In this document: positions 1 through 64,000 of the stretch, piece after piece | Numbering within the stretch: position 1 is the first letter of the stretch | How the letters are laid out: each line of letters begins with the position of its first letter | NCBI RefSeq assembly: GCF_020736365.1 | Contig: NZ_CP085988.1 | Span: 541,501 to 605,500 of the forward strand | Source of the DNA: Clostridium sp. M62/1 | Lineage (GTDB): Bacteria; Bacillota; Clostridia; Lachnospirales; Lachnospiraceae | Direction: 5' to 3' | Length of the DNA: 64,000 bases | Position numbers and translations under genes: made by a program | Notes under the pieces: model-generated | Seen by the model: the letters and a program-made list of their open reading frames with translations, nothing else | Databases searched by the model: none | What the model was told of the DNA's origin: nothing

Positions 1-1
1 C

Positions 2-1360
2 GTAAGCACATATCTGAAACGCCTTTTTCCCACTGGAGGACAGGATCTGAGAGTGGGGCTTTTGCTGGGAACGGAGAAAACCGAGGATGGGACTCCGTTC
101 ATTTTCGTGGATGGGGCCCTGGAGATGGAGGATGTGACAGCCGAGGGAGAAAAGGTGGTATTTACGGAGGCAGCCTGGAAGAAGGCTTACCAGAATATTG
201 AGGAATCATTTCCCAGAAGAACCGTGCAGGGCTGGTTTCTCTGCGGGGCGCCCGGCTGCGCCTTAAGCCCCCTCAACTACTGGAAGCAGCATGGCCAGTA
301 TTTCAGCGAAAAAAACCAGCTCATGTATCTGAACAGCGGCATCGAGGGAGATGAATCAGTTTACATAACATCAGACGACGGGTTCTACAGGCTGAAGGGG
401 TACTGTATCTATTATGACAGAAATCAGATGATGCAGGATTACATGATCTGCAGGAAGGATGTAAAGCGGGTGGAATCCGGCGCAGGGGACCGGGTGATCC
501 GGGATTTCAGGGAGAGGATGGAAGACAGGAAGAAGGAAGCCATGAGCCACAGGCATACAGTCAGAAACCTGGGACTTGTGTGCAGCACCATGTCCCTGGT
601 GATTCTGGCAGGCGGAGTGACAATGCTCAATAATTACCAGAAAATGCAGGAGATGGAAACGGCTCTTGTCTCCGTGCTTCCAGAGGGAGCAAGACCCTGG
701 GACAGGGAGGATAACAGAGAGGAGAGCGTACCTGTGGTGGTGGAAGAAATAAAGGGGAATGTGTACCCTGAGGAGACGGATTCACAGAGCCAGAACTCTG
801 AGAATGGAGCTCAGTCAGTTAAGCTCTCTGACGGCACTTTGTATCTGGAGGACACAGCTGAGAGCGCGGGGACAGAGAAAATGGGAGAGCTCTCCTCAGA
901 AAAAGCTCCGGTGGGGAGCCAGGCAGAAGGAGGGGACAGCAGCGCAGTCCGGTCAGAGCAGGCTTCCAAAGCAGAGAGCGGGGAGATAAAGGCTGAGAGC
1001 AGTGAAGCTCCAGAAGAAAAGTCAGAGGCAGAAAATCAGGAGGCAGACTCAGGGGGAGAAGAGACGGGGGATGCCGCCAAGGACCAGAAAGACAGCACAG
1101 CTGACAGCCAGCCAGACCCAGAATCCGGTGAGGTTTCTGTGCCGGTGACAGATATGACCCCCGGGGCAAAATATCTGGTGGGAGAAGGAGAAACCCTGTA
1201 CGGGATCTGTTTTAAGCTGTATGGAAATATCAATTATGTGAAGGACATCTGCGCGCTGAACGGAGTGTCGGACATCAACCACATTATGGCAGGACAGAAG
1301 CTGATTCTGCCGGCGGAAGTGCCGGTACTGGAGGAGATGAAAGGAGCGGTGGAAGAGTAG
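2..1360 (+). CDS. Membrane LysM protein with an MPN-like N-terminal domain (5' end cut by window)
   Basis: The frame is open to the left edge, so the true start lies outside the window; an internal GTG at 53 is probably not the start. Numbering from that GTG, residues 1-135 look like an MPN (JAMM-fold) domain: a GLLLG strand and, at 60-73, GWFLCGAPGCALSP, which lines up with the GWYHSHP...LSxxD core of JAMM proteases. Both metal-binding histidines are absent and the aspartate is replaced by asparagine, so protease activity is not expected. A hydrophobic segment at about 172-192 is a single membrane span. A long Ser/Glu/Gly-rich linker leads to a C-terminal LysM domain (about 373-421) that should bind peptidoglycan or chitin-like glycan. 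The likely arrangement is a cytoplasmic N-domain with LysM outside. LysM and the membrane span are confident; the MPN relation is inference. Confidence 0.8.
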   Translation, partial: VSTYLKRLFPTGGQDLRVGLLLGTEKTEDGTPFIFVDGALEMEDVTAEGEKVVFTEAAWKKAYQNIEESFPRRTVQGWFLCGAPGCALSPLNYWKQHGQYFSEKNQLMYLNSGIEGDESVYITSDDGFYRLKGYCIYYDRNQMMQDYMICRKDVKRVESGAGDRVIRDFRERMEDRKKEAMSHRHTVRNLGLVCSTMSLVILAGGVTMLNNYQKMQEMETALVSVLPEGARPWDREDNREESVPVVVEEIKGNVYPEETDSQSQNSENGAQSVKLSDGTLYLEDTAESAGTEKMGELSSEKAPVGSQAEGGDSSAVRSEQASKAESGEIKAESSEAPEEKSEAENQEADSGGEETGDAAKDQKDSTADSQPDPESGEVSVPVTDMTPGAKYLVGEGETLYGICFKLYGNINYVKDICALNGVSDINHIMAGQKLILPAEVPVLEEMKGAVEE

Positions 1361-1447
1361 ACTATGCGCAGCAAAAGCAGCCTGATGCTTGGCGGGACAG
1401 AGCAGGGCTGAGCAGCTGCGGCAATACGTCTTTTTGGAAAAAAGTAG

Positions 1448-1476
1448 TTCATATCTCCCATAATCTGTTGTATAAT
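1448..1476 (+). promoter_or_regulatory. Sigma-A-type promoter upstream of the DUF5711 gene
   Basis: A TATAAT box at 1471-1476 lies 17 bases downstream of TTCATA at 1448-1453. It sits in the 300-base gap after the LysM gene and would give a leader of about 180 nt before the start at 1665. No terminator hairpin was seen between the LysM stop and this promoter. The -35 is only a partial match. Confidence 0.5.
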
Positions 1477-1664
1477 CGGTGATATAGCAAAATGACATAC
1501 AGAAGAACCTGACCCCTGAAGGCAGGCAGCAGGCGCTGTCAGGACCACGGGAGGCAGGGCAGATCAATCCATGGATCATAACGCATATGGTATCAGACAG
1601 CGGCACGGCTTCCGGGCAAGAGGCCTGGGGCGTTGTGTGGATTGACATGACGGGAGATATGCAG

Positions 1665-2948
1665 ATGAGTAATATGGACTCTATGGAAAGAGAACGAAAA
1701 AAAAGACAGCTTAGAGAACGGATGATCAGCTCGTCGGGATCGCCGGATTCTTCCGGAAGGGGAGGAGGCCGCAGTCTCAGCGAGGAGGAGATTGTCCGAA
1801 ATGCGGAGAGACATACAAGGCGAAAGAGAATCCGCCTTCTCGCGGCAGTAGCAGTGCTTGTGATTGCGGCGGCGGGAATTTTCTATTATTACTTCTATGT
1901 GCGCAGGTATGAGACCTATAAGGTAGACTGGGAGCGGCAGGTTCCGGCCAGCGAGGGAGGTTTTTCCGGGTACGAGAGCTTTGGGAGCAATGTTCTCAAG
2001 TACACCAAGGACGGCGCGTCCTATATCGACGGAAAAGGAAAGGTAGTCTGGTCGATCAGCTATGAGATGAAGTCTCCTATCTGCTATGTGAACGGAATGT
2101 ATGCCGTGATTGCGGACAGGCAGGGAAATGATATTTACATATGCAACGGGGAGGGACTCAGAGGACAGGCCAAGACCACGCTTCCTATTATGCGGGCAGC
2201 CGTGTCTGCCCACGGCGTGACGGCAGCTCTCCTTGAGGACAGCACCGCCTCCTATATCACCTTTTTCAAGGAGGATGGAAGCAGCCTGAACTGGGGGATT
2301 AAGACGGTCATGTCAAAGAGCGGGTACCTGATGGATGTGTCCCTGTCTCCGGAGGGAACCCAGGTGATGGTTTCCAATGTTTACCTTCAGGATGCGGGCA
2401 TCGGAAACCGCATTGCATTCTACAATTTTTCCGAGTATGGAAAAAGCTATCCGGATCGTCTGGTAGGCGGATTTGAGGAGATGAAGAGCAGTCTGATTCC
2501 CAGAGTGCGGTTCCTGGATGAAACGCACGCCTGTGCCTTCGGAAATGGCCAGATCGGTTTCTTTTCCCTGGAAAATGAGACTTCCCCGGCTATGACTGCC
2601 CAGCTCCCCTATGAGGAGGAGATAAGGAGTATCTGCTATTCAGACAGGTATGTGGGAGTGGTGGTGGACAGCGCGCAGGGCGAATACGATTACAGGCTCG
2701 ACGTTTACAGCGCGTCGGGAAAGCTGAAATTCAGCCAGCCCTTTAACTTCCAGTACAGGGATATTGTGATTGACGCAGATATGGTAATTCTGTATAATGA
2801 GAACTCGTGTGAGATTTACAATATGTCCGGAAAATGCAGATTTTCCGGTTCCTTTGACTTTACATTTTCTGCAGTAAGGGCAGGAAAAATGAAAAACGAG
2901 CTGATTTTTACCGGCGGTGACACCATAAGGAGCGTTCATCTGAAGTAG
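1665..2948 (+). CDS. DUF5711 family membrane-anchored protein
   Basis: A 427-residue protein of unknown function. The frame is open further up (ATG at 1587), but CGGGAG at 1651-1656 sits 8 bases before the ATG at 1665, so I place the start there (MSNMDSMERER). A charged cytoplasmic N-terminus is followed by one membrane span near residues 57-79 (rich in Ala/Val/Leu and then Tyr/Phe). The remaining 340 residues are probably extracellular. They contain repeated short beta-strand patterns with Gly-Asp turns, as expected for a beta-propeller-like fold; this layout and composition match DUF5711 proteins of Clostridia. It lies between a LysM protein and transketolase, with no partner that explains its role. 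A cell-envelope role is likely from topology alone. Confidence 0.75.
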   Translation: MSNMDSMERERKKRQLRERMISSSGSPDSSGRGGGRSLSEEEIVRNAERHTRRKRIRLLAAVAVLVIAAAGIFYYYFYVRRYETYKVDWERQVPASEGGFSGYESFGSNVLKYTKDGASYIDGKGKVVWSISYEMKSPICYVNGMYAVIADRQGNDIYICNGEGLRGQAKTTLPIMRAAVSAHGVTAALLEDSTASYITFFKEDGSSLNWGIKTVMSKSGYLMDVSLSPEGTQVMVSNVYLQDAGIGNRIAFYNFSEYGKSYPDRLVGGFEEMKSSLIPRVRFLDETHACAFGNGQIGFFSLENETSPAMTAQLPYEEEIRSICYSDRYVGVVVDSAQGEYDYRLDVYSASGKLKFSQPFNFQYRDIVIDADMVILYNENSCEIYNMSGKCRFSGSFDFTFSAVRAGKMKNELIFTGGDTIRSVHLK

Positions 2949-3009
2949 CCGGTACGATGAGACAGAGAAACTGCTACACCATTAATATAAATTTCAGGAG
3001 GTTATACGA

Positions 3010-4989
3010 ATGAACCAGATTGACACACTTTCCATTAATGCCATCCGAATTTTATCAGCAGATGCGATTCAGAAGGCAAACTCCGGCCATCCGGGTCTTC
3101 CCCTCGGCTGCGCTCCCATCGGATATGAGCTTTTTGCACACCATTTAAGCTATAATCCGGCAAACCCAGACTGGTTTAACAGGGATCGCTTCATCCTTTC
3201 CGGCGGCCACGGATCCATGCTTCTCTATTCTCTTCTTCACCTGTTCCGGGTGGGGAATCTCACAAAGGAGGATCTGATGAATTTCAGACAGGTGGGCTCC
3301 AGGACACCGGGACATCCGGAGTACGGCCACACAACAGGCGTTGAGGCCACCACAGGCCCTCTGGGCGCGGGAATGGCCATGGCAGTGGGAATGGCTATGG
3401 CTGAGGCTCACCTGGCAGCCGTGTTCAACAAGGAAAACTATCCGGTTGTGGATCACTTCACCTATGTGCTGGGCGGCGACGGCTGCATGATGGAGGGTAT
3501 CTCTTCAGAGGCCTTCTCCCTGGCGGGAACTCTGGGACTTTCAAAGCTCATTGTCCTCTATGACTCCAACCGTATTTCCATCGAGGGAAGCACGGACATC
3601 GCATTCCGGGAGAATGTGGAGGAGCGCATGCGCGCCTTCGGCTTCCAGACCATCACAGTGGAGGACGGAAACAATATCGACGCCATCGCCATGGCTATTG
3701 AGGCGGCAAAGAGGGATACAGAGCATCCTTCCTTTATCACAATCAAGACAGAGATCGGCTACGGCTGCCCGGCCAAGCAGGGCAAGGCCAGCGCTCACGG
3801 AGAGCCTCTGGGCGCTGAGAATGTGAAGGCCCTCAGAGAGAATTTAAACTGGCCCTGCGAGGAGGCTTTCTTCGTGCCGGAGGAGGTTTACCGTCATTTC
3901 GATCAGCTGTCCCAGGAAAAGGCGGAGGCAGAGGCTGCATGGAACGTGATGTTTGCGGCTTACTGCGAGGAGTATCCTAAGATGGAGGCTCTCTGGAACC
4001 AGTACCAGAACGGCACGGCAGAGGAGCTGTTAAACGATGAGTCCTACTGGACAGCTCAGGAGAAGGCAGATGCTACCCGCTCTATCTCCGGAAAGATCAT
4101 CAATGTATTGAAGGACAGGCTTCCGAACCTGTTTGGCGGAAGCGCGGATCTGGCTCCGTCCAACAAGACATACATGAACGGAGAGGGAGACTTCTCCAAG
4201 GAGGACAGAAAGGGAAGAAACCTGCACTTTGGCGTGCGTGAGCTTGCCATGGCTGCCATCGGAAACGGAATTGCCCTTCACGGAGGCTTAAGGCCGTTCG
4301 TGGCTACCTTCTTCGTGTTCAGCGATTATGTAAAGCCCATGGCCCGCCTTTCCTCCCTGATGGGTGTGCCGCTCACCTATGTGTTCACCCATGACAGCAT
4401 CGGAGTGGGAGAGGACGGCCCGACCCATGAGCCTATCGAGCAGCTGGCAGCTCTGAGAGCCATGCCGAATTTCCATGTGTTCCGTCCCTGCGACGCTATG
4501 GAAACACAGGCTGCCTGGTACAGCGCAGTTACATCAAAGCATACTCCTACAGCCCTTGTGCTCTCCAGACAGAATCTGGAGCCAATGAAGGGCAGCAGCA
4601 AAGAAGCCTTAAAGGGCGGATATATCCTCGAGGACTGCCAGGGAACACCGGACGCAATCCTGATCGCCACAGGATCCGAGGTGGGACTGGCTGTAAAGGC
4701 AAAGGCTGAGCTTGAGAAGGAAGGAATGAAGATCCGCGTGGTTTCCATGCCTTGTATGGATCTGTTTGAGGAGCAGACTGCAGAGTACAGGGAGTCAGTG
4801 CTTCCGAAGGCAGTGAGAAAGAGGGTTGCAGTGGAGGCGCTCGGCGGATTCGGCTGGGAGCGGTACACAGGCCTTGACGGAGCCGTTGTCTCCATGAAGG
4901 GCTTTGGAGCCAGCGGCCCGGCAGCAGAGCTGTTTGAAAAGTTCGGATTCACCGTTGAGAATGTGGTGAATGCGGTGAAAAGCCTGTAG
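3010..4989 (+). CDS. tkt: Transketolase
   Basis: This is a full-length, 659-residue thiamine-diphosphate enzyme that transfers two-carbon ketol units between sugar phosphates in the non-oxidative pentose phosphate pathway, in the cytoplasm. Visible motifs are GGHGSM near residue 65-70 (catalytic His67), the TPP/Mg motif beginning GDGCMMEG at 156, and the central pyrimidine-domain stretch with VRELAMAAIGNG and HDSIGVGEDGPTHEP. The C-terminal domain is complete. AGGAGG at 2997-3002 lies 7 bases before the ATG. It follows the DUF5711 gene by 61 bases and is closed by the long hairpin at 5041-5094. The family assignment is secure. Confidence 0.97.
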   Translation: MNQIDTLSINAIRILSADAIQKANSGHPGLPLGCAPIGYELFAHHLSYNPANPDWFNRDRFILSGGHGSMLLYSLLHLFRVGNLTKEDLMNFRQVGSRTPGHPEYGHTTGVEATTGPLGAGMAMAVGMAMAEAHLAAVFNKENYPVVDHFTYVLGGDGCMMEGISSEAFSLAGTLGLSKLIVLYDSNRISIEGSTDIAFRENVEERMRAFGFQTITVEDGNNIDAIAMAIEAAKRDTEHPSFITIKTEIGYGCPAKQGKASAHGEPLGAENVKALRENLNWPCEEAFFVPEEVYRHFDQLSQEKAEAEAAWNVMFAAYCEEYPKMEALWNQYQNGTAEELLNDESYWTAQEKADATRSISGKIINVLKDRLPNLFGGSADLAPSNKTYMNGEGDFSKEDRKGRNLHFGVRELAMAAIGNGIALHGGLRPFVATFFVFSDYVKPMARLSSLMGVPLTYVFTHDSIGVGEDGPTHEPIEQLAALRAMPNFHVFRPCDAMETQAAWYSAVTSKHTPTALVLSRQNLEPMKGSSKEALKGGYILEDCQGTPDAILIATGSEVGLAVKAKAELEKEGMKIRVVSMPCMDLFEEQTAEYRESVLPKAVRKRVAVEALGGFGWERYTGLDGAVVSMKGFGASGPAAELFEKFGFTVENVVNAVKSL

Positions 4990-5040
4990 GGTGCAAGATA
5001 CGGAGAAGAGAACCGATTTCTTAAGAAATAGAACAGAGAA

Positions 5041-5094
5041 AGTCAGATGAAAAACGGCAGTCCGCGCTTCTTGGCGGGCTGCCGTTTTCTGACT
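5041..5094 (+). terminator. Long terminator hairpin after tkt
   Basis: The arms AAAACGGCAG (5051-5060) and CTGCCGTTTT (5079-5088) pair perfectly, and an outer AGTCAGA/TCTGACT pair extends the stem. The T-run follows the inner stem, and the symmetry means it could act from either strand. Confidence 0.8.
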
Positions 5095-5169
5095 GGCAGT
5101 GCAGAGATCTTTTGTTCAGGCAGCAGTGCGGTCCAGCAGGACTGAGCCGTAGGTTTGGGGAAACATATC

Positions 5170-5198
5170 TTGCAAATAAAAGAGGGTTCCTGTATACT
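5170..5198 (+). promoter_or_regulatory. Sigma-A promoter for glcK
   Basis: TTGCAA at 5170-5175, a 17-base spacer, then TATACT at 5193-5198. This is the only good promoter in the 318-base gap between tkt and glcK; apart from it and the terminator I see nothing in that gap. Confidence 0.6.
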
Positions 5199-5307
5199 TG
5201 AAAAAGACAGAGGTCAGCCCTGGCTGACCATGCAGAATGCAGCAAATATGCCCTGAACAGGGATTTGGGAATGAATAAAAAGATCAGAATATAAAGGAGA
5301 TACGCAA

Positions 5308-6252
5308 ATGGAAAAGAAATGTGTCGGAATTGATGTGGGCGGAACAAGCGTCAAGCTGGGAATGTTTGAGATGGACGGCACGCTTCTCGAGAAATGGGAG
5401 ATTCCTACGAGAAAGGAGGAGAATGGACGGCACATTCTCTCAGACGCAGCGTCTTCCATCAGAGAAAAGATTTCTGAGAAGGGGCTTTCCATCTCCGATC
5501 TGGCTGGAGCGGGGCTTGGCCTTCCAGGACCTGTGATGCCGGACGGCTCTGTGGAGGTCTGTGTGAATCTGGGATGGAAAAATATGAATCCACAGAAGGA
5601 ATTAAGCGGTCTTCTGGACGGCCTGACCGTCAAGACGGGAAATGACGCCAATGTGGCCGCCCTGGGAGAGATGTGGCAGGGCGGAGGCAAGGGCTACAGT
5701 GATCTTGTCATGATAACGCTTGGAACCGGAGTCGGAGGCGGCGTGATCCTGGATAAGAAGATCGTGCCGGGAAGGCACGGCACAGGCGGCGAAATCGGCC
5801 ACATCCGCATTCGCGAGGAGGAGAAGGAGTTCTGCAACTGCGGCGGCCGCGGCTGTGTGGAGCAGGTAGCTTCCGCCACGGGAATCGCCAGGGAGGCCAG
5901 AAGGGCCATGGAGCGAAGCGACGCCCCGTCAGAGATGAGAAAGTTTGGCAAAGACATCACAGCGAAGGATGTGCTGGACTGCGCCAAGGCAGGGGATGAG
6001 ATGGCCTGTGAGGTTATGGAGACAGTGTCCTACTATCTGGGCTGGATGCTTTCGATCCTGGCTATGACGGTAGATCCGGAGGTGTTCGTCATCGGCGGAG
6101 GCGTTTCAAAGGCCGGAACCTTTCTGACAGATATGATAGAAAAATATTATGACAAATTTACCCCTCTCTCCGAGAAAAAGGCGAAGCTCACTCTGGCCAC
6201 TCTGGGAAATGATGCCGGAATTTACGGAGCCGCCAGGCTGATTCTGGATTAG
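5308..6252 (+). CDS. glcK: ROK family glucokinase
   Basis: A 314-residue cytoplasmic sugar kinase that phosphorylates glucose with ATP. The N-terminal phosphate-binding loop DVGGTSVKLG starts at residue 9, and the catalytic Asp is in GNDAN (Asp113). The ROK zinc site shows as His165 plus the CNCGGRGCVE stretch (Cys176, 178, 183). The C-terminal GGGVSKAG adenosine motif is present. Length is normal for Gram-positive GlcK. AAAGGAG lies upstream at a good distance. Glucose is the most likely substrate, but ROK kinases with the same motifs can act on N-acetylmannosamine or fructose. It is a single-gene unit with its own promoter and may feed free glucose released by sugar hydrolases such as the trehalose locus. 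Confidence 0.92.
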   Translation: MEKKCVGIDVGGTSVKLGMFEMDGTLLEKWEIPTRKEENGRHILSDAASSIREKISEKGLSISDLAGAGLGLPGPVMPDGSVEVCVNLGWKNMNPQKELSGLLDGLTVKTGNDANVAALGEMWQGGGKGYSDLVMITLGTGVGGGVILDKKIVPGRHGTGGEIGHIRIREEEKEFCNCGGRGCVEQVASATGIAREARRAMERSDAPSEMRKFGKDITAKDVLDCAKAGDEMACEVMETVSYYLGWMLSILAMTVDPEVFVIGGGVSKAGTFLTDMIEKYYDKFTPLSEKKAKLTLATLGNDAGIYGAARLILD

Positions 6253-6297
6253 AGAAGGGAAGGATGGGGAGAAGAAAGATCCCCTATAAATGAGGAG

Positions 6298-6324
6298 CCC
6301 CCGGTGTCCACAGGACAGCCGGGG
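6298..6324 (+). terminator. Possible terminator hairpin after glcK
   Basis: CCCCGG-TGTCC, an ACA loop, GGACA-CCGGGG form a bulged GC-rich stem 45 bases after the glcK stop. There is no long T-run, so termination is not certain. The rest of the gap to 6465 is AT-rich leader with no gene. Confidence 0.5.
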
Positions 6325-6465
6325 AAATTATGAAAAATCTATGTGCAAATCGAATAAAAAAATGATTTGTAATTACTGTTTATTATGCAAATAGTATAAA
6401 AAATAAATGTGAATAATTTATGAACGCTATGTTAATAGATTATGAAACATAGACGGAGGAAGAGT

Positions 6466-8118
6466 ATGAGCGACAGCAAAAAAAGAAGAACGATTGTCAT
6501 AGGACATAAAAATCCTGACACGGATTCTATCTGTTCAGCCATCTGCTATGCAAATCTCAAGCATATCCTGACAGGGGAGGAATATACGCCTGCGAGAGCC
6601 GGACACGTGAACTCGGAGACTCAGTACGTGCTGGACTATTTCGGCGTGGAAGCGCCTGAGCTGATTGAGAACGTGAGAACCCAGGTGAAGGATATTGAGA
6701 TCCGTGAGACAAAGGGAGTTGACAAAAATATTTCCCTGAAAAAAGCCTGGAATCTGATGCAGGACAATACGGTTGTGACCATTCCGGCTGTGACGGAGGA
6801 CAATACGCTTGAGGGGCTTATCACAGTGGGAGATATTACCAGATCCTACATGAATGTATATGACAGCAGCATTCTCTCCAAGGCCTGCACCCAGTATTCC
6901 AACATACTGGAAACTCTGGAGGGAGCCCTTTTGGTAGGAGATCCCGAGGCCTACTTTGACAAGGGAAAGGTGCTGGTGGCTGCAGCCAACCCTGATATGA
7001 TGGAGTATTATATTGAGAAACACGATCTGGTCATCCTGGGAAACCGCTACGAGTCCCAGCTCTGCGCCATTGAGATGGAGGCAGACTGCATCATTGTCTG
7101 CGAGGGAGCAGGCGTTTCCATGACGATCAAAAAGCTGGCCCAGGAAAGAGGGTGCACGGTGCTGACGACACCCTATGACACCTATACGGCGGCAAGACTT
7201 ATCAACCAGAGTATGCCGATCAGCTATTTTATGACAAAGGATAACCTGATTACTTTTGGGACAGAGGATTTTATCGATGATATCCGGGATGTAATGACGA
7301 ACAAGCGCCACAGGGATTTCCCCATCCTTGACAGGGACGGAAAATACAAGGGAATGATCTCCCGGAGAAATCTTCTGGGAGCCAGAGGCAAGAACCTGAT
7401 TCTGGTGGATCACAATGAGAGAAGCCAGGCAGTGGAGGGGATGGAGAGCGCCAATGTGATGGAGATCATCGACCATCACAGACTGGGAACCGTGGAAACC
7501 ATGTCCCCTGTATTTTTCCGAAACCAGCCGTTGGGATGTACGGCGACGATTATTTATCAGATGTACAATGAAAATAAGGTGGAAATCGACAGGAAAATTG
7601 CGGGACTTCTGTGCAGCGCCATTCTCTCGGATACACTTCTCTTCCGCTCGCCCACCTGCACCGCTGTGGACAAGGCGGCAGCTCTTGAACTGGCAGAGAT
7701 CGCCGGCGTGGATGCGGAGAGTCTGGCGAAGGAGATGTTCGAGGCCGGAAGCAAGCTGAAGGGAAAGACGGACTCTGAGATCTTCTACCAGGATTTTAAG
7801 CGCTTCACGGCAGGCAAGCTGACCTTCGGCGTGGGACAGATCACTTCTCTGAACGTGGAGGAGCTGGGAAAGATAAAAGAACGCCTGATAGAGTATATCG
7901 GCGAGGCCAGAAACGAGCAGAAGGTGGACATGATGTTCTTTATGATGACAAATATCCTGGAGCAGTCCACGGAGTTAATCTGTGACGGCCAGGGTGCGGA
8001 GCAGCTGGCGGCGCTGGCCTTCCACTTAAAGGAGGGTGCGAAGGTTGTGACCCTGCCGGGCGTAGTGTCCAGAAAGAAACAGCTCATTCCGGCGCTGATG
8101 ATCGCCACGGAGCAGTAG
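6466..8118 (+). CDS. ppaC: CBS/DRTGG-regulated manganese-dependent inorganic pyrophosphatase (family II)
   Basis: It hydrolyses pyrophosphate in the cytoplasm. At 550 residues it is a long, nucleotide-regulated form of family II PPase (DHH superfamily). The order is: N-terminal metal motif HKNPDTD (His14, Asp18, Asp20), a first CBS half, a DRTGG domain, a second CBS half, DHN and the DHH signature (336-338), then a DHHA2 domain to the end. This layout matches Clostridium perfringens CBS-PPase, which is inhibited by AMP and activated by ADP or diadenosine polyphosphates; that regulation is inferred from the family. The start is ATG 6466, with GGAGGA at 6455-6460, rather than the in-frame ATG at 6442. 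A terminator follows at 8223. Confidence 0.93.
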   Translation: MSDSKKRRTIVIGHKNPDTDSICSAICYANLKHILTGEEYTPARAGHVNSETQYVLDYFGVEAPELIENVRTQVKDIEIRETKGVDKNISLKKAWNLMQDNTVVTIPAVTEDNTLEGLITVGDITRSYMNVYDSSILSKACTQYSNILETLEGALLVGDPEAYFDKGKVLVAAANPDMMEYYIEKHDLVILGNRYESQLCAIEMEADCIIVCEGAGVSMTIKKLAQERGCTVLTTPYDTYTAARLINQSMPISYFMTKDNLITFGTEDFIDDIRDVMTNKRHRDFPILDRDGKYKGMISRRNLLGARGKNLILVDHNERSQAVEGMESANVMEIIDHHRLGTVETMSPVFFRNQPLGCTATIIYQMYNENKVEIDRKIAGLLCSAILSDTLLFRSPTCTAVDKAAALELAEIAGVDAESLAKEMFEAGSKLKGKTDSEIFYQDFKRFTAGKLTFGVGQITSLNVEELGKIKERLIEYIGEARNEQKVDMMFFMMTNILEQSTELICDGQGAEQLAALAFHLKEGAKVVTLPGVVSRKKQLIPALMIATEQ

Positions 8119-8222
8119 GCTCCGGGCAGATAAAATGCAGCAGGAGCTGTGAAACGGCAGCGGCCTGAATTGACGGCGCAAAGCGGGAGACTCAGGCTGT
8201 TTCTGCATAAAATGAGACAGAG

Positions 8223-8264
8223 GGCTGCCCAGGAGCTGTGAGGCTTTTGAGGCAGCCGTTTTTA
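8223..8264 (+). terminator. Terminator after the pyrophosphatase gene
   Basis: GGCTGCC (8223-8229) pairs with GGCAGCC (8251-8257), followed by GTTTTTA. The dispersed repeat begins immediately after the T-run. Confidence 0.7.
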
Positions 8265-8374
8265 CATAACAGGAAACTTCGTTCCCCGTTATGTAGAAAC
8301 GCTCCGCGGGGATCGCACTGCGGCGTATAGGAAGAATGCCGCTTTCGCGGCCCGCCGCAGGCGGAGAATCCTGC
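8265..8374. repeat. Dispersed ~110 bp structured intergenic repeat, copy 1
   Basis: This stretch recurs in the same orientation at 60132-60240 with only about a dozen differences. It starts CATAACAGGAAACTTCGTTC and ends GGCGGAGAATCCTGC. Internal hairpins are visible: CATAAC/GTTATG around the first 30 bases, GCCGC-TTTC-GCGGC, and CCGCC-GCA-GGCGG. Both copies follow directly after a terminator hairpin and lie in a gap between genes. On the minus strand both encode the same short peptide (…RFYITGNEVSCY), which I read as a by-product of a conserved nucleic-acid element and not as a gene. Confidence 0.75.
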
Positions 8375-8392
8375 GGGGCAGGATTCTTTTTA
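8365..8392 (+). terminator. Terminator-like hairpin at the end of repeat copy 1
   Basis: AGAATCCTGC, a GGG loop and GCAGGATTCT form a perfect 10 bp stem followed by TTTTTAT. The left arm is the last part of the repeat, which suggests the repeat may be transcribed and end here, 30 bases before the next gene. Confidence 0.65.
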
Positions 8393-8421
8393 TACTGTGG
8401 AATGAGAAAAGGAGAAAATCT

Positions 8422-9183
8422 ATGGCGAAACAATATTGGAGGCCGGGAAACATGGTGTATCCGGTTCCGGTGGTGATGGTGAGCTGTCAGAAAGGAGAGG
8501 AGCGGCCGAATATCATCACGGCCGCCTGGTGCGGGACTGCCTGCTCCTCCCCTGCCATGCTGTATGTGTCCATCCGTCCGGACAGATATTCCCATCATAT
8601 TATAAAAGAGTCCGGGGAATTTGTGGTGAATCTGGTGACAGAGGAGCTTGCGTTTGCCACAGACTACTGCGGCGTCCGCTCCGGGCGTGATGTAGACAAA
8701 TTTAAGGAGATGAAGCTCACCCCCCTGGCGTCAAAGTATGTAAGCTGCCCGGGAATCGCCGAAAGTCCTGTGAACCTGGAATGCCGCGTCACACAGATCC
8801 TCTCCCTGGGAAGCCATGACATGTTTCTCGCAGAGGTGGTGGGAGTGACTGCAGACGAGGCATATATGGATGAAAACGGACGGTTTGATCTAAACAGCGC
8901 AGGGTTGGTGGCCTACTCCCATGGAGAATATTTTAAATTAGGGGAAAAAGTAGGAAAATTCGGATATTCCGTTCAAAAGAAAAAGAAGGACGGCGAAAAA
9001 AAGCAGGCCGCCAGGGAAAAGCGCGGGGCTGCAGGAAAGAAATCCGGTGCGAAAAAGAATACGGCAGGGGGAAAGAAATCTGAGATAAAAAAGAGCGTCA
9101 GGGAAAACCGGGACGGCAGGACGGGGAAGGGCCCCAGAGCCGGGAAAGGTAAGAAGAACGAAAAAAACCGCCGTGTGTTTTAA
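8422..9183 (+). CDS. Flavin reductase family (FMN-binding split barrel) protein with Lys-rich tail
   Basis: 253 residues. Residues 1-180 match the FMN-binding split-barrel family: a TAAWCGTACSSPAMLYVSIR stretch, a SGEFVVNLV segment, an NLECRV segment and a C-terminal AYSHGEYFKLG. Such proteins bind FMN and either reduce flavin with NAD(P)H or act as small flavoprotein reductases; the substrate cannot be told. From about residue 182 to the end the protein is an extremely Lys/Arg/Gly-rich, low-complexity tail that is not part of the family fold. It could bind nucleic acid or membrane. AAAGGAG precedes the ATG at 8422. It stands alone before the shikimate-kinase-like gene (36-base gap). Confidence 0.85.
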   Translation: MAKQYWRPGNMVYPVPVVMVSCQKGEERPNIITAAWCGTACSSPAMLYVSIRPDRYSHHIIKESGEFVVNLVTEELAFATDYCGVRSGRDVDKFKEMKLTPLASKYVSCPGIAESPVNLECRVTQILSLGSHDMFLAEVVGVTADEAYMDENGRFDLNSAGLVAYSHGEYFKLGEKVGKFGYSVQKKKKDGEKKQAAREKRGAAGKKSGAKKNTAGGKKSEIKKSVRENRDGRTGKGPRAGKGKKNEKNRRVF

Positions 9184-9219
9184 AGCCCGGAAGGCAGATA
9201 GGAAAATCAGGAGGACAGA

Positions 9220-9795
9220 ATGGGAAAAATGACAGAGGAGAGGAAGGCAGGAAGTTTCGCAGAGGGCAGGGACAGGGCAAATGTGACCCTAATCGGCATG
9301 CCGGCCGCCGGAAAGAGTACGGTGGGGGTGCTGCTTGCCAAACGGCTGGGATACGCGTTTGTCGATGTGGATCTTGTGATTCAGGAGCAGGAGAACAGGC
9401 TTCTGAAGGAGATTATCGCCGATGAGGGTATGGACGGCTTTATGGCTGTGGAGAACAGGGTAAATGCCTCTCTGGACGTTCAGAAGAGCGTAATTGCGCC
9501 GGGAGGAAGCGTCATTTACGGGGAGGAGGCCATGGAGCATTTAAAGTCCATCGGGCTTGTGGTGTATCTGAAAATCAGCTTTGAGGAGCTTTTAAAAAGG
9601 CTTGGAGATGTGGTGGACAGAGGCGTAGTCTTAAAAGAGGGGATGACCCTTCAGGATCTCTATGAGGAGCGGATTTCCTATTTTGAGAAATATGCCGATA
9701 TTACGGTGGACGAGGAAGGAAAGAATCTGGGGCAGGTGGTGGACGAGCTGAGAGGCCTGCTGGAGCAGAGACTGGGACTTCTGCAGGGAGAATGA
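9220..9795 (+). CDS. Shikimate kinase-like P-loop kinase (divergent)
   Basis: 191 residues. An N-terminal extension of about 20 residues precedes a Walker A loop GMPAAGKST (26-34) and the DVD pair (Asp49, Asp51) typical of shikimate kinases. An ER..YFEKYAD segment resembles the lid-to-C-terminal R-x-P-x-Y-x-x-x-AD motif, and PGGSV stands for the glycine-rich strand. The shikimate-binding arginine in the family's FRxxE motif is replaced: here it reads FMAVE (74-78). It may therefore phosphorylate something other than shikimate, or be a weak AroK. No aromatic pathway gene is adjacent; it lies between a flavin reductase and topB. AGGAGG at 9209-9214 supports this start. Confidence 0.75.
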   Translation: MGKMTEERKAGSFAEGRDRANVTLIGMPAAGKSTVGVLLAKRLGYAFVDVDLVIQEQENRLLKEIIADEGMDGFMAVENRVNASLDVQKSVIAPGGSVIYGEEAMEHLKSIGLVVYLKISFEELLKRLGDVVDRGVVLKEGMTLQDLYEERISYFEKYADITVDEEGKNLGQVVDELRGLLEQRLGLLQGE

Positions 9796-9860
9796 CAGGC
9801 CTTCGCAGAAGCAGGCAAAACGGGTATCTGTCCCGCAAAAAGTGAGAGAGGAGAGAGCAG

Positions 9861-12113
9861 ATGAAATCTCTTGTAATAGCTGAAAAGCCCTCTGTGGGCA
9901 AGGATATTGCCAGGGTACTTGGCTGCAGAAAAAGTGCAGACGGCTGTCTGGAGGGCGATAAGTATATTGTTACCTGGGCGTTCGGCCATCTGGTGGAGCT
10001 GGCAGCGCCGGAGGAGTATGATAAAAAATATAAGGACTGGAATATGGCGGATCTTCCCATGATGCCGGAGCCGTTTAAGCTGGAAGTGATCGGAAAAACG
10101 GCAAAGCAGTTCGGTGTGGTGAAGCGCCAGCTCTTCAGAAACGATGTGAAGGATATTGTCATCGCCACAGATGCAGGGCGGGAGGGAGAGCTGGTGGCCC
10201 GCTTTATCCTGATGAAGGCAGGGTGCAGGAAGCCTTTGAAAAGGCTTTGGATCTCCTCCGTCACAGACAGGGCCATAAAGGAGGGATTCTCCCGCCTGAG
10301 GGATGGAAGAGAGTACAACCACTTAAGAGATGCAGCCATGTGCCGGGCAGAGGCTGACTGGCTGGTGGGGCTTAACGCCACCAGGGCTCTGACCTGCAAA
10401 TATAACGCCCAGCTTTCCTGCGGACGGGTGCAGACGCCGACCCTTGCCATTATCGCAAAGAGGGAGGAGGAGATACGAAACTTCCGGCCAAAGGCCTACT
10501 GGGGTCTCACAGCCAGGACGTCAAAGCCTGCCCTTATACTGACCTGGCAGGACAAAAAGTCCGGGGGAATGAGAAGCTTTGACAGGGACAGGATGGAGGG
10601 ACTTCAAAAGAGCCTGAGAGATCAGCAGGTGCGGATCACAAAGGTTAAAAAGACACCGAAAAAGACCATGGCCCCTCTCCTCTACGACCTGACGGAGCTT
10701 CAGAGAGACGCCAATAAGCGGTTTGGCTATTCGGCCAAGGAAACGCTCAATATTATGCAGAGGCTCTATGAAAATCACAAGGTTCTGACCTACCCGCGGA
10801 CGGATTCCAGGTATCTGAGCAGTGATGTAGCCGACACGATACACGACAGGCTCGCAGCCTGCGGGACAGGGCCCTACCGGAAGCTGGCGGGAAAGCTGTC
10901 AAAGAATGTGTGGACAAAGAAGGCGTCCTTTATCAACGACGGGAAGGTCACGGACCACCATGCCATTATTCCCACCGAGCAGTTTGTACAGCTTCAGAAC
11001 ATGACCTCGGAGGAGCGGAAAATCTATGACCTGGTTGTCAGGCGTTTTCTGGCAGTGCTGTATCCGGCAGCAGAGTATGACGAAACGGTGATTACGGCTG
11101 AGATAGGCGGAGAAATTTTTACCGCCAGAGGAAAGGTCATGAGAACCCCCGGCTGGAGGGAGGTCTATGAAAGCGCAGACGAATCCGGCCTTTCAGGGAC
11201 CGGAGGATACCTGGATGAGGAAGACGGGGACGAGGACGGCGAAGGTCCTCAGAACGAGAGGGTGAAGGCACAGACACTTCCCGATTTGCGGGAGGGGGAT
11301 GTGACAGGACCGGCAGGTATTTCACTGACGGAGGGAAAGACGAAGCCGCCGGCTCCCTTTAATGAGGCAACCCTTCTGTCGGCTATGGAAAACCCTGTCA
11401 GATATATGGAATCCGGCGACCGGGCCATGGCAAAGACTCTGGGGGAAACAGGGGGACTGGGAACGGTTGCCACAAGGGCTGATATTATTGAGAAGCTCTT
11501 TTCCGGCTTTATGCTGGAAAAGAAAGGAAAGGATATCTGTCTCACATCCAAGGCGAAGCAGCTTCTGAGGCTGGTGCCGGAGGATCTGAGAAAGCCGGAG
11601 CTGACGGCTCAGTGGGAGATGCGTCTTTCCAAAATTGCAGAGGGTGAGATGAAGAGGGATGCCTTTATGGAGGACATCCGTACCTACACAAAGGATATTG
11701 TCGAAGAAATTAAGGGGGGAGAGGGAACCTTCCGCCACGATAATCTGACCAACACAAAATGTCCCCGCTGCGGAAAACGGATGCTCTCTGTGAAGGGAAA
11801 GAACAGCCAGATGCTGGTCTGCCAGGACAGGGAGTGCGGCTACCGGGAAACCATTTCCCGCACGTCCAATGCCAGATGCCCGAAATGCCATAAAAAGATG
11901 GAGCTTCGGGGCAAGGGGGAAAACCAGATGTTTTCCTGTGTCTGCGGCTATAAGGAGAAGCTGTCGAATTTTAAGGAGCGCAGGCAGAGGGAAGGCGCAG
12001 GGGTGACGAAGCGCGATGTGGCCAGATACCTGAATCAGCAGAAAAAGGAAGAGAAGATGGTGAACAATCCCTTTGCAGATGCACTTAAAAAGATGCAGGA
12101 GCAGGATGTGTGA
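9861..12113 (+). CDS. topB: DNA topoisomerase III (type IA)
   Basis: 750 residues. It relaxes and decatenates negatively supercoiled or single-stranded DNA by a 5'-phosphotyrosine intermediate. The TOPRIM domain opens with VIAEKPSVGKDIARVLG and carries DAGREGE; the active Tyr311 is in YPRTDSRYL. The C-terminal part holds two four-cysteine zinc ribbons (beginning at Cys634, then a second CPKCHKKM…CVCGY), followed by a basic tail. AGAGGAGAGAG precedes the ATG. It ends 65 bases before cysK. The length and the decatenation-loop region fit TopB rather than TopA; conjugative-element TopB homologues look similar, but nothing mobile surrounds it. Confidence 0.93.
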   Translation: MKSLVIAEKPSVGKDIARVLGCRKSADGCLEGDKYIVTWAFGHLVELAAPEEYDKKYKDWNMADLPMMPEPFKLEVIGKTAKQFGVVKRQLFRNDVKDIVIATDAGREGELVARFILMKAGCRKPLKRLWISSVTDRAIKEGFSRLRDGREYNHLRDAAMCRAEADWLVGLNATRALTCKYNAQLSCGRVQTPTLAIIAKREEEIRNFRPKAYWGLTARTSKPALILTWQDKKSGGMRSFDRDRMEGLQKSLRDQQVRITKVKKTPKKTMAPLLYDLTELQRDANKRFGYSAKETLNIMQRLYENHKVLTYPRTDSRYLSSDVADTIHDRLAACGTGPYRKLAGKLSKNVWTKKASFINDGKVTDHHAIIPTEQFVQLQNMTSEERKIYDLVVRRFLAVLYPAAEYDETVITAEIGGEIFTARGKVMRTPGWREVYESADESGLSGTGGYLDEEDGDEDGEGPQNERVKAQTLPDLREGDVTGPAGISLTEGKTKPPAPFNEATLLSAMENPVRYMESGDRAMAKTLGETGGLGTVATRADIIEKLFSGFMLEKKGKDICLTSKAKQLLRLVPEDLRKPELTAQWEMRLSKIAEGEMKRDAFMEDIRTYTKDIVEEIKGGEGTFRHDNLTNTKCPRCGKRMLSVKGKNSQMLVCQDRECGYRETISRTSNARCPKCHKKMELRGKGENQMFSCVCGYKEKLSNFKERRQREGAGVTKRDVARYLNQQKKEEKMVNNPFADALKKMQEQDV

Positions 12114-12178
12114 GAAAGCAGTTTGTACAGTGGCTGGAGTTAAATGAAGATCAGCCAAGTGTTCAGGAGGAATGAAAA

Positions 12179-13120
12179 ATGGGAAGAATCTATGGAGGAA
12201 TAGAGGAGCTGGTGGGAAGGACACCCCTTGTAAGGCTTGCCAGGCTGGAAGGGCGCGAGAAAGTCAGAGCAGAAATTCTGGCAAAGCTGGAGTGCTTTAA
12301 TCCTGCAGGGAGCGCCAAGGACCGTGTGGCCAGGCAGATGCTTGAGGACGCGAAGGAACAGGGAATTCTGAAAGAAGGGTCTGTGATTATTGAGCCTACC
12401 AGCGGAAACACGGGAGTGGGGCTGGCGGCTCTTGCCGCTGTAAACGGCTACCGGGCAGTGATTGTTATACCGGACAGCATGAGTGTGGAGCGAAGGCTTC
12501 TGCTGAAGGCCTACGGCGCCGAGATCGTTCTTACGCCGGGGGCTGAGGGGATGGCAGGCTCCATCAGAAAGGCGGAAGAGATCAGGGAGCAGTTCCTGAA
12601 AGAAGGAAGGCCTGCCTGGATTGCGGGACAGTTTGAGAATCCGTCCAATCCCAAGGCCCACTATCTGACTACAGGACCGGAGATCTGGGAGGACACAGAC
12701 GGGGAGGTAGACATTTTCGTGTCAGCGGCCGGAACCGGCGGGACAGTCACAGGAACGGCCAGGTTCCTCAGGGAGAAAAAGCCGGATATTCATGTGGCGG
12801 CTGTGGAGCCTGCGGCTTCTCCTGTGCTCTCGGGAGGTCAGCCGGGCCCCCACAAGATTCAGGGGATTGGAGCCGGATTTGTGCCGGAGATTCTCGATAC
12901 AGGGATTTACGATGAGGTAATCCGGGTGGAGGACGAGGCGGCCTTCCGGTTTGCCAGACTGCTTGCGGGGACAGAAGGGTTTCTGTGCGGCATTTCATCA
13001 GGAGCCGCCCTTGCCGCTGCCTGCGAGATAGGCAGACGGCCGGAAAATGAGGGGAAGAGGATTGTGGTTCTGCTGCCGGATACAGGGGAGCGCTACCTGT
13101 CCACCGGGGTTTTCGGATAA
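12179..13120 (+). CDS. cysK: Cysteine synthase (O-acetylserine sulfhydrylase)
   Basis: 313-residue PLP enzyme making cysteine from O-acetylserine and sulfide. The PLP lysine is Lys47 in NPAGSAKDR; the substrate loop PTSGNTGVG and the phosphate-binding GTGGT loop are both clear, as is the C-terminal ISSGAALAA. AGGAGG lies a few bases ahead of the ATG. No cysE or T-box is adjacent, so regulation cannot be read from sequence. A palindromic repeat begins 11 bases after the stop and probably also terminates transcription. Confidence 0.95.
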   Translation: MGRIYGGIEELVGRTPLVRLARLEGREKVRAEILAKLECFNPAGSAKDRVARQMLEDAKEQGILKEGSVIIEPTSGNTGVGLAALAAVNGYRAVIVIPDSMSVERRLLLKAYGAEIVLTPGAEGMAGSIRKAEEIREQFLKEGRPAWIAGQFENPSNPKAHYLTTGPEIWEDTDGEVDIFVSAAGTGGTVTGTARFLREKKPDIHVAAVEPAASPVLSGGQPGPHKIQGIGAGFVPEILDTGIYDEVIRVEDEAAFRFARLLAGTEGFLCGISSGAALAAACEIGRRPENEGKRIVVLLPDTGERYLSTGVFG

Positions 13121-13130
13121 ATTTAAGGAG

Positions 13131-13213
13131 AATAGGTGAGAGAAGAGGAGTCATTTTATAGTTCCAGCGAAGTCACTATAAAATGACTCCTCTTCTCTTT
13201 GGGGGAGGGATGG
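13131..13213. repeat. Palindromic repeat unit, copy 1 (frames the DUF2200/PadR module)
   Basis: A perfect 23 bp inverted repeat (arms 13139-13161 and 13176-13198, AGAGAAGAGGAGTCATTTTA…) surrounds a 14-base loop TTCCAGCGAAGTCA, preceded by AATAGGT and followed by GGGGGAGGGATGG. The same unit recurs at 14363-14445. The hairpin can act as a bidirectional terminator between cysK and the convergent DUF2200 gene. Confidence 0.85.
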
Positions 13214-13248
13214 GGAGGGATTTCTATTCCGTCTGAATCTGCGGGAAA

Positions 13249-13596
13249 TTACCGCAGGATTTTTTCCATGGGCTTTCCTTTTGCCAGCTCGTCGATGAGT
13301 TTGTCGAGAATCCGGATTTCCCGCATCAGAGGTTCAGAGATGGTTTCCACCCTCACCCCGCAGACGGTTCCCCTGATAAGGTTTCTTGCGGGATTCATGG
13401 CAGGTGCATTTCTGAAAAATTCTGCATATTCAATATCAGATTGAGAAAGCTTTAAAATTTCGTCTCTGCTGTAGCCGGTGAGCCAGCTGATGACCTGGCT
13501 GACCTCTTCGCCGGTGCGGCCTTTTTTTACGGCTTTATTTACCAGAAGGGGATAAATGGATGAAAATTTCATCCTGTAAACTTTTTCACTGTCCAT
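13249..13596 (-). CDS. DUF2200 domain-containing protein
   Basis: A 115-residue cytoplasmic protein matching DUF2200: the N-terminal [23 protein letters not shown], a central VISWLTGYS and [23 protein letters not shown], then the C-terminal Leu/Lys helix. Function is unknown; the family is often described as a small alpha-helical protein found beside transcription regulators or transporters. Here it is transcribed towards cysK, with a palindromic repeat at its 3' side. It is separated from the divergent PadR gene by 270 bases. Confidence 0.85.
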
Positions 13597-13866
13597 ATGC
13601 GTTCTTCCTTTCCTTTTGTTTTGGCTTTATGTTCTATGAGGATTTTACCATATCAGGGATGAAAGGGATACGGGCTGCGGGAAGAGAAATGAAAGAAAAC
13701 TGTAAGATCCGTTCCAGCTATCTTGTGATACAATATAGTTAAGCTACTATGTTATGCAAGACAGCCTGGAAGAGGAGTATGGCAGAAACAAAAGACGGGT
13801 AAGAAGAGCAGGGACAAAAAATCAGGATACAAATCAGAACTACAGGGAAAAAACAGGAGGGCAGGA

Positions 13867-14223
13867 ATGTACGATCAGTCGCAGCTTATGAAGGGTATCA
13901 TGGAGGGCTGCATCCTCTCGATCATAGGCCGTGAGCGGACATACGGGTATGAGATAGTGGAGCGGCTGAGAGAAAAGGGGTTTTCGGATGTAAGGGAGGG
14001 GACGATTTATCCTTTGCTTTTGCGCCTGGAGAAAAAAGGAATGCTGAGGGCCGAATTCATGCCTTCTCCTCTGGGGCCCAGCAGGAAATATTACAGCCTT
14101 ACAGAGGAGGGAAGAAGGCAGCTTGAAGTATTTTGCGACAGCTGGAGGAGGACGGTGAGGGCAGTGGAAAGAACTATCGGAGAGGAGGGGGAGAACAATG
14201 ACGGCCAGTTTAAAGGAGCTTAG
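13867..14223 (+). CDS. PadR family transcriptional regulator
   Basis: 118 residues of winged helix: SIIGRERTYGYEIVERL, then the recognition region VREGTIYPLLLRLEKKGMLRAEF and the wing GPSRKYYSLTEEGRRQL, ending in a dimerisation helix. PadR repressors sense small molecules or membrane stress and usually control an adjacent membrane protein. GGAGGG lies just upstream of the ATG. The last 26 bases overlap the next small gene, so the two are translated together, a common PadR layout where the partner is the regulated membrane protein. The inducer is unknown. Confidence 0.92.
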   Translation: MYDQSQLMKGIMEGCILSIIGRERTYGYEIVERLREKGFSDVREGTIYPLLLRLEKKGMLRAEFMPSPLGPSRKYYSLTEEGRRQLEVFCDSWRRTVRAVERTIGEEGENNDGQFKGA

Positions 14224-14332
14224 GAAGGAAAATAAGCGGGAGATGGAGGCTATGGCGGTGTTTCTTGTTTTTCTGATTTGCGCAGTCCTCTACAGAAACC
14301 TTATAAAGTCCCAGCTTGCAGGGAAAAATTAG
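14198..14332 (+). CDS. Small single-span membrane protein overlapping padR
   Basis: A 44-residue reading frame starting at ATG 14198, with GGAGGGGGAG directly before it inside padR. It begins with a charged amphipathic stretch (MTASLKELRKENKREME) and continues into one strong hydrophobic helix (AVFLVFLICAVLYRNLI) with a short basic tail. The strong ribosome site and the overlap argue for a real gene. PadR units often carry DUF1700/DUF1048 membrane proteins in this position; this one is much shorter and I recognise no family. Confidence 0.6.
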   Translation: MTASLKELRKENKREMEAMAVFLVFLICAVLYRNLIKSQLAGKN

Positions 14333-14362
14333 GCTGTTTTGTCTCAATCGTGTAAAAGAAAA

Positions 14363-14445
14363 AATAGGTAAGAGAAGAGGAGTCATTTTATAGTTCCAGC
14401 GAAAGTCACTATAAAATGACTCCTCTTCTCTTGGGGGAGGGATGG
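14363..14445. repeat. Palindromic repeat unit, copy 2
   Basis: The 23-base arms are identical to copy 1 (14371-14393 and 14409-14431), the loop is one base longer, and the flanks AATAGGT and GGGGGAGGGATGG match. The two copies are in direct orientation 1.23 kb apart, bracketing the DUF2200 gene, padR and the 44-residue gene. Confidence 0.85.
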
Positions 14446-14528
14446 AAAGAAACCGCTTGTAACGGGATGGGAGATATGATATAAAGAAAAGGCAGTGATG
14501 AAAGAATGAAACCAGAGGAAATACGAAA

Positions 14529-15557
14529 ATGAAACGAATTTCGATTATTATTCCCTGCTATAATGAACAGGAGGCGATTCCTCTTTTTATGGAGGAGGCC
14601 GGCAGGGTGTGTGGGGGACTGACAGAGTATGAATTCGAGTGGATTTTCGTGGATGACGGCTCAAAGGACGGGACGCTTTCCCTGTTAAAAGAATATGCGA
14701 AAAGAGACAGGCGGGTGAAATACCTGTCCTTTTCAAGAAATTTTGGAAAGGAAGCGGCGATCTACGCAGGGCTTGAACATGCCCGGGGAGATTATACAGC
14801 CATTATGGATGCGGATCTGCAGGATCCGCCCAGGCTTCTGCCGGAGATGATAGAGGCGCTGGAGTCAGGGGAGTATGACAGCGCGGCCACCAGGAGGGTG
14901 GATCGCAGAGGAGAGCCGCCCATCCGCTCTTTTTTTGCAAGGATGTTTTACCGTCTGATCCGCCATATCTCTGATATTGACATTGTGGACGGGGCCAGGG
15001 ATTACCGCCTGATGAACAGGAAGATGAAGGATGCCATCGTATCTATGACGGAGTACAACCGCTTTTCCAAGGGGATTTTCGGCTGGGTGGGATTTCGTAC
15101 CAAGTGGATTCCCTTTGAGAATGTGGAGCGGGTGGCAGGGGAGACGAAATGGTCCTTCTGGAAGCTTTTGATCTACTCTATAGAGGGGATTGTGGCCTTT
15201 ACCACGGTTCCGCTGACGATAGCGGCCTACCTGGGGCTTATTTTCTGTGTAGTGGCCTTTTTCATGGTGCTGGTGGTAATCGGAAAGACGCTGATGTTCG
15301 GCGATCCGGTGGGAGGCTGGCCCTCCCTGGCCTGCATTATCCTCTTTGTGGGCGGCATCCAGCTTCTGTGCGCGGGCATTGTGGGGAAATATCTTGCCAA
15401 AATTTACCTGGAGGTAAAAAGGAGACCTATCTACCTGGTAGCAGAGGAAAATCTGGACAGGGATCATGAGTCTGACAGGAAAGGAAGACAAAGCAGTGAA
15501 AATACATCTGTTTCTGAGGAAGAGGCTGACAAGGCAGCCGCAGAATGGGATGGATGA
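14529..15557 (+). CDS. GtrB-like family 2 glycosyltransferase (polyprenol-phosphate sugar transferase)
   Basis: 342 residues. The GT2 domain starts IIIPCYNEQEAIPLF, with DDGSKDGT and the DxD-type motif DADLQDPP. Two C-terminal membrane helices (VPLTIAAYLGLIFCVVAFF… and CIILFVGGIQLLCAGIVGKYL) follow, as in GtrB/DPM1-type enzymes that load a hexose onto undecaprenyl phosphate at the cytoplasmic membrane face. The last 30 residues are acidic and variable. Its stop overlaps the open frame of the next gene, so both should be co-transcribed. The donor sugar is probably UDP-glucose by analogy with GtrB. Confidence 0.9.
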   Translation: MKRISIIIPCYNEQEAIPLFMEEAGRVCGGLTEYEFEWIFVDDGSKDGTLSLLKEYAKRDRRVKYLSFSRNFGKEAAIYAGLEHARGDYTAIMDADLQDPPRLLPEMIEALESGEYDSAATRRVDRRGEPPIRSFFARMFYRLIRHISDIDIVDGARDYRLMNRKMKDAIVSMTEYNRFSKGIFGWVGFRTKWIPFENVERVAGETKWSFWKLLIYSIEGIVAFTTVPLTIAAYLGLIFCVVAFFMVLVVIGKTLMFGDPVGGWPSLACIILFVGGIQLLCAGIVGKYLAKIYLEVKRRPIYLVAEENLDRDHESDRKGRQSSENTSVSEEEADKAAAEWDG

Positions 15558-15577
15558 TCCGGAAAGGAGGAGGAAGA

Positions 15578-17293
15578 ATGAGTCTGGCAGGTCAAAAAAA
15601 GGCTGGGGAGATGGGCAGACAGGGAGCTGATGGGAAAAATACGGCCATTTTAAGGTTTTTCAGGGGACTTTGCCGGGAAACTGCAGAGTTTGGCTCCTTC
15701 ATCAAAAGAAACAGGGCGGGTGCGCTTTTCTCCGGGGCAGCCGCCCTGTTTGTGTATTGGGGATGGCTGACAAGCGCTGATATTACTGTGGACAGCGAGA
15801 TTATGATGACAGATCCCCAGAGCATGATGGCTTCCTGGCTGGGAATTAACCGGTTCGGACTCGTTTTTACCAAGCATCTGTTCGGAATGACTTCCTTTGT
15901 TCCCTCTGTGTCCAAGGTGCTTACCGTGTGTATGCTGTGGATAACGGCCATGTTTTTTTCCTTTTGTGTGTATAAGTGGAGCGCAGAACAGAAACGGTTT
16001 CTCATTTTCTCGGCAGCTTTTCCCGCACTGTATCTGACGGCTCCCTGCTTTGCCGAACAGTTTTATTTCACTCTCCAGTCCTTTGAGGTGGTATTTGCCC
16101 TGTTTTTGTGCGGGGCGGCTGTGTATGGGGCGGGGCAGCTTGTTTTTTTTCGCGGAGGCCTGCTCTGGGGTCTGATATCTGTTCTCCTTATGGTCTGGGC
16201 CTTCGGAACGTATCAGGCCATGGCGGCAGTTGCGGTGACTCTGACCGTGATTCTGTTTATGACCGTCTATCTGTCCGACACGGGAAAAGGGAGGGGAAGA
16301 AGCTTCTGGTTCCTCTCGGGAGTCCGCCTGGCGCTTATCTTTCTGTCAGGTTTTGTGCTGTATCTTCTGACGGCTTCTCTGGTGCGCCGCCTGTCAGGGG
16401 GAAGCGAAGCCTATGTGGCAGATATGGTGCACTGGAAAACAGAGGGAGTCAGACAGTGCATCGGGTATGTGAAGGGAGAGGTGCGCAGAGTATTTGACTG
16501 CTACTATGTGATGTTCAGGCCGGGATTTCAGTGGATTCTTCTATTGTTTCTGACCATATCCTGTGTCTGGGCGGGGAGGAAAAGGGAGAAGGGTCTCCTC
16601 TTTTATCTGGCGGCTGCGGTTCTGTTTCTCATCTCACCGTTTTTTATGACCATCGTTTCAGGGTATTACCAGCCAATACGGGCACAGCTTGTCTATCCTC
16701 TTGTCTATGGGTTTTCCGCGGCCTTTCTGGCAGCGGCTCTCTGGCCCTCAGAAAGTGCAGGCGCGCGGAAGGAAGAGCAAAAATCGAAAGCAGGAAGAAG
16801 GAGCCGTATCAGAAAGGGACTTTCCCTGGCAGCAGTTTTTATGTGCCTGGCGGCTTCCTGGCGTCAGGGCTGTGATACTGCCCGTCTCTTTCAGACGGTA
16901 CATGAGGTGTCAGAGCAGGACACAGCTCTGACGGGAGAGATCTATGGAAGGGCTGGGAAAATGGCTGCTGACGCAGGACTCGATATTTCCGACTGTACCT
17001 TTATTTTTCTTGGAAGCAGGCAGGCAAGTCTTACAGGGGAGAAGCTGCTGGGGGATGTGATTGGATGTTCCTTTTACCAGTGGGATGCAGCCAGCTCCAT
17101 GGGAATTTCCAGAAGGATTTACGATCTGATGCAGGCGCTCAATCTGCCGTGTGCAGAGCCGGTTCTGTCAAGGTATCTCGACTCTCTTCCGTTTTCTCAG
17201 TCAATGACCTGTTACCCTGCAGAAGGGTCAATCGTACTGGATGAGGATACTGTGATTGTAAAACTGTCAGAACCTGTGCAGAGCGGCTCCTGA
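15578..17293 (+). CDS. Polytopic membrane glucosyltransferase-domain protein (GtrC-like)
   Basis: 571 residues. The open frame extends to ATG 15545, but GGAAAGGAGGAGGAAG directly ahead of ATG 15578 makes that the likely start. About ten hydrophobic segments fill residues 50-430, with a soluble outer domain at the C-terminus. Early acidic residues (ADITVDSEIMM) and later aromatic loops resemble Glucos_trans_II/GtrC-type proteins, which move a lipid-linked hexose onto a cell-surface glycan outside the membrane. Pairing with the GtrB-like gene supports this; a GtrA flippase gene is not present. The target polymer (teichoic acid, capsule) cannot be told. Confidence 0.75.
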   Translation: MSLAGQKKAGEMGRQGADGKNTAILRFFRGLCRETAEFGSFIKRNRAGALFSGAAALFVYWGWLTSADITVDSEIMMTDPQSMMASWLGINRFGLVFTKHLFGMTSFVPSVSKVLTVCMLWITAMFFSFCVYKWSAEQKRFLIFSAAFPALYLTAPCFAEQFYFTLQSFEVVFALFLCGAAVYGAGQLVFFRGGLLWGLISVLLMVWAFGTYQAMAAVAVTLTVILFMTVYLSDTGKGRGRSFWFLSGVRLALIFLSGFVLYLLTASLVRRLSGGSEAYVADMVHWKTEGVRQCIGYVKGEVRRVFDCYYVMFRPGFQWILLLFLTISCVWAGRKREKGLLFYLAAAVLFLISPFFMTIVSGYYQPIRAQLVYPLVYGFSAAFLAAALWPSESAGARKEEQKSKAGRRSRIRKGLSLAAVFMCLAASWRQGCDTARLFQTVHEVSEQDTALTGEIYGRAGKMAADAGLDISDCTFIFLGSRQASLTGEKLLGDVIGCSFYQWDAASSMGISRRIYDLMQALNLPCAEPVLSRYLDSLPFSQSMTCYPAEGSIVLDEDTVIVKLSEPVQSGS

Positions 17294-17366
17294 TTTCTCA
17301 TTATAGAAGGAAAAATCTGAAAGCTTCGCCGATTTCAGGCTGAACGAATTTTTAAAGAAAGGTTGT

Positions 17367-18653
17367 ATGATAATGGCTCACATGAACCACCTGTCGAGAA
17401 GGGGGAAGTTTCTTCTCCTGTCAACGATTCCCCTCTATTTTATGGTCTGCGGTTTTCTGCTCCAGCCGGTAAATGAAATCTGGCCTGGAATTGTGACTCT
17501 GATTAGAGAACCTGATTTTCTGATTACCGATTATTTTGTGGTGGGAGGAGTGGGGGCTGCGTTTCTGAATGCAGGGATGCTTACCCTTCTAAGCATTGCC
17601 CTGATCTATTTTCTCGGAATGGAGATGGACGGACACACGATCACCTCCGCATGTCTGATGTTTGGTTTTTCACTGTTTGGGAAGAATCTCTTAAATATCT
17701 GGGCAGTTATGGTCGGCATCTGGCTGTATGCAAAATACCATAAAATGCCGGTGTCTAAATATATTTACATAGGACTTTACGGAACCAGCCTTTCCCCCAT
17801 TATCACGCAGATTATGCAGATAGGGCAAATGCCTTTGATTTTCAGAGTGTTCCTGGCCCTGGGAGCGGGAATGGTGATCGGGTTTGTACTGCCGCCTCTG
17901 GCCACCCATGTTCATTTTTCCCACAAGGGATATTCCCTCTACAATGTGGGATTTGCCGCAGGGATCATTGCTACTGTGATCGTGTCTCTCCTTAAATCAT
18001 TCGGAATCACGGTGGAGAGCAGGCTTATCTGGTATACGGGAAATACCATGACCTTTTTTGCAATTCTCTGTATTCTGTTTGCCGGAATGGCAGTGGGGGC
18101 GTTTTACGTCGGCGGCCGCCAGGCAGTGGAAGAGTACCGGGCAATCCTTAAATGTTCCGGCATCGGGGGCACAGATTACCTGCGGGACAATGGAGGGCCG
18201 GCCACTGTGCTTAATATGGCGGTCAACGGCTTTCTGTCCACTCTTATGGTTGTAATAGCCGGAGGTGATTTAAACGGTCCAACCATCGGAGGTATTTTTA
18301 CCATTGTGGGATTCAGCTCCACGGGAAAGCATATCAGGAATATCTTCCCCATTATGATGGGAGTCTACCTGGCAGGACTGACAAAGTACTGGAGTATCAG
18401 CGAACCCTCCCCCATGCTGGCCTTCCTGTTCTCTACCACTCTTGCGCCTATTTCAGGAGAGTTTGGATGGCTGGCCGGGCTTCTGGCAGGCTTTCTCCAC
18501 TCCTCTGTAGCGCTCAATGTGGGCATTGTGTACGGAGGAATGAATCTCTATAATAACGGCTTTGCGGGAGGAATTATAGCGACCTTTCTGGTGCCGGTCA
18601 TCCAGTCCATCCGCGATCGGAGAGCCAGGGCAAGAGAGGAGGACGCCCTCTGA
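17367..18653 (+). CDS. DUF1576 polytopic membrane protein
   Basis: 428 residues and about ten membrane helices; family of unknown function, probably a transporter. The sequence shows an internal duplication: GFSLFGKNLLNIWAVMVG corresponds to GFSSTGKHIRNIFPIMMG, SLSPIITQI to TLAPISGEF, and SLYNVGFAAGIIATVIV to NLYNNGFAGGIIATFLV. The two halves are therefore roughly residues 85-215 and 305-420. The conserved polar Ser/Asn/His residues inside membrane segments suit a substrate pathway. It stands alone, with GAAAGG upstream, and is closed by the hairpin at 18638-18665. Confidence 0.85.
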   Translation: MIMAHMNHLSRRGKFLLLSTIPLYFMVCGFLLQPVNEIWPGIVTLIREPDFLITDYFVVGGVGAAFLNAGMLTLLSIALIYFLGMEMDGHTITSACLMFGFSLFGKNLLNIWAVMVGIWLYAKYHKMPVSKYIYIGLYGTSLSPIITQIMQIGQMPLIFRVFLALGAGMVIGFVLPPLATHVHFSHKGYSLYNVGFAAGIIATVIVSLLKSFGITVESRLIWYTGNTMTFFAILCILFAGMAVGAFYVGGRQAVEEYRAILKCSGIGGTDYLRDNGGPATVLNMAVNGFLSTLMVVIAGGDLNGPTIGGIFTIVGFSSTGKHIRNIFPIMMGVYLAGLTKYWSISEPSPMLAFLFSTTLAPISGEFGWLAGLLAGFLHSSVALNVGIVYGGMNLYNNGFAGGIIATFLVPVIQSIRDRRARAREEDAL

Positions 18654-18680
18654 TCTGCGTCCTCCCCCTTCTGTTTTTTT
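18638..18680 (+). terminator. Terminator after the DUF1576 gene
   Basis: GGAGGACGC (18638-18646) and GCGTCCTCC (18657-18665) form a 9 bp stem overlapping the stop codon, followed by CTTCTGTTTTTTT. A second weaker hairpin (GCCGG…CCGGC) at 18686-18710 lies before the convergent gene. Confidence 0.75.
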
Positions 18681-18733
18681 CGGATGCCGGACCGTTTTTT
18701 GCGGCCCGGCTGTTTTATCTGACCTGACAGGGC

Positions 18734-20560
18734 CTAAGCCTGGTGCTTCCTGTACCTGGCCAGGCAGGCGTAGACCTCCTGGGCTCTTGGCCTTGCGAAG
18801 CCGGAAGCCGTATAGCCTCCTCCCTTGCTCTTTTTTAAGAAGGAGGAGAAGCCCTCAGAATCCCACATGCGTTCCAGCTCTTCCATGATTTCCGAAATAT
18901 TTTTCCGGCCGTCGGCAAGTTCACAGCAGGAATAGCGCAGGATATAGGCGAGAGCTGCAGTCTGCTCAGAATCGGCAATCTGCTCTACATAGTGAAGGTT
19001 TACTGTATTTTTGTCGATGGAGAAGGAATCCCTGTCGAAGAACTTGACCTTCCCATCGGCAATCCGCTTGCCGTTTACCCGGTAGGGGCGGGAAGCATCC
19101 GGCATCCGGAAGGCAGGCGCAGCCTCAGAGGATTTCACCGGAGACGGGAAGGCCTTCAGGGTTTCACGCACCTTCTCTGTGATGTCCACAGGACGGTAGC
19201 TGTCCATCTGGATCACAGTGTCCGCAATGTGGAAGAAGGCGCCGGAGCTTCCTGCCACCAGGATGGTGGAGATGCCCAGCTCGTCAAAAAGCTGTCTCGC
19301 CCGCTCAATGAACGGGGTGATCGGCTCTTTTTTTCTGTGGATGACGCTCTGCATCAGCTCGTCCCGCACCATGAAGTTGGCGGCAGAGGTATCCTCGTCG
19401 ATGAGAAAGGCATGGCAGCCGGAGAAAATGCCCTCCACGATTCCGGCCGCCTGGGAGGTGGAGCCGCTGGCATCTTCTGTGGTGAAGTGGGTGGTATCCT
19501 TTCCATTGGGCAGGTCATTGATAAACAGGGAGATGTCTGTGTCCTCAATATAGCGCCCATCCTCTGCCCTCAGCTTTAAGGCGGTAGAGTCGGTGATCAC
19601 ATATTCCCTGCCGTCCCCTGCGATATGGTTGTAAACGCCCATCTCCAGCGCCTTTAAAAGCGTGGATTTTCCGTGGTAGCCGCCTCCTGCAATCAGTGTA
19701 ATCCCTTTGGGAATGCCCATGCCGGACAATTCCCCTCTGTGGGGAAGAGAGAGGGTGACGCGAAGGCTCTCCGGGGACTGGAAGGAAACGCTCTCCCTTA
19801 AGGGAAGATCGGAGACGCCGCTCTGTCTTGGGAGGATGGAGCCATCAGCCACGAAGGCGGCAAGCCCTCTCTTTTCCAGCTCAGCCCGGATATACTCCTG
19901 ATCGTCGGCAAGCTCAGCCCTCCTTCTGATTTCATCGGCCGGCAGGGAGGCTGCCATCAGCGCCCTCTTTACGCAGGCGGGAATAAAGTCAAAGAGGATC
20001 TTTTCAAGCTCCCTGGCATTGATGGTGCGGCCGTTGGCAGGAAAGCCTGCGTGGAAGCGAAGCCAGATGCCGTCCTCCCGTATCTCACAGGCAGTCCGGG
20101 AGAGAATTTCCTGGCCGCAGCGGGTCACAGAGATCAGCCCGCTCTTTCCGGAGCCCTTTGCCTGGAAATTGAACCTGGCCGCCTCCCTGCCGAACTGGCG
20201 GATGAGATAGTCTTCCAGGGCTGTCTTTCTCATATCTGTCTCATAGAGAGACGCTTCAAATCCCGCTGTTTTATGGGGCACAAACACGCTCAGATGGGAA
20301 GGGGAGGCAAAGGGATCGCCCTGTACGTGGTCGATGGAGAGCTGAAAGCCTGGAAAACGGTAGATCCCCGCAAGGGATTTGTAGGCCGGATAGCTTCTCC
20401 TGTCAATGGAGAGAAGGAGGGTTCTGAGCTCCTCAGAACCCTTTAAAACCCTGGGTCTGTCCGGAGTGAAGATGCGCTCTCCTGCGCCCTCCCTGTCTCT
20501 GCCGCCGCCGTCATTGCCGCCGCGGCGCCCTCTGTTTCTGTACTGTTCATATGGTTTCAT
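18734..20560 (-). CDS. ABC-class ATPase domain protein (PF09818 type)
   Basis: 608 residues. It belongs to the predicted ABC-class ATPases that lack membrane domains. The central nucleotide-binding region shows the Walker A variant GGGYHGKSTLL, then DASGSTSQAAGIVEGIFSG (signature-like), a Walker B-like FLIDEDTSAANF, and SSGAFFHIAD. The N-terminal 60 residues are a Gly/Arg-rich spacer. Function is not established for the family; a nucleic-acid role has been suggested from the fold. The frame reaches TTG 20596, but ATG 20560 with a modest AGG site is preferred. It is convergent with DUF1576 and divergent from the next gene. Confidence 0.85.
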   Translation of the reverse strand: MKPYEQYRNRGRRGGNDGGGRDREGAGERIFTPDRPRVLKGSEELRTLLLSIDRRSYPAYKSLAGIYRFPGFQLSIDHVQGDPFASPSHLSVFVPHKTAGFEASLYETDMRKTALEDYLIRQFGREAARFNFQAKGSGKSGLISVTRCGQEILSRTACEIREDGIWLRFHAGFPANGRTINARELEKILFDFIPACVKRALMAASLPADEIRRRAELADDQEYIRAELEKRGLAAFVADGSILPRQSGVSDLPLRESVSFQSPESLRVTLSLPHRGELSGMGIPKGITLIAGGGYHGKSTLLKALEMGVYNHIAGDGREYVITDSTALKLRAEDGRYIEDTDISLFINDLPNGKDTTHFTTEDASGSTSQAAGIVEGIFSGCHAFLIDEDTSAANFMVRDELMQSVIHRKKEPITPFIERARQLFDELGISTILVAGSSGAFFHIADTVIQMDSYRPVDITEKVRETLKAFPSPVKSSEAAPAFRMPDASRPYRVNGKRIADGKVKFFDRDSFSIDKNTVNLHYVEQIADSEQTAALAYILRYSCCELADGRKNISEIMEELERMWDSEGFSSFLKKSKGGGYTASGFARPRAQEVYACLARYRKHQA

Positions 20561-20721
20561 AGTCAAGCACCTGTTCCTTTCCTGTGATAAATTCAATTAT
20601 TAATAGCAGAAAGTCATCTCAGTTATATTTTGCCCGATAGATCTGGCCGTTTATATCTCGTAATAGTATATCATCCATTTACTTCCCGCGCAAAGCCTTT
20701 TGCCCTCACACCTGTTCCACC

Positions 20722-20770
20722 TGTCCTAAATGAGAAATCTGTGGTATAATGACCGAAAAACGGTCATTAT
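20722..20770 (+). promoter_or_regulatory. Promoter with an operator-like palindrome over the -10 box
   Basis: TATAAT at 20745-20750 has a weak -35 (TGTCCT, 20722). The arms ATAATGACCG (20746-20755) and CGGTCATTAT (20761-20770) form a perfect 10 bp inverted repeat around AAAAA, overlapping the -10 and the likely start of transcription. The remaining leader to 20906 is GC-rich and can fold (TCTCT-CGA-AGAGA at about 20824-20836), with a second TATAAT at 20857-20862. No known riboswitch was recognised. Confidence 0.5.
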
Positions 20771-20906
20771 GACGATCCGCTGGGGAACGGAGGGGGTGCC
20801 AAAACCCTTGCGGCGAGTGCGCGTCTCTCGAAGAGATACATATCCAGAGGAGATGGTATAATGATCGCGAGTAAAAATGTGAAAAGTAAGGGAGGAATTC
20901 AAAAAA

Positions 20907-22046
20907 ATGGCAAAAGGGTATTTTTATGTCTTTCACGATCCGGAAGACGGGTTTATATCGGGGAAGGCATCGGATGTTGCAAGGGATATGGCAGCCAGAG
21001 GGGCCTTCAGACCTACTGGATGGGTGGAAATTGCCGTGTGGGCTGCTATTTCCCTGTTTGTATCCAGGGAGATTTCAGTGTATTTAAATCTTGCAGGTGC
21101 AGTGACCCTTGTCCTGTGGATCGCGGTTGTGGTTTTGCTCTATGCAGTATCCAGAGGAATTTTATTTCTGTCTGCCTGGATATCATCGAGAAAAAATGCG
21201 CAGAATCCAGAGGTGCGGCAGGCTCTTCGCCAGTATATCTGGTTTGGAGAGGGAAGCATGTTCACAGAATCAGAGGATTCCAGACTGGATATATCCTATA
21301 AAAGAATCAGGAACATAGAATGCGAGGGGGATCGCTTCATCCTCAATATGAGCACCGGAAAACAGATGATCCTGGAAAAGAAAAATTTTCTGGAAGGAAA
21401 GCCGGAAAAATTTGAGGCATTCATTCGAAAAAAAATTGAGGAGGGAACTTCCCTGGAGCTTGAGGAGGGTGCTCCTAGAGCCAGAGTTCTTGAGAGTGAA
21501 GAGGGAATTTACCGTCTGTATCAGGCCGCAGAGTGGAACCGGCTGAAAAGCGGGCGTGAGAAGTATCCCTTCAGCATGTATCTTCTGATATTTCTGTGTG
21601 TGAGCGCAGGCTTTACCTTTATTAATATCTCTCTGAAGGATGGAGCCCTTCCGTTTGCGGCCTATGCCGCTGTTGAGGCAGTTTTGGCCGGTGTCTGCGC
21701 AGCCCATTACCGTATGAAAAACAGACAGGCGAGAAGCGAGAAATCACTCAGAAAGGCTGCTGGCCGTGAGTGGAAGATGCTGAAGGGCAAAGCCGATGGT
21801 CTGGAAAAAGAGCTTGTATTCTTTAAGAAAGGGTTTAAGGTCAGGACAGAAGAGTATACAACCTCCTATAATTATGAAAATGTCAATACTGTGATTGCGT
21901 CAGAAGACTCCATGGTCATTGCCGGAGACGGATTTTCGTTTGTGGCTATGGCGGGTACTGAAACATTAGGCTACCCGGAGATCAAACGGCTGATAGAGGG
22001 TGGAAAGAAAATACACATAGAAGAAATGTCACAGGACAATAAATAG
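20907..22046 (+). CDS. YcxB-like membrane protein
   Basis: 379 residues, no firm function. Two hydrophobic pairs are visible: about residues 40-90 (WVEIAVWAAISLFV… and LVLWIAVVVLLYAVS) and about 225-270 (MYLLIFLCVSAGFTFI… and AYAAVEAVLAGVCAAHY). Each pair is followed by a soluble module of the YcxB type: strands around ISYKRIRNIECEGDRFILNMSTGKQMILEKK and, near the C-terminus, YTTSYNYENVNTVIASEDSMVI. The protein thus looks like a tandem duplication of a two-helix plus YcxB-domain unit. GGAGG at about 20891 precedes the ATG. A hairpin terminator separates it from the convergent EIIC gene. Confidence 0.7.
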   Translation: MAKGYFYVFHDPEDGFISGKASDVARDMAARGAFRPTGWVEIAVWAAISLFVSREISVYLNLAGAVTLVLWIAVVVLLYAVSRGILFLSAWISSRKNAQNPEVRQALRQYIWFGEGSMFTESEDSRLDISYKRIRNIECEGDRFILNMSTGKQMILEKKNFLEGKPEKFEAFIRKKIEEGTSLELEEGAPRARVLESEEGIYRLYQAAEWNRLKSGREKYPFSMYLLIFLCVSAGFTFINISLKDGALPFAAYAAVEAVLAGVCAAHYRMKNRQARSEKSLRKAAGREWKMLKGKADGLEKELVFFKKGFKVRTEEYTTSYNYENVNTVIASEDSMVIAGDGFSFVAMAGTETLGYPEIKRLIEGGKKIHIEEMSQDNK

Positions 22047-22082
22047 GTAAAAATCGCAGGCATAGAGAATTCATCTCATAAG

Positions 22083-22160
22083 AAGTGCTCTGAGAGAATG
22101 TGAGCCACAGCGGCAAGGATTGCCGTGCTGTTTCTCCCGTACTTTCAGAGCACTTTTTTT
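22083..22160 (+). terminator. Terminator after the YcxB-like gene
   Basis: AAGTGCTCTGA (22083-22093) pairs with TCAGAGCACTT (22145-22155), followed by TTTTTTT. An inner hairpin CAGCGGCAA…TTGCCGTGCTG fills the loop. It may also stop minus-strand transcripts from the EIIC gene. Confidence 0.7.
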
Positions 22161-22217
22161 ATGCTGTCATTCTTTTTTTGAGCAGCTTTTCACGAAATCA
22201 GGGCGGAAGCTGTCAGG

Positions 22218-23234
22218 CTATGCCGTCTTGGCAGAGTTTTTCTGCTCGTCAAAGCGCTTAAATACGATGCTTCCCACAAATCCGGCGAGAGAGCCGCCTG
22301 CAGCAGCCAGCACCAGCGCAGTTGCCACCTTTCCGGGAGGATTGAAAGCAAATGGAGCCAGAAGTCCCGGAATCGGCGATGCAGTTCCGGGCGCATTGTT
22401 TATAATGCCCAGCATGGCAGCGGCTATTCCGGCCAGTCCGCCGCCGAAGAAATTGGAGCCGTAAATAGGGATGGGATGCCTTGTAATAATGTGGGCCTGT
22501 GTCAGAGGCTCCAGCATAACGGCTGCGATGTTGCTCTTATTGCCCAGATGAAGGCGGGCAAAGATAAGACCATTGGTGAAGGATCCGCCGAAGCAGGCAA
22601 TGGCTGCAATACCCATGGGAAGGCCTGTCAGTCCCAGCATGGCAGTGAGGGCCATGGAGCTCAACGGAGAGGTACAGATCATCTTGATAATACCGCCTAA
22701 CAGAAAGCCCATCAGAATCGGTGACTGTTCCGTTGCCGCTGTGATTGTGTTTCCAATATAGCCCATGGCTGCATTGACAACCGGATCCGTGAAAAAGGCA
22801 ATAGTTCGGGCAATGGGAGCCAGAACCAGAGCGCCCAGAATGGTGTCAAGGCCTGCTGGCAGGTACTTTTCGATAAGAGGGGCCAGAAATCCGGTCAGGT
22901 ATCCGACCATAAATCCGGGGAGGATTCCGTAACCGCCTACCGCCACACCTGCAACTACAGCAAACAGGGGATTGGCACCCATCCCGATGGGAATCAGAAT
23001 AGCGGAAGCGACGCCTCCCAGGCCTCCGGCTACGGAGCCGATTTCGCCGAGAAAGGCAATTCCCAGAAGGTCACCGGAAATATACCTGTGTACTGCTTCA
23101 ACAAGGAAGGTGGCCACTGCAGCGTTCGCCAGCCCCGACATGGCCACGGAACCCTTTGGAGCCTTCATGCTGAACAGAGAAAAGCCGGCAAGAGTCAGGA
23201 GAAGCAGGCCCATTCCAAGAAGAATTGTTGTCAT
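22218..23234 (-). CDS. Stand-alone PTS EIIC-like sugar transporter (PTS_EIIC_2 type)
   Basis: 338 residues, almost entirely hydrophobic, about ten membrane helices with many Gly/Ala. Segments such as GVASAILIPIGMGANPLF, YGILPGFMVGYLTGF and SNFFGGGLAGIAAAMLGIINNAPGT match the PF13303 EIIC branch. EIIC moves a sugar across the membrane coupled to phosphorylation by EIIA/EIIB, but no EIIA or EIIB domain is encoded here or nearby, so it would have to borrow partners or act as a plain carrier. The start is ATG 23234, with GGAGGG 7 bases ahead, rather than the frame's ATG at 23249. It lies downstream of the sigma-54 regulator on the same strand. Confidence 0.8.
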   Translation of the reverse strand: MTTILLGMGLLLLTLAGFSLFSMKAPKGSVAMSGLANAAVATFLVEAVHRYISGDLLGIAFLGEIGSVAGGLGGVASAILIPIGMGANPLFAVVAGVAVGGYGILPGFMVGYLTGFLAPLIEKYLPAGLDTILGALVLAPIARTIAFFTDPVVNAAMGYIGNTITAATEQSPILMGFLLGGIIKMICTSPLSSMALTAMLGLTGLPMGIAAIACFGGSFTNGLIFARLHLGNKSNIAAVMLEPLTQAHIITRHPIPIYGSNFFGGGLAGIAAAMLGIINNAPGTASPIPGLLAPFAFNPPGKVATALVLAAAGGSLAGFVGSIVFKRFDEQKNSAKTA

Positions 23235-23528
23235 ATTTGTTCCCTCCATATTGTTTGTCTGGTATTGATAAAATCAATACTGTAAAAAGTCGCGTAAAAA
23301 TATTTTACTATAAATAAGGAACAATGAAAAGGATAAAGATTGGAAAAATATGTGTAATTTTCCATAGTTTCACACTTCATAGCGATAAAATTACACGCTT
23401 CTGCATAGAAAAATATGAAATTTATCAGATAAAATTGTGGTAAATATCTGAAAGTGAGAGACGGGTGGCAGGCCGAACAAAAGAAGAGGGAGCAGGAGGA
23501 CAGAAGGTTTCCGAACAGGGAAACTGCA

Positions 23529-23586
23529 AAAAGCACCGTGCGCCAGAACTTTATGCTGTCTGCAGATGAACGTGCACGGTGCTTTT
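23529..23586 (-). terminator. Terminator after the sigma-54 activator gene
   Basis: On the minus strand AAAAGCACCGTGC and GCACGGTGCTTTT (plus-strand arms 23574-23586 and 23529-23541) pair over 13 bp, ending in TTTTTG. It separates the regulator from the EIIC gene. The AT-rich gap 23235-23528 holds the EIIC leader; I saw no -24/-12 promoter in it. Confidence 0.75.
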
Positions 23587-23627
23587 GAATGGTAAATCCT
23601 ATATCATTTAATTTCGGATGGGTGGGA

Positions 23628-25544
23628 CTATTGGGAAAACAGGCCATATTTTTTCATTTTCCGCCAGAGGGTTGCTGTGCTGATACCCAGATCTTTTGCC
23701 GTCTTTGCACGGTTCCCATGATTTTTTCTCAGAGCGTGTTCAATTTCTGTCTGTTCGCAGTTTCCCACTGTATCTTCCAGAAGGCCTGGAAGCGGTTCGG
23801 TCTTCCCGGAGAAGGAGAAGATGTTTTTAAGCCATGAAGCCGAGATTTCCCTGCCGTCGGACAGTGTGACGATCCGTTCCAGCAGGTTAAAAAGCTGGCG
23901 CACATTGCCGGGGCAGGGTTCCCGTGAGAGCAGCTCCATGGCGTCGGGGAGAAAGGTGACGGGACGGTTCTGCCGCTTCATGTAAGCATTTACAAGGAGG
24001 GGGACGTCGCCTGTGCGGCTCCTGAGGGGAGGAAGGTTCAGCTCAAGCACGTTGAGTCGGTACAGGAGATCCTCCCGGAACAGCTTCTGTTCCACAAGCT
24101 CATACAGATTTTTATTGGTGGCGCTGATAATGCGGATGTCCACCGGAATGATCCGGTCATCGCCCAGGCGGCAGACCTCTCTCTCCTGAAGAACGCGCAG
24201 GAGCTTTGCCTGTACGTTCAAATCCATCTCTCCGATTTCATCCAGAAAAACAGTCCCTCTGTGAGCCATCTCGAAAATTCCCATTTTTCCCTCTTTGTTG
24301 GCACCTGTGAAGGCGCCCTTCACATAGCCGAACAGTTCACTTTCCAGAAGAGACTGGGGAAGAGCTGCGCAGTTGATGGCCACAAAGGGCTCGTCCGCCC
24401 GGGAGCTTTCATTGTGAATGCTCTGGGCAAACAGTTCCTTTCCGGTGCCCGTTTCCCCGGTGATGAGAACAGAACTCTGGGAGCGGGCATATTTTCTGGC
24501 CAGATGGATGGTGTCTTTCAGAACACGGCTCTCCCCGATGATATCTTCAAAATGACTTTTCGCTGTGTATCCCCTCTCGCTTTTGCTCAGACGCAGTCGC
24601 TTTTCGGCAGACTGGATGCTGTTTTCACTGGAGACGATGACTACAATGCTTTTCAGCCTTCTGCTCACAATCACCGGCAGGTATTCGGCCACATAAATTT
24701 TTCCGCCCAGGCGGAGAATCTGCTGTTTTTTGTGGAGATTGGCCTTTCCCTCAATGGGTCGGCGGCCAATATGAAGAAAACTCTCCGCTTCACCTGAAAA
24801 CAGACATTCCCTGAGAGTCGGCAGCATCCGCTCTGCCGTTTCATTGGAGAACAAAAGACTGCCGGAGGTGTCAAAGCTCAGCACTGCATTGGAAATTCTG
24901 TTGATGGTAGTGGATATGGTGGTCAGATATTCATCCTTTCTCTCCATAGAAGAAAGAATGCTCAGAGCGCTGTCAATGGCGAGAGAGATATTGGATGGCT
25001 CTACCATGAGGGGGATATGGCGTAGTCCCAGCTCCCGGATTGCCTCAATGGCTCTCTTGACAGAAAAGCCGCCGATCAGAGCCTCCGTGCCGGGCCGCAA
25101 AGCTGTTTTAAGCTCATCCATGATCGTGTCTGGCGATTTGGGTTCAATGAGCTGTACGTCCAGGCCGGAGATGCGCCGGAAGGTTCGCATAATGTCATGG
25201 GCTTTGTCAAAGCCTACCATAGCCACCTGCTCGGGAGGAGCTCCCGCTGCCTCAAAAGAGCTGTAGATTTCCTCGTAGAGATAGGGGACATTGATGACAG
25301 GCACGGATACATGGTGCTCGATCAGGCTGGTATTGCGACCCCGGCAGATAAAAATACGGCTTCCGGCCCGGGCATATTCCAGTGCACAGCTCAGGGTCTG
25401 TTCGCCTGTGGCTTCTGTTACGGAAATGTGGCTTTCCAGGTGTCTCTCAGCGATAATTTTCCTTGCGGCCTCAGCAAAGGTTTCTGAGGCCGCGAAAATG
25501 ACAATGTCCGACGGATGGTTTATGGTTGTTAAGGTATGGTTCAT
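23628..25544 (-). CDS. Sigma-54-dependent activator with PrpR-type sensor domain
   Basis: 638 residues. Residues about 5-185 match the PrpR N-terminal sensor domain (SDIVIFAASETFAEAARKII…, GFSVKRAIEAIRELG…). A PAS-like linker follows (SNAVLSFDTSGSLLFSNETAERMLP). The AAA+ domain has Walker A GETGTGKE near 355-362, the sigma-54 contact loop GAFTGA, and Walker B-like GTVFLDEIGEM. A Fis-type helix-turn-helix ends the protein (KTAKDLGISTATLWRKMKKYG). It should activate sigma-54 promoters in response to an organic acid or acyl-CoA-type ligand. A -24/-12 site lies divergently at 25966, so the 26130 operon is the likely target. The start is ATG 25544, with AGGGAG ahead; the frame extends to 25562. 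Confidence 0.92.
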   Translation of the reverse strand: MNHTLTTINHPSDIVIFAASETFAEAARKIIAERHLESHISVTEATGEQTLSCALEYARAGSRIFICRGRNTSLIEHHVSVPVINVPYLYEEIYSSFEAAGAPPEQVAMVGFDKAHDIMRTFRRISGLDVQLIEPKSPDTIMDELKTALRPGTEALIGGFSVKRAIEAIRELGLRHIPLMVEPSNISLAIDSALSILSSMERKDEYLTTISTTINRISNAVLSFDTSGSLLFSNETAERMLPTLRECLFSGEAESFLHIGRRPIEGKANLHKKQQILRLGGKIYVAEYLPVIVSRRLKSIVVIVSSENSIQSAEKRLRLSKSERGYTAKSHFEDIIGESRVLKDTIHLARKYARSQSSVLITGETGTGKELFAQSIHNESSRADEPFVAINCAALPQSLLESELFGYVKGAFTGANKEGKMGIFEMAHRGTVFLDEIGEMDLNVQAKLLRVLQEREVCRLGDDRIIPVDIRIISATNKNLYELVEQKLFREDLLYRLNVLELNLPPLRSRTGDVPLLVNAYMKRQNRPVTFLPDAMELLSREPCPGNVRQLFNLLERIVTLSDGREISASWLKNIFSFSGKTEPLPGLLEDTVGNCEQTEIEHALRKNHGNRAKTAKDLGISTATLWRKMKKYGLFSQ

Positions 25545-25676
25545 GGCAATTCTCCCTGTCACAGCAATCTTTGCAATATTCTTCAGCTTTTTAAAACCAG
25601 TGTTATCTGAACAATAAAAACATTAGAGGAATCTCTGAACAGATTTGATAATGTTTCATTACTGCAATATTATTTT

Positions 25677-25701
25677 GAAATAAATATTTCATATATGAAA
25701 T
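25677..25701. promoter_or_regulatory. Overlapping AT-rich palindromes, candidate upstream activator sites
   Basis: GAAATA-AA-TATTTC (25677-25690) overlaps a perfect 16-base palindrome ATTTCATATATGAAAT (25686-25701). They lie about 270 bp before the sigma-54 promoter, a usual distance for enhancer-type activator sites. The rest of 25545-26129 holds no gene that I can support. Confidence 0.45.
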
Positions 25702-25965
25702 AAAATATTGATTTAAGTATAGATAAACTGTCTCGGTTTGTAAAGTGAAAAAATAAAATCAAATGAAATAGAAAGGGATAATAAGAGAAGGACTTCATCA
25801 GGAAAAAACTCAGAAATACAGCACATATTGTCCCATGTCCGTTTAAATACAGGCAGTGGGAGAAAAAGCCGGGCGGCAAGAGAACTCCGTGAAAGAGGAG
25901 ATGCTGGGGCACCGGAAGGGGAGCGAAACAGAAATTGAAAGAAAAATGGCTGTTTTTGAGAAAAG

Positions 25966-25982
25966 TTGGCATGGGTATTGCT
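25966..25982 (+). promoter_or_regulatory. Sigma-54 (-24/-12) promoter
   Basis: TTGGCAT-GGGTA-TTGCT places the invariant GG and GC dinucleotides exactly 12 bases apart, matching the TTGGCAC-N5-TTGCW consensus at all but one core position. Transcription should start near 25993, giving a leader of about 135 nt. It points away from the PrpR-type activator gene and into the dehydrogenase/aldolase/transporter genes. Confidence 0.85.
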
Positions 25983-26129
25983 CAATAGATAGAAGGAAAC
26001 GTTATCTGAAACCGGATAATTTCTGGAGAGGCAGTCTTATGGGGGGACAGTAAGTGCAGCTGGGGAAAAGGCATTCTGCAGATAACTTTTCTGTCAGAGA
26101 AGAAAAAAACAAAAGGAGGAATCGGAGAT

Positions 26130-27146
26130 ATGAGTTTTAGGATTTTACTTCCGCAGCCGATTTTAGAGTCAGGAAGACAGTACCTTCTTGAGAGGGGATA
26201 TGAGCTGGTGGACGGCTCCGGGTTTGAGGAGGAGGACATTATCCGGGATATCAGGGGCTGCGATGCCATGATTGTGAGAACTGCCAAGATTACAGACCGG
26301 ATCCTTGAGGCAGCCGACAGGCTGAAGGTCATTGCCCGCCACGGGGCAGGCTTCGACGGAGTGGATCTGGAGGCGGCGAGAAAAAAGGGAATTTTAGTCC
26401 TCTATGCGCCGAAGGCCAACAGCCAGTCCGTGGCAGAGCTGGCCGTGTTCTATATACTCCACTGTTCCAGAAACTTCAAGCTGGTTCAGAAGCTGTACAG
26501 GGACGACTACCGGTTCGCGAAGTTTAACGTGGAGAAGCATGAATTAAACGGAAAGACCCTGGGACTCATCGGAGTGGGAAATATCGGAGGCCTTGTGGCA
26601 AAGAAGGCGGCCCTCGGATTTGATATGAAGGTAATTGCCTTTGATCCTTACGCAAAGGAGCTGCCGGACTACATAGAGGTGGCAGAGAGCCGCGAGGAGG
26701 TGTTTGAGAAGGCAGATTACGTATCCCTCCATGTGCCGGCCACCCCGGAGACAGTGAACAGCGTGGGAGAGAAGGAATTCCGCCTGATGAAGCCGACCGC
26801 GTTCCTGATCAACACATCGAGAGGAAGCGTGGTGGATGAGGAGGCGCTGATCCGGGCGCTGAACGAAAAAGAGATCGCAGGTGCGGCGCTGGATGTCCTG
26901 AAGCAGGAGCCAATCGATAAGGATAATCCGCTGCTTGAGATGGACAATGTAGTGACAGCGCCCCATATCGGAGCAGCGACGAAGGAGGCATCTGCCAGAG
27001 CGTCGCTGATCTGTGCCCAGGGAATTGATGATTATCTGTCAGGCCGGAAGCCGGAGTTTGTGGTGCCGCCGATGAGAGATATGGTGAAGCAGGAAGGCTG
27101 GGCCGGGAAGGGGCAGGCAGAACAGACAGACAAAGCGGGAGAATAG
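26130..27146 (+). CDS. D-2-hydroxyacid dehydrogenase (SerA-like)
   Basis: 338 residues, NAD-dependent oxidoreductase of the D-isomer 2-hydroxyacid family, interconverting a 2-hydroxy acid and a 2-oxo acid. The substrate-domain stretch ARHGAGFDGVDLEAA, the Rossmann loop GLIGVGNIGG, the arginine region INTSRGSVVDEEAL, the catalytic Glu region (QEPIDKDNPLL) and the catalytic His in APHIGAAT are all present. There is no C-terminal ACT domain, so it is not a standard regulated SerA; the last 25 residues are a charged tail. AAAGGAGG lies ahead of the ATG. As the first gene after the sigma-54 promoter, it probably acts on the imported or derived hydroxy acid. Confidence 0.9.
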   Translation: MSFRILLPQPILESGRQYLLERGYELVDGSGFEEEDIIRDIRGCDAMIVRTAKITDRILEAADRLKVIARHGAGFDGVDLEAARKKGILVLYAPKANSQSVAELAVFYILHCSRNFKLVQKLYRDDYRFAKFNVEKHELNGKTLGLIGVGNIGGLVAKKAALGFDMKVIAFDPYAKELPDYIEVAESREEVFEKADYVSLHVPATPETVNSVGEKEFRLMKPTAFLINTSRGSVVDEEALIRALNEKEIAGAALDVLKQEPIDKDNPLLEMDNVVTAPHIGAATKEASARASLICAQGIDDYLSGRKPEFVVPPMRDMVKQEGWAGKGQAEQTDKAGE

Positions 27147-27190
27147 AGCAGAAAGAGAAACGAGAAAAATTAGAAAAGGAGAGAGACAGG

Positions 27191-27892
27191 ATGAGCGTAG
27201 GAAACAGAGTATTTTTAAAGAGAAACCTTCCGGCAAGGGAGTTAGTAGAAGAATTCAGGAATCTTCCGGCGGCAAACGTGGCCGATACTATGGGGAGATC
27301 CTGTGCGCTGAGCAGTGAGATCCGCCTGATCAGCAGCCCGAAGCAGGCAATGGCAGGAGCGGCGCTGACTGTGAAGGCCCGTCCGGGAGACAACCTGATG
27401 CTCCACAAGGCCCTGGACATGGCAGGAGAGGGGGATGTCATCATTGTGTCCAACGATGGGGACAGAACCCATTCTCTTATGGGAGAGATCATGGCAGTTT
27501 ACGGGGCTTATACAAGAAAGATTGCAGGAATTGTGCTGGACGGCCCAATTCGTGATATAGAGGAGCTGTCTCAGATGGAGATGCCGCTGTACGCTACCGG
27601 CTCCACACCGGGAGGCCCGTACAAGGAGGGACCGGGAGAGGTGAACGTGCCGATTTCTATAGGGAATATCGCTGTGATGCCGGGAGACATTATCCTGGGG
27701 GACAGGGACGGAGTGATCGTGATTCCGAGGAAGGATGCGCCGGAGATCCTGGAGGCGGCAAAGAAGTATGCGGCGCTGGATGCAGGAAAGGTGGAAGCTG
27801 CAAAGAACGGAACCTCCAAGAGACAGTGGGTAGAGGACACTCTGGTGAAAAAGCAGGTAGAGATTATCGACAGAGCTTATGAGGAGGAATAG
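27191..27892 (+). CDS. RraA-type / HMG-CHA aldolase family protein
   Basis: 233 residues. It matches the RraA/class II pyruvate aldolase family: NVADTMG near the N-terminus, the GAALTVKARPGDNLM stretch, GEIMAVYGA, the catalytic GPIRDIEEL (Arg-Asp pair) and the metal-facing GDIILGDRDGVIVIP. In this family the Arg-Asp motif and a divalent metal cleave 4-hydroxy-4-methyl-2-oxoglutarate or 4-carboxy-4-hydroxy-2-oxoadipate to pyruvate. An RNase E inhibitor role is unlikely in this context. It lies 44 bases after the dehydrogenase, with AAAGGAG, so both act in one pathway. The exact substrate is unknown. Confidence 0.88.
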   Translation: MSVGNRVFLKRNLPARELVEEFRNLPAANVADTMGRSCALSSEIRLISSPKQAMAGAALTVKARPGDNLMLHKALDMAGEGDVIIVSNDGDRTHSLMGEIMAVYGAYTRKIAGIVLDGPIRDIEELSQMEMPLYATGSTPGGPYKEGPGEVNVPISIGNIAVMPGDIILGDRDGVIVIPRKDAPEILEAAKKYAALDAGKVEAAKNGTSKRQWVEDTLVKKQVEIIDRAYEEE

Positions 27893-27981
27893 ACAGAGGG
27901 AAATTCGCCAGCCTCAGGCGGAGATAAAATACTGACAGAAAAATCAGGAAAGAGATACAGAGGGGAAGGAGATGAATCGCA

Positions 27982-29334
27982 ATGGGCCAAGGTCTTGCAG
28001 CGATGCTGGTTTTTATTTTACTGATTCTCGTCTGGAGCGTTTTTGTTAAGCGCAACATCGGGGAAATTGCTTTTATCGGAATGATTGTCGTTGCTCTGTT
28101 TGGCGGCAGACAGGCACCTGAGCTTCTGCTCGGAGGAATTAAGTATGCGCTGAGCTATGAGGTGCTTTTTGCATCCCTGGCGTTTGTTTTTATGTCATTC
28201 CTGCTCCAGAACACCGGTGTTCTGGAGGGGATGCTGAAGATATTCAACCGCCTGTTCAGAAGAATGAAGGGAGGTCCGGCATATGTCAACACAGCTATTT
28301 CCGCATTCCTGGGAATGCTCTCAGGAGGAAATACGCCGAATGCAGCGACCTCGGGAGCCTTTACGGCTCAGTGGCTTTTAAGCACTGGCTGGAAAAAAGA
28401 GCAGGCAGCCACGCTGATTGCAGCCAACGGAGGACTCGGAGCAGGCTTTCCGCCCAGTTCATCCCTGTTCATTGTTCTGGCATTTCCCACAGTGGCAGGC
28501 GCTGTTTCTGAGGGACAGCTTTACATTGCCCTGTTTATCACGGGAATTTACCAGGTAATCTGGAGAGTACTCTATATTCACTATGTGATCAGGAAAAACG
28601 GAATTGTGCTGCCGGAATCCGCTTCCAACGAAAGCTGGGGGTCTGTGCTCAGAAGCTCAGGAAAGAATCTGCTTTTATTTCTGGGAGCTATTATTCCGGT
28701 AGCGCTCAACATGGGACCTCTCTCCGAGTTCATCTCAGGACGCTCAGAGGTGTGGGCTGCGGCTATTGAGAGTGTTAACATTCTCGTGTGGATTCCGATC
28801 CTTATGATTGTGGTGATCCTGGGACTTGGCTGGAAGGACATCAAAAAGAAATTCCACTCCAGAACGCAGTTTGTGGAGGAACTGATTCCGCACTTTTCCA
28901 GCACAGGAGGACTTCTGCTGTTTGTATTTGCTGCCAGCAACATTATCAGCAATCTGGGTCTCTCCGATGATATTGTGGCTCTTCTCAATACACTGAGCCT
29001 GTCTAAAATTGCAACGGTTGTCATTATCCTGATTTTGATTGCCGTGGTAGCGGGTCCGCTCTCCTCCACAGCGACGCTCACCTCCATAGGTGTGATCTCC
29101 CATGCAATTCTTGTATCTGTGGGAATCAATCCTCTGGCGGCCGCAACGGCAATTCTGGTAGTGGCTTCTACAGAAGGGGCATCACCGCCTGCGTCAGGTG
29201 CTCTGTTTGTGGCCTGTGGGCTGACGGAATGTGATCCGCCGAAGATATTTATGCCGCTTATCACATGGTTTGTCATTCCAATTACAGCCATTGCTGCGCT
29301 GGTATGTCTCGGAATCCTGCCGGTACCACATTAA
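27982..29334 (+). CDS. TRAP transporter large-subunit-like permease (DctM-like), copy 1
   Basis: 450 residues, about 12 membrane helices. Two DctM hallmark regions are visible: FLGMLSGGNTPNAATSGAFT followed by NGGLGAGFPPSSSLFIV, and in the second half GPLSSTATLTSIG with STEGASPPASGALFVACGL. These are the inverted-repeat substrate and sodium sites of DctM. TRAP importers take up organic acids using a sodium gradient and normally need a periplasmic-type binding protein (DctP); none is encoded here. A short membrane gene follows by 15 bases. GGGGAAGGAGATG precedes the start. It is about 30 percent similar by eye to the second permease at 29877. Confidence 0.85.
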   Translation: MGQGLAAMLVFILLILVWSVFVKRNIGEIAFIGMIVVALFGGRQAPELLLGGIKYALSYEVLFASLAFVFMSFLLQNTGVLEGMLKIFNRLFRRMKGGPAYVNTAISAFLGMLSGGNTPNAATSGAFTAQWLLSTGWKKEQAATLIAANGGLGAGFPPSSSLFIVLAFPTVAGAVSEGQLYIALFITGIYQVIWRVLYIHYVIRKNGIVLPESASNESWGSVLRSSGKNLLLFLGAIIPVALNMGPLSEFISGRSEVWAAAIESVNILVWIPILMIVVILGLGWKDIKKKFHSRTQFVEELIPHFSSTGGLLLFVFAASNIISNLGLSDDIVALLNTLSLSKIATVVIILILIAVVAGPLSSTATLTSIGVISHAILVSVGINPLAAATAILVVASTEGASPPASGALFVACGLTECDPPKIFMPLITWFVIPITAIAALVCLGILPVPH

Positions 29335-29349
29335 GGAGGTTGATGGAAA

Positions 29350-29580
29350 ATGATGAAGAAGCTGTATCAGAACCTTATTTTAATTGGATTTTTAATTTTT
29401 TTCCTGGGAGGCTGCATCTATGTGGCTGGCCAGTTCCTCTGCCTGGTATTGGGGCAGCCTGAGATGATGATTGCTTTCGAGAGGGTGACCGGCGTAATCT
29501 TTCCGGCAGCATCCGTGAGCGGGCTGCTGTGTTTTCTGTACCACTATGTCTTCAGGGAGAAGAAAGAGTCAGAGGATTAA
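29350..29580 (+). CDS. Two-helix small membrane protein, candidate mini small subunit of the TRAP-like permease
   Basis: 76 residues with two membrane helices (LILIGFLIFFLGGCIYVAG at about 9-30 and VIFPAASVSGLLCFLYHYV at about 48-67) and a charged C-terminus (FREKKESED). AAGGAGG lies ahead. It sits where DctQ would be, but DctQ proteins are about 160-190 residues with four helices. A protein of the same size and topology follows the second permease (31247), so the pairing is repeated and probably functional. I recognise no named family. Confidence 0.7.
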   Translation: MMKKLYQNLILIGFLIFFLGGCIYVAGQFLCLVLGQPEMMIAFERVTGVIFPAASVSGLLCFLYHYVFREKKESED

Positions 29581-29630
29581 TGCACGAAAGGGTATAAACA
29601 GCAGATATTTTTATGTTATTATCTTAGACT

Positions 29631-29672
29631 AAGAGGGCTCCGAGCCGTAAAAGGCTCGGAGCCCTCTTTGCA
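29631..29672 (+). terminator. Strong terminator between the two TRAP-like cassettes
   Basis: AAGAGGGCTCCGAGCC and GGCTCGGAGCCCTCTT form a perfect 16 bp stem around GTAAAA, ending in TTTG. It should end or attenuate the sigma-54 transcript, so the second cassette may be made at a lower level or from its own promoter. Confidence 0.85.
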
Positions 29673-29876
29673 GTATCGCAGGCATGCCGGTGTACAGAAA
29701 CGCAAAGAGATGAAATCTTCCCTCCCACCTTGCAGAGAAATGGGATAAAACACAACATAAACATTGTGAAAAACTGAAAAATATACTGTTGGATATTGGG
29801 ATAGCACAATGATATGATTAAGCTGTCCAAAGAACAGAGCATTTGGAAAAAATACAAAAGGGGAGGGATAGAAAAC

Positions 29877-31241
29877 GTGATAGGAATCGGAATTACAGCT
29901 TTTCTGGTGTATATCATATTTGTCATGATCTGGTACCTGCTTTTAAAGAGAAGCATAGCGGAAGCTATGCTGATAGGTCTGGTGATTGTCTGTGCCTTTA
30001 ACGGAGTCGGAACCGTACCGCAGACTTTTGTGACGAGCCTGAAGGATGCAGTTACACAGGATGTCATGGCAGCGATTATTCTGTTTACTTTTATGTCATC
30101 CATCATGATGAAGACAGGAATCATCCACAGACTGGTGGATATTTTAAACTCTATTTTGGGAAGGTTCAGAGGAGGCCCGGCTTACGTGTCAGCCTGCGCC
30201 AGCGCCCTGTTCGGCATGGTTTCCGGCGCCAGCAGCGCCAACGCCGCAACGGTAGGCTCCATTACCATCCCATGGATGAAGGAGTCCGGATGGCCCAAAG
30301 AAGTGGCCTCCACAATGAACACAGGAAACGCAGGACTCGGAATCTGCATCCCGCCGTCCTCATCCATGTTCCTGATGCTGGGACTCCCGGCAGTGGCCGG
30401 AACGGTGAAAGCCGGAGATCTTTACTTCGCTCTGCTGTGCGGCGGACTGTGGACTCTGGTTTACCGTCTGCTTCTGACCAGGTATTATGTTTCCAAGTAC
30501 CACATTCCGGCAGTGCCGAAGGATCGTATCGAGAGCCTGGGAAAGGCTGTGAAAAAGGGAGGATCTTCCCTCTTCATGTTCCTGGGAATCGCTATTCCTC
30601 TTGTAATTATCACAGGGCCGGTCGGAAAAGTTCTGGAGACGGTTGCTTCCTTCGGAGAGGATGCAGTCGGAGCGATGAACATTATCATCTGGGTTCCGGT
30701 TCTTATTATGGCAATCTGTATGATTGAGGGACGCAGGTTCCTCCCGAAGACAAAGGAAGGATGGTTTGAACTGGTCAGCTCTTCCGCAAAGACATGCTGT
30801 TCCTGCGGAGCTGTTTCCCTGTTCGCCATGGCCGGCAGCAATGCCCTCACAGAGACGGGATTTGGAGATGAGCTGACTGTCATCCTGGCATCTCTCACTT
30901 TCCCGAAAGTGGTTATGCTTCTGATTATCGGCTTTATCATTGCCCTGGTGGCAGGACCGCTCAACGCGACTTCCACTACTGTGAGCATCGGGCCGGTAGC
31001 GTATTCAGCCATGGTTGCCGTAGGAGTATCGCCGGTAACTGCAGTAGTCTGCTACCTGATTTTTGCTTCCACAGAGGGAGCTTCCCCGCCTATGTCCTCC
31101 CCGATCTTCGTGTCCAGCAGTATTGCCGGAGTTGAGGATGTGAGCGTAATGTTTAAGCCTCTGATTTTCCACTACTGTATTCCGATTGTGCTGGTAGGAG
31201 TGCTGGTGGGATTGGGAATTCTTCCGCTGATAGGAGGGTGA
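29877..31241 (+). CDS. TRAP transporter large-subunit-like permease (DctM-like), copy 2
   Basis: 454 residues. The open frame reaches ATG 29814, but GGGGAGGG followed by GTG 29877 gives a start (MIGIGITAFLVY) that aligns with copy 1 from its first residue. The hallmark regions are FGMVSGASSANAATVGSITIP with GLGICIPPSSSMFLML, and later GPLNATSTTVSIG with STEGASPPMSSPIFVSS. It is closer to canonical DctM at these sites than copy 1. A run CCSCG (about residue 305) is unusual in a membrane loop. It is followed directly by its own two-helix partner, whose ribosome site overlaps this stop. Confidence 0.85.
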   Translation: MIGIGITAFLVYIIFVMIWYLLLKRSIAEAMLIGLVIVCAFNGVGTVPQTFVTSLKDAVTQDVMAAIILFTFMSSIMMKTGIIHRLVDILNSILGRFRGGPAYVSACASALFGMVSGASSANAATVGSITIPWMKESGWPKEVASTMNTGNAGLGICIPPSSSMFLMLGLPAVAGTVKAGDLYFALLCGGLWTLVYRLLLTRYYVSKYHIPAVPKDRIESLGKAVKKGGSSLFMFLGIAIPLVIITGPVGKVLETVASFGEDAVGAMNIIIWVPVLIMAICMIEGRRFLPKTKEGWFELVSSSAKTCCSCGAVSLFAMAGSNALTETGFGDELTVILASLTFPKVVMLLIIGFIIALVAGPLNATSTTVSIGPVAYSAMVAVGVSPVTAVVCYLIFASTEGASPPMSSPIFVSSSIAGVEDVSVMFKPLIFHYCIPIVLVGVLVGLGILPLIGG

Positions 31242-31246
31242 TAGAG

Positions 31247-31471
31247 ATGAAAAAACTGCTGAATGTTATATTTGTCCTCTGCATTGCAGCGGCGGTCGTT
31301 CTGGGCGTGTGCTATATCGTGGTACAGACGGCGGCAGTTGTGACTGTCAATGGAAGCCTTGCGCTGTGGGCTCAGGATTATCTTGAGGCGCCGGTCTGCA
31401 TTATGTGTTCTCTGGCAGCCATCGCCGCATTCCTGATGAGCTATGTGTTCCACTGGAAATCCGGCGACTAA
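31247..31471 (+). CDS. Two-helix small membrane protein, partner of permease copy 2
   Basis: 74 residues from ATG 31247; TAGGAGGGTG at 31231-31240 is the ribosome site and overlaps the permease stop. Two helices (LNVIFVLCIAAAVVLGVCYIVV and VCIMCSLAAIAAFLMSYVF) enclose a short loop, as in the 29350 protein, though residues are poorly conserved between them. Position and topology suggest a stabilising or Q-type subunit for the permease. Confidence 0.7.
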   Translation: MKKLLNVIFVLCIAAAVVLGVCYIVVQTAAVVTVNGSLALWAQDYLEAPVCIMCSLAAIAAFLMSYVFHWKSGD

Positions 31472-31496
31472 GACAGAAGACAGGAAGAAAAAGATA

Positions 31497-31564
31497 AAAG
31501 GCAGAATGGAGAGAGTCGTTTACATAAAAACGGCGGATGGCTTCTCTCCGCTCTGCCTTTTTTT
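31497..31564 (+). terminator. Terminator after the second cassette
   Basis: AAAGGCAGA (31497-31505) with ATGGAGAGA pairs with TCTCTCCGC and TCTGCCTTT (31552-31560), followed by a T-run to 31564. It separates the operon from the convergent LysR gene. Confidence 0.8.
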
Positions 31565-31585
31565 GTTGAAAAAAACGGGAGATTC

Positions 31586-32572
31586 CTACTGCTTTTCTTT
31601 TTTGATGGAATAGTGCTTTGCGATGGTCCTGGAGTAGCTTCGGAATACCATGGAGGCGTCCTGGATGAAATCCATGGCATACTGGGGAAGCGGATAGTCC
31701 TTCCGGTAAACCAGATAGAGGATGTTTTCCGGGATCTTATTTACAATGGGGAATACATGGAAATCAGGATTTCCGTCGTCTGATCCGTACCGGTGTTCGT
31801 AGAATACCACAGGGGAGAGGAGGCCGGCGCCGGCCCCGCTTTTTGCCATCTCGTAGACCAGGCTCTGCTCATCGCATTCCAGGGCAAACTGCGGTTTAAA
31901 AAGGCGGGAGAAAAACTGATCAATCCCCTTTCTCAGCCGGTTGCCCGGACGAAGCGTGATAAAAGGGAGCCTTGAGATCCGCTCCAGATCCGCCCCGTTT
32001 TCAGCGGAAAAATCCATAAGGATTTCCTCCCAGGAATCTGGATAGAAGCTCTTTAAGAGGGGGATGGAAAAGCAGCACTGCACCTTTTCCCTGGCAAGCT
32101 CAATGCGGTTTAAGTTTGGGCTCTGAGGGGTGTCGATGCCGATATACAGATCCAGTTTTCCCGTCTGGAGAAGTTCGTCGAGTCTGGCGCTGTTGCCGTC
32201 GGTCAGTTCAATGGAGATATTCGGGTGTTCCGGGTGGTAGAATTTCCAGATAAGAGGAAAGAACACGCCTCCTCTCAGCCGGGAGATTCCCACGTTCAGA
32301 GTAGCGCGGCAGTTTTCGCTGATATCAGAGAAGGCTGCCTTCATTTTTGCCTCCGCCTCCAGGATCTGCCGTCCGTAAAAAGCCATCTGCTCCCCCTCCA
32401 GCGTCAGGTGGAAGGAGGGACGCCTTTCAAACAGACAGACGCCGTACTCCTCCTCCAGCCGCTTGATGTGGCTGCTCAAAGCCTGCTGGCTGATAAACAG
32501 GCGCTCGGCCGCCCGCGTGATATTCATCTCCTCCACTGCGCACAGAAAATATTCGATACTTTTCAGATTCAT
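31586..32572 (-). CDS. LysR family transcriptional regulator
   Basis: 328 residues. The winged helix-turn-helix occupies residues 1-60 (KSIEYFLCAVEEMNITRAAERLFISQQALSSHIKRLE), followed by a periplasmic-binding-like effector domain (about 90-300, starting LNVGISRLRGG). Such regulators bind T-N11-A sites and sense a pathway metabolite. AGGAGG lies ahead of the ATG. It is divergent from the HMGL-type aldolase gene across a 252-base gap, so that aldolase and the dehydrogenase behind it are the probable targets. Confidence 0.93.
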   Translation of the reverse strand: MNLKSIEYFLCAVEEMNITRAAERLFISQQALSSHIKRLEEEYGVCLFERRPSFHLTLEGEQMAFYGRQILEAEAKMKAAFSDISENCRATLNVGISRLRGGVFFPLIWKFYHPEHPNISIELTDGNSARLDELLQTGKLDLYIGIDTPQSPNLNRIELAREKVQCCFSIPLLKSFYPDSWEEILMDFSAENGADLERISRLPFITLRPGNRLRKGIDQFFSRLFKPQFALECDEQSLVYEMAKSGAGAGLLSPVVFYEHRYGSDDGNPDFHVFPIVNKIPENILYLVYRKDYPLPQYAMDFIQDASMVFRSYSRTIAKHYSIKKEKQ

Positions 32573-32824
32573 AATGCCTCCTGTTCCGGGAACTGGCCGG
32601 AGAATATCCAGCCAAGCGCTGATTTTTCGCAGCCGGTTTCTCTGTGTCCCCTGGCTTTCTCTGCAGACATGAGCAGTCTGGTAAAACCATTATCACAATA
32701 TTTGACTTGTTAAGATAAGAAAAAATTACTGTTAGACTTTGTTATATGAGGATGATACCATATTTACAGAAGAAAAAAAAGATTGGCGAAGCCAAAATTT
32801 ACAGGAAATGACAGGAGAGCAGAG

Positions 32825-33838
32825 ATGAGTAATAAGAAAAAAATTCAGTTAATGGACTGCACCCTGAGAGACGGGGCAAATGTAGTAGGCAAGGGATTTT
32901 CGGCGGAGATTACAGATATGGTGCTTGACGGGCTTACCTCCTGCAAAGTGCCGATCATCGAGTTTGGAAACGCAGGCGGAATCGGCGCCTATGAGGTGGC
33001 CGGCTTTACCAATGCGCTGACAGACAGCGAGTATCTGGAAATCGCGAAAAAATATCTGAACAGGGGCAGCGAGATCGGAATGTTCCTGAACGCAAAGCGG
33101 TACAGGGAAAAATACGTAGATATGGCGGCAGAGAACGGCCTGGCCTTCCTGAGGGTGGGAGCCGATGCCGGAGACGGATCCATCGCTCTGCAGGCAATAG
33201 CAGACATTAAAAAGAGAGGGATGAAAGCCTACTATTCAGCCATGAAGGCTTATCTTCTGACAGCCGACGAGCTGGCTGAGGAGGGAAAGCGGCTGGAGGA
33301 GGCTGGTCTTGACGAGATTACAATCATGGACTCAGCAGGAACCATGCTTCCGGAGCAGGTAGCCGAGTACACGAGAAAGCTGTCGGAGGCTGTATCGATC
33401 CCGGTAGCCTTCCACTGCCACAATAATCTGGGGCTTTCCGCTGCCAACGCCATCGCCGCCTTTGAGAACGGGGCGGATATTCTGGACTGCGGCCTGATGG
33501 GAATGGCCAGAAGCGCAGGAAACCTGCCGACAGAGATCTGCGCCGCCATGATGAGAAGGCTGGGACAGATGGAGGAAATCGATCTGTACGGCATGTTAAG
33601 CTTCATCAAAAACAGACTGGAGCCGGCTATGGAGAAGCACAGCTATCATAACCCGGTGAAGCCTCTTGACGTGGTTCTGGGCTACAGCGGCTGCCACTCC
33701 AGCTTTGTAAAGACCTTCCAGGCTGTGGCAGAGGAAAAGGGAGTCGATCTGTTCAGGCTTATCTGCGAGGTATCGGAAATCGACAAGAAGAGCCCGTCTA
33801 AGGAGCTGATGGAACAGACAGCCGACAAACTTCGCTAG
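32825..33838 (+). CDS. HMGL-type aldolase (4-hydroxy-2-oxoacid aldolase-like)
   Basis: 337 residues from ATG 32825, which has GACAGGAGAGC ahead; the open frame extends to 32783. It is a TIM-barrel metal-dependent aldolase of the HMG-CoA lyase/DmpG family: N-terminal MDCTLRDGAN with the metal Asp and catalytic Arg, and FHCHNNLGLSAANAIAA carrying the metal HxH. The C-terminal region (about 270-337) is short. Related enzymes split 4-hydroxy-2-oxo acids to pyruvate and an aldehyde. The usual partner, acylating acetaldehyde dehydrogenase, is not present, so the product aldehyde must go elsewhere or the substrate differs. Confidence 0.85.
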   Translation: MSNKKKIQLMDCTLRDGANVVGKGFSAEITDMVLDGLTSCKVPIIEFGNAGGIGAYEVAGFTNALTDSEYLEIAKKYLNRGSEIGMFLNAKRYREKYVDMAAENGLAFLRVGADAGDGSIALQAIADIKKRGMKAYYSAMKAYLLTADELAEEGKRLEEAGLDEITIMDSAGTMLPEQVAEYTRKLSEAVSIPVAFHCHNNLGLSAANAIAAFENGADILDCGLMGMARSAGNLPTEICAAMMRRLGQMEEIDLYGMLSFIKNRLEPAMEKHSYHNPVKPLDVVLGYSGCHSSFVKTFQAVAEEKGVDLFRLICEVSEIDKKSPSKELMEQTADKLR

Positions 33839-33928
33839 AGAAGGCGGAGGATCTGGAGAACAGAGACAGCAGGTTATAAAACAGGATCAGAATGCTAGTC
33901 AGAATATAGAGAAACGGAGCGGTGAAAT

Positions 33929-34897
33929 ATGACAAAGGTTGTGCTGGCCGGCAATTATCCGGCTCATACATATGAAAGACTGAAAACCATGCTTGAAAAT
34001 CTGGACTGCACACTTACAAAGGTGGAGACAGAGGAAGAGTATCAGAAGATGACAGATGCCGAAATTATGGTTCTCAGGATCTTCAAGGCAAGGCAGGATG
34101 TTATCGAGAGGAACAAGGGGTTAAAGATGATTATCCGCTGGGGAGCCGGTTTTGACTCGGTGGATATTGAAGCGGCAGGAAAGAACGGTGTCGTGGTGGC
34201 CAATACGCCCGGCGCCAACGCTCCGGCGGTATCGGAGCTGGCCGTTATGCTGATGCTGGCGGTAGGACGCCATCTCATCGATCACATGGACAGTCTGAGA
34301 AAAGGTGTCTGGAGCAAAAACACCTATATCAATCAGTCCTATACCCTGAACAGAAAGCTGGTAGGAATTATAGGAGCCGGAAATATCGGGCGTCAGACCG
34401 CAAAGAAGGCCCAGGCCTTTGGAGCGGAGATTCAGTACTATGACCCGTTCCGCCTGTCTCCAGAGCGGGAGCAGGAGCTTGGGCTTCGCTATGTGCCGCT
34501 GGAGACGCTCTTAAAGACCTCCGATGTGATTTCTCTTCATGTGCCGCTTACAGACAGCAACCGCCATATGATCGGCGCAGAGGAGATCAGTCAGATGAAG
34601 GACGGGGCAATTCTCGTCAACACGGCAAGAGGCGGCCTGGTAGACGATCAGGCGCTGGCTGAGGCAGTGCGCAGCGGAAAGCTGGCAGGAGCAGGACTGG
34701 ACGTTGTGGAAAACGAGCCGCTGAAGGAAGACGATAGTCTCCTCACGACGCCGGGGATTGTGGTGACGCCTCACGTGGGAGGGGGAACCGCAGATATCGG
34801 CGATGAAATCCTGCCGATGCTGGCGAAAGAGATAGAAAGAGTCATAAACGGCCAGATGCCGGAGCATGCGGTAAATCTTGAATATCTGAAAAAATAG
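33929..34897 (+). CDS. D-2-hydroxyacid dehydrogenase, second copy
   Basis: 322 residues, NAD-dependent. Family features are IRWGAGFDSVDIEAAGKNGVVVANTPG, the Rossmann loop GIIGAGNIGR, VNTARGGLVDDQAL, the Glu in VVENEPLKEDDSLL and the His in TPHVGGGT. It is clearly related to the 26130 protein in domain order but diverged, so the pair may act on different hydroxy acids or in opposite directions. A GGAG site lies at 33918. It follows the aldolase by 90 bases and is probably in the same LysR-controlled unit. Confidence 0.9.
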   Translation: MTKVVLAGNYPAHTYERLKTMLENLDCTLTKVETEEEYQKMTDAEIMVLRIFKARQDVIERNKGLKMIIRWGAGFDSVDIEAAGKNGVVVANTPGANAPAVSELAVMLMLAVGRHLIDHMDSLRKGVWSKNTYINQSYTLNRKLVGIIGAGNIGRQTAKKAQAFGAEIQYYDPFRLSPEREQELGLRYVPLETLLKTSDVISLHVPLTDSNRHMIGAEEISQMKDGAILVNTARGGLVDDQALAEAVRSGKLAGAGLDVVENEPLKEDDSLLTTPGIVVTPHVGGGTADIGDEILPMLAKEIERVINGQMPEHAVNLEYLKK

Positions 34898-35013
34898 CCG
34901 CAAGCTGTATCTCTCAAATCAGGCGTCCGAGCAAAAACAGTTGAGCTTTTTATCATCTGGTGTTAAATTGTAGACAGAAGATACGTACCAAACAGGAAAG
35001 GTCAGGGAACAGT

Positions 35014-35727
35014 ATGTCCAGCAAATACGTACAGGTTTACAATACACTGAAAAAGCAGATCGAGAGCGGAGAGTATGCCATCGGGGAGGAATTTCCGTCA
35101 GAGGGAGAGCTTCAGAGCCGGTTTCAGGTTTCCAGGGACACAGTCAGAAAATCCCTGGGAATGCTGGAAAATCAGGGCTATATCAGGAAATCCAGAGGAC
35201 GCGTGGCCGTTGTGATGGAAAGAGGGGAGGGGAATTTTCCCTTTGCGGAGATTCTCAGCTTTAAGGAGCTGAACACACAGCTGAAGAGAAAGACGGAGAC
35301 AGAGGTTGAGAATCTGGAAATCCTCTCCGACCCCGAGCTGATTTTCCGCCTGTTTGAGGATGACGAGGAGAAGGAGATCTATGATCTGGTGCGGGTGCGC
35401 AGGATAGGGGGCGAGAGGGTCATTATCGACCACGACTACTTCAAGAGAAGCATTGTGAAGAACCTTCCCCTCAGAGCCTGCCGGGAGTCGGTCTATGAGT
35501 ACCTGGAGGGGGAGGCAGGACTGAAAATCGGCTATGCAGCCAAGGAGATTGTGGTGGAGGAAGCAACGGATCAGGACAGGAGGTATCTGGATCTGAAGCA
35601 GTACGGTCTGGTGGTTGTTGTACGAAGCTATACGTATACCAGGGATAACAGGCTGTTCCAGTACACAGAGTCAAGGCACAGGCCGGATCAGTTCCGGTTT
35701 GTGGAAATCGCACAAAGAAAGAAGTGA
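35014..35727 (+). CDS. treR: GntR/UTRA family repressor, probable TreR
   Basis: 237 residues from ATG 35014. A GntR winged helix (YVQVYNTLKKQIESGEYAIGEEFPSEGELQSRFQVSRDTVRKSL) is followed by a UTRA effector domain ending in FQYTESRHRPDQFRFVEIAQRKK, the pattern of TreR-type regulators that bind trehalose-6-phosphate. It stands directly before a PTS EIIBC and a trehalose-6-phosphate hydrolase, which fixes the likely inducer. Its own terminator is at 35736, and the palindrome TATACGTATA lies in the following promoter region. Another TATACGTATA lies within its own coding sequence (35629-35638). Confidence 0.88.
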   Translation: MSSKYVQVYNTLKKQIESGEYAIGEEFPSEGELQSRFQVSRDTVRKSLGMLENQGYIRKSRGRVAVVMERGEGNFPFAEILSFKELNTQLKRKTETEVENLEILSDPELIFRLFEDDEEKEIYDLVRVRRIGGERVIIDHDYFKRSIVKNLPLRACRESVYEYLEGEAGLKIGYAAKEIVVEEATDQDRRYLDLKQYGLVVVVRSYTYTRDNRLFQYTESRHRPDQFRFVEIAQRKK

Positions 35728-35735
35728 TAAATTAT

Positions 35736-35771
35736 AAAAGACGCCGAAAATAGCAGGGGCGTCTTTTTTTT
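35736..35771 (+). terminator. Terminator after treR
   Basis: AAAAGACGCC (35736-35745) and GGCGTCTTTT (35758-35767) pair over 10 bp, with further Ts following. Confidence 0.85.
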
Positions 35772-35783
35772 ATGCCTTTTTCC

Positions 35784-35833
35784 TTGACGGAGAAATACGG
35801 ATATGATAATTTATAATCAAACATATACGTATA
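35784..35833 (+). promoter_or_regulatory. Promoter and TreR operator candidate before treP
   Basis: TTGACG (35784-35789) and GATAAT (35805-35810) form a 15-base-spaced promoter; an alternative TATAAT lies at 35812-35817. The perfect palindrome TATACGTATA (35824-35833) sits just downstream of the -10, where a bound repressor would block transcription. ATACGTA also appears near the treR start at 34981. Confidence 0.6.
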
Positions 35834-35936
35834 AGTTAAAACGAAAAACGGATACGATTCAGCAAAGGGCAGGGCTCTTATGCCTCTGCCTGAAACAGCA
35901 GAATCCTGCCGGAGAAAAGGGAAAAGGAGGAGCAGA

Positions 35937-37370
35937 ATGTCAGAGTTTGCAGGTGATGCCAGAAGGCTGTTGGAGCTGGTGGGCGGCAGGGAAAATATTG
36001 TGTCATTCACCCACTGCGCTACCAGGATGCGGTTTGTCCTGGCAGATGAGAAGAAAGCGGATGTGAAGGGAATTGAGGCTCTTGAGAGTGTGAAGGGGAG
36101 CTTTACGCAGGGAGGTCAGTTCCAGGTTATAATCGGAAATAAGGTTTCTGTATTTTTTGATGAATTTTCCGCTGTGAGCCACATGGAAGGTGTGGATAAG
36201 CAGGAGGTCAAGAATGCGGCGAAAGGGAATATGAACCTGCTGCAGAGAGCGGTTGCCAATCTGGCCGAAATTTTTGCGCCGCTGATTCCGGCGATTATCG
36301 TGGGAGGTCTGATTCTGGGATTCCGCAACATTATCGGAGATATTAAGCTGCTGGAGGGCGGAACGAAGTCAGTGACAGAGGTTTACCAGTTCTGGAACGG
36401 TGTATACAGCTTTCTGTGGCTGATTGGCGAGGCTATCTTTACCTTCCTCCCGGTGGGCGTTACCTGGTCTGTGTGCAGAAAGATGAATGCCGATCAGATG
36501 CTTGGAATTGTGCTCGGCATTACTCTGGTTTCCCCGCAGCTGATGCCGGCCAGCGACTTTGTGGCCGCCAAAGCGGCAGGGGAGGCTGTGAAAATGTGGG
36601 ATTTCGGATGGTTCCACATCAATATGGTAGGATACCAGTCCCAGGTGATCCCGGCCATCCTGGTGGGAATTGTATTCTCACTTATCTACCGTTTCTTAAA
36701 GAAGAGGATTCCGGATGCAGTTTCCATGATTCTGGTGCCGTTCTGTTCCCTGGTTCCGGCGGTGCTTCTGGCCCATACAGTAATAGGGCCCTTTGGCAGA
36801 ATGCTTGGAGACGGACTGGCAGGGATTATCATGGCGGGCTTTTCTTCTTCTCTCTGCTGGCTGTTCAGCGGAATTTACGGTCTGTTATACCCTCTTTTAG
36901 TGATCACGGGACTTCACCATTCCATGCTTCCCATTGACCTTCAGACCGTCGCTACCATGGGAGGAATTTATACCTTCCCTGTGGTAGCCCTCAGCAATAT
37001 TGCCCAGGCGACGGCAGTAGCGGCCTTTGTATTTGTAAACAGAAAGGATGCCAAGATCCGTGAGATTGGTATTCCTTCCTTCATCTCCGGCTATCTGGGA
37101 GTTACAGAGCCGGCCATGTTCGGTGTAAATTTAAAATACCTGTATCCGTTTATCGGGGCCATGCTCGCCAGCGGAATCATGGGCGTGATCTCCAGACTGT
37201 TCGGCGTGATTGCCAACAGTGTGGGAGTTGGAGGAATCCCGGCGTTTCTGTCCATGAGAGGAGATAAGATATTAGTGTATCTTGTATGCATTCTGCTTGA
37301 TATGGTGCTGGCTTTTGGAATTACGGTAATTCTGTCAAAAACGAAGCTGAAAAATTACGGAACCCGTTAG
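35937..37370 (+). CDS. treP: PTS EIIBC component, trehalose type
   Basis: 477 residues from ATG 35937 (AAAAGGAGGAGCAG ahead; the open frame extends to 35880). Residues 1-90 are the EIIB domain, with the phosphorylated Cys27 in FTHCATRMRF. Residues about 105-460 are the EIIC membrane domain, with roughly ten helices and the GITGLHHS-like stretch (ITGLHHSMLPIDLQ) of the glucose/sucrose superfamily. It imports trehalose as trehalose-6-phosphate. No EIIA domain is fused, so it must use a glucose-type EIIA encoded elsewhere, as in other TreP systems. The gap to treC is 51 bases. Confidence 0.9.
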   Translation: MSEFAGDARRLLELVGGRENIVSFTHCATRMRFVLADEKKADVKGIEALESVKGSFTQGGQFQVIIGNKVSVFFDEFSAVSHMEGVDKQEVKNAAKGNMNLLQRAVANLAEIFAPLIPAIIVGGLILGFRNIIGDIKLLEGGTKSVTEVYQFWNGVYSFLWLIGEAIFTFLPVGVTWSVCRKMNADQMLGIVLGITLVSPQLMPASDFVAAKAAGEAVKMWDFGWFHINMVGYQSQVIPAILVGIVFSLIYRFLKKRIPDAVSMILVPFCSLVPAVLLAHTVIGPFGRMLGDGLAGIIMAGFSSSLCWLFSGIYGLLYPLLVITGLHHSMLPIDLQTVATMGGIYTFPVVALSNIAQATAVAAFVFVNRKDAKIREIGIPSFISGYLGVTEPAMFGVNLKYLYPFIGAMLASGIMGVISRLFGVIANSVGVGGIPAFLSMRGDKILVYLVCILLDMVLAFGITVILSKTKLKNYGTR

Positions 37371-37421
37371 ACGGAGTGGAAGACAGCGGACAGGAAGGAT
37401 TCAGGAAAGGAAGAACAGAAA

Positions 37422-39134
37422 ATGGAACTCAATTTAGGAGATAAGGTGGTCTATCAGATTTATCCGAAGTCCTTCAGGGATTCAGACGGAGACGGGATCG
37501 GGGATCTGAGAGGCGTGACGGAAAAGCTGGACTATCTGGAGGAGCTGGGAGTGGATTATCTGTGGCTGACTCCGTTTTTCCCCTCTCTGCAGTATGACAA
37601 TGGGTATGATATTACGGATTACAGGGGCATTGATCCCATGTATGGAACCATGGACGATTTCGATGAACTGGTGAGTGAGGCAGGAAAGAGGGGGATCAGC
37701 CTGATGGTGGACATGGTATTCAACCACTGCTCCACTAAGCATGAATGGTTTCAGAGGGCGCTCCAGGGCGATCCCTACTACAGGGATTTTTTCATTATCA
37801 AAAAGGGAACGAAGGAGGGACTCCCTCCTACCAACTGGACCTCTAAATTCGGGGGAAGCGCCTGGGGATACCTGCCCCGGACAGACGAGTATTATCTTCA
37901 CCTGTTTCATGTGAGCCAGGCGGATCTGAACTGGGAAAACCCCAATGTCCGCCGGGAGCTCTATGATGTGGTAAACTTCTGGATTGAGAAGGGTGTGAAG
38001 GGCTTCCGCTTTGATGTGATTAATCTGATCTCAAAGCCTGCGATCTATGAGGACGATCTCGAGGGGGACGGCCACCGGTTTTACACAGACGGGGCGAGAA
38101 TCCATGAATTTCTCCATGAGCTGAACCGTGAGACCTTTGGCCCCCACGAGGATATTATCACCGTTGGGGAGATGGCGTCCAGCGATCTTCCCAACAGTAT
38201 CCGCTATTCCAGACGGGAAGAGCAGGAGCTTTCCATGATCTTTGATTTCCATCACCTGAAAATCGACTACCCCTCAGGCAACAAGTGGGAGGTTCAGCCC
38301 TTCCGGTTTCACGATCTGAAGAAGAATCTGTTTGAATGGCAGGAAGGGATGGAACAGGGAGGGGGATGGAACGCTCTGTTCTGGGACAACCACGATCAGC
38401 CGAGAATCGTCTCACGGCTGGGAGACGAGGGCTCCTTAAGAAAACAGTCGGCTAAAATGCTGGCCACAGCCCTTCATGGCCTGCGGGGAACGCCCTACAT
38501 TTACCAGGGAGAGGAGATCGGGATGACCAATGCCGGTTTTACAGAGATTGGCCAGTACCGCGATATCGAGACGCTGAACGTATTCCAGGAGCTGAGGCTA
38601 AAGGGAAAAACATCAGAGCAGATCTATGAAAGCCTCAGAAAAAAATCCAGGGACAACGCGAGAACACCCATGCAGTGGGACAGCACAAAAAACGGAGGTT
38701 TCACATCAGGAACTCCGTGGATCAGCGTCAACAAAAATTTCCGGGAGATTAATACAGAGGATCGGGAAAAGCCAGATTCTGTTTTTCAGTATTACAGAAA
38801 GCTGATTGAGCTGAGAAAACAGCTTCCGGTTCTTTCCAGAGGCCGTTTTGAAGCCCTTCTCAGGGATGACGCTCGGATTCTGGCCTACAGGAGGGTACTG
38901 GAGGAAAACGGGAAGACAGAGATCTATGTGGTCTGCAATTTCTTCCGGGAGGAGGCAGAGCTTCCGGCCGGGCTTATACCAGAAGGGGCAAGGCTGCTGC
39001 TTGGAAACTATGAGGCAGATACCAAAAAGCCTCAGGAAGAGGAATTGCAGACTGGCGGGAAGGGCCTTTGCGCAGCTGCGGCAGGAAAAAGGCTCAGGCC
39101 CTATGAGTGCTTTATCGCGCTGGCTGAGGGGTAG
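37422..39134 (+). CDS. treC: Trehalose-6-phosphate hydrolase (GH13)
   Basis: 570 residues. It splits trehalose-6-phosphate into glucose and glucose-6-phosphate in the cytoplasm. The N-terminal calcium loop is DSDGDGIGD. The GH13 conserved regions are DMVFNHCS, GFRFDVINLI (nucleophile Asp198), TVGEMAS (acid/base Glu250) and WDNHDQPR (transition-state Asp325). The length matches TreA/TreC (about 560). The Thr-Val at the region III motif and the PTS partner favour trehalose-6-phosphate over oligo-1,6-glucosidase activity. GGAAAGG lies ahead of the ATG. The released glucose could be used by GlcK at 5308. Confidence 0.92.
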   Translation: MELNLGDKVVYQIYPKSFRDSDGDGIGDLRGVTEKLDYLEELGVDYLWLTPFFPSLQYDNGYDITDYRGIDPMYGTMDDFDELVSEAGKRGISLMVDMVFNHCSTKHEWFQRALQGDPYYRDFFIIKKGTKEGLPPTNWTSKFGGSAWGYLPRTDEYYLHLFHVSQADLNWENPNVRRELYDVVNFWIEKGVKGFRFDVINLISKPAIYEDDLEGDGHRFYTDGARIHEFLHELNRETFGPHEDIITVGEMASSDLPNSIRYSRREEQELSMIFDFHHLKIDYPSGNKWEVQPFRFHDLKKNLFEWQEGMEQGGGWNALFWDNHDQPRIVSRLGDEGSLRKQSAKMLATALHGLRGTPYIYQGEEIGMTNAGFTEIGQYRDIETLNVFQELRLKGKTSEQIYESLRKKSRDNARTPMQWDSTKNGGFTSGTPWISVNKNFREINTEDREKPDSVFQYYRKLIELRKQLPVLSRGRFEALLRDDARILAYRRVLEENGKTEIYVVCNFFREEAELPAGLIPEGARLLLGNYEADTKKPQEEELQTGGKGLCAAAAGKRLRPYECFIALAEG

Positions 39135-39310
39135 AGAAGGCCGGCAGGGGATAGGAGGAGACCCTGACTGTCTGATTGTCAAGCCCTGGCATTCAGGTTA
39201 TAATAATACCGAATCATATGGAATGGCTGCGAAGGCCTTTGACCGGCAGAAATATGGAAAGCCGGAAGAAAAAGCAGGCGGCAGCCGGTATGAAACGGAG
39301 AACAGACACC

Positions 39311-40927
39311 ATGCGCGTAATGATTATCAGCCACGACAGAGCCACAATCCGCGCTCTGAAAATAGCCCTCGGGAAAAAAACGGAAGATATCTCGGAGATC
39401 GCCTCGGCCTACAGCCGGGAGCAGATTCTGTCTCTGACTAAAAGAGAGGAGTTCGACCTTCTGATCTGCGATGCAGACATGCCGGGGGAGAAAGGAGTCG
39501 AGGCCCTCAGGGAGCTGAGACAGAAGAAGTACAGAGGAGGCATAATCCTCATCAGCAGTCAGTGCAGCCCGAAAATGACCAGGGAAGCCCTTCGCCTGGA
39601 GGCCGGCGATTTCCTTTTAAAGCCTGTGGAGGCGGCAGAACTCTGGGAGGCAGCCAGAGGAGTGATCAAAAGGTATAAGGAGAAGCAGGAGGAAGAGCTT
39701 AAAAGAGACTACGGGGACTGCTGGATGGAGAACCACATGGCCATCAAGGAGCTGTTCTGGAAGGATGTCTGCCTGGGAAGGGTCAGAAACGATCCGGAAA
39801 CCATCAGCAGGAAGGCTCAGGGATGCAACATCCGCCTGGACGAGGACGCGCGCTGCCGCATGGTACTTATTACAATAAAAAATGTGGAAGAGGTACAGAA
39901 GCGCTGGGGGGAGGAACTGTGCCAGGCAGCCATCCAGAACCTGGCCAAGGGGATCGTAAAGGGGAATGTCCAGACCAGCCAGGTCATTGTGATCTACACC
40001 AGGGTGGTTGTGCTCCTGGATGAAAGGGAGGGGGAACGGTTCCGGGAAGTGGGCCCCCGTCTGGTTGAGCGCTGTCAGGAGATGCTTGGCGCACAGATCC
40101 TCTGCTATGTAAGTGAAAACATTTTCTGCGAGGAGATGGAAAAGACGTATTCCGGGCTTCTCAGGTTCAGCAAGGATGATGTGCTCTGCCAGGAGAGCAT
40201 TCAGTATGTGAAAAAAGAGCAGATATGCGGCGAGAGCGGGGAGAAGCAGTGGAAGGAGAGGGTGATCCTGCCATCTGACTGGGGAGAGATGATTTTTGCA
40301 GGGCAGACCGACCGGCTGCTGGAGAAGCTCAGGCGGTTTCTGGTGGAACAGGCAAAGAAAAAGCGGCTGGATGAGATGAGCTTCCGGATTCTTCAGCAGG
40401 ATCTGCTTCAGCTGTTTTTTGCCTGTATGGAGTACAGGGAGCTGAAGGCACACCAGCTGTTTGAAGATCCGGAGATCTATAAATATTATCAGACTGCCTG
40501 CTATTCCATCGACGGAATGTGCAGCTGGATCAGACGGTGCATGGAGCTGATGAACCGCCTGTCCTTCCCGGAGGGAAGCGGCAGAGGGGAGGAGATGGCG
40601 GGACGCATAAAAGGCCTCATCAAGGAAAATCTGAAATCCGGTATCAGCCGGAGGGAGATTGCGGAAAAGCTGAACCTGAATCCTGATTATGTAAATCGAT
40701 TGTTTAAGAGTGAAACAGGGATGACGGTCAAGGAGTACGCCATCAAAAAGAGGATGAAGCAGGCTGAACACCTGCTGAAGCACTCTGATCTTGCAGTCAG
40801 CGCAGTCGCCGCCGAGGTAGGCTATGATAATTTTTCCCATTTTATCCGCATGTTCAGGAAGGAAACGGGATATACTCCCAAGCAGTACAGAAAAAAATTC
40901 CGGGAAATAAACGTCGAAAAAACATAA
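39311..40927 (+). CDS. Orphan response regulator with AraC-type DNA-binding domain (YesN-like)
   Basis: 538 residues from ATG 39311 (GGAG 10 bases ahead; the open frame extends to 39176). Residues 1-125 form a receiver domain (MRVMIISHDRATIRALKIAL, phosphoacceptor Asp in FDLLICDADMPG, the Lys in FLLKPVEAAE). A long middle region of unknown role (about 130-420) follows, then two AraC helix-turn-helix motifs (SRREIAEKLNLNPDYVNRLFKSETG and VSAVAAEVGYDNFSHFIRMFRKETG). No YesM-type histidine kinase gene lies nearby. It probably activates the operon starting at 41113, which has 21-bp-spaced direct repeats at its promoter. Confidence 0.88.
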   Translation: MRVMIISHDRATIRALKIALGKKTEDISEIASAYSREQILSLTKREEFDLLICDADMPGEKGVEALRELRQKKYRGGIILISSQCSPKMTREALRLEAGDFLLKPVEAAELWEAARGVIKRYKEKQEEELKRDYGDCWMENHMAIKELFWKDVCLGRVRNDPETISRKAQGCNIRLDEDARCRMVLITIKNVEEVQKRWGEELCQAAIQNLAKGIVKGNVQTSQVIVIYTRVVVLLDEREGERFREVGPRLVERCQEMLGAQILCYVSENIFCEEMEKTYSGLLRFSKDDVLCQESIQYVKKEQICGESGEKQWKERVILPSDWGEMIFAGQTDRLLEKLRRFLVEQAKKKRLDEMSFRILQQDLLQLFFACMEYRELKAHQLFEDPEIYKYYQTACYSIDGMCSWIRRCMELMNRLSFPEGSGRGEEMAGRIKGLIKENLKSGISRREIAEKLNLNPDYVNRLFKSETGMTVKEYAIKKRMKQAEHLLKHSDLAVSAVAAEVGYDNFSHFIRMFRKETGYTPKQYRKKFREINVEKT

Positions 40928-40937
40928 TAAAGTCCAG

Positions 40938-40986
40938 AAAGTGCTATTTATATTTCGAAAACGTAAATATAAATAGCATTTTTTTA
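40938..40986 (+). terminator. Terminator after the response regulator gene
   Basis: GCTATTTATATTT (40943-40955) and AAATATAAATAGC (40965-40977) pair perfectly around CGAAAACGT, and the downstream arm is followed by ATTTTTTT. Confidence 0.85.
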
Positions 40987-41016
40987 TGGCTTTTGTAAAA
41001 TTGAACGGAGAAAAAA

Positions 41017-41079
41017 GTCGGAAAAACGGCAAAACTTGTCGGAAGAGAGAAAGACGCAACGGGAAAATTTCAATATAAT
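41017..41079 (+). promoter_or_regulatory. Direct-repeat operator and -10 box before the sugar operon
   Basis: GTCGGAA occurs at 41017-41023 and 41038-41044, exactly 21 bases apart (two helical turns). TATAAT is at 41074-41079. The expected -35 position (41051-41056, AAGACG) does not match consensus. Tandem same-direction half-sites next to a missing -35 are typical of AraC-family activation. Confidence 0.55.
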
Positions 41080-41112
41080 TGGAGCAGAATATATGAAGAG
41101 AGGGAAAGCAGT

Positions 41113-41961
41113 ATGGAACAGAGGCGTTCAAAGATACGGCTGGTTGTCAGCGATGTAGACGGAACCCTGGTGGGGAACGACTGCGTGATGGAAGAGGGCA
41201 TGAAAGAGCTTTCCAGACTTCTCAGAGAACAAGGCATTGCCTTTACACTTGCCAGCGGAAGGCCGGTGGGGATGATGAGACAGTATATGGAAGCCCTTGA
41301 TATCACCCTTCCTGTGATTGCCTCAAACGGGGCCGCAGGGTATGAGAAAGGAGCTTTCATCTGGAAGGAGATTCTTCCCGGCAGAGCAGTCCGGACAGTA
41401 GCCGAAGAGGCAGACAGACTGGGCCTGGCAGTTTTTCTCAACGACGGGATCACGGAGGGCGTTTACCGCCAGAATGACTACACCCGCAGGCAGACGGAAA
41501 AAACGGGGCTCTACGAAACAGTGATTCATCCGGAGGGAGATGAGTGGGAGACAATAGAGCTTCAGAAGCTCATGATCATTGATCCGGACAGCCCGGGCAG
41601 ATGTGATGAGTTAAGAGAGCTTTTAAAGGAGCGGGAAAATGGAATTTATGTAGTCCGGTACGATGACCGCTGCTTTGAGGCCATGCCTGAGGGGTGCAGC
41701 AAGGGAAGCGGCATCAGGCGGCTGGCGGACTACCTCGGGATTCATCCGGGGGAGATTCTGGCAGTAGGTGACAATATCAATGATCTGGACATGTTTGAGG
41801 CCGCAGGATGGAGCGCCGCTGTGGGAAATGCCGCAGAGGAATTGAAAAAGAGGGCAGACTATGTCTGCCGGGGCGAAACCGTTCAGGGCGTCATTGAGGC
41901 GGTCAGACATTTTATTCTGGAGGGAAAATGCGGTGAAAAAACCTATATTGAAAAAGGCTGA
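41113..41961 (+). CDS. HAD-IIB (Cof-type) phosphatase
   Basis: 282 residues. Motif I is VVSDVDGTLVGND, motif II TLASGRP, motif III the Lys in GCSKGSGIRRL and motif IV AVGDNINDLDMFEAAG, with a C2B cap between II and III. Cof-type enzymes dephosphorylate sugar phosphates and cofactors such as PLP or FMN precursors; the substrate here is unknown. GAGGGAAAG lies ahead of the ATG. It is the first gene of the ABC/nucleoside hydrolase operon and overlaps the next start by 29 bases, suggesting action on a sugar phosphate of that pathway. Confidence 0.9.
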   Translation: MEQRRSKIRLVVSDVDGTLVGNDCVMEEGMKELSRLLREQGIAFTLASGRPVGMMRQYMEALDITLPVIASNGAAGYEKGAFIWKEILPGRAVRTVAEEADRLGLAVFLNDGITEGVYRQNDYTRRQTEKTGLYETVIHPEGDEWETIELQKLMIIDPDSPGRCDELRELLKERENGIYVVRYDDRCFEAMPEGCSKGSGIRRLADYLGIHPGEILAVGDNINDLDMFEAAGWSAAVGNAAEELKKRADYVCRGETVQGVIEAVRHFILEGKCGEKTYIEKG

Positions 41962-42799
41962 GCCTTATCTTTGGCTTCTGCCGGCGTTTATACTGTTTGC
42001 TGTATTTACATTTTATCCGTTTCTTGTGACTGCATTTAAGAGTCTGTTTATCGTAGATTCTTTCGGTCATCTGAAGCGGTTTGTGGGACTGGAAAATTAT
42101 GCGTATATTTTTGAGGACAAGGTGTTTGTGAAATCCATCATCAACACTCTGATCTTCACGCTGCTGACAGTGCCCACATCGAAGATTCTGGGACTTCTGC
42201 TGGCGCTTTTAGCCAATAAGAGGCGCAAAACCTCTGCTTTTTACGAGGCGTCCTTTGCTGTTCCCATGGCGATGGCATCTTCTGTGACAGCGATGATTTT
42301 CCAGCTTCTCTACGTGCCGTCCCTGGGCCTGATCAACGGTGTTTTCGGACTGGATATCCAGTGGCTCAACGATCCGAAGTTTGCGCTGCTGTCCATTTCC
42401 ATTGTCCAGATCTGGCTGTCAACGGGATATGCCTTTATCTTCCTTCTGTCGGCTGTCAGAGGAATTTCACCGGATATTATAGAGAGCGCTTCCCTGGAGG
42501 GAGCTTCGCCGCTTCAGATGATTTTTAAAATCTATCTGCCGCTGACCTCTCCCACCATGTTTTATCTGATTATCACGGATATTTCCTTCAGCGTTATGAT
42601 GATGAGCCTTTCCAACGTGCTTACAAACGGAGGGCCTCAGAACTCTACGATCACCATGATGCAGTATATTTACAAGCAGATTGCGGGAACAGCCAATTAT
42701 ACAAATGCAAATCCGGCGGCTATCGTGGCATTTCTGATAGCCTTTGCAGCCACTATGGCAGGCTTTGCATGGGAGAAGAAAGGAGTGCACTATCAATGA
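41933..42799 (+). CDS. ABC sugar transporter permease (MalF/UgpA type)
   Basis: 288 residues starting at GTG 41933, with GGAGGG at 41919-41924; the longer open frame to 41861 lies inside the HAD gene and has no ribosome site. Six membrane helices (first LWLLPAFILFAVFTFYPFLV) and the ATPase-contact loop IIESASLEGASPLQMIFKIYLPLTSP near the C-terminus are visible. It forms the membrane channel with the next protein. The stop overlaps the next start (ATGA). Confidence 0.9.
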   Translation: MKKPILKKAEPYLWLLPAFILFAVFTFYPFLVTAFKSLFIVDSFGHLKRFVGLENYAYIFEDKVFVKSIINTLIFTLLTVPTSKILGLLLALLANKRRKTSAFYEASFAVPMAMASSVTAMIFQLLYVPSLGLINGVFGLDIQWLNDPKFALLSISIVQIWLSTGYAFIFLLSAVRGISPDIIESASLEGASPLQMIFKIYLPLTSPTMFYLIITDISFSVMMMSLSNVLTNGGPQNSTITMMQYIYKQIAGTANYTNANPAAIVAFLIAFAATMAGFAWEKKGVHYQ

Positions 42800-43620
42800 A
42801 AAAGAAGACTCTGTGGGATATTTCAGTTCAGGCTGTCTGTATCCTGTGCGCCCTTTTGATCCTGTTTCCGATTCTCTATGCCTGTTCTGTTTCCTTTATG
42901 GAGCAGAAGGACGTGCTCTCATCGCCGCCGAACCTGTTTCCGCCCAAGGTAACTCTTGAGAACTACAGAACGGCGTTTTCCAGAACCATGCTGCTCCGGT
43001 ACATGCTCAATTCCTTTATTGTGGCCTCTGTCTGCAGCGTGACCAGGATGGTAACAGCCACCATGGCGGCCTTTGCCTTCTCATTTTTTGAGTTTAAGGG
43101 AAAGAAAATTCTGTTTGCCCTGACTATGGCAACGATTATGATTCCGCCGGATGTGCTGATTGTGTCAAACTTTACGACGATCAGCCGCATGGGACTCATC
43201 AATACTTATGCGGGTATGTGCTCGATCTTTCTGGTGTCTGCCACCAACGTCTTCCTGCTCAGGCAGTTTTATCTGTCCTTTGTGAAATCTCTGAAGGAGG
43301 CGGCCTATGTGGACGGATGCGGAAATGTGAGATTCTTTCTCTGGGTGCTGCTTCCGGCCAGCAAACCGATTATGGTAACTGTGTTCCTCTCCTCCTTTGT
43401 AAGTGTGTGGAACCAGTATGTGTGGCCCATGCTTGTCACCAACCAGAATGAGATGCGCACCATCCAGGTGGGAATTACCATGTTAAAGGACAGGGAGTCA
43501 GCAGTATTCGGCCCTGTCATGGCAGGCGTTATCATAGCGCTTCTGCCGACGGTTCTGCTGTTCGTGCTCTTCCAGAGGAAGATTGTCAGCGGAATGATGA
43601 GCGGAGCTGTAAAGGAGTAA
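42796..43620 (+). CDS. ABC sugar transporter permease (MalG/UgpE type)
   Basis: 274 residues from ATG 42796, overlapping the previous stop by 4 bases. Six helices; the EAA loop reads KSLKEAAYVDGCGNVRFFLWVLLPASKP, the contact site for the ATPase. No ATPase gene is found in the operon, so a shared MsmX/UgpC-type ATPase encoded elsewhere probably powers uptake, as in many Firmicutes sugar importers. Confidence 0.9.
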   Translation: MKKKTLWDISVQAVCILCALLILFPILYACSVSFMEQKDVLSSPPNLFPPKVTLENYRTAFSRTMLLRYMLNSFIVASVCSVTRMVTATMAAFAFSFFEFKGKKILFALTMATIMIPPDVLIVSNFTTISRMGLINTYAGMCSIFLVSATNVFLLRQFYLSFVKSLKEAAYVDGCGNVRFFLWVLLPASKPIMVTVFLSSFVSVWNQYVWPMLVTNQNEMRTIQVGITMLKDRESAVFGPVMAGVIIALLPTVLLFVLFQRKIVSGMMSGAVKE

Positions 43621-43652
43621 ATTTATATAACCATTATAAGGAGGATAAAAGT

Positions 43653-45017
43653 ATGAAGTTAAAGAAGATGGCGGCAGCGCTCGCAGCGGGAACTGCTCTT
43701 TTAAGCCTGACCGGCTGCGGTGCAGGAGCCGGCGGCAATTCTGAGGGAGGCTCTCCGGTAGGAGCTGTCAGCGAGGATGGAACCAGGGAGGTCGTGTTCT
43801 GGCATTCCATGGACGGAGTGTATGCAGAGATCACACAGAAGCAGGTGGATCAGTTCAATGAGACCATCGGAAAAGAAAAGAAGATCCATGTAACCCCGGT
43901 ATTTCAGAACTGGCCGGGAACAGAGGCGCTGACGGCAGCCATGTCCACTGACGATGTGGAAAATATGCCGGATGTGATTCAGCTTTACGGAGAGCACGTA
44001 AGCCTTGTAAGGGACTATGACCGTCTTGTGTGGGCTGAGGATATGCTCTCCAAAGAGGGAAATTCCGTGGCAAAGGAGGATCTGATTTCCAATGCAGTCT
44101 CTTCCTTTGAAATCGACGACAGGCTTGCAGGCGTGCCGTGGAGTGTTTCCACCCTCCTTCTCTACTACAATCAGGACTATCTGGATCAGATAGGAGCCCA
44201 GGTTCCGGCCACCATCGATGAGATGGCCTCCATTCTGGGAACTCTCAAGGATGAGACAGATGCGCAGTACGGACTGAACGTGAGAGTCAGCCTGTTTGAG
44301 CTGGGCAACTGGATCGCAACTCAGGGACAGGGTACCTACCTGGGAGACAATGAGAGCGGACACAGCGGAAAAATGAAATCCATGGCCTGCGAGGAGGCCC
44401 TGGAAGCCTTCCTCACAGAGTGGCAGAAGGTGGTAGACACAGGAGCCTACAAGCCTACCAATGACTCTATCAACGAGGAGTTTGCCCAGGGACTGAACGC
44501 CATGGCGATTATGAGCAGCTCCAGAATCCCGACAATCAAGGAACTGGTGGGAGACAGCTTCAACTGGGGAGTGGCTCCTATTCCGGTGGTAAACAGCACC
44601 GATGACGGCGGAGCTTATCCCAGCGGTTCAGGACTTTTCCTCTTAAACAGGGGAGACGAGGAGACCGTAAATGCAGCATGGGAATTTGAGCAGTATATGA
44701 TCTCACCGGAGGCTCAGGCTATGTGGCTGGACGGCGCAGGCTACATTCCGGTCAACAAAAACTCATCAGAGCTTGAGAGCTGCCAGAAGGCTATGGAAGA
44801 GACTCCTCAGCTTGCCGTTCCGGGCGAGGTGCTCATGGGAACCAGCGAGAATGTAGTTGCTCCGTTTGTGCCGAACTCTGACGGCGTAGACACTGTGATC
44901 AAGGATGCCATGCTGATGTTTGGAAACGGGGAGGCGTCCGTGGAGGATACAAAGACAGCGATTATTGACGGCTGCAACCAGATTTTCAATGACTACTACC
45001 GTGCAAACGGGGAATAG
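43653..45017 (+). CDS. ABC transporter sugar-binding lipoprotein
   Basis: 454 residues. The signal peptide MKLKKMAAALAAGTALLSL ends in the lipobox LTGC, so the protein is tethered to the outer membrane face by a lipid at about Cys23. The mature part is a class I-type extracellular sugar-binding fold (VVFWHSMDGVYAEITQKQVDQFN…, LLYYNQDYLDQIGAQVPATIDE, GAYPSGSGLFLLNRG). AAGGAGG lies ahead of the ATG. It delivers the sugar or nucleoside to the two permeases. The neighbouring nucleoside hydrolase hints at a ribosyl compound, but ligand identity cannot be read. Confidence 0.92.
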   Translation: MKLKKMAAALAAGTALLSLTGCGAGAGGNSEGGSPVGAVSEDGTREVVFWHSMDGVYAEITQKQVDQFNETIGKEKKIHVTPVFQNWPGTEALTAAMSTDDVENMPDVIQLYGEHVSLVRDYDRLVWAEDMLSKEGNSVAKEDLISNAVSSFEIDDRLAGVPWSVSTLLLYYNQDYLDQIGAQVPATIDEMASILGTLKDETDAQYGLNVRVSLFELGNWIATQGQGTYLGDNESGHSGKMKSMACEEALEAFLTEWQKVVDTGAYKPTNDSINEEFAQGLNAMAIMSSSRIPTIKELVGDSFNWGVAPIPVVNSTDDGGAYPSGSGLFLLNRGDEETVNAAWEFEQYMISPEAQAMWLDGAGYIPVNKNSSELESCQKAMEETPQLAVPGEVLMGTSENVVAPFVPNSDGVDTVIKDAMLMFGNGEASVEDTKTAIIDGCNQIFNDYYRANGE

Positions 45018-45039
45018 AGACGGCAGGAAAACAGATTAG

Positions 45040-46038
45040 ATGAAAAAAGGAATGACTGACACAAATCAATACGGGAAGGCCGTTCAGAAACAAAAGGCAG
45101 AATCAGCCATTCAGAAGAAGGTGATCATTGACACGGATCCCAGTGCTGACGACGCCATAGCGCTGATGCTTGCGCTGGCGTCGCCGGAGCTTCAGGTCCT
45201 TGGAATGACAGCCGCTTATGGCGTGTGCGACTCCGACAGAAGCATCAGAAACATTATGAAGATACAGGAGCTGTGCGAAAGGCCGGAGATTCCGGCTGTG
45301 CAGGGGGCGAAAGCCCCCCTTTCACGCCCTATGGAGTTTGATGATGCCTACTGCGGGCCGGACGGGCTGTCCTGCACGGGGCTTTCGGAACCGGAGAAAA
45401 GCCCGGAGAAAACAGAGGCCTTCCGCTGGATGGGAGATATGATAAAGGCCCATCCCGGGGAGGTTTTTATTATTTCTATGGCCCCCATGACGAACCTGGC
45501 TCTGATGCTGCAGAATGCCCCTGAAACGGCAGGGCTGACGGCAGGGATTTTCACGATTTCGGGAGGATATGGACTGAATCCCGACCATGGAAGGTTAAAC
45601 CCGAGACCGGAGTGGAACATCGCCCAGGATCCGGAGGCGGCCTCTGCAGTGTTTGGCTCAGGGATCCCCATCACGGCTGCCGGCCTTGATGTAACCTCAC
45701 GCCTGGAGGACTCTATGATGGACCGCCTTTTATCAGAGGCAGGAGAGGGAAAAAAGACAGACTTTCTGAGACAGGCTGTGCAGTTTAATCTGGAGCATGG
45801 CTTAAATCCCTCAAGCCTTCTCGTAGACAGCGCGGCGGTGGCTCTCACAGCCTTCCCTGACATGGCAAAAACTGCCCGGGGAGGCGTTCTGGTGGAGACA
45901 AAGGGGGAATATACGACAGGGCAGACCCTGTTCGGCAACAGCGGGCGTTTTAAAGCGCTCCCGCAGAATGTAAGCGCAGCCTGGGAATATGACTGGAACC
46001 GGCTTATCAGACTTCTCACAGAAAGGGTATTTATATGA
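45040..46038 (+). CDS. Nucleoside hydrolase family (IUNH) protein
   Basis: 332 residues. It carries the calcium/ribose motif as DTDPSADDAIALMLAL (the family form is DTDPGxDDA; here Gly is Ser), then VLGMTAAYG and a central ISGGYG and MAPMTNLA. It should split a ribonucleoside or similar N-glycoside into base and sugar. An N-terminal extension of about 27 residues before the core is not family-typical; an internal start is possible. It follows the binding protein by 22 bases and overlaps the next start by 4. With an importer in the same operon, it probably acts on the imported compound. Confidence 0.88.
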   Translation: MKKGMTDTNQYGKAVQKQKAESAIQKKVIIDTDPSADDAIALMLALASPELQVLGMTAAYGVCDSDRSIRNIMKIQELCERPEIPAVQGAKAPLSRPMEFDDAYCGPDGLSCTGLSEPEKSPEKTEAFRWMGDMIKAHPGEVFIISMAPMTNLALMLQNAPETAGLTAGIFTISGGYGLNPDHGRLNPRPEWNIAQDPEAASAVFGSGIPITAAGLDVTSRLEDSMMDRLLSEAGEGKKTDFLRQAVQFNLEHGLNPSSLLVDSAAVALTAFPDMAKTARGGVLVETKGEYTTGQTLFGNSGRFKALPQNVSAAWEYDWNRLIRLLTERVFI

Positions 46039-46913
46039 AATTATCTACATCTACAAATATCGTATTTGAAAGGCCGGACAAGAGCATCATGCCGATGGAG
46101 GACATGATGGAGATGGCCTTTGCGGCCGGCTTTGATACCTTTGACATCAGCTTCTATGACTGGTCTCTGCCCCACTCCCCGTTTCTGACTGACGGGTGGG
46201 AGCGGTGGCTGGCAGGGATTGAGAGAAAGAAGGATGAACTGGGAGTAACCTTTGGCCAGTGTCATGCCTACACCTATAACTTCTGCGCAGAAATGACAGA
46301 GAGCGAGAGAAGGCGCCATGAAGAACTGACAGAGCGCTCTGTCTACTGCTGCGCCGCCCTGGGCTCCAGACTCTGTGTGACACACCCGGAAACAGACTTT
46401 GACAGCCCTGCCCTGGTACAGTCCTCAAAGGAAAAAAATATCGCCTATTTCAGAGAGCTTTTAAGGAAAACGGAGCAGTACCATATGGCCTTTGCTGTGG
46501 AAAACATGTGCGATTATGCCATTGCACCAAGGCGGAAATACGGCGTGACTCCCGAGGAGCTGGTGGACTTTGTGACAGATTTCGGTGATGAGAGGATGGG
46601 TATCTGCTGGGATTTTGAACATGCAGATATTATGAAACAGGATCAGAGAAAATCCCTTCTCTATATCGGAAAGCATTTAAAGGCCACTCATGTTTCTGAT
46701 ACCCACAGCATGACCGATCCGGATCTGATGCATGTTCTTCCCCTCTTCGGGACTGTGGACTGGAAGACAGCGGTGGAGACATTAAAGGAGATCGGCTATG
46801 AGGGGTATTTCAGCTTTGAAGTCAATAATTACGGAAATTATTTTCCTGACAGGCTTCTCCCCACAGCCCTGAAGCTGGCCTACGAGGTGGGAGAATACCT
46901 GATGGGGCTGTAG
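46035..46913 (+). CDS. Sugar phosphate isomerase/epimerase family TIM-barrel (AP_endonuc_2)
   Basis: 292 residues with the xylose-isomerase-like barrel: GFDTFDISFYDW, CVTHPETDF, VENMCDYA (metal Glu), GICWDFEHADI (metal Asp/His) and ATHVSDTHSM, then a late Glu in GYFSFEVNNYG. The family includes sugar isomerases, epimerases and dehydratases. As the last gene of the operon, joined by ATGA overlap to the nucleoside hydrolase, it probably converts the released sugar. The precise reaction cannot be named. Confidence 0.88.
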   Translation: MKLSTSTNIVFERPDKSIMPMEDMMEMAFAAGFDTFDISFYDWSLPHSPFLTDGWERWLAGIERKKDELGVTFGQCHAYTYNFCAEMTESERRRHEELTERSVYCCAALGSRLCVTHPETDFDSPALVQSSKEKNIAYFRELLRKTEQYHMAFAVENMCDYAIAPRRKYGVTPEELVDFVTDFGDERMGICWDFEHADIMKQDQRKSLLYIGKHLKATHVSDTHSMTDPDLMHVLPLFGTVDWKTAVETLKEIGYEGYFSFEVNNYGNYFPDRLLPTALKLAYEVGEYLMGL

Positions 46914-46973
46914 GCGGATGCCAGACGCTTCCCCGCCCGCTTTAAGCGGACAAGAAGCGTCTGGCGTCCGCCT
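46912..46973. terminator. Long hairpin 1 at the end of the sugar operon
   Basis: The arms of 20 bases (AGGCGGATGCCAGACGCTTC at 46912-46931 and its near-perfect complement at 46954-46973) include the stop codon. An inner CCGCTT/AAGCGG fold occupies the loop. There is no T-run, so it may protect the mRNA 3' end or terminate on either strand. Confidence 0.6.
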
Positions 46974-46976
46974 TAT

Positions 46977-47041
46977 GAAGATTAGAACAGGAAAACTCTT
47001 ATGAAAGCACGCTTTCAACGCATTTTCCTGTCCTAATCTTC
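46977..47041. repeat. Long hairpin 2, tandem to hairpin 1
   Basis: GAAGATTAG-ACAGGAAAA (46977-46996) pairs with TTTTCCTGT-CTAATCTTC (47023-47041) around an inner TGAAAGC/GCTTTCA stem. It has no T-run and encodes nothing. Together the two hairpins fill 130 of the 281 bases between the operon and the DUF368 gene. Confidence 0.65.
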
Positions 47042-47087
47042 GCATGGCTGAATGTTGCAATATTTTTCTTCTGCCGGCGGAAACCAG

Positions 47088-47116
47088 TTGACGAATGGAA
47101 AAAGCCATTATATGAT
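47088..47116 (+). promoter_or_regulatory. Strong sigma-A promoter for the DUF368 gene
   Basis: TTGACG (47088-47093), a 17-base spacer, TATGAT (47111-47116). The leader contains a small hairpin GCGGCAG-GCGTT-CTGCCGC at 47152-47170 ahead of the AAAGGAG ribosome site. Confidence 0.75.
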
Positions 47117-47194
47117 AGACCTTGACTAATATCAGCCAGTCAGAGAGGAAAGCGGCAGGCGTTCTGCCGCTTTCGCATATAAAGGAGTAAAGCT

Positions 47195-48040
47195 ATGAAT
47201 GAAATGCAGGATTCAAAATTCAGCCTGTCCAAAACTCTGTTCAGGGTTCTTCAGGGGGCTTTGATAGGCCTGGGCGCAGTGCTGCCGGGCATATCGGGAG
47301 GCGTTCTGAGCGTTATTTTCGGAATCTATAAACCGATCATGGAGCTGCTCTCCAACCCCTTCGCAAACTTTAAGACACACGTTCCGAAGCTGCTCCCCGT
47401 GTTTATCGGAGGCGGCATCGGATTTCTGGGGATCGCCAATGTGCTGTCATTTTTCCTGGAAAAATACCCGGCGCCGTCGGTGTGCCTCTTCATCGGTCTG
47501 ATCACAGGCATGCTTCCGTCCCTGTTTCGCGAGGCGGGAGAGCAGGGAAGAAGCAGAGCGTCCTATGTGTCCATGATTGTGTGCATGTGCGCGATCTTTG
47601 CGCTTCTCATCGGACTTAAGATGACCAGTGTGGAAATCAGCCCGAACTTCTTCTGGTATCTGTTCTGCGGCTTCTGCCTGGCTCTCAGCGTGATTGCTCC
47701 TGGAATGAGCTTTTCCACCCTCCTGATGCCTTTAGGGCTCTATACCCCCTTTGTGGACGGCATCGGACACTTTGACCTGGGAATCCTCATCCCAGGAGGA
47801 ATCGGTGCGCTGGTGACTGTGATCGCCCTCGCAAAAGCCATCAACACTCTGTTTGACAGACACTATTCTGTGGCCTTCCATGGAATTATCGGAATAGTCA
47901 TAGCGGCGACGATTATGACAGTCCCTGTGGACGGTTTTATCACAGTGGCCCAGAGCGCAGTAAATGTGGTCTGCTTCGTGGTGGGAATTTTTGCAGCCCT
48001 GGCCCTGGATAAGTTCAACAGCAGGGTAAGTGTGGAGTAG
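47195..48040 (+). CDS. DUF368 membrane protein (PopT-type polyprenyl-phosphate transporter)
   Basis: 281 residues, eight or so helices. The DUF368 hallmark GLGAVLPGISGGVLSVIFGIYKPI is at residues 24-48, and a second, related SVIAPGMSFSTLLMPLGLYTP occurs in the second half, suggesting an inverted repeat. DUF368 proteins (PopT) have been shown to recycle undecaprenyl phosphate across the membrane for cell-wall synthesis; function here is by family. AAAGGAG lies ahead of the ATG, under its own promoter, and a terminator follows at 48156. Confidence 0.9.
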   Translation: MNEMQDSKFSLSKTLFRVLQGALIGLGAVLPGISGGVLSVIFGIYKPIMELLSNPFANFKTHVPKLLPVFIGGGIGFLGIANVLSFFLEKYPAPSVCLFIGLITGMLPSLFREAGEQGRSRASYVSMIVCMCAIFALLIGLKMTSVEISPNFFWYLFCGFCLALSVIAPGMSFSTLLMPLGLYTPFVDGIGHFDLGILIPGGIGALVTVIALAKAINTLFDRHYSVAFHGIIGIVIAATIMTVPVDGFITVAQSAVNVVCFVVGIFAALALDKFNSRVSVE

Positions 48041-48155
48041 GGCGCAGAGAGGTAAGCGGCGCCCAAACAGGATGGAGGATGGGAGGACAGTAACGGTTTC
48101 GCTTTATCTGGCGGATCGGATTTCGTTTGATTTAGGAAAAGAATAAAGAGAGTTC

Positions 48156-48198
48156 AGTACAGGCGGGAAGCAGACATAATGCCAGCCTGTACTTTTTT
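48156..48198 (+). terminator. Terminator after the DUF368 gene
   Basis: AGTACAGGC and GCCTGTACT pair, followed by TTTTTTG. The AT-rich stretch from 48200 to 48512 contains no gene that I can support; it marks the entry into the region of foreign composition. Confidence 0.75.
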
Positions 48199-48512
48199 GT
48201 TTTTTAATAAAGCAGGAACTGCCGTGTTTTATTAAGAGTAATAGTGTTCTATCCGGTTTGTATCCTATATGCCGAATCGAAAAAAACCTTCTGAACGTAA
48301 GTCAGAAAACATGAGTTTCAGAATAACTTCAAAAAGAAAAAAGCAGCTGCTTAAGTATCAGACAAGATTTTTCATCATTTTTCGCAGTTATTTCCTATAA
48401 AATGATATAAAATATAAAATTGTCGAATATAGACGATAAAATAGCAGAAAAACAGTTGAACATCCAGTACAAACGGGATATACTGAAAGAAACGTGGGAA
48501 GGGGGAGTTATT

Positions 48513-49727
48513 TTGATTAAACGGGAAACTTATATGAGACGTATTCGTCCATTTATTGGAAATGAGCTGATTAAGGTTATGACTGGTATCCGGCGGGCCG
48601 GTAAATCGGTAATGCTGGAATTGATTCAGGAGGAACTGATTTGTTCTGGTGTAACGCCAGAGCATTTTATTTCTATTAATTTTGAAGATTTGAGATATAT
48701 GCGTCTTCTGGATGCCATGGCACTGCATGAAGAAATTCTGAGACGGGCAGAGCAGATAGAAGGAAAGGTTTATCTGTTTTTTGATGAAATACAGGAAGTG
48801 ACGGATTGGGAAAAATGTATCAATTCTTTCAGAGTCTCATTGAACTGTGATATTTATATTACCGGTTCCAATGCAAAACTTTTATCAGGGGAGTTTGCAA
48901 CATATCTGGGCGGACGATATGTGGAGTTTGTTATTTATCCCTTCTCTTTTTCAGAATTTCTTGAATTATATCATACAATGGATCCAGCTGCTTCCGTACA
49001 GCAGTGCTTTAAGAGTTATCTTCTGGTGGGCGGTATGCCATATCTTTCCAATATCCGTTACGAAGAAGAACCGGCGAAACAGTACCTGACGGATCTGTTC
49101 CATTCAGTTCAGCTGAAAGATATCGTAAAGAGGAACAAGGTTCGGGATGTGGATTTACTGGAACGGGTAATGGCATATGTAATGGCAAATATAGGAACCG
49201 TTTTTTCGGCATCTTCTCTGACAAAATTTCTCAAAAATGAGCATCGGACCACATCAACAGATACAGTACTTAACTATATAAAATACTGCTGTGACTCCTA
49301 TCTGTTTTATCAGGTGAAGCGGGAGGATTTACAGGGAAAGCAGATTCTGGCGACCAATGAAAAATATTATATTGCAGACCATGGGATCCGGGAAGCTGTG
49401 TACGGGGGAAACATGCGGGACATTAACCTGGTTCTTGAAAATATAGTGTACCTGGAACTTCTGCGCCGCGGATATAAGGTAACAGTCGGGAAAGTTGGAG
49501 AAAAGGAAATAGACTTTGTCTGTGACAGGAGAGGTGAAAAACTTTATATCCAGGTAGCTTATCTGCTGGCAGATGAAAGTACAGTAAAGCGGGAATTTGG
49601 AGTATATGATTCCATTCGGGATAATTTCCCGAAATATGTAGTCACAATGGATGAACTGGACATGAGCCGGAATGGGATTAAACATCGGAATATTCGGGAT
49701 TTTTTAATGGAAAGCGAATGGGATTAG
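48513..49727 (+). CDS. AAA ATPase with DUF4143 C-terminal domain
   Basis: 404 residues starting at TTG 48513 (MIKRETYMRRIRPFIG), preceded by GGGGGAG; this fits the usual N-terminus of the family, whereas the open frame back to 48420 has no ribosome site. Walker A is GIRRAGKSVML and Walker B YLFFDEIQEV, with the sensor-like DIYITGSNAKLLSGE. The DUF4143 part has the nuclease-like VGEKEIDFVCDRRGEKLYIQVAYLL. These proteins are common, mobile and of uncertain role (a restriction- or toxin-like function has been proposed). Composition is AT-richer than its neighbours. It has its own terminator at 49733. Confidence 0.88.
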   Translation: MIKRETYMRRIRPFIGNELIKVMTGIRRAGKSVMLELIQEELICSGVTPEHFISINFEDLRYMRLLDAMALHEEILRRAEQIEGKVYLFFDEIQEVTDWEKCINSFRVSLNCDIYITGSNAKLLSGEFATYLGGRYVEFVIYPFSFSEFLELYHTMDPAASVQQCFKSYLLVGGMPYLSNIRYEEEPAKQYLTDLFHSVQLKDIVKRNKVRDVDLLERVMAYVMANIGTVFSASSLTKFLKNEHRTTSTDTVLNYIKYCCDSYLFYQVKREDLQGKQILATNEKYYIADHGIREAVYGGNMRDINLVLENIVYLELLRRGYKVTVGKVGEKEIDFVCDRRGEKLYIQVAYLLADESTVKREFGVYDSIRDNFPKYVVTMDELDMSRNGIKHRNIRDFLMESEWD

Positions 49728-49732
49728 GGATT

Positions 49733-49770
49733 AAGGGTGAGAGGCCGGATAAGGAAGCCTTTCACCCTTA
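49733..49770 (+). terminator. Terminator after the AAA/DUF4143 gene
   Basis: AAGGGTGA-AGGC pairs with GCCT-TCACCCTT around a short loop, followed by ATTTTAT. Confidence 0.75.
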
Positions 49771-49893
49771 TTTTATATATTATTCAGAACTGTATTCTTT
49801 ACGCAGGTCTTAAGGACGCTGTTATGGGTTATGAGTTGAGAAATTGCCTGATTTGGGAGTTGTTATCCCGGTCGGGAGAGAGGAGGGAAAACA

Positions 49894-50310
49894 ATGGGAA
49901 ATCTGTATGGCTATATTCGTGTCAGTACCAGAGAACAGAATGGGGACAGGCAGATTCTTGCATTGAAAGAGCTGTTTATCCCGGAGAAAAACCTTTTTAT
50001 GGATACCCGCCGAGGCAAAGACCTGATGGGAACGTTTTTAAGCGATATTGTCCTGCAGGTGCTATCCCTTGTGGCAGAGAATGAGCGTATCAATATACGG
50101 CAGCGTCAGGCAGAAGGAATCGCTGCCGCCAAAGCCAGGGGCATTCGTTTTGGAAGACCCCCAGCGCCTTTACCGGAAAACTTTCATCACCTGTATCACC
50201 AATGGAAAAACGGAAAAATTACTGGAAAAACTGCTGCGAAACTATGCGGGATGCCGCTTTCCACCTTCCGCTACCGGGCAGAGATTTATGAAAAAAACAA
50301 TTTTTTGTAA
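49894..50310 (+). pseudogene. Serine recombinase/resolvase with an internal in-frame deletion
   Basis: The 138-residue frame (AGGAGGG ahead of ATG 49894) starts like a resolvase, YIRVSTREQN with the catalytic Ser, and reads to NLFMD near residue 36. It then jumps to TRRGKDLMGTFLSDIVLQVLSLVAENER, which in full-length relatives (about 190-205 residues) lies some 60 residues further on. The missing block contains the DRLGRN-type segment with the active-site arginines, so strand exchange should be impossible. The C-terminal DNA-binding helix-turn-helix (GKTAAKLCGMPLSTFRYRAEIY) is intact and could still bind a site. Confidence 0.8.
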
Positions 50311-50328
50311 ACAGATGTTTTACAAAAA
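50302..50328. repeat. Short inverted repeat between recombinase and transposase remnants
   Basis: TTTTTGTAAA (50302-50311) and TTTACAAAAA (50319-50328) form a 10 bp inverted repeat. It could be a terminator for the recombinase frame or an old insertion-sequence end. Confidence 0.45.
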
Positions 50329-50366
50329 CACATATTTATTATATCAACTGCAGGAGGTCATTTTTT

Positions 50367-50880
50367 ATGATGGGAAAGCAAAGTGGACAAATCCAGATGG
50401 TAATCTTAGACATAGATTCTATAATTCCAGAGGATCATCTTCTGAGACAGATAAAAACTGTGTAAATTTTGACTTTATGTACGAAAAGACAGTCCCCTAT
50501 TATTCTCATGTTGGCAGAAGATCTATTGCCCCCGTTGTTCTGATGAAAATGCTGCTAATTGGTTATCTTTATGGGATCAAACCAGATCGGAGACTTGAGG
50601 AGGAAGTATCTCTTAACCTTGCTTACCGCTGGTTTTGCGGAATTGATCTTATGGATAGAGTACTGGATCATTCAACTTTTAGCCAGAATAGTAGAAGACG
50701 TTTTCAAGAGGCCGGCATATTCCGGGAAATTTTTAATAAGATCGTATTGAAGTGTATAGATCTTGGAATCGTATCAGGAGAAATCGGTGTTGCAGATGGT
50801 TCATTCCTTCCAACGGATCCTGGAACAGCCGCTATGAGGCAGTTGAGGCAGTCCAACGCTCCACTGTAAAGTTTCTTGAC
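50367..50880 (+). pseudogene. IS1182-like transposase remnant, two frameshifts and 3' truncation
   Basis: GGAGG at 50353-50357 precedes ATG 50367, which reads MMGKQSGQIQMVILDIDSII…LLRQIK and stops at 50465 because one A appears lost in a run of A near 50455. Homology continues in another frame (NFDFMYEKTVPYYSHVGRRSIAPVVLMKMLLIGYLYGIKP…GEIGVADGSFLPT) to about 50815. A second shift then moves it to SWNSRYEAVEAVQRSTVKFLD, ending near 50880. Only about 170 of some 450-550 residues remain. The family is inferred from the DUF772-type N-terminus. No inverted-repeat ends were found. Confidence 0.8.
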
Positions 50881-50904
50881 AATCCCCTTCTTCCATGGTA
50901 TCCT
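50876..50904 (+). promoter_or_regulatory. Sigma-A promoter of the preQ1 riboswitch/queT unit
   Basis: TTGACA (50876-50881), a 17-base spacer, TATCCT (50899-50904). The -35 hexamer coincides with the last recognisable codons of the transposase remnant (…KFLD). Confidence 0.75.
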
Positions 50905-50975
50905 ATGACACGCAGATAAGCCCATAAAAACCAAGGTCTTACGGGCCTGCCGCCGATTCCCGGCGTTAAATGAAT

Positions 50976-51018
50976 CGAGTGTTCGAGACCTTCCACTCGT
51001 AAAACAAAACTAAAGGAG
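50976..51018 (+). promoter_or_regulatory. preQ1-I riboswitch controlling queT translation
   Basis: P1 is CGAGTG/CACTCG (50976-50981 with 50994-50999); loop 1 is TTCGAGA; CCTT (50989-50992) can pair with AAGG (51013-51016) after the A-rich strand TAAAACAAAACTA, forming the H-type pseudoknot of class I preQ1 aptamers. The pseudoknot uses the AAGG of the ribosome site AAAGGAG (51012-51018), 9 bases before the queT start, so preQ1 binding should block translation. The upstream segment AAGGTCT (50933-50939) is complementary to AGACCTT (50986-50992) and could form the competing state. Confidence 0.85.
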
Positions 51019-51027
51019 AAACAGAAT

Positions 51028-51531
51028 ATGAAAGAATCAAACAAGAAATCCGTGTACCTGCTCACCCAGGGCGCAGCCATCGCAGCGATCTACATTGTGC
51101 TGACCCTCATCTTTGCGCCAATCAGCTTTGGCCCGGTTCAGTTCCGGATCTCCGAGGCGCTCTGCGTCCTTCCGTTTTTCACACCGGCCGCGATTCCCGG
51201 TCTGTTTATCGGCTGCCTGCTGTCCAATCTTCTGGCAGGAGCCATGACCATGGATGTGATCTTCGGAAGCCTGGCAACACTGATCGGAGCTGTGGGCTCC
51301 TATGCCCTCAGAAGAAACAGATTCCTGGTTCTTCTGCCTCCGATTATCTCCAACGCTGTGATCGTTCCGTGGGTTCTGCGCTACGCCTACGGCAGTACAG
51401 ATCTGATCCCGGTAGCCATGGTGACTGTTGGAATCGGGGAGATTCTGGCAGTGGGAGTGCTGGGAAGCATCCTGATCCGCGGACTGGAGCGATACAGGCA
51501 TACGATTTTCGGAGGCGTGAGAACTGCCTGA
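51028..51531 (+). CDS. queT: QueT family queuosine-precursor transporter
   Basis: 167 residues, five or six helices, matching QueT: the N-terminal VYLLTQGAAIAAIYIVLTLIFAPISFGPVQFRISEAL (a glycine/proline-rich first helix pair with the conserved QFRISEAL), then FFTPAAIPGLFIGCLLSNLL. QueT is the substrate-binding S-component of an ECF importer for preQ1 or a related queuine precursor; the shared energising module is encoded elsewhere. The preQ1-I riboswitch in its leader confirms the ligand class. A strong terminator follows at 51565. Confidence 0.95.
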   Translation: MKESNKKSVYLLTQGAAIAAIYIVLTLIFAPISFGPVQFRISEALCVLPFFTPAAIPGLFIGCLLSNLLAGAMTMDVIFGSLATLIGAVGSYALRRNRFLVLLPPIISNAVIVPWVLRYAYGSTDLIPVAMVTVGIGEILAVGVLGSILIRGLERYRHTIFGGVRTA

Positions 51532-51564
51532 TAGATAAGGCGCGGATAGCCATAGAAGAACGAT

Positions 51565-51613
51565 AAAGGGAAGAGCTGTGAATGTTTCCAAATCTCACAG
51601 CTCTTCCCTTTTT
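51565..51613 (+). terminator. Terminator after queT
   Basis: AAAGGGAAGAGCTGTGA (51565-51581) pairs perfectly with its complement (51595-51611), followed by Ts. Confidence 0.9.
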
Positions 51614-51844
51614 CTGTGAGGTTCTGCCCGACAAGCACTCCTTTCCACTGTCAGCCCTGGGGCAACCCGCCAATATGGCTCAAATCTGTTGACATTTCCC
51701 TTTAAAAGAAGTTAAATTAAAGAAACATCCTGCATATGCTTATCTGGCGCAGTCTGCCGGACGGGAAGGCAGGGGAAGGCAGGCGGCTTTTAGAGACGCC
51801 TGATTCCATGGAAAGGAAAAATCAGGTAAAAGGTGGAAAGAAAC

Positions 51845-53242
51845 ATGTATCAGATTGATTTTAATAAACCGCAGCACATTTATTTTATGGGAATCGGAGG
51901 CATCAGCATGAGCGGCCTGGCGGAGATTCTGATGGATGAGGGATTTACCGTCACAGGCTCTGACTCCAAAGAGAGCGAGCTCACGGAGCATCTGAGAAGC
52001 AGAGGGGCCGTGATCTATATCGGACAGCGGGCAGAAAACATCAGACAGGCAGAGCAGACAGGAAAGAAGATTGACGCCGTGGTGTACACGGCAGCTATCC
52101 ATCCCGACAATCCGGAGTTTGCGGCTGCGAGGGAGGCGGGGCTTCCCATGCTTTCCAGAGCCGTCCTTCTGGGGGAGATGATGCGAAATTACAGGGAGGC
52201 TATCGCCGTGTCGGGAACTCACGGAAAGACCACCACAACCTCCATGCTCTCGGAGATCTTTCTGGTTGCCGAGGCAGACCCTACCATATCTGTGGGAGGG
52301 ATCCTTCCGTCCATAGGAGGAAACATCCGCGTCGGCGGACCGGAATTTTTCATCACAGAGGCCTGTGAATATACAAACAGCTTTCTGGAATTTTTCCCGA
52401 CTATTGAGGTGATCCTGAATATCGAGGAGGATCACATGGATTTCTTCAAGGATCTGGCAGATATCCGCAGCTCCTTCACACGCTTTGCAAAGAAAACTCC
52501 AAAGCAGGGAGCCGTTGTCATAAACGGGGAGATTGAAGACTGGCAGGAGATTGTGAAAAACACAGAGGGCAGGGTGATTACCTTCGGAACAGACAGAGGG
52601 TTTGACTACAGCGCAGGGGAGATTTCCTACGACTCCCTTGCCAGGCCGACCTTTGACTTCTATATAAGAGGGGAAAAGCGGGATACCCTGAGCCTTGGAG
52701 TCAGCGGCGAGCACAATGTATACAATGCCCTCGCAGCCGCAGCCGCAGCCCTTGAGGCGGGGCTCTCCCTGGAAGCGGTGAAGCGGGGACTTCTGAGCTT
52801 TACGGGAACCAAGCGCCGCTTCGAGAAAAAGGGAGTCCTGAATGGGGTGACGATCATAGACGACTACGCCCACCATCCCCAGGAGATTCGGGCGAGCCTT
52901 AAGACAGCTCAGAATTATCCCCACAACCGGATCTGGTGCGTGTTCCAGCCTCACACCTATACGAGGACAAAAGCATTTCTCGACGAGTTTGCAGAGGCGC
53001 TTTCCATGGCAGACTGTATCGTTCTGGCCGATATCTATGCGGCTCGGGAAACGGATACACTGGGCATCAGCTCCCGCGACATAGCAGAAAAAATTGAGAG
53101 GCTGGGTAAAAAAGTCTGGTATTTTCATACCTTTGAGGAAATTGAAGAATTTCTCAAAAAAAGCTGTATACACGGCGATTTGTTGATAACTATGGGGGCC
53201 GGAGACATTGTAAATGTGGGAGAAGCGCTGCTTGCAGAGTAG
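51845..53242 (+). CDS. murC: UDP-N-acetylmuramate--L-alanine ligase
   Basis: 465 residues, cytoplasmic peptidoglycan precursor synthesis: it adds L-alanine to UDP-MurNAc with ATP. The N-terminal Rossmann-like domain has FMGIGGISMSGLAEIL, the ATP loop is GTHGKTTTTSM (from Gly124), and the C-terminal domain has DDYAHHPQEIRA and FQPHTYTRTKAF. AAGGTGGA at 51830-51837 supports ATG 51845 rather than the in-frame GTG at 51833. The stop codon is immediately followed by the first DnaA box, without a terminator, so some read-through into the dnaD operon is possible. Confidence 0.96.
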   Translation: MYQIDFNKPQHIYFMGIGGISMSGLAEILMDEGFTVTGSDSKESELTEHLRSRGAVIYIGQRAENIRQAEQTGKKIDAVVYTAAIHPDNPEFAAAREAGLPMLSRAVLLGEMMRNYREAIAVSGTHGKTTTTSMLSEIFLVAEADPTISVGGILPSIGGNIRVGGPEFFITEACEYTNSFLEFFPTIEVILNIEEDHMDFFKDLADIRSSFTRFAKKTPKQGAVVINGEIEDWQEIVKNTEGRVITFGTDRGFDYSAGEISYDSLARPTFDFYIRGEKRDTLSLGVSGEHNVYNALAAAAAALEAGLSLEAVKRGLLSFTGTKRRFEKKGVLNGVTIIDDYAHHPQEIRASLKTAQNYPHNRIWCVFQPHTYTRTKAFLDEFAEALSMADCIVLADIYAARETDTLGISSRDIAEKIERLGKKVWYFHTFEEIEEFLKKSCIHGDLLITMGAGDIVNVGEALLAE

Positions 53243-53494
53243 TTATCCACATTATCCACAAAGTTTTCAACATTTTATGTAAAGGAGCACTGTGGATTGT
53301 TTGATTTACATAATAAAAGTTTCTATTGTATGAAAAACATTGAAAATTCAATAGTTTCGACAGGAACAGACAGGATCAGCGCAGAAGAAAAATAAATTTG
53401 TCCACATTATCCACAATATCCACATGATATTCTGGGGATAAGTGGAAGTGTTTCCTTTTGACAGAACCTGTGTTATGATGATTCCAGTGGATAA
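53243..53494. promoter_or_regulatory. Cluster of DnaA boxes upstream of the DnaD/DnaC-like operon
   Basis: Consensus TTATCCACA occurs at 53243-53251 and 53252-53260 (directly abutting) and at 53407-53415. The last is flanked without gaps by TTGTCCACA (53398-53406) and ATATCCACA (53416-53424), each one mismatch away. Reverse-orientation near-matches are TGGGGATAA (53433-53441) and AGTGGATAA (53486-53494). Weaker sites lie at 53264 and 53291. All but the last lie upstream of the extended -10 at 53471-53479; the last lies over the early transcript. The arrangement indicates DnaA binding here, probably for control of the primosome genes. Confidence 0.85.
53471..53479 (+). promoter_or_regulatory. 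Extended -10 promoter for the DnaD/DnaC-like operon
   Basis: TG-T-TATGAT forms an extended -10. There is no good -35 at 17 bases (TTTCCT); TTGACA at 53458 is too close at 10 bases. It lies between DnaA boxes. Confidence 0.55.
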
Positions 53495-53578
53495 GTCCCC
53501 GAAGCCGTCAGCCTGCAGATGGGCTGGCGGTTCCGGAGGCGAAAGACAGGAAAAACGGCAGACAGAAAGGTGAAGCAG

Positions 53579-54799
53579 ATGGGACAGTTCATACAGAACC
53601 GTCTGGCCCATGAGGTGACGGTCATCCCCAATGAATTTATAGACAGATACATGGCAGAGGCTAACGGCGAGTATGTGAAGGTATACCTCTATATTCTCAG
53701 ACACGGAGGCAGTGCAGACGATGTCTCCGAGATTGCGGATGCCCTGAATCACACGGAGGCAGACGTGCGCCGCGCCCTCGTCTACTGGGAGAGGGTGGGA
53801 GTCCTTGCGCTTACAGACAGGCCGGCGCCCGCCCGCCCGTCTGTTTCCGCCCGGCAGTCCCCGGCTCCTTTAGGCGGGTTCTCCCTTTCCTCTGGACAGG
53901 GCGTCTCTGCTTCCGGTCAGACAAAGCCTTGCCAGGGAGCCGGCTCCATGGAGGGAGGCAGCCCCGGAACGGGAGATATTCTCTGCAGGCTGTCAGGGGA
54001 TGAGGAATTCTCCCAGCTTCTGTATATCGCCCAGAAGTACCTGAACAGGACTTTTACCCCCACAGACTGCGATGTGCTGGCCAACCTCTACGGGAACCTC
54101 CATATGCCCACGGAGCTTCTGGAGTATCTGATAGAGTCCTGCGCCCAGAATGGACATACCAGCATCCGCTACATAGAGAAGGTGGGACTGAGCTGGCATG
54201 AGAGGGGCTTTAAGACGGCGGAGGAGGCCAAATCCCAGTCCATGGGCTATAAGAAGGATATTTTTGCCGTGATGAAGGCCTTCGGCCTGTCTGGGCGAAA
54301 CCCGGCCAACGGCGAGATTGATCTGATGGACAAGTGGTTTGGAACCTACGGCTTTACCAGGGAGATTGTGGTGGAAGCCTGCAACCGGACGATGGCGGCC
54401 ATTCATAAGCCCAGCTTCCAGTATACGGACAGCATTCTGACTGAGTGGAACCGGGCAGGAGTGCGCACCATGAGAGATGTGGAGGAAGTGACGCGGATGA
54501 GAAAGGAGGAGGCGAGAAGGGCCAGAGAGTCAGGCCAGTCCGCTTCCCTGCAGGCAGGAGCCAGGGGAGCGGCAGCTTCCGCAAGACAGACAGGGACGTC
54601 CGGCTCCAGACGCCAGGGCGCCAGAAAGAGCTCCAACCGCTTCCACAACCTGGAGGAGCACGGCTATGATTATGATGAAATGATCTGGAATATGATCAAT
54701 ACAGGAGCCTCAGACAGCCCCGGGGAGCCTCAGAGCGTCCGACAGGAGGCCCGGGGCGGAGAGAATCCCGGGGCGTCCCGGGGATTCCCGGACAAATAG
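53579..54799 (+). CDS. DnaD-domain replication protein
   Basis: 406 residues from ATG 53579 (AAAGGTGA ahead; the open frame extends to 53519). The N-terminal 80 residues form a winged-helix-like region (YVKVYLYILRHGGSADDVSEIADALNHTEADVRRALVYWERVGVL), followed by a Ser/Pro-rich linker and the DnaB_2/DnaD-type domain at about 165-300 (YIAQKYLNRTFTPTDCDVLANLYGNLHMPTELLEYLI…, GFTREIVVEACNRTM). A basic low-complexity stretch and a conserved C-terminal YDYDEMIW end the protein. Proteins of this type help load the replicative helicase at origins or restart sites. It is followed by the DnaC-like loader, 57 bases on. Confidence 0.88.
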   Translation: MGQFIQNRLAHEVTVIPNEFIDRYMAEANGEYVKVYLYILRHGGSADDVSEIADALNHTEADVRRALVYWERVGVLALTDRPAPARPSVSARQSPAPLGGFSLSSGQGVSASGQTKPCQGAGSMEGGSPGTGDILCRLSGDEEFSQLLYIAQKYLNRTFTPTDCDVLANLYGNLHMPTELLEYLIESCAQNGHTSIRYIEKVGLSWHERGFKTAEEAKSQSMGYKKDIFAVMKAFGLSGRNPANGEIDLMDKWFGTYGFTREIVVEACNRTMAAIHKPSFQYTDSILTEWNRAGVRTMRDVEEVTRMRKEEARRARESGQSASLQAGARGAAASARQTGTSGSRRQGARKSSNRFHNLEEHGYDYDEMIWNMINTGASDSPGEPQSVRQEARGGENPGASRGFPDK

Positions 54800-54856
54800 A
54801 AATACTCTGCAGCAAGGGCAGCTCAGAGAACGATTGACAGAATACAGGAGGAAACC

Positions 54857-55858
54857 ATGGCACTGAGCAATTCCCAGTACGATTCCATCATGCGTATTTA
54901 CAACCAGGCACAGCTTCGACAGAAGAGGGAGCTGGATAAGCGCCGGGAGGAGGTTTATGAAAAAATTCCTGCCGTAAAAGAGATCAATGAGGAGATCACC
55001 GCCTCTGCCGTCAAGAGTGCGAGACAGCTTCTGGCAGGAGATGACAGGTCGGCTAAGGGGCTTAAAAGGCGTATTGCAGATCTGTGCGAGGAGAGAGAGG
55101 TTCTGCTGTCCGCCTACGGCTATCCTGCCGATTACCTGGAGCTTCACTATGACTGCCCGGACTGCCGTGACACAGGCTACAGGGACGGGAAAAAATGCCA
55201 CTGTTTCAAGAAGCGGGAGATCAGCCTTCTGTACGATCAGTCCAATATCAGGGAAATCCTGAGCAGAGAGAATTTCGACACCTTTTCCTACGAATACTTT
55301 GACGACACCAAGGTGGACGAGCGCAGCAACAAGACAGCCAGGGAGTACATGCGCCAGGTGGTGGCCCTGTGCCGTTCCTATGTGGAGCACTTTGGAGAGC
55401 ACAAGGACAACCTTCTGTTTACGGGAAAGACAGGGCTTGGAAAAACCTTTCTCAGCAACTGCATTGCGAAGGAGCTTCTCGATCAGAGCTATTCCGTCGT
55501 CTATCTGCCGGCTGTGGAAATGTATGAGATCTTTTCAAAGGAAAGGTTTGACTACGATTCCACAGAGGAGGACAGAGATCGCTCCCGCTATCTGCTGGAC
55601 TGCGATCTCCTGATCATCGACGATCTGGGAACGGAGCTGGTAAACACCTTCACCACCTCCCAGCTCTTCTACTGCATCAATGAGCGGCTGAACCGCAGAA
55701 AGGGAACCATCATTTCCACCAATCTTCCGGTCAATGAGATGCGCGATGAGTTCACAGATCGGGTCATGTCGAGGATTGTGAGCCAGTACACGGTGATCCC
55801 TCTTTACGGGGAGGATATACGAATCAGAAAAAAGCTCATGCAGGCCAGAAGACAGTAG
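54857..55858 (+). CDS. DnaC-like helicase loader ATPase
   Basis: 333 residues. A coiled, charged N-terminus precedes a zinc site CPDC…CHC (about residues 101-119), then the AAA+ core: Walker A TGKTGLGKTFLS (Gly190), Walker B LLIIDDLGTE and sensor I IISTNLP. This is the DnaC/DnaI/IstB helicase-loader family; the zinc-binding N-domain resembles Bacillus DnaI. It should deliver the DnaB-type helicase to DNA. Co-transcription with the DnaD-domain gene and DnaA boxes upstream support a replication role rather than an IS21 helper, and no insertion sequence is adjacent. Confidence 0.9.
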   Translation: MALSNSQYDSIMRIYNQAQLRQKRELDKRREEVYEKIPAVKEINEEITASAVKSARQLLAGDDRSAKGLKRRIADLCEEREVLLSAYGYPADYLELHYDCPDCRDTGYRDGKKCHCFKKREISLLYDQSNIREILSRENFDTFSYEYFDDTKVDERSNKTAREYMRQVVALCRSYVEHFGEHKDNLLFTGKTGLGKTFLSNCIAKELLDQSYSVVYLPAVEMYEIFSKERFDYDSTEEDRDRSRYLLDCDLLIIDDLGTELVNTFTTSQLFYCINERLNRRKGTIISTNLPVNEMRDEFTDRVMSRIVSQYTVIPLYGEDIRIRKKLMQARRQ

Positions 55859-55927
55859 GGGTCGTGGGAGCCAGGATAAGCTGAAAGAGAAGAACTGGTG
55901 GCTTCGCGATTTTGATGCACTCCAGGG

Positions 55928-55957
55928 TTGACTTGATACGCGTAATAATGATATAAA
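55928..55957 (+). promoter_or_regulatory. Promoter for prs
   Basis: TTGACT (55928-55933), an 18-base spacer, TATAAA (55952-55957). A perfect 7 bp hairpin CTGCGGC-CCT-GCCGCAG (56019-56035) lies in the leader, before the GGAGG ribosome site. Confidence 0.55.
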
Positions 55958-56063
55958 GAATAAGGATTTACGTTCTTTTTACATTTATTTCATAATCTTA
56001 TTGACTGTCAGACAGCAGCTGCGGCCCTGCCGCAGAGAGTGATGACAGGTTTGGAGGAAAAAC

Positions 56064-57245
56064 ATGCTGTACGAAGAGAAAATCATTGAAACGATCCCCG
56101 TAGGGCCTCTGGGGTTAATTCCGCTTAAGAGCTGCAGGACCCTGGGCGAGAAGGTTGACCGGTATCTGGTTGACTGGAGAAGAGAGAGGGAGAGCGAGCA
56201 TAAGACCACAATCGCATTCGCCGGCTACCAGAAGGATTCCTACATGATCGACGCAGGCACGCCGCGCTTTGGCTCCGGCGAGGGCAAGGGAACCTTGAAT
56301 GAATCTGTCCGCGGAGATGATCTCTATCTGATGGTGGATGTGTGCAATCACAGCCTTACCTATTCCCTGAGCGGAAAGGTGAATCACATGTCGCCGGACG
56401 ACCATTTCCAGGACTTAAAGCGCGTGATCGCCGCTGTGGGCGGAAAGGCCAGAAGAATCAACGTCATTATGCCGTTCCTCTATGAGAGCCGCCAGCACAA
56501 GCGCACCGGCCGAGAATCCTTAGACTGTGCCCTGGCCCTTCAGGAGCTGGTGAAAATGGGAGTGGAGAATATTATCACCTTCGATGCCCACGATCCGAGG
56601 GTTCAGAATGCGATCCCCTTAAAGGGATTTGAAACCGTACAGCCGATTTACCAGTTTATCAAGTACCTCTTAAAGAATGAGAAGGAGCTTGAGATTGACA
56701 ACGAGCATATGATGGTCATCAGCCCCGACGAGGGCGGAATGCGCCGTGCCGTCTATTTCGCAAACGTCCTGGGACTGGATATGGGCATGTTCTACAAGCG
56801 CCGCGACTACACCAAGATCGTGAACGGAAGAAACCCGATTGTCGCCCACGAGTTCCTGGGAAGCAGCGTGGAGGGCAAGGATGTGATCATTGTGGATGAC
56901 ATGATCTCCTCCGGCGAGAGTATGCTGGATGTGGCCAAGGAGTTAAAGAGAAGGAAGGCGAGAAAGGTATTTGTGTGCGCTACCTTCGGACTTTTCACAA
57001 ACGGCCTTCAGAAATTTGACGAATACTATGAGAATGGCCTGATTGACCGTGTGCTGACCACAAACCTGGTTTATCAGTCAGCAGATCTGCTGTCCAGGCC
57101 CTACTACATCGATGTGGATATGAGCAAATATATTGCGCTGATCATCGACAACCTGAACCACGATGCCTCCTTAAGCGAGCTTTTAAACCCCACAGGGAGG
57201 ATCAACCGGCTGATCAGCAAATACAAGGCAGGCATCAGAGAATAG
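56064..57245 (+). CDS. prs: Ribose-phosphate pyrophosphokinase, long form
   Basis: 393 residues. It makes PRPP from ribose-5-phosphate and ATP, for nucleotide, histidine and tryptophan synthesis. The PRPP-binding loop VIIVDDMISSGESM is at about 274-287; the central FDAHDPRVQNAIP carries the conserved His, and KRRDYTKIVNGR corresponds to the catalytic flexible loop. It is about 75 residues longer than usual PrsA, mostly from an N-terminal extension and small insertions, which occurs in clostridial forms. GGAGG lies ahead of ATG 56064. It has its own promoter and a terminator at 57391. Confidence 0.93.
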   Translation: MLYEEKIIETIPVGPLGLIPLKSCRTLGEKVDRYLVDWRRERESEHKTTIAFAGYQKDSYMIDAGTPRFGSGEGKGTLNESVRGDDLYLMVDVCNHSLTYSLSGKVNHMSPDDHFQDLKRVIAAVGGKARRINVIMPFLYESRQHKRTGRESLDCALALQELVKMGVENIITFDAHDPRVQNAIPLKGFETVQPIYQFIKYLLKNEKELEIDNEHMMVISPDEGGMRRAVYFANVLGLDMGMFYKRRDYTKIVNGRNPIVAHEFLGSSVEGKDVIIVDDMISSGESMLDVAKELKRRKARKVFVCATFGLFTNGLQKFDEYYENGLIDRVLTTNLVYQSADLLSRPYYIDVDMSKYIALIIDNLNHDASLSELLNPTGRINRLISKYKAGIRE

Positions 57246-57310
57246 CCGGGTGATGCGCGGGAGCTGAGCCAGGGGATTCTCCGGGCCGGACTGTTTAAAA
57301 CACCCATAAC

Positions 57311-57380
57311 AGCATCAGCAGAGAACAGAAACGATCAGAATAGAACAGAAAAAATCAGAAACGATCAGAAAAGATCAGAC
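57311..57380 (+). repeat. Seven-unit 10-bp tandem repeat after prs
   Basis: In exact 10-base register the sequence reads agcatcagca, gagaacagaa, acgatcagaa, tagaacagaa, aaaatcagaa, acgatcagaa, aagatcagac; the consensus is roughly AnnATCAGAA. It is non-coding and lies directly before the prs terminator. Confidence 0.6.
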
Positions 57381-57390
57381 AGAGAACGGG

Positions 57391-57427
57391 AAGGAGGCTG
57401 CCGCTTTTGAAGGGCTGCCTCCTTTTT
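57391..57427 (+). terminator. Terminator after prs
   Basis: AAGGAGGC-TGCC pairs with GGC-TGCCTCCTT (one mismatch), followed by TTT. Confidence 0.8.
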
Positions 57428-57510
57428 GCAGCTGCCGCACAGGAAAGACCGCCTGATTTCCCGTGCAGGAAAACTCGTCAGGCAGGAGAATATGGAAGGG
57501 GGAAGCCTAT

Positions 57511-58563
57511 ATGGAAAACAACATGATGAAAGCACTTGTATTTAAAGGACCGGGCAAGCTGTGCCTTACGAGACGGCCGATACCGACGATTCAAGAGCCC
57601 GGGGATGCGATTGTGAAGGTGACGCGCTCCACCATCTGCACCAGCGATCTCCATATCCGAAACGGAGCAGTCCCGAGAGCCAGGGAAGGGGTGATCCTGG
57701 GACATGAGTTTGCCGGAGAGATTGTAGAAACAGGAACAGGAGTGAAGGGGCTGAAAACAGGAGACAGGGTTGCAGCCAACTGCGAAACCATCTGCGGGGA
57801 GTGCTGGTACTGCCGGCGCGGATATGTCAACAACTGCCTCCATGGGGGCTGGCTTCTGGGCTGCACCATAGACGGGTGCCAGGCAGAATACGTCCGGGTT
57901 CCCCTGGCCGACACGAGTCTTTACCGGATTCCCGATGGGCTGACTGAGGAGCAGGCGCTCTTTACGGGGGATATCCTGTCCAGCGGCTACTGGGGGGCAG
58001 AGCTGTGCGAGATTAAGCCGGGGGATACGACGGCAGTGATCGGCGCAGGCCCTGTGGGAATGTGCGCCGCCCAGTCCGCCCGGCTGATGGGGGCCGGCCA
58101 GGTGATTCTCATTGATCCCAATACATACAGGCTCCGTGTGGCCAGGGAAAATGAGCTGGCCCACGTGTATCTGGAGGAGACGGGAAGAGCTGCAGCGGAG
58201 GCTGTGAAACGTCTGACAGAGGGGAGAGGAGCCGACTCTGTCATTGAGGCGGCCGGAAATGAACAGTCCTTTGAACTGGCCTGGCAGCTGGCCCGCCCCA
58301 ACGCCATCGTGGCTCTGGTGGCAATGTACGAGACCGATCCGGTACTGCCGCTGACCCGGATGTATGGAAAGAATCTGATCTTTAAGACAGGGGGAGTGGA
58401 CGCCTGCCGCTGTCCGCGGCTTCTGGAGCTTTTAAAGGAAGGTAAGCTGAAAACAGACTTTCTCATTACTCATAGAGGAAGGTTGGACGATATCTTAGAA
58501 GGGTATGAGATATTTGAGGAAAAACAGGACGGCTGCATCAAGTGGGTGGTGACGGGGGAATGA
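57511..58563 (+). CDS. Zinc-dependent alcohol dehydrogenase (MDR family)
   Basis: 350 residues from ATG 57511, with GAAGGGGGAAG ahead. Catalytic zinc ligands are the Cys in ICTSDLH and His65-Glu66 in GHEFAGE. The structural zinc site is present, CETICGECWYCRRGYVNNC (four Cys), and the Rossmann loop GAGPVGMCAAQSA binds NAD(P). It oxidises or reduces an alcohol/aldehyde or polyol; the pattern is close to the Tdh/sorbitol-type branch, but substrate cannot be told. It is transcribed alone, between prs and the antiporter. Confidence 0.92.
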   Translation: MENNMMKALVFKGPGKLCLTRRPIPTIQEPGDAIVKVTRSTICTSDLHIRNGAVPRAREGVILGHEFAGEIVETGTGVKGLKTGDRVAANCETICGECWYCRRGYVNNCLHGGWLLGCTIDGCQAEYVRVPLADTSLYRIPDGLTEEQALFTGDILSSGYWGAELCEIKPGDTTAVIGAGPVGMCAAQSARLMGAGQVILIDPNTYRLRVARENELAHVYLEETGRAAAEAVKRLTEGRGADSVIEAAGNEQSFELAWQLARPNAIVALVAMYETDPVLPLTRMYGKNLIFKTGGVDACRCPRLLELLKEGKLKTDFLITHRGRLDDILEGYEIFEEKQDGCIKWVVTGE

Positions 58564-58713
58564 CAACTGCTCCTTAAGAGTCAAAGATTCAGATCTTAGC
58601 ATAATTTTAATACAAAGGTCTGCCAGTGTTCATAGAAAATTCATAAATACGTACTAAAATCTGGAGGAAAAAGGGGTATTTTTAGACAAAATATATAAAA
58701 GGGGTGTGTGAAG

Positions 58714-60015
58714 ATGGGGGAATACCAATACCTGTGTGATATAGCAGCCATTCTGCTCAGCACAAAACTGTTAGGACTTGCGACAAGAAAATTTCAGATG
58801 CCGCAGGTAGTGGGAGCCCTGCTGGCAGGGCTCATTCTCGGGCCGGCCATGCTCGGTCTGGTTCAGGAAACGGATTTCGTGAAAAAGACAGCGGAGATAG
58901 GAGTCATTGTCCTTATGTTCTGCGCCGGTATGGAAACGGATCTGGATGAGCTAAAAAAAAGCGGGCGTGCGTCGTTTATTATTGCCCTGATCGGAGTGAT
59001 TGTGCCTCTGTTAGGCGGATATGCCGTCGCCATGCTTTTTAACCGTCCCGGTATGATTGAATCGGATGCGGGCGGAAGCCTTTTTTTACAGAATATGTTT
59101 ATCGGAGTCATACTGACGGCGACCTCTGTGAGCATTACCGTGGAAACTCTGAAGGAGCTGGGAAAGCTCAAAACCCGCTCGGGAAATGCCATTCTGGGAG
59201 CTGCGATCATCGACGACGTGCTGGGCATTATCGCCCTTACCATCATTACGAGTGTGGCAGATTCCAGCGTCCATCTCAGTGTGATTCTGCTAAAAATAGC
59301 CGGCTTTTTCGTCTTTGCCCTGGTAGTGGGAGTTCTGTTTCATAAATTTTATGTAAACTGGATAATGCATGCAGAGCGGGGCCTCCACCGCCATGTTCTG
59401 ATTGCCTTTGTATTCTGTCTGCTTATGTCCTACGCTGCGGAAACCTTTTTCGGAGTGGCAGATATCACAGGCGCCTTTATCGCAGGAGTTGTCATTTCCA
59501 GTACGCAGAGAACGAAATTCCTGGCCTCCAAGTTTGACGTGCTGTCCTATGCCTACCTTTCTCCCATCTTTTTTGCCAGCATCGGGCTGAAGGTATCGCT
59601 GCCGTCTATGAACTCCACAGTGATTCTCTTCTCTGCCAGCCTTGTGCTGGTTGCCATTCTGACAAAGGTGATCGGCTGCGGAATCGGCGCCAGGCTCTGC
59701 GGCTACACCAATGAGGAATGTGTCAGAATTGGAGTCGGAATGATTTCCCGAGGCGAGGTTGCCCTGATTGTGGCCAGCAAGGGTGAGGCTCTGGGCCTGC
59801 TGGGAAGCACATTTTTGGGACCTGTGGTGCTGGTGGTCATTATCACCACTATTGTAACGCCTGTATTTCTAAAGCTGGCCTACCGCAGCGGAGTCAGCCA
59901 CACGATTCCGGTGGGCGAGGGCTTCTCAAATGTATATGAGGAGATGGGAAATTACAGATCCGGAGCCTATATGTTTAAGGAGCATGAGGAGGTGCCCCGG
60001 GGGGAGCGCAGATAG
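58714..60015 (+). CDS. Cation:proton antiporter (CPA2/KefB-type membrane domain)
   Basis: 433 residues, about 12-13 membrane helices. Conserved features are MPQVVGALLAGLILGP, the DD-type segment in ILGAAIIDDVLGIIAL (paired Asp of the ion site), and GVGMISRGEVALIV near the C-terminus. It exchanges Na+ or K+ for protons to control pH or salt. There is no C-terminal RCK/TrkA domain, only a 40-residue soluble tail, so it is not regulated like KefB/KefC. The start is ATG 58714 with GGGG ahead; GTG 58708 is also in frame. Confidence 0.92.
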   Translation: MGEYQYLCDIAAILLSTKLLGLATRKFQMPQVVGALLAGLILGPAMLGLVQETDFVKKTAEIGVIVLMFCAGMETDLDELKKSGRASFIIALIGVIVPLLGGYAVAMLFNRPGMIESDAGGSLFLQNMFIGVILTATSVSITVETLKELGKLKTRSGNAILGAAIIDDVLGIIALTIITSVADSSVHLSVILLKIAGFFVFALVVGVLFHKFYVNWIMHAERGLHRHVLIAFVFCLLMSYAAETFFGVADITGAFIAGVVISSTQRTKFLASKFDVLSYAYLSPIFFASIGLKVSLPSMNSTVILFSASLVLVAILTKVIGCGIGARLCGYTNEECVRIGVGMISRGEVALIVASKGEALGLLGSTFLGPVVLVVIITTIVTPVFLKLAYRSGVSHTIPVGEGFSNVYEEMGNYRSGAYMFKEHEEVPRGERR

Positions 60016-60090
60016 CTCAGAGAGGCGGCCAGACGCCGCAGAGAGCTGTGAATTCATAGGGATGTGCGAAGTGATACAGAAATATGCAAA

Positions 60091-60131
60091 AAATGCCCTG
60101 CCAGAAAAGAAGAATATCTGGCAGGGCATTT
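60091..60131 (+). terminator. Terminator-like hairpin after the antiporter gene
   Basis: AAATGCCCTGCCAGA (60091-60105) pairs perfectly with TCTGGCAGGGCATTT (60117-60131). The dispersed repeat starts at the next base. Confidence 0.75.
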
Positions 60132-60240
60132 CATAACAGGAAACTTCGTTCCCTGTTATATAAAAACGCTTCGCGGGGATCGCACTGGGTTGGTAAGGAA
60201 AATGCCGCTTCTGCGACCCGCCGCAGGCGGAGAATCCTGC
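60132..60240. repeat. Dispersed ~110 bp structured intergenic repeat, copy 2
   Basis: Same orientation and boundaries as 8265-8374 (CATAACAGGAAACTTCG… to …GGCGGAGAATCCTGC), with scattered substitutions, some of which keep hairpins paired. Downstream the two copies diverge: here the sequence continues into other hairpins (GTTGCC-TGA-AGGCAAC) up to 60318. Confidence 0.75.
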
Positions 60241-60293
60241 TTCGCACTCGCACGCAAGGTAGATGTTGCCTGAAGGCAACCGCGCTCGGCGCG

Positions 60294-60318
60294 AGTGTGC
60301 GCCTTGGCGCACACTTTT
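60294..60318 (+). terminator. Terminator at the end of repeat copy 2
   Basis: AGTGTGCGCC and GGCGCACACT pair around TT, followed by TTTTTTA. It lies directly against the stop codon of the convergent SbcC-like gene. Confidence 0.8.
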
Positions 60319-62193
60319 TTATATCCGAACTACGTGGTGGGCAATTCCCTCCTGATCGAGGATTGCCAGCTCTCTCTTATGGCAGGTAAACACGATAATC
60401 TGGCCGCTGTAGGCTTTTGTAAGCCACTTTAAGGCCGTTTTAAGCCGGTCGTCGTCGTAGAGGACGAAGCTGTCATCAAAGATCAGGGGCATGGCATCCC
60501 GCCCGTTCTGGATAAACTTGGCAGCCGCCAGCCTGAGAGCCAGGTAAATCTGGTCAGCCGTTCCGCTGCTCACCTGTTCGAGAGGGATCAGCTTCCTTTT
60601 CGTGTTGAGGAAGGCGTTCAGGTTCTCGTCGATGCTCATGCTGCTGTATAGCCCTCCTGTAATCCCGCTTATGAGTTCAGAGGCCGCCTTGTTGAGATAG
60701 AGTCCGAAGGAGTCGCGGATGGACATGGACAGCTCCTTCATAGTATCCTGAGCCATCTCAATGGCTGCGATCTCTTCCCTGATTCTGTCATTTTCAGCGA
60801 TAATCTGGCGCAGGGCAGCGGCCTGATCCTTAAGCTCCGCCAGGTGTTCCAGCTTCTTTTCCAGCTCCCACTGGATCCTCTGCTGGCGTTCAATGGTCTC
60901 TGAGCATTCATTCTGTCGAACCTGCAGCTGCTCTACCATATCCCTCTGCTGTCTCACAGCCTCCTCTGAGCGGGAGAGCATATGGCACAGCCTTACAAAC
61001 TCCTCCATTCTGGCACGGAGAGCCTCCATGGCGTTCTCACCCACCGTTTGGTCTCCCAGATGCCTCCGGAAAATTTCTGTCAGGGTGGAGGCGCACAGGG
61101 AGGCCGTCTTTTTTGACTGCCGGATCTTCAGGCGCAGGATAACGGCTGCAAAGAAGGACACAGCCGCTGCGCAGGACACGGCGGAGGCGGACAGCAGGGC
61201 GTCGATCTCCTGGGGCATCCAGGGAAGGAGCGTATTGTCCGGCACAAAGCCCCAGTAAAAGAAGTAGGCAGCAGCCAGAAGCAGAAGAAAGCCGGCCCCT
61301 GCAAAGAGTCCCCCCAGAATCCGGAGAGATTTTTTCTCCGCTCCGGCAGCGGCCTCCCTGTACTGTCTGTAAATGTCCTCGGCATGATCCAGATAGGAGG
61401 AGACAGACTGGGCGTCCGTAAACTCAAATTCAGCCAGGGCCTTTCGGCCCTTTTCAATGCGGTGGAGAAGTTCATCCCGCTCTGCCTGCTTCTTTTCAAT
61501 GGCTGCTTTGAGCTCAGAGCGTTCCCGGGTGAAAGACCGGAGCTGGTTTTCATACTCAGGGGAAGAAATTTCCCTTTCCAGATTTTTGATTTCCCCCAGA
61601 AGAGAGGTATAGGTTCTGGCGGCCTCCGGCATGAGCTGGCTCTCAAACTGCCGCTTCTGGTTTTTTAAGTAGGCTGTGGCCCTGGTGATATTCAGAGCCA
61701 TATTTCCGGAGGTGTTCATGTTGGCAATGTAGTTTTTCAGCTCCGAGATCATGCCGTCCTCGGTTGCGCTCTTTAACTGGCCGATGCTGATGGTGTTGTT
61801 GTAGGCTGTTTCACTGAGACCGCAGAGGAGCTCGTCCATGAAGGCCTTCGTGGGCTCCACCTCCCTGCCGGCTGTCTCATTGATCACGATAAAGCCCTTT
61901 TTGTTTTTCTGAAAGCTCCTCTCAAAGCGGTATACAACGCCGTCAGACTCAAGGCGCAGCTGCCCCTCGTAGGTGGAGCTGTTCTCCCACGGCTCATATT
62001 TGCTGTAGAGGTCATTTTTGGCGGCCCTTCCCCTCTGACGCTCGATGCCGAAGAGCATTCCGCGGATAAAGGTGTGAATGGTGGACTTCCCGGCCTCGTT
62101 TTTTCCGTAGACGATGTTAAGGCCGTCCTCGAAGGAGAGGAAGGTATCGTGAAATTTTCCAAATCCCTTTATGTATAAATCGAGAAAACGCAT
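60319..62193 (-). CDS. SbcC/YhaN-like AAA ATPase with two internal membrane segments
   Basis: 624 residues. The N-terminal half-site has Walker A YGKNEAGKST (29-38); the C-terminal half-site has the ABC-like signature SSGTADQIYLALRLA and Walker B MPLIFDDSF, so the ends fold together into an SMC/Rad50-type ATPase. Coiled-coil runs flank the centre (about 185-290 and 390-500). Two strongly hydrophobic segments (292-315 and 331-356) interrupt the coiled coil where Rad50 would have its zinc hook. The partner nuclease gene lies 12 bases upstream. It may place an SbcCD-like complex at the membrane. GC-rich codon use is like that of its neighbours. Confidence 0.88.
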   Translation of the reverse strand: MRFLDLYIKGFGKFHDTFLSFEDGLNIVYGKNEAGKSTIHTFIRGMLFGIERQRGRAAKNDLYSKYEPWENSSTYEGQLRLESDGVVYRFERSFQKNKKGFIVINETAGREVEPTKAFMDELLCGLSETAYNNTISIGQLKSATEDGMISELKNYIANMNTSGNMALNITRATAYLKNQKRQFESQLMPEAARTYTSLLGEIKNLEREISSPEYENQLRSFTRERSELKAAIEKKQAERDELLHRIEKGRKALAEFEFTDAQSVSSYLDHAEDIYRQYREAAAGAEKKSLRILGGLFAGAGFLLLLAAAYFFYWGFVPDNTLLPWMPQEIDALLSASAVSCAAAVSFFAAVILRLKIRQSKKTASLCASTLTEIFRRHLGDQTVGENAMEALRARMEEFVRLCHMLSRSEEAVRQQRDMVEQLQVRQNECSETIERQQRIQWELEKKLEHLAELKDQAAALRQIIAENDRIREEIAAIEMAQDTMKELSMSIRDSFGLYLNKAASELISGITGGLYSSMSIDENLNAFLNTKRKLIPLEQVSSGTADQIYLALRLAAAKFIQNGRDAMPLIFDDSFVLYDDDRLKTALKWLTKAYSGQIIVFTCHKRELAILDQEGIAHHVVRI

Positions 62194-62205
62194 GGTCTGA
62201 TTCCC

Positions 62206-63276
62206 CTAGCTCCTTTCGTCTGTAGTCAGAAGCAGGGCGTGGATGCCGTAGTAGAGGGCTTTTTTCTCTACAGGGCTCATGTCCGGCTTCTGCAGCGCCT
62301 GGATATAAAAACCGATCATATCGCTGGGATGCTCCGCAAAAAGGGCGCTGAAATCGTACTGCGGCTCCGACTCGTCTAGGATATCCGCAATCCGGTAGCG
62401 CATCATCAGAGACTCCAGATCAAAGGAGATGTCGGGATCTCTCATGCCGCGGATGCGGAACCGGTAAATATGTTCTGTGCCCCGTTTTTCTATCTCCTGG
62501 GACATGCGCAGAAACAGCTCCGTGTTGGTGGTGCCTGGGGTCACATTTACCATCAGGGGAATATACTGAATCTTAGCCATGGGGATAAATTCCAGGTTGG
62601 TTACCCGAAGGCTTGTCTCGCTGATCTCTCCATAGATGATTCCGTGCCGCCCTGTTTCCGTCTTGTCAAGAGGCTCGGGAGAGCCGCACCAGGCAAGGCG
62701 GAGGCTCTGGGAAATTTCAGGTTTGTGGATATGGCCCAGGGCCACATAGGAAAAGCCTGCCCGAAGCAGAGCCTCCCGGTCCACAGGGACATGCTTCACA
62801 TCCCCTCCGTGGCCGAGAAGAATGTGGATCAGACCGTCGTCAGGCGCTGATAAATCGTTCAGCCTTGCTTCGGCAATCTCTGCGCTCCAGTAGGAAAAGC
62901 CTGTGACCTCTGTGTGCAGCTCCTCAAAATAGACGGAGGAGAACTCCTCGTCTGCCAGAAATGTCACATTGGACGCCCAGGTAAAGCTCAGGACAGCAGA
63001 GTTTTTTCTCACCCGGTCATGATTTCCAGCAATCAAAACCACCCGCACGTCGGGAATGGTGGAGAAGAGATAATTCACCTCCTTCAAGTCCTTTAAGAGC
63101 GGCTGCCGGTGAAACAGATCGCCTGCGATAAAGAGAAAATCCACAGACAGCTCTCTGGCCTTGCCGATAATGGCGGCAAAGGTTTCGCGGATATCCCTGG
63201 CCCGCTCCCTGCTCCAGGGCTTGTCACTGTCAGGAGCCATTCCCCAGTGAATATCCCCCGTATGGATAAATTTCAA
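62206..63276 (-). CDS. SbcD/YhaO-like metallophosphoesterase (DNA repair exonuclease family)
   Basis: 356 residues if started at TTG 63276, which has AAGGGGG ten bases ahead and places the fold's first strand at the N-terminus (KFIHTGDIHWG); the open frame continues to 63342. The metal-binding motifs are GDIHWG, GDLFHR, GNHDR, LLGHGGD and LGHIHKPE, the five calcineurin-like blocks of SbcD/Mre11. A C-terminal region of about 130 residues follows. With the ATPase downstream it forms an SbcCD-type pair that would trim DNA ends or hairpins. Between 63277 and 63600 only a terminator is seen. Confidence 0.88.
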   Translation of the reverse strand: MKFIHTGDIHWGMAPDSDKPWSRERARDIRETFAAIIGKARELSVDFLFIAGDLFHRQPLLKDLKEVNYLFSTIPDVRVVLIAGNHDRVRKNSAVLSFTWASNVTFLADEEFSSVYFEELHTEVTGFSYWSAEIAEARLNDLSAPDDGLIHILLGHGGDVKHVPVDREALLRAGFSYVALGHIHKPEISQSLRLAWCGSPEPLDKTETGRHGIIYGEISETSLRVTNLEFIPMAKIQYIPLMVNVTPGTTNTELFLRMSQEIEKRGTEHIYRFRIRGMRDPDISFDLESLMMRYRIADILDESEPQYDFSALFAEHPSDMIGFYIQALQKPDMSPVEKKALYYGIHALLLTTDERS

Positions 63277-63469
63277 GATATCAGTCCCCCTTTTAGACCG
63301 CCTGTGCAGCTTTCCTTCCAGAGAGGAGGAAACATCCGCCAAAGGAAGGCTTGCCAGAACGCGGGCGGCAAGATAAAACAGTTAAAAATAAGCGTCAGCC
63401 CACAGACAGCATCCGCTGAAATACAGCCGTCAAATTCCAGCCAGACAGCGGCAACAGATAAAGATAAAA

Positions 63470-63512
63470 GGGTATCTCGAGGAAGGCACACAGCCATCTT
63501 TTGAGATACCCT
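63470..63512 (-). terminator. Terminator after asnS
   Basis: AGGGTATCTC and GAGATACCCT pair across a 23-base loop; on the minus strand the hairpin is followed by TTTTATCTTTATC. Confidence 0.75.
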
Positions 63513-63596
63513 CTCTGCACACTGATATTCTTTTATGCCGGAACTTAAACGGCTGCTGTCTGTGAGCTGCAGCTCTTCGGTTATCCGGTGATGCCC

Positions 63597-64000
63597 TTAC
63601 AGCTCACAGTTGTTGACGGTTCTCGGGAATGGGATTACGTCGCGGATGTTGCCCATTCCGGTCAGGTACATAACGCAGCGCTCAAAGCCCAGTCCGAAGC
63701 CGGAGTGGCGCACAGAACCGTATTTCCTCAGATCCAGATAGAAGCCGTAGTCCTCCTTCTTAAGACCCAGCTCATCCATGCGGGCAAGGAGCTTCTCATA
63801 GTCGTCCTCTCTCTGGCTTCCTCCGATGATCTCTCCGATTCCAGGTACCAGGCAGTCCATGGCGGCTACAGTCTTTCCGTCCTCATTCATCTTCATATAG
63901 AAGGCCTTGATCTCCTTCGGATAATCTGTAACAAATACAGGGCGCTTGAAGATCTGCTCTGTCAGGTAGCGCTCATGCTCTGTCTGCAGGTCGCAGCCCC
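63597..64000 (-). CDS. asnS: Asparaginyl-tRNA synthetase, C-terminal part (5' end outside window)
   Basis: About 133 C-terminal residues are present; the frame is open to the right edge. It charges tRNA-Asn with asparagine. The class IIb motif 3 region [27 protein letters not shown] and the preceding [43 protein letters not shown] are diagnostic; the [10 protein letters not shown] ending distinguishes it from AspRS. The ATG at 63896 is internal, not the start. Confidence 0.95.

Follow-up and report, generated by a model that had tools for sequence, protein, structure and literature searches.

The region between murC and the dnaD-like primosome gene of Clostridium sp. M62/1 is probably, with a chance of about three in four, the promoter of a helicase-loading operon, dnaD-dnaC, that is directly controlled by DnaA, and the same control would be conserved in the order formed by the Lachnospiraceae and their relatives. 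The region lies in the window, i.e., the whole stretch of 64,000 nucleotides that was analysed, which covers positions 541501-605500 of contig C1 of a 3.9-Mb genome. Coordinates refer to the window unless preceded by C1. The phased distance between the DnaA boxes and the promoter argues for direct control by DnaA over mere titration of the protein or a second origin.

DnaA boxes between murC and dnaD

A pattern search of the window for the DnaA box TTATCCACA gave perfect matches on the + strand at 53243-53251, 53252-53260 and 53407-53415, and boxes with one mismatch at 53398-53406 (+), 53416-53424 (+), 53433-53441 (-) and 53486-53494 (-). These seven boxes at zero to one mismatch lie within 252 bp and contain two abutting runs on the + strand, array 1 with two perfect boxes (53243-53260) and array 2 with three boxes (53398-53424). 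The first-pass annotation, made from the letters of the sequence, had listed three perfect and at least four one-mismatch boxes in about 250 bp, back to back in runs of two and then three, and this description was reproduced. The whole window has 5 perfect boxes compared to 0.45 expected, a number reached in none of 100 shuffles, and 32 boxes at up to one mismatch compared to 11.2 expected; at the murC-dnaD cluster, several boxes stand close together above chance. The two remaining perfect boxes are isolated on the - strand at 15936-15944 and 36191-36199, the first having a one-mismatch neighbour at 15967-15975.

Array 1 directly adjoins the stop codon of the upstream ORF (51833-53242, +; Pfam Mur_ligase, Mur_ligase_M and Mur_ligase_C), which we take from its context to be murC, encoding UDP-N-acetylmuramate-alanine ligase, and not another Mur ligase. 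In an alignment of 27 loci, a weak third box, TTTTCAACA, with two mismatches recurs behind array 1 (53264-53272, +). The inverted box between array 2 and the promoter, TTATCCCCA (53433-53441, -), was found in the one-mismatch search and the same alignment; identity in this stretch is 50%, and relatives often have GGTGGATAA on the + strand. The one-mismatch box TTATCCACT (53486-53494, -) falls on the predicted transcription start, and none was seen by eye at the same place in the other 26 rows of the alignment. A further one-mismatch match, TTATCAACA (-) at 53181-53189, about 62 bp before array 1, also recurs in relatives. It was rejected as a DnaA box, since it is part of the murC coding sequence (LLITMGAGD).

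Further upstream, at 49894-50869, a short ORF that retains only the end of a resolvase domain (PF00239 positions 109-143) is overlapped by an ORF which by eye looks like the beginning of a transposase; the region is described here as putative remains of a mobile element.

Promoter and dnaD-dnaC operon

By sequence and position, the extended -10 promoter of dnaD-dnaC is TGTGT-TATGAT (TGTGTTATGAT; 53469-53479, +), which predicts a transcription start near 53486. A T-rich stretch occupies the -35 place (53451-53459, +), where identity is 67% and relatives have TATTTTCTTTT; a promoter scan found no standard sigma-70 promoter there. The boxes had been described as surrounding an extended -10 promoter. 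The promoter element is present, whereas all boxes lie upstream of it except the one at the predicted start (53486-53494).

The first gene downstream encodes a dnaD-like DnaD-domain primosome protein of 406 aa (53579-54799, +; PF07261, TIGR01446). Alignments of the seven other DnaD homologues of the same genus begin at residue 15-25 of the ORF as listed, and by eye a stretch resembling a ribosome binding site precedes 53579; the start codon is therefore probably at 53579 rather than at 53519. The second gene (54857-55858, +; PF01695, PF00308, NF005304) encodes a DnaC/DnaI/IstB-type ATPase, a putative helicase loader. Its match to NF005304, 'ATP-binding protein', is 386 bits above the cut-off, and the DnaC and DnaI models stay below their own cut-offs. 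The DnaD-domain and DnaC-like loader genes named in the first-pass annotation thus have matching domain models (PF07261 and TIGR01446; PF01695 and NF005304).

Conservation in the order and beyond

Two sets of loci were used: a first set with the 80 best loci out of a larger number, and a second one with 58 loci drawn from 61 genomes of the order. In the first set, murC was not found at 3 of the 80 loci and five gaps shorter than 60 or longer than 700 bp were dropped, leaving 72 gaps; among the dropped gaps, perfect boxes are present in L096 and L123 but absent, perhaps because of wrong start codons, from L081, L117 and L129. In the second set, murC was found at 46 of 58 loci and 41 gaps were used. 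The perfect box TTATCCACA occurs 176 times in 70 of the 72 first-set gaps (0.39 in shuffles) and 95 times in 33 of the 41 second-set gaps (0.25 in shuffles), and is absent from the remaining 2 and 8 gaps, respectively; three control words are at or under expectation in the murC-dnaD gaps. All of these counts come from related genomes, which are non-independent samples.

In 49 of the 72 first-set and 24 of the 41 second-set gaps, the first box starts 0-1 bp past the murC stop. Array 2, where present, usually starts 155-175 bp past this stop; loci of the Mediterraneibacter and Dorea types mostly lack array 2 and retain one to three boxes. Sequence identity was determined for 36 loci chosen by one box of each array, so that identities of 97% and 83% obtained there are inflated by the selection. 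Box 2 of array 1, outside the selection, has a mean identity of 94%, and in array 2 the identities are 63% for the box preceding the selected one and 86% for the box following it. In a gapped alignment, the spacer that separates the arrays reaches 62% compared to 60% for shuffled spacers. Since unselected boxes are conserved and the spacer is at shuffle level, the boxes are held by selection while the rest of the gap has drifted to chance. Relatives that share this gene order thus carry the boxes at the same gene as well, and the doubt raised with the original annotation, that the boxes might not be conserved there, is not borne out.

The border of the conservation was determined using 30 loci from the wider class, comprising 20 outside the order, 7 new loci of the family and 3 left out of the count as sampled earlier (L144, from the window's genome; L145, the same genome as L026; L161, the same as L057). 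No perfect box was found within 500 bp upstream of dnaD at the 20 loci outside the order, and at least one at all 7 newly drawn family loci. L145 has one-mismatch boxes only, and L161 has no box. Outside the order, at least one of at least 137 genomes with a dnaD match has, among the matches listed, an abutting pair within 1.5 kb upstream. In genomes outside the order (e.g., G153, G195, G130 and G196), at least ten abutting pairs are found 3-11 kb downstream of dnaD; perhaps dnaD-dnaC lies near oriC there, and in the order of the window the operon may have been displaced from the origin.

Phasing of the boxes to the promoter

The test for phasing covers pattern-matched promoters, i.e., the 75 of 113 usable gaps with an extended -10 near a box. 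The distance from the start of the last box to the -10 is 58-59 bp at 34 loci, 67-69 bp at 6, 75-80 bp at 16 and 87-91 bp at 12, which together are 68 of the 75 loci; the other seven distances are 43, 50, 53, 55, 63, 97 and 118 bp. With one locus per genus (20 of 34 genera of the second set), the period of this distance peaks at 10.4 bp with R = 0.65. Against uniform distances of 50-95 bp, the p-value at 10.5 bp is 0.00025, and 0.004 when the 58-bp class is removed (n = 16). Rival periods give R values of 0.18-0.48 (0.48 for period 12), with the exception of the half period 5, which is nearly as high (0.61). For the control distances, R at 10.5 bp is 0.23 (-10 to murC stop), 0.19 (last box to murC stop) and 0.13 (-10 to dnaD start). 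The first set, which is a partial repeat with partly overlapping taxa, gives R = 0.58 and p = 0.00035 (n = 22, 58-bp class counted once). In gaps with a pattern-matched promoter, the boxes are therefore placed relative to the promoter in steps of 10 bp, the last box mostly 58, 68, 78 or 88 bp before the -10. Between array 1 and array 2, no fixed phase was found (R at 10.5 bp 0.31, best R 0.42), and looping between the two arrays by a fixed phase is not supported.

Phasing of this kind would be expected if DnaA, bound on a single side of the helix, touches RNA polymerase. The box centres near -66, -76, -86 and -96 resemble the positions of class I activators, as worked out with CRP of E. coli. 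DnaA bound to array 2 and the inverted box would meet RNA polymerase on one helix face and would activate the weak extended -10 promoter in the manner of class I activators, so that the supply of helicase loader would follow the level or the nucleotide state of DnaA. Within direct control, activation is most likely and is ranked above repression, with the sign read from position alone.

Terminator hairpin behind murC

Hairpins were searched for box-blind in the first 110 bp of the 113 gaps, using at least 8 unbroken pairs, 3 G-C pairs and 5 T in 8 as thresholds. They were found in 45 of 72 first-set and 29 of 41 second-set gaps (74 of 113) compared to 1.2 and 0.8 in shuffles; a stem followed by a T run is above chance in the relatives. 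The left arm holds the box core TCCACA in 41 and 24 of these hairpins (65 of 74). The stem pairs were surveyed at the 100 of 123 murC-containing loci which have a box near the stop. The outer stem positions next to the core show many and varied compensating pairs; that the core pairs are invariant carries no weight, because the arm had been located by its box. The excess over shuffles, the box core in the arm and the compensating pairs argue that the hairpin in the relatives is a genuine terminator built from two inverted box cores. It would insulate dnaD against read-through from murC, and DnaA bound to its arms would perhaps strengthen it.

In the window, the corresponding place is 53254-53297 (+), with the left arm at 53254-53265 (core of box 2), the right arm at 53286-53297, which holds TGTGGAT, the inverted box core, and a T-rich tail. 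This copy is weak (10 of 12 pairs, fold z -1.26) and was missed by two terminator and hairpin scans, whose thresholds it did not reach; the terminator is thus claimed for the lineage, not for this copy. At 53275-53283 and 53305-53313 lies an inverted repeat, TTATGTAAA ... TTTACATAA, with one copy in the hairpin loop and the other past the hairpin. The two words are found 39 times, spread over 29 of the 72 first-set gaps, compared to 0.56 in shuffles, and may form an alternative RNA stem or the site of another regulator.

Spo0A-type box between the arrays

A word search found TTCGACA at 53356-53362 (+). As the reverse complement of TGTCGAA it matches the Spo0A box perfectly, and it lies between the arrays, its start 42 bp before that of array 2. 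Among the 72 first-set gaps, 21 contain the word, 25 times in all (1.74 in shuffles); in the second set it is found 15 times, in 15 of 41 gaps (1.06 in shuffles). Forward boxes 109-128 bp past the murC stop account for 17 of the 25 and 11 of the 15 words, so that the box is above chance and has a recurrent place; in the whole window it is not enriched (8 compared to 6.1). Of the 48 genomes with Spo0A, 16 have the box, compared to 0 of 10 without Spo0A (Fisher's exact test, p = 0.048), some of the Spo0A-less genomes being incomplete. With the window's genus removed, the numbers are 8 of 40 and 0 of 10 (p = 0.18), and this test of gene presence is a weak hint at a link to Spo0A. The consensus sequences of Spo0A and DnaA resemble each other according to a passage of PMC5295017; TTCGACA could therefore be a derived DnaA site. 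Sda was found in none of the 61 genomes of the order, and B. subtilis was the only positive among 14 control genomes. In part of the lineage, the Spo0A-type box may give sporulation an additional influence on the promoter.

Genome-wide distribution of abutting pairs

Abutting pairs at up to one mismatch were searched in the 61 whole genomes of the order, with overlapping matches counted separately. This gave 138 matches in 48 genomes, and a reversed control pattern gave none in the 61. Of the matches, 68 lie within 700 bp upstream of dnaD (36 genomes), all 68 on the dnaD strand; among the 59 genomes with dnaD located, such a pair occurs in 27 of 36 of the window's family and in 9 of 23 of other families. 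Another 33, all on the hpf strand, are found upstream of hpf at up to 700 bp; they come from 24 of the 57 genomes in which hpf was located. Each of the 101 pairs at the two genes thus follows the strand of its gene. The other 37 lie elsewhere; with dnaA located in 50 of the 61 genomes, seven of them are within 2 kb of this gene (six in G023 and one in G021). With 101 pairs at dnaD and hpf compared to seven near dnaA, abutting arrays mark these two promoters more than the origin. Conserved arrays, orientation on the gene's strand and helical phasing to the promoter, all read from sequence, point to control of the loader genes by DnaA, as had been suggested at the outset.

The window's own genome has 54 perfect boxes compared to 8 for the reversed pattern, and five abutting-pair matches, three at the dnaD cluster, one before hpf (C1:1190020) and one at C1:3708719. 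Three perfect boxes stand within 173 bp at the dnaD cluster; the only other such place is at about C1:3708728-3708930, with three in 203 bp. There, at C1:3708663-3708931 (L034 7663-7931), three perfect and four one-mismatch boxes lie inside an ORF which by eye resembles a pseudouridine synthase, and they are possibly a coincidence of coding.

The second conserved cluster of DnaA boxes, upstream of the ribosome hibernation factor gene hpf, is located at C1:1189652-1190149 (L033 7653-8150). In 7 of 8 genomes of the window's genus it has two pairs 96-97 bp apart, and in 5 of 8 TTCGACA occurs 99 bp past the first box of the nearer pair.

Alternative explanations

DnaA bound to the arrays might repress dnaD-dnaC and thus form a negative feedback on loader supply. 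This is a sub-case of direct control, so that its odds overlap with those of the main reading, and we consider it doubtful though serious. Five of the six B. subtilis DnaA targets named in the introduction of PMC4447404 appear to be repressed, and in the window's genome one box overlaps the predicted transcription start. However, no box was seen by eye at that start in the other 26 aligned loci, the conserved boxes end short of the -35 place, and phased upstream sites before a weak promoter would suit activation better.

According to the second and unlikely explanation, the arrays titrate DnaA as a sink away from oriC and set the timing of initiation, their place before dnaD being incidental. 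In B. subtilis, as described in a passage of PMC5295017, initiation comes early when six DnaA-box clusters outside oriC are deleted together, although the same review assigns these clusters no significant role in initiation. As a further point in favour of a sink, dnaA and dnaD are about 46, 107, 125, 139, 190, 307 and 880 kb apart in the seven of nine searched genomes in which both genes could be placed on one contig. Such a sink, however, needs no single gene, no single strand (101 of 101 pairs at dnaD or hpf) and no helical phasing, and some clades retain just one to three boxes. Titration is possible alongside promoter control, as its by-product.

It is very improbable that the boxes of array 1 are kept solely as the stem of the terminator and not for DnaA. 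The box core is a hairpin arm in 65 of 74 detected cases and covarying pairs stand beside it, but box 1 recurs though it lies outside the stem, a stem alone does not demand the box sequence, and array 2 is also kept, where by eye the 27-locus alignment has no such hairpin.

The secondary replication element considered in the first-pass annotation, be it an origin or the relic of one, was rejected: the boxes are dense, the gap is AT-rich (67% AT at 53243-53480) and primosome genes adjoin, but GC skew is positive in every 4-kb bin of positions 1-60000 and -0.014 in the last bin, with no switch at the site, and dnaA with its own boxes is about 190 kb away. Domain IV of dnaA is encoded at C1:404206-404412 and the cluster begins at C1:594743, away from dnaA and oriC; many boxes, two perfect and the rest with one mismatch, stand before and after the dnaA gene. 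A search for the DnaA-trio pattern found none at the cluster and none at the genome's own oriC either.

Comparison with known systems

The reading of direct DnaA control of dnaD-dnaC has a close likeness in the sda promoter of B. subtilis, where DnaA acts as a transcription factor and direct activator and ties replication to sporulation via Spo0A (part of PMC4447404). Here, the target is instead the helicase-loading operon, a 0A-type box lies in the same region, and Sda was found in none of the 61 genomes. The other B. subtilis clusters outside oriC (ywlC, ywcI/vpr, gcp/ydiF, trmE and yydA, besides sda) are likewise clusters of boxes, several of them in DnaA-controlled promoters; none of the targets named in the passages of PMC4447404, PMC5295017 and PMC8203912 is dnaD, dnaB, dnaI or hpf. 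Unlike the clusters described in those passages, the arrays in the order abut head to tail and one of them is, in relatives, part of a terminator; the phasing to the promoter, measured in the order, may be another difference. Spo0A boxes also stand beside DnaA sites at the B. subtilis oriC, partly overlapping them, as given in a part of PMC5295017, whereas here the box is in the region of the loader promoter.

The E. coli loci datA and DARS are DnaA-box loci outside oriC, too, but change the nucleotide state of DnaA together with IHF or Fis (in part of PMC5295017), and nothing examined here points to such a function. The Caulobacter DnaA regulon comprises replisome genes, the dnaB helicase gene and dnaQ, with predicted boxes upstream; it belongs to another phylum, concerns the helicase and not its loader, and the relevant passage of PMC8203912 mentions no phased arrays.

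A limited literature search, including passages of PMC4447404, PMC5295017, PMC8203912, PMC7561715, PMC13220808 and PMC12112137, found no description of dnaD-dnaC as a DnaA target. Within this literature, DnaA-controlled promoters are a known kind, while the target, the phased tandem arrays and the terminator built from boxes appear to be new.

Implications for the order

A more far-reaching model, which we put forward as tentative, is that DnaA runs a small dedicated regulon in the order with dnaD-dnaC and hpf as main sites, each with its boxes on the strand of the gene. It would combine phased class I activation, i.e., a feed-forward from initiator to loader, an insulating terminator built from boxes, and Spo0A competing or cooperating in the place of Sda. 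If true, the DnaA regulon would be widened to helicase loading and perhaps to ribosome hibernation, and the region behind murC would be an example of a terminator made from the binding sites of the initiator. The 10-bp steps between boxes and promoter give a direct prediction for tests of activation. According to a passage of PMC7561715, it is not known how C. difficile regulates the activity of DnaA. For clostridia lacking the known regulators of B. subtilis or E. coli, a circuit from initiator to loader, if true, would be a concrete point of control in a common gut lineage.
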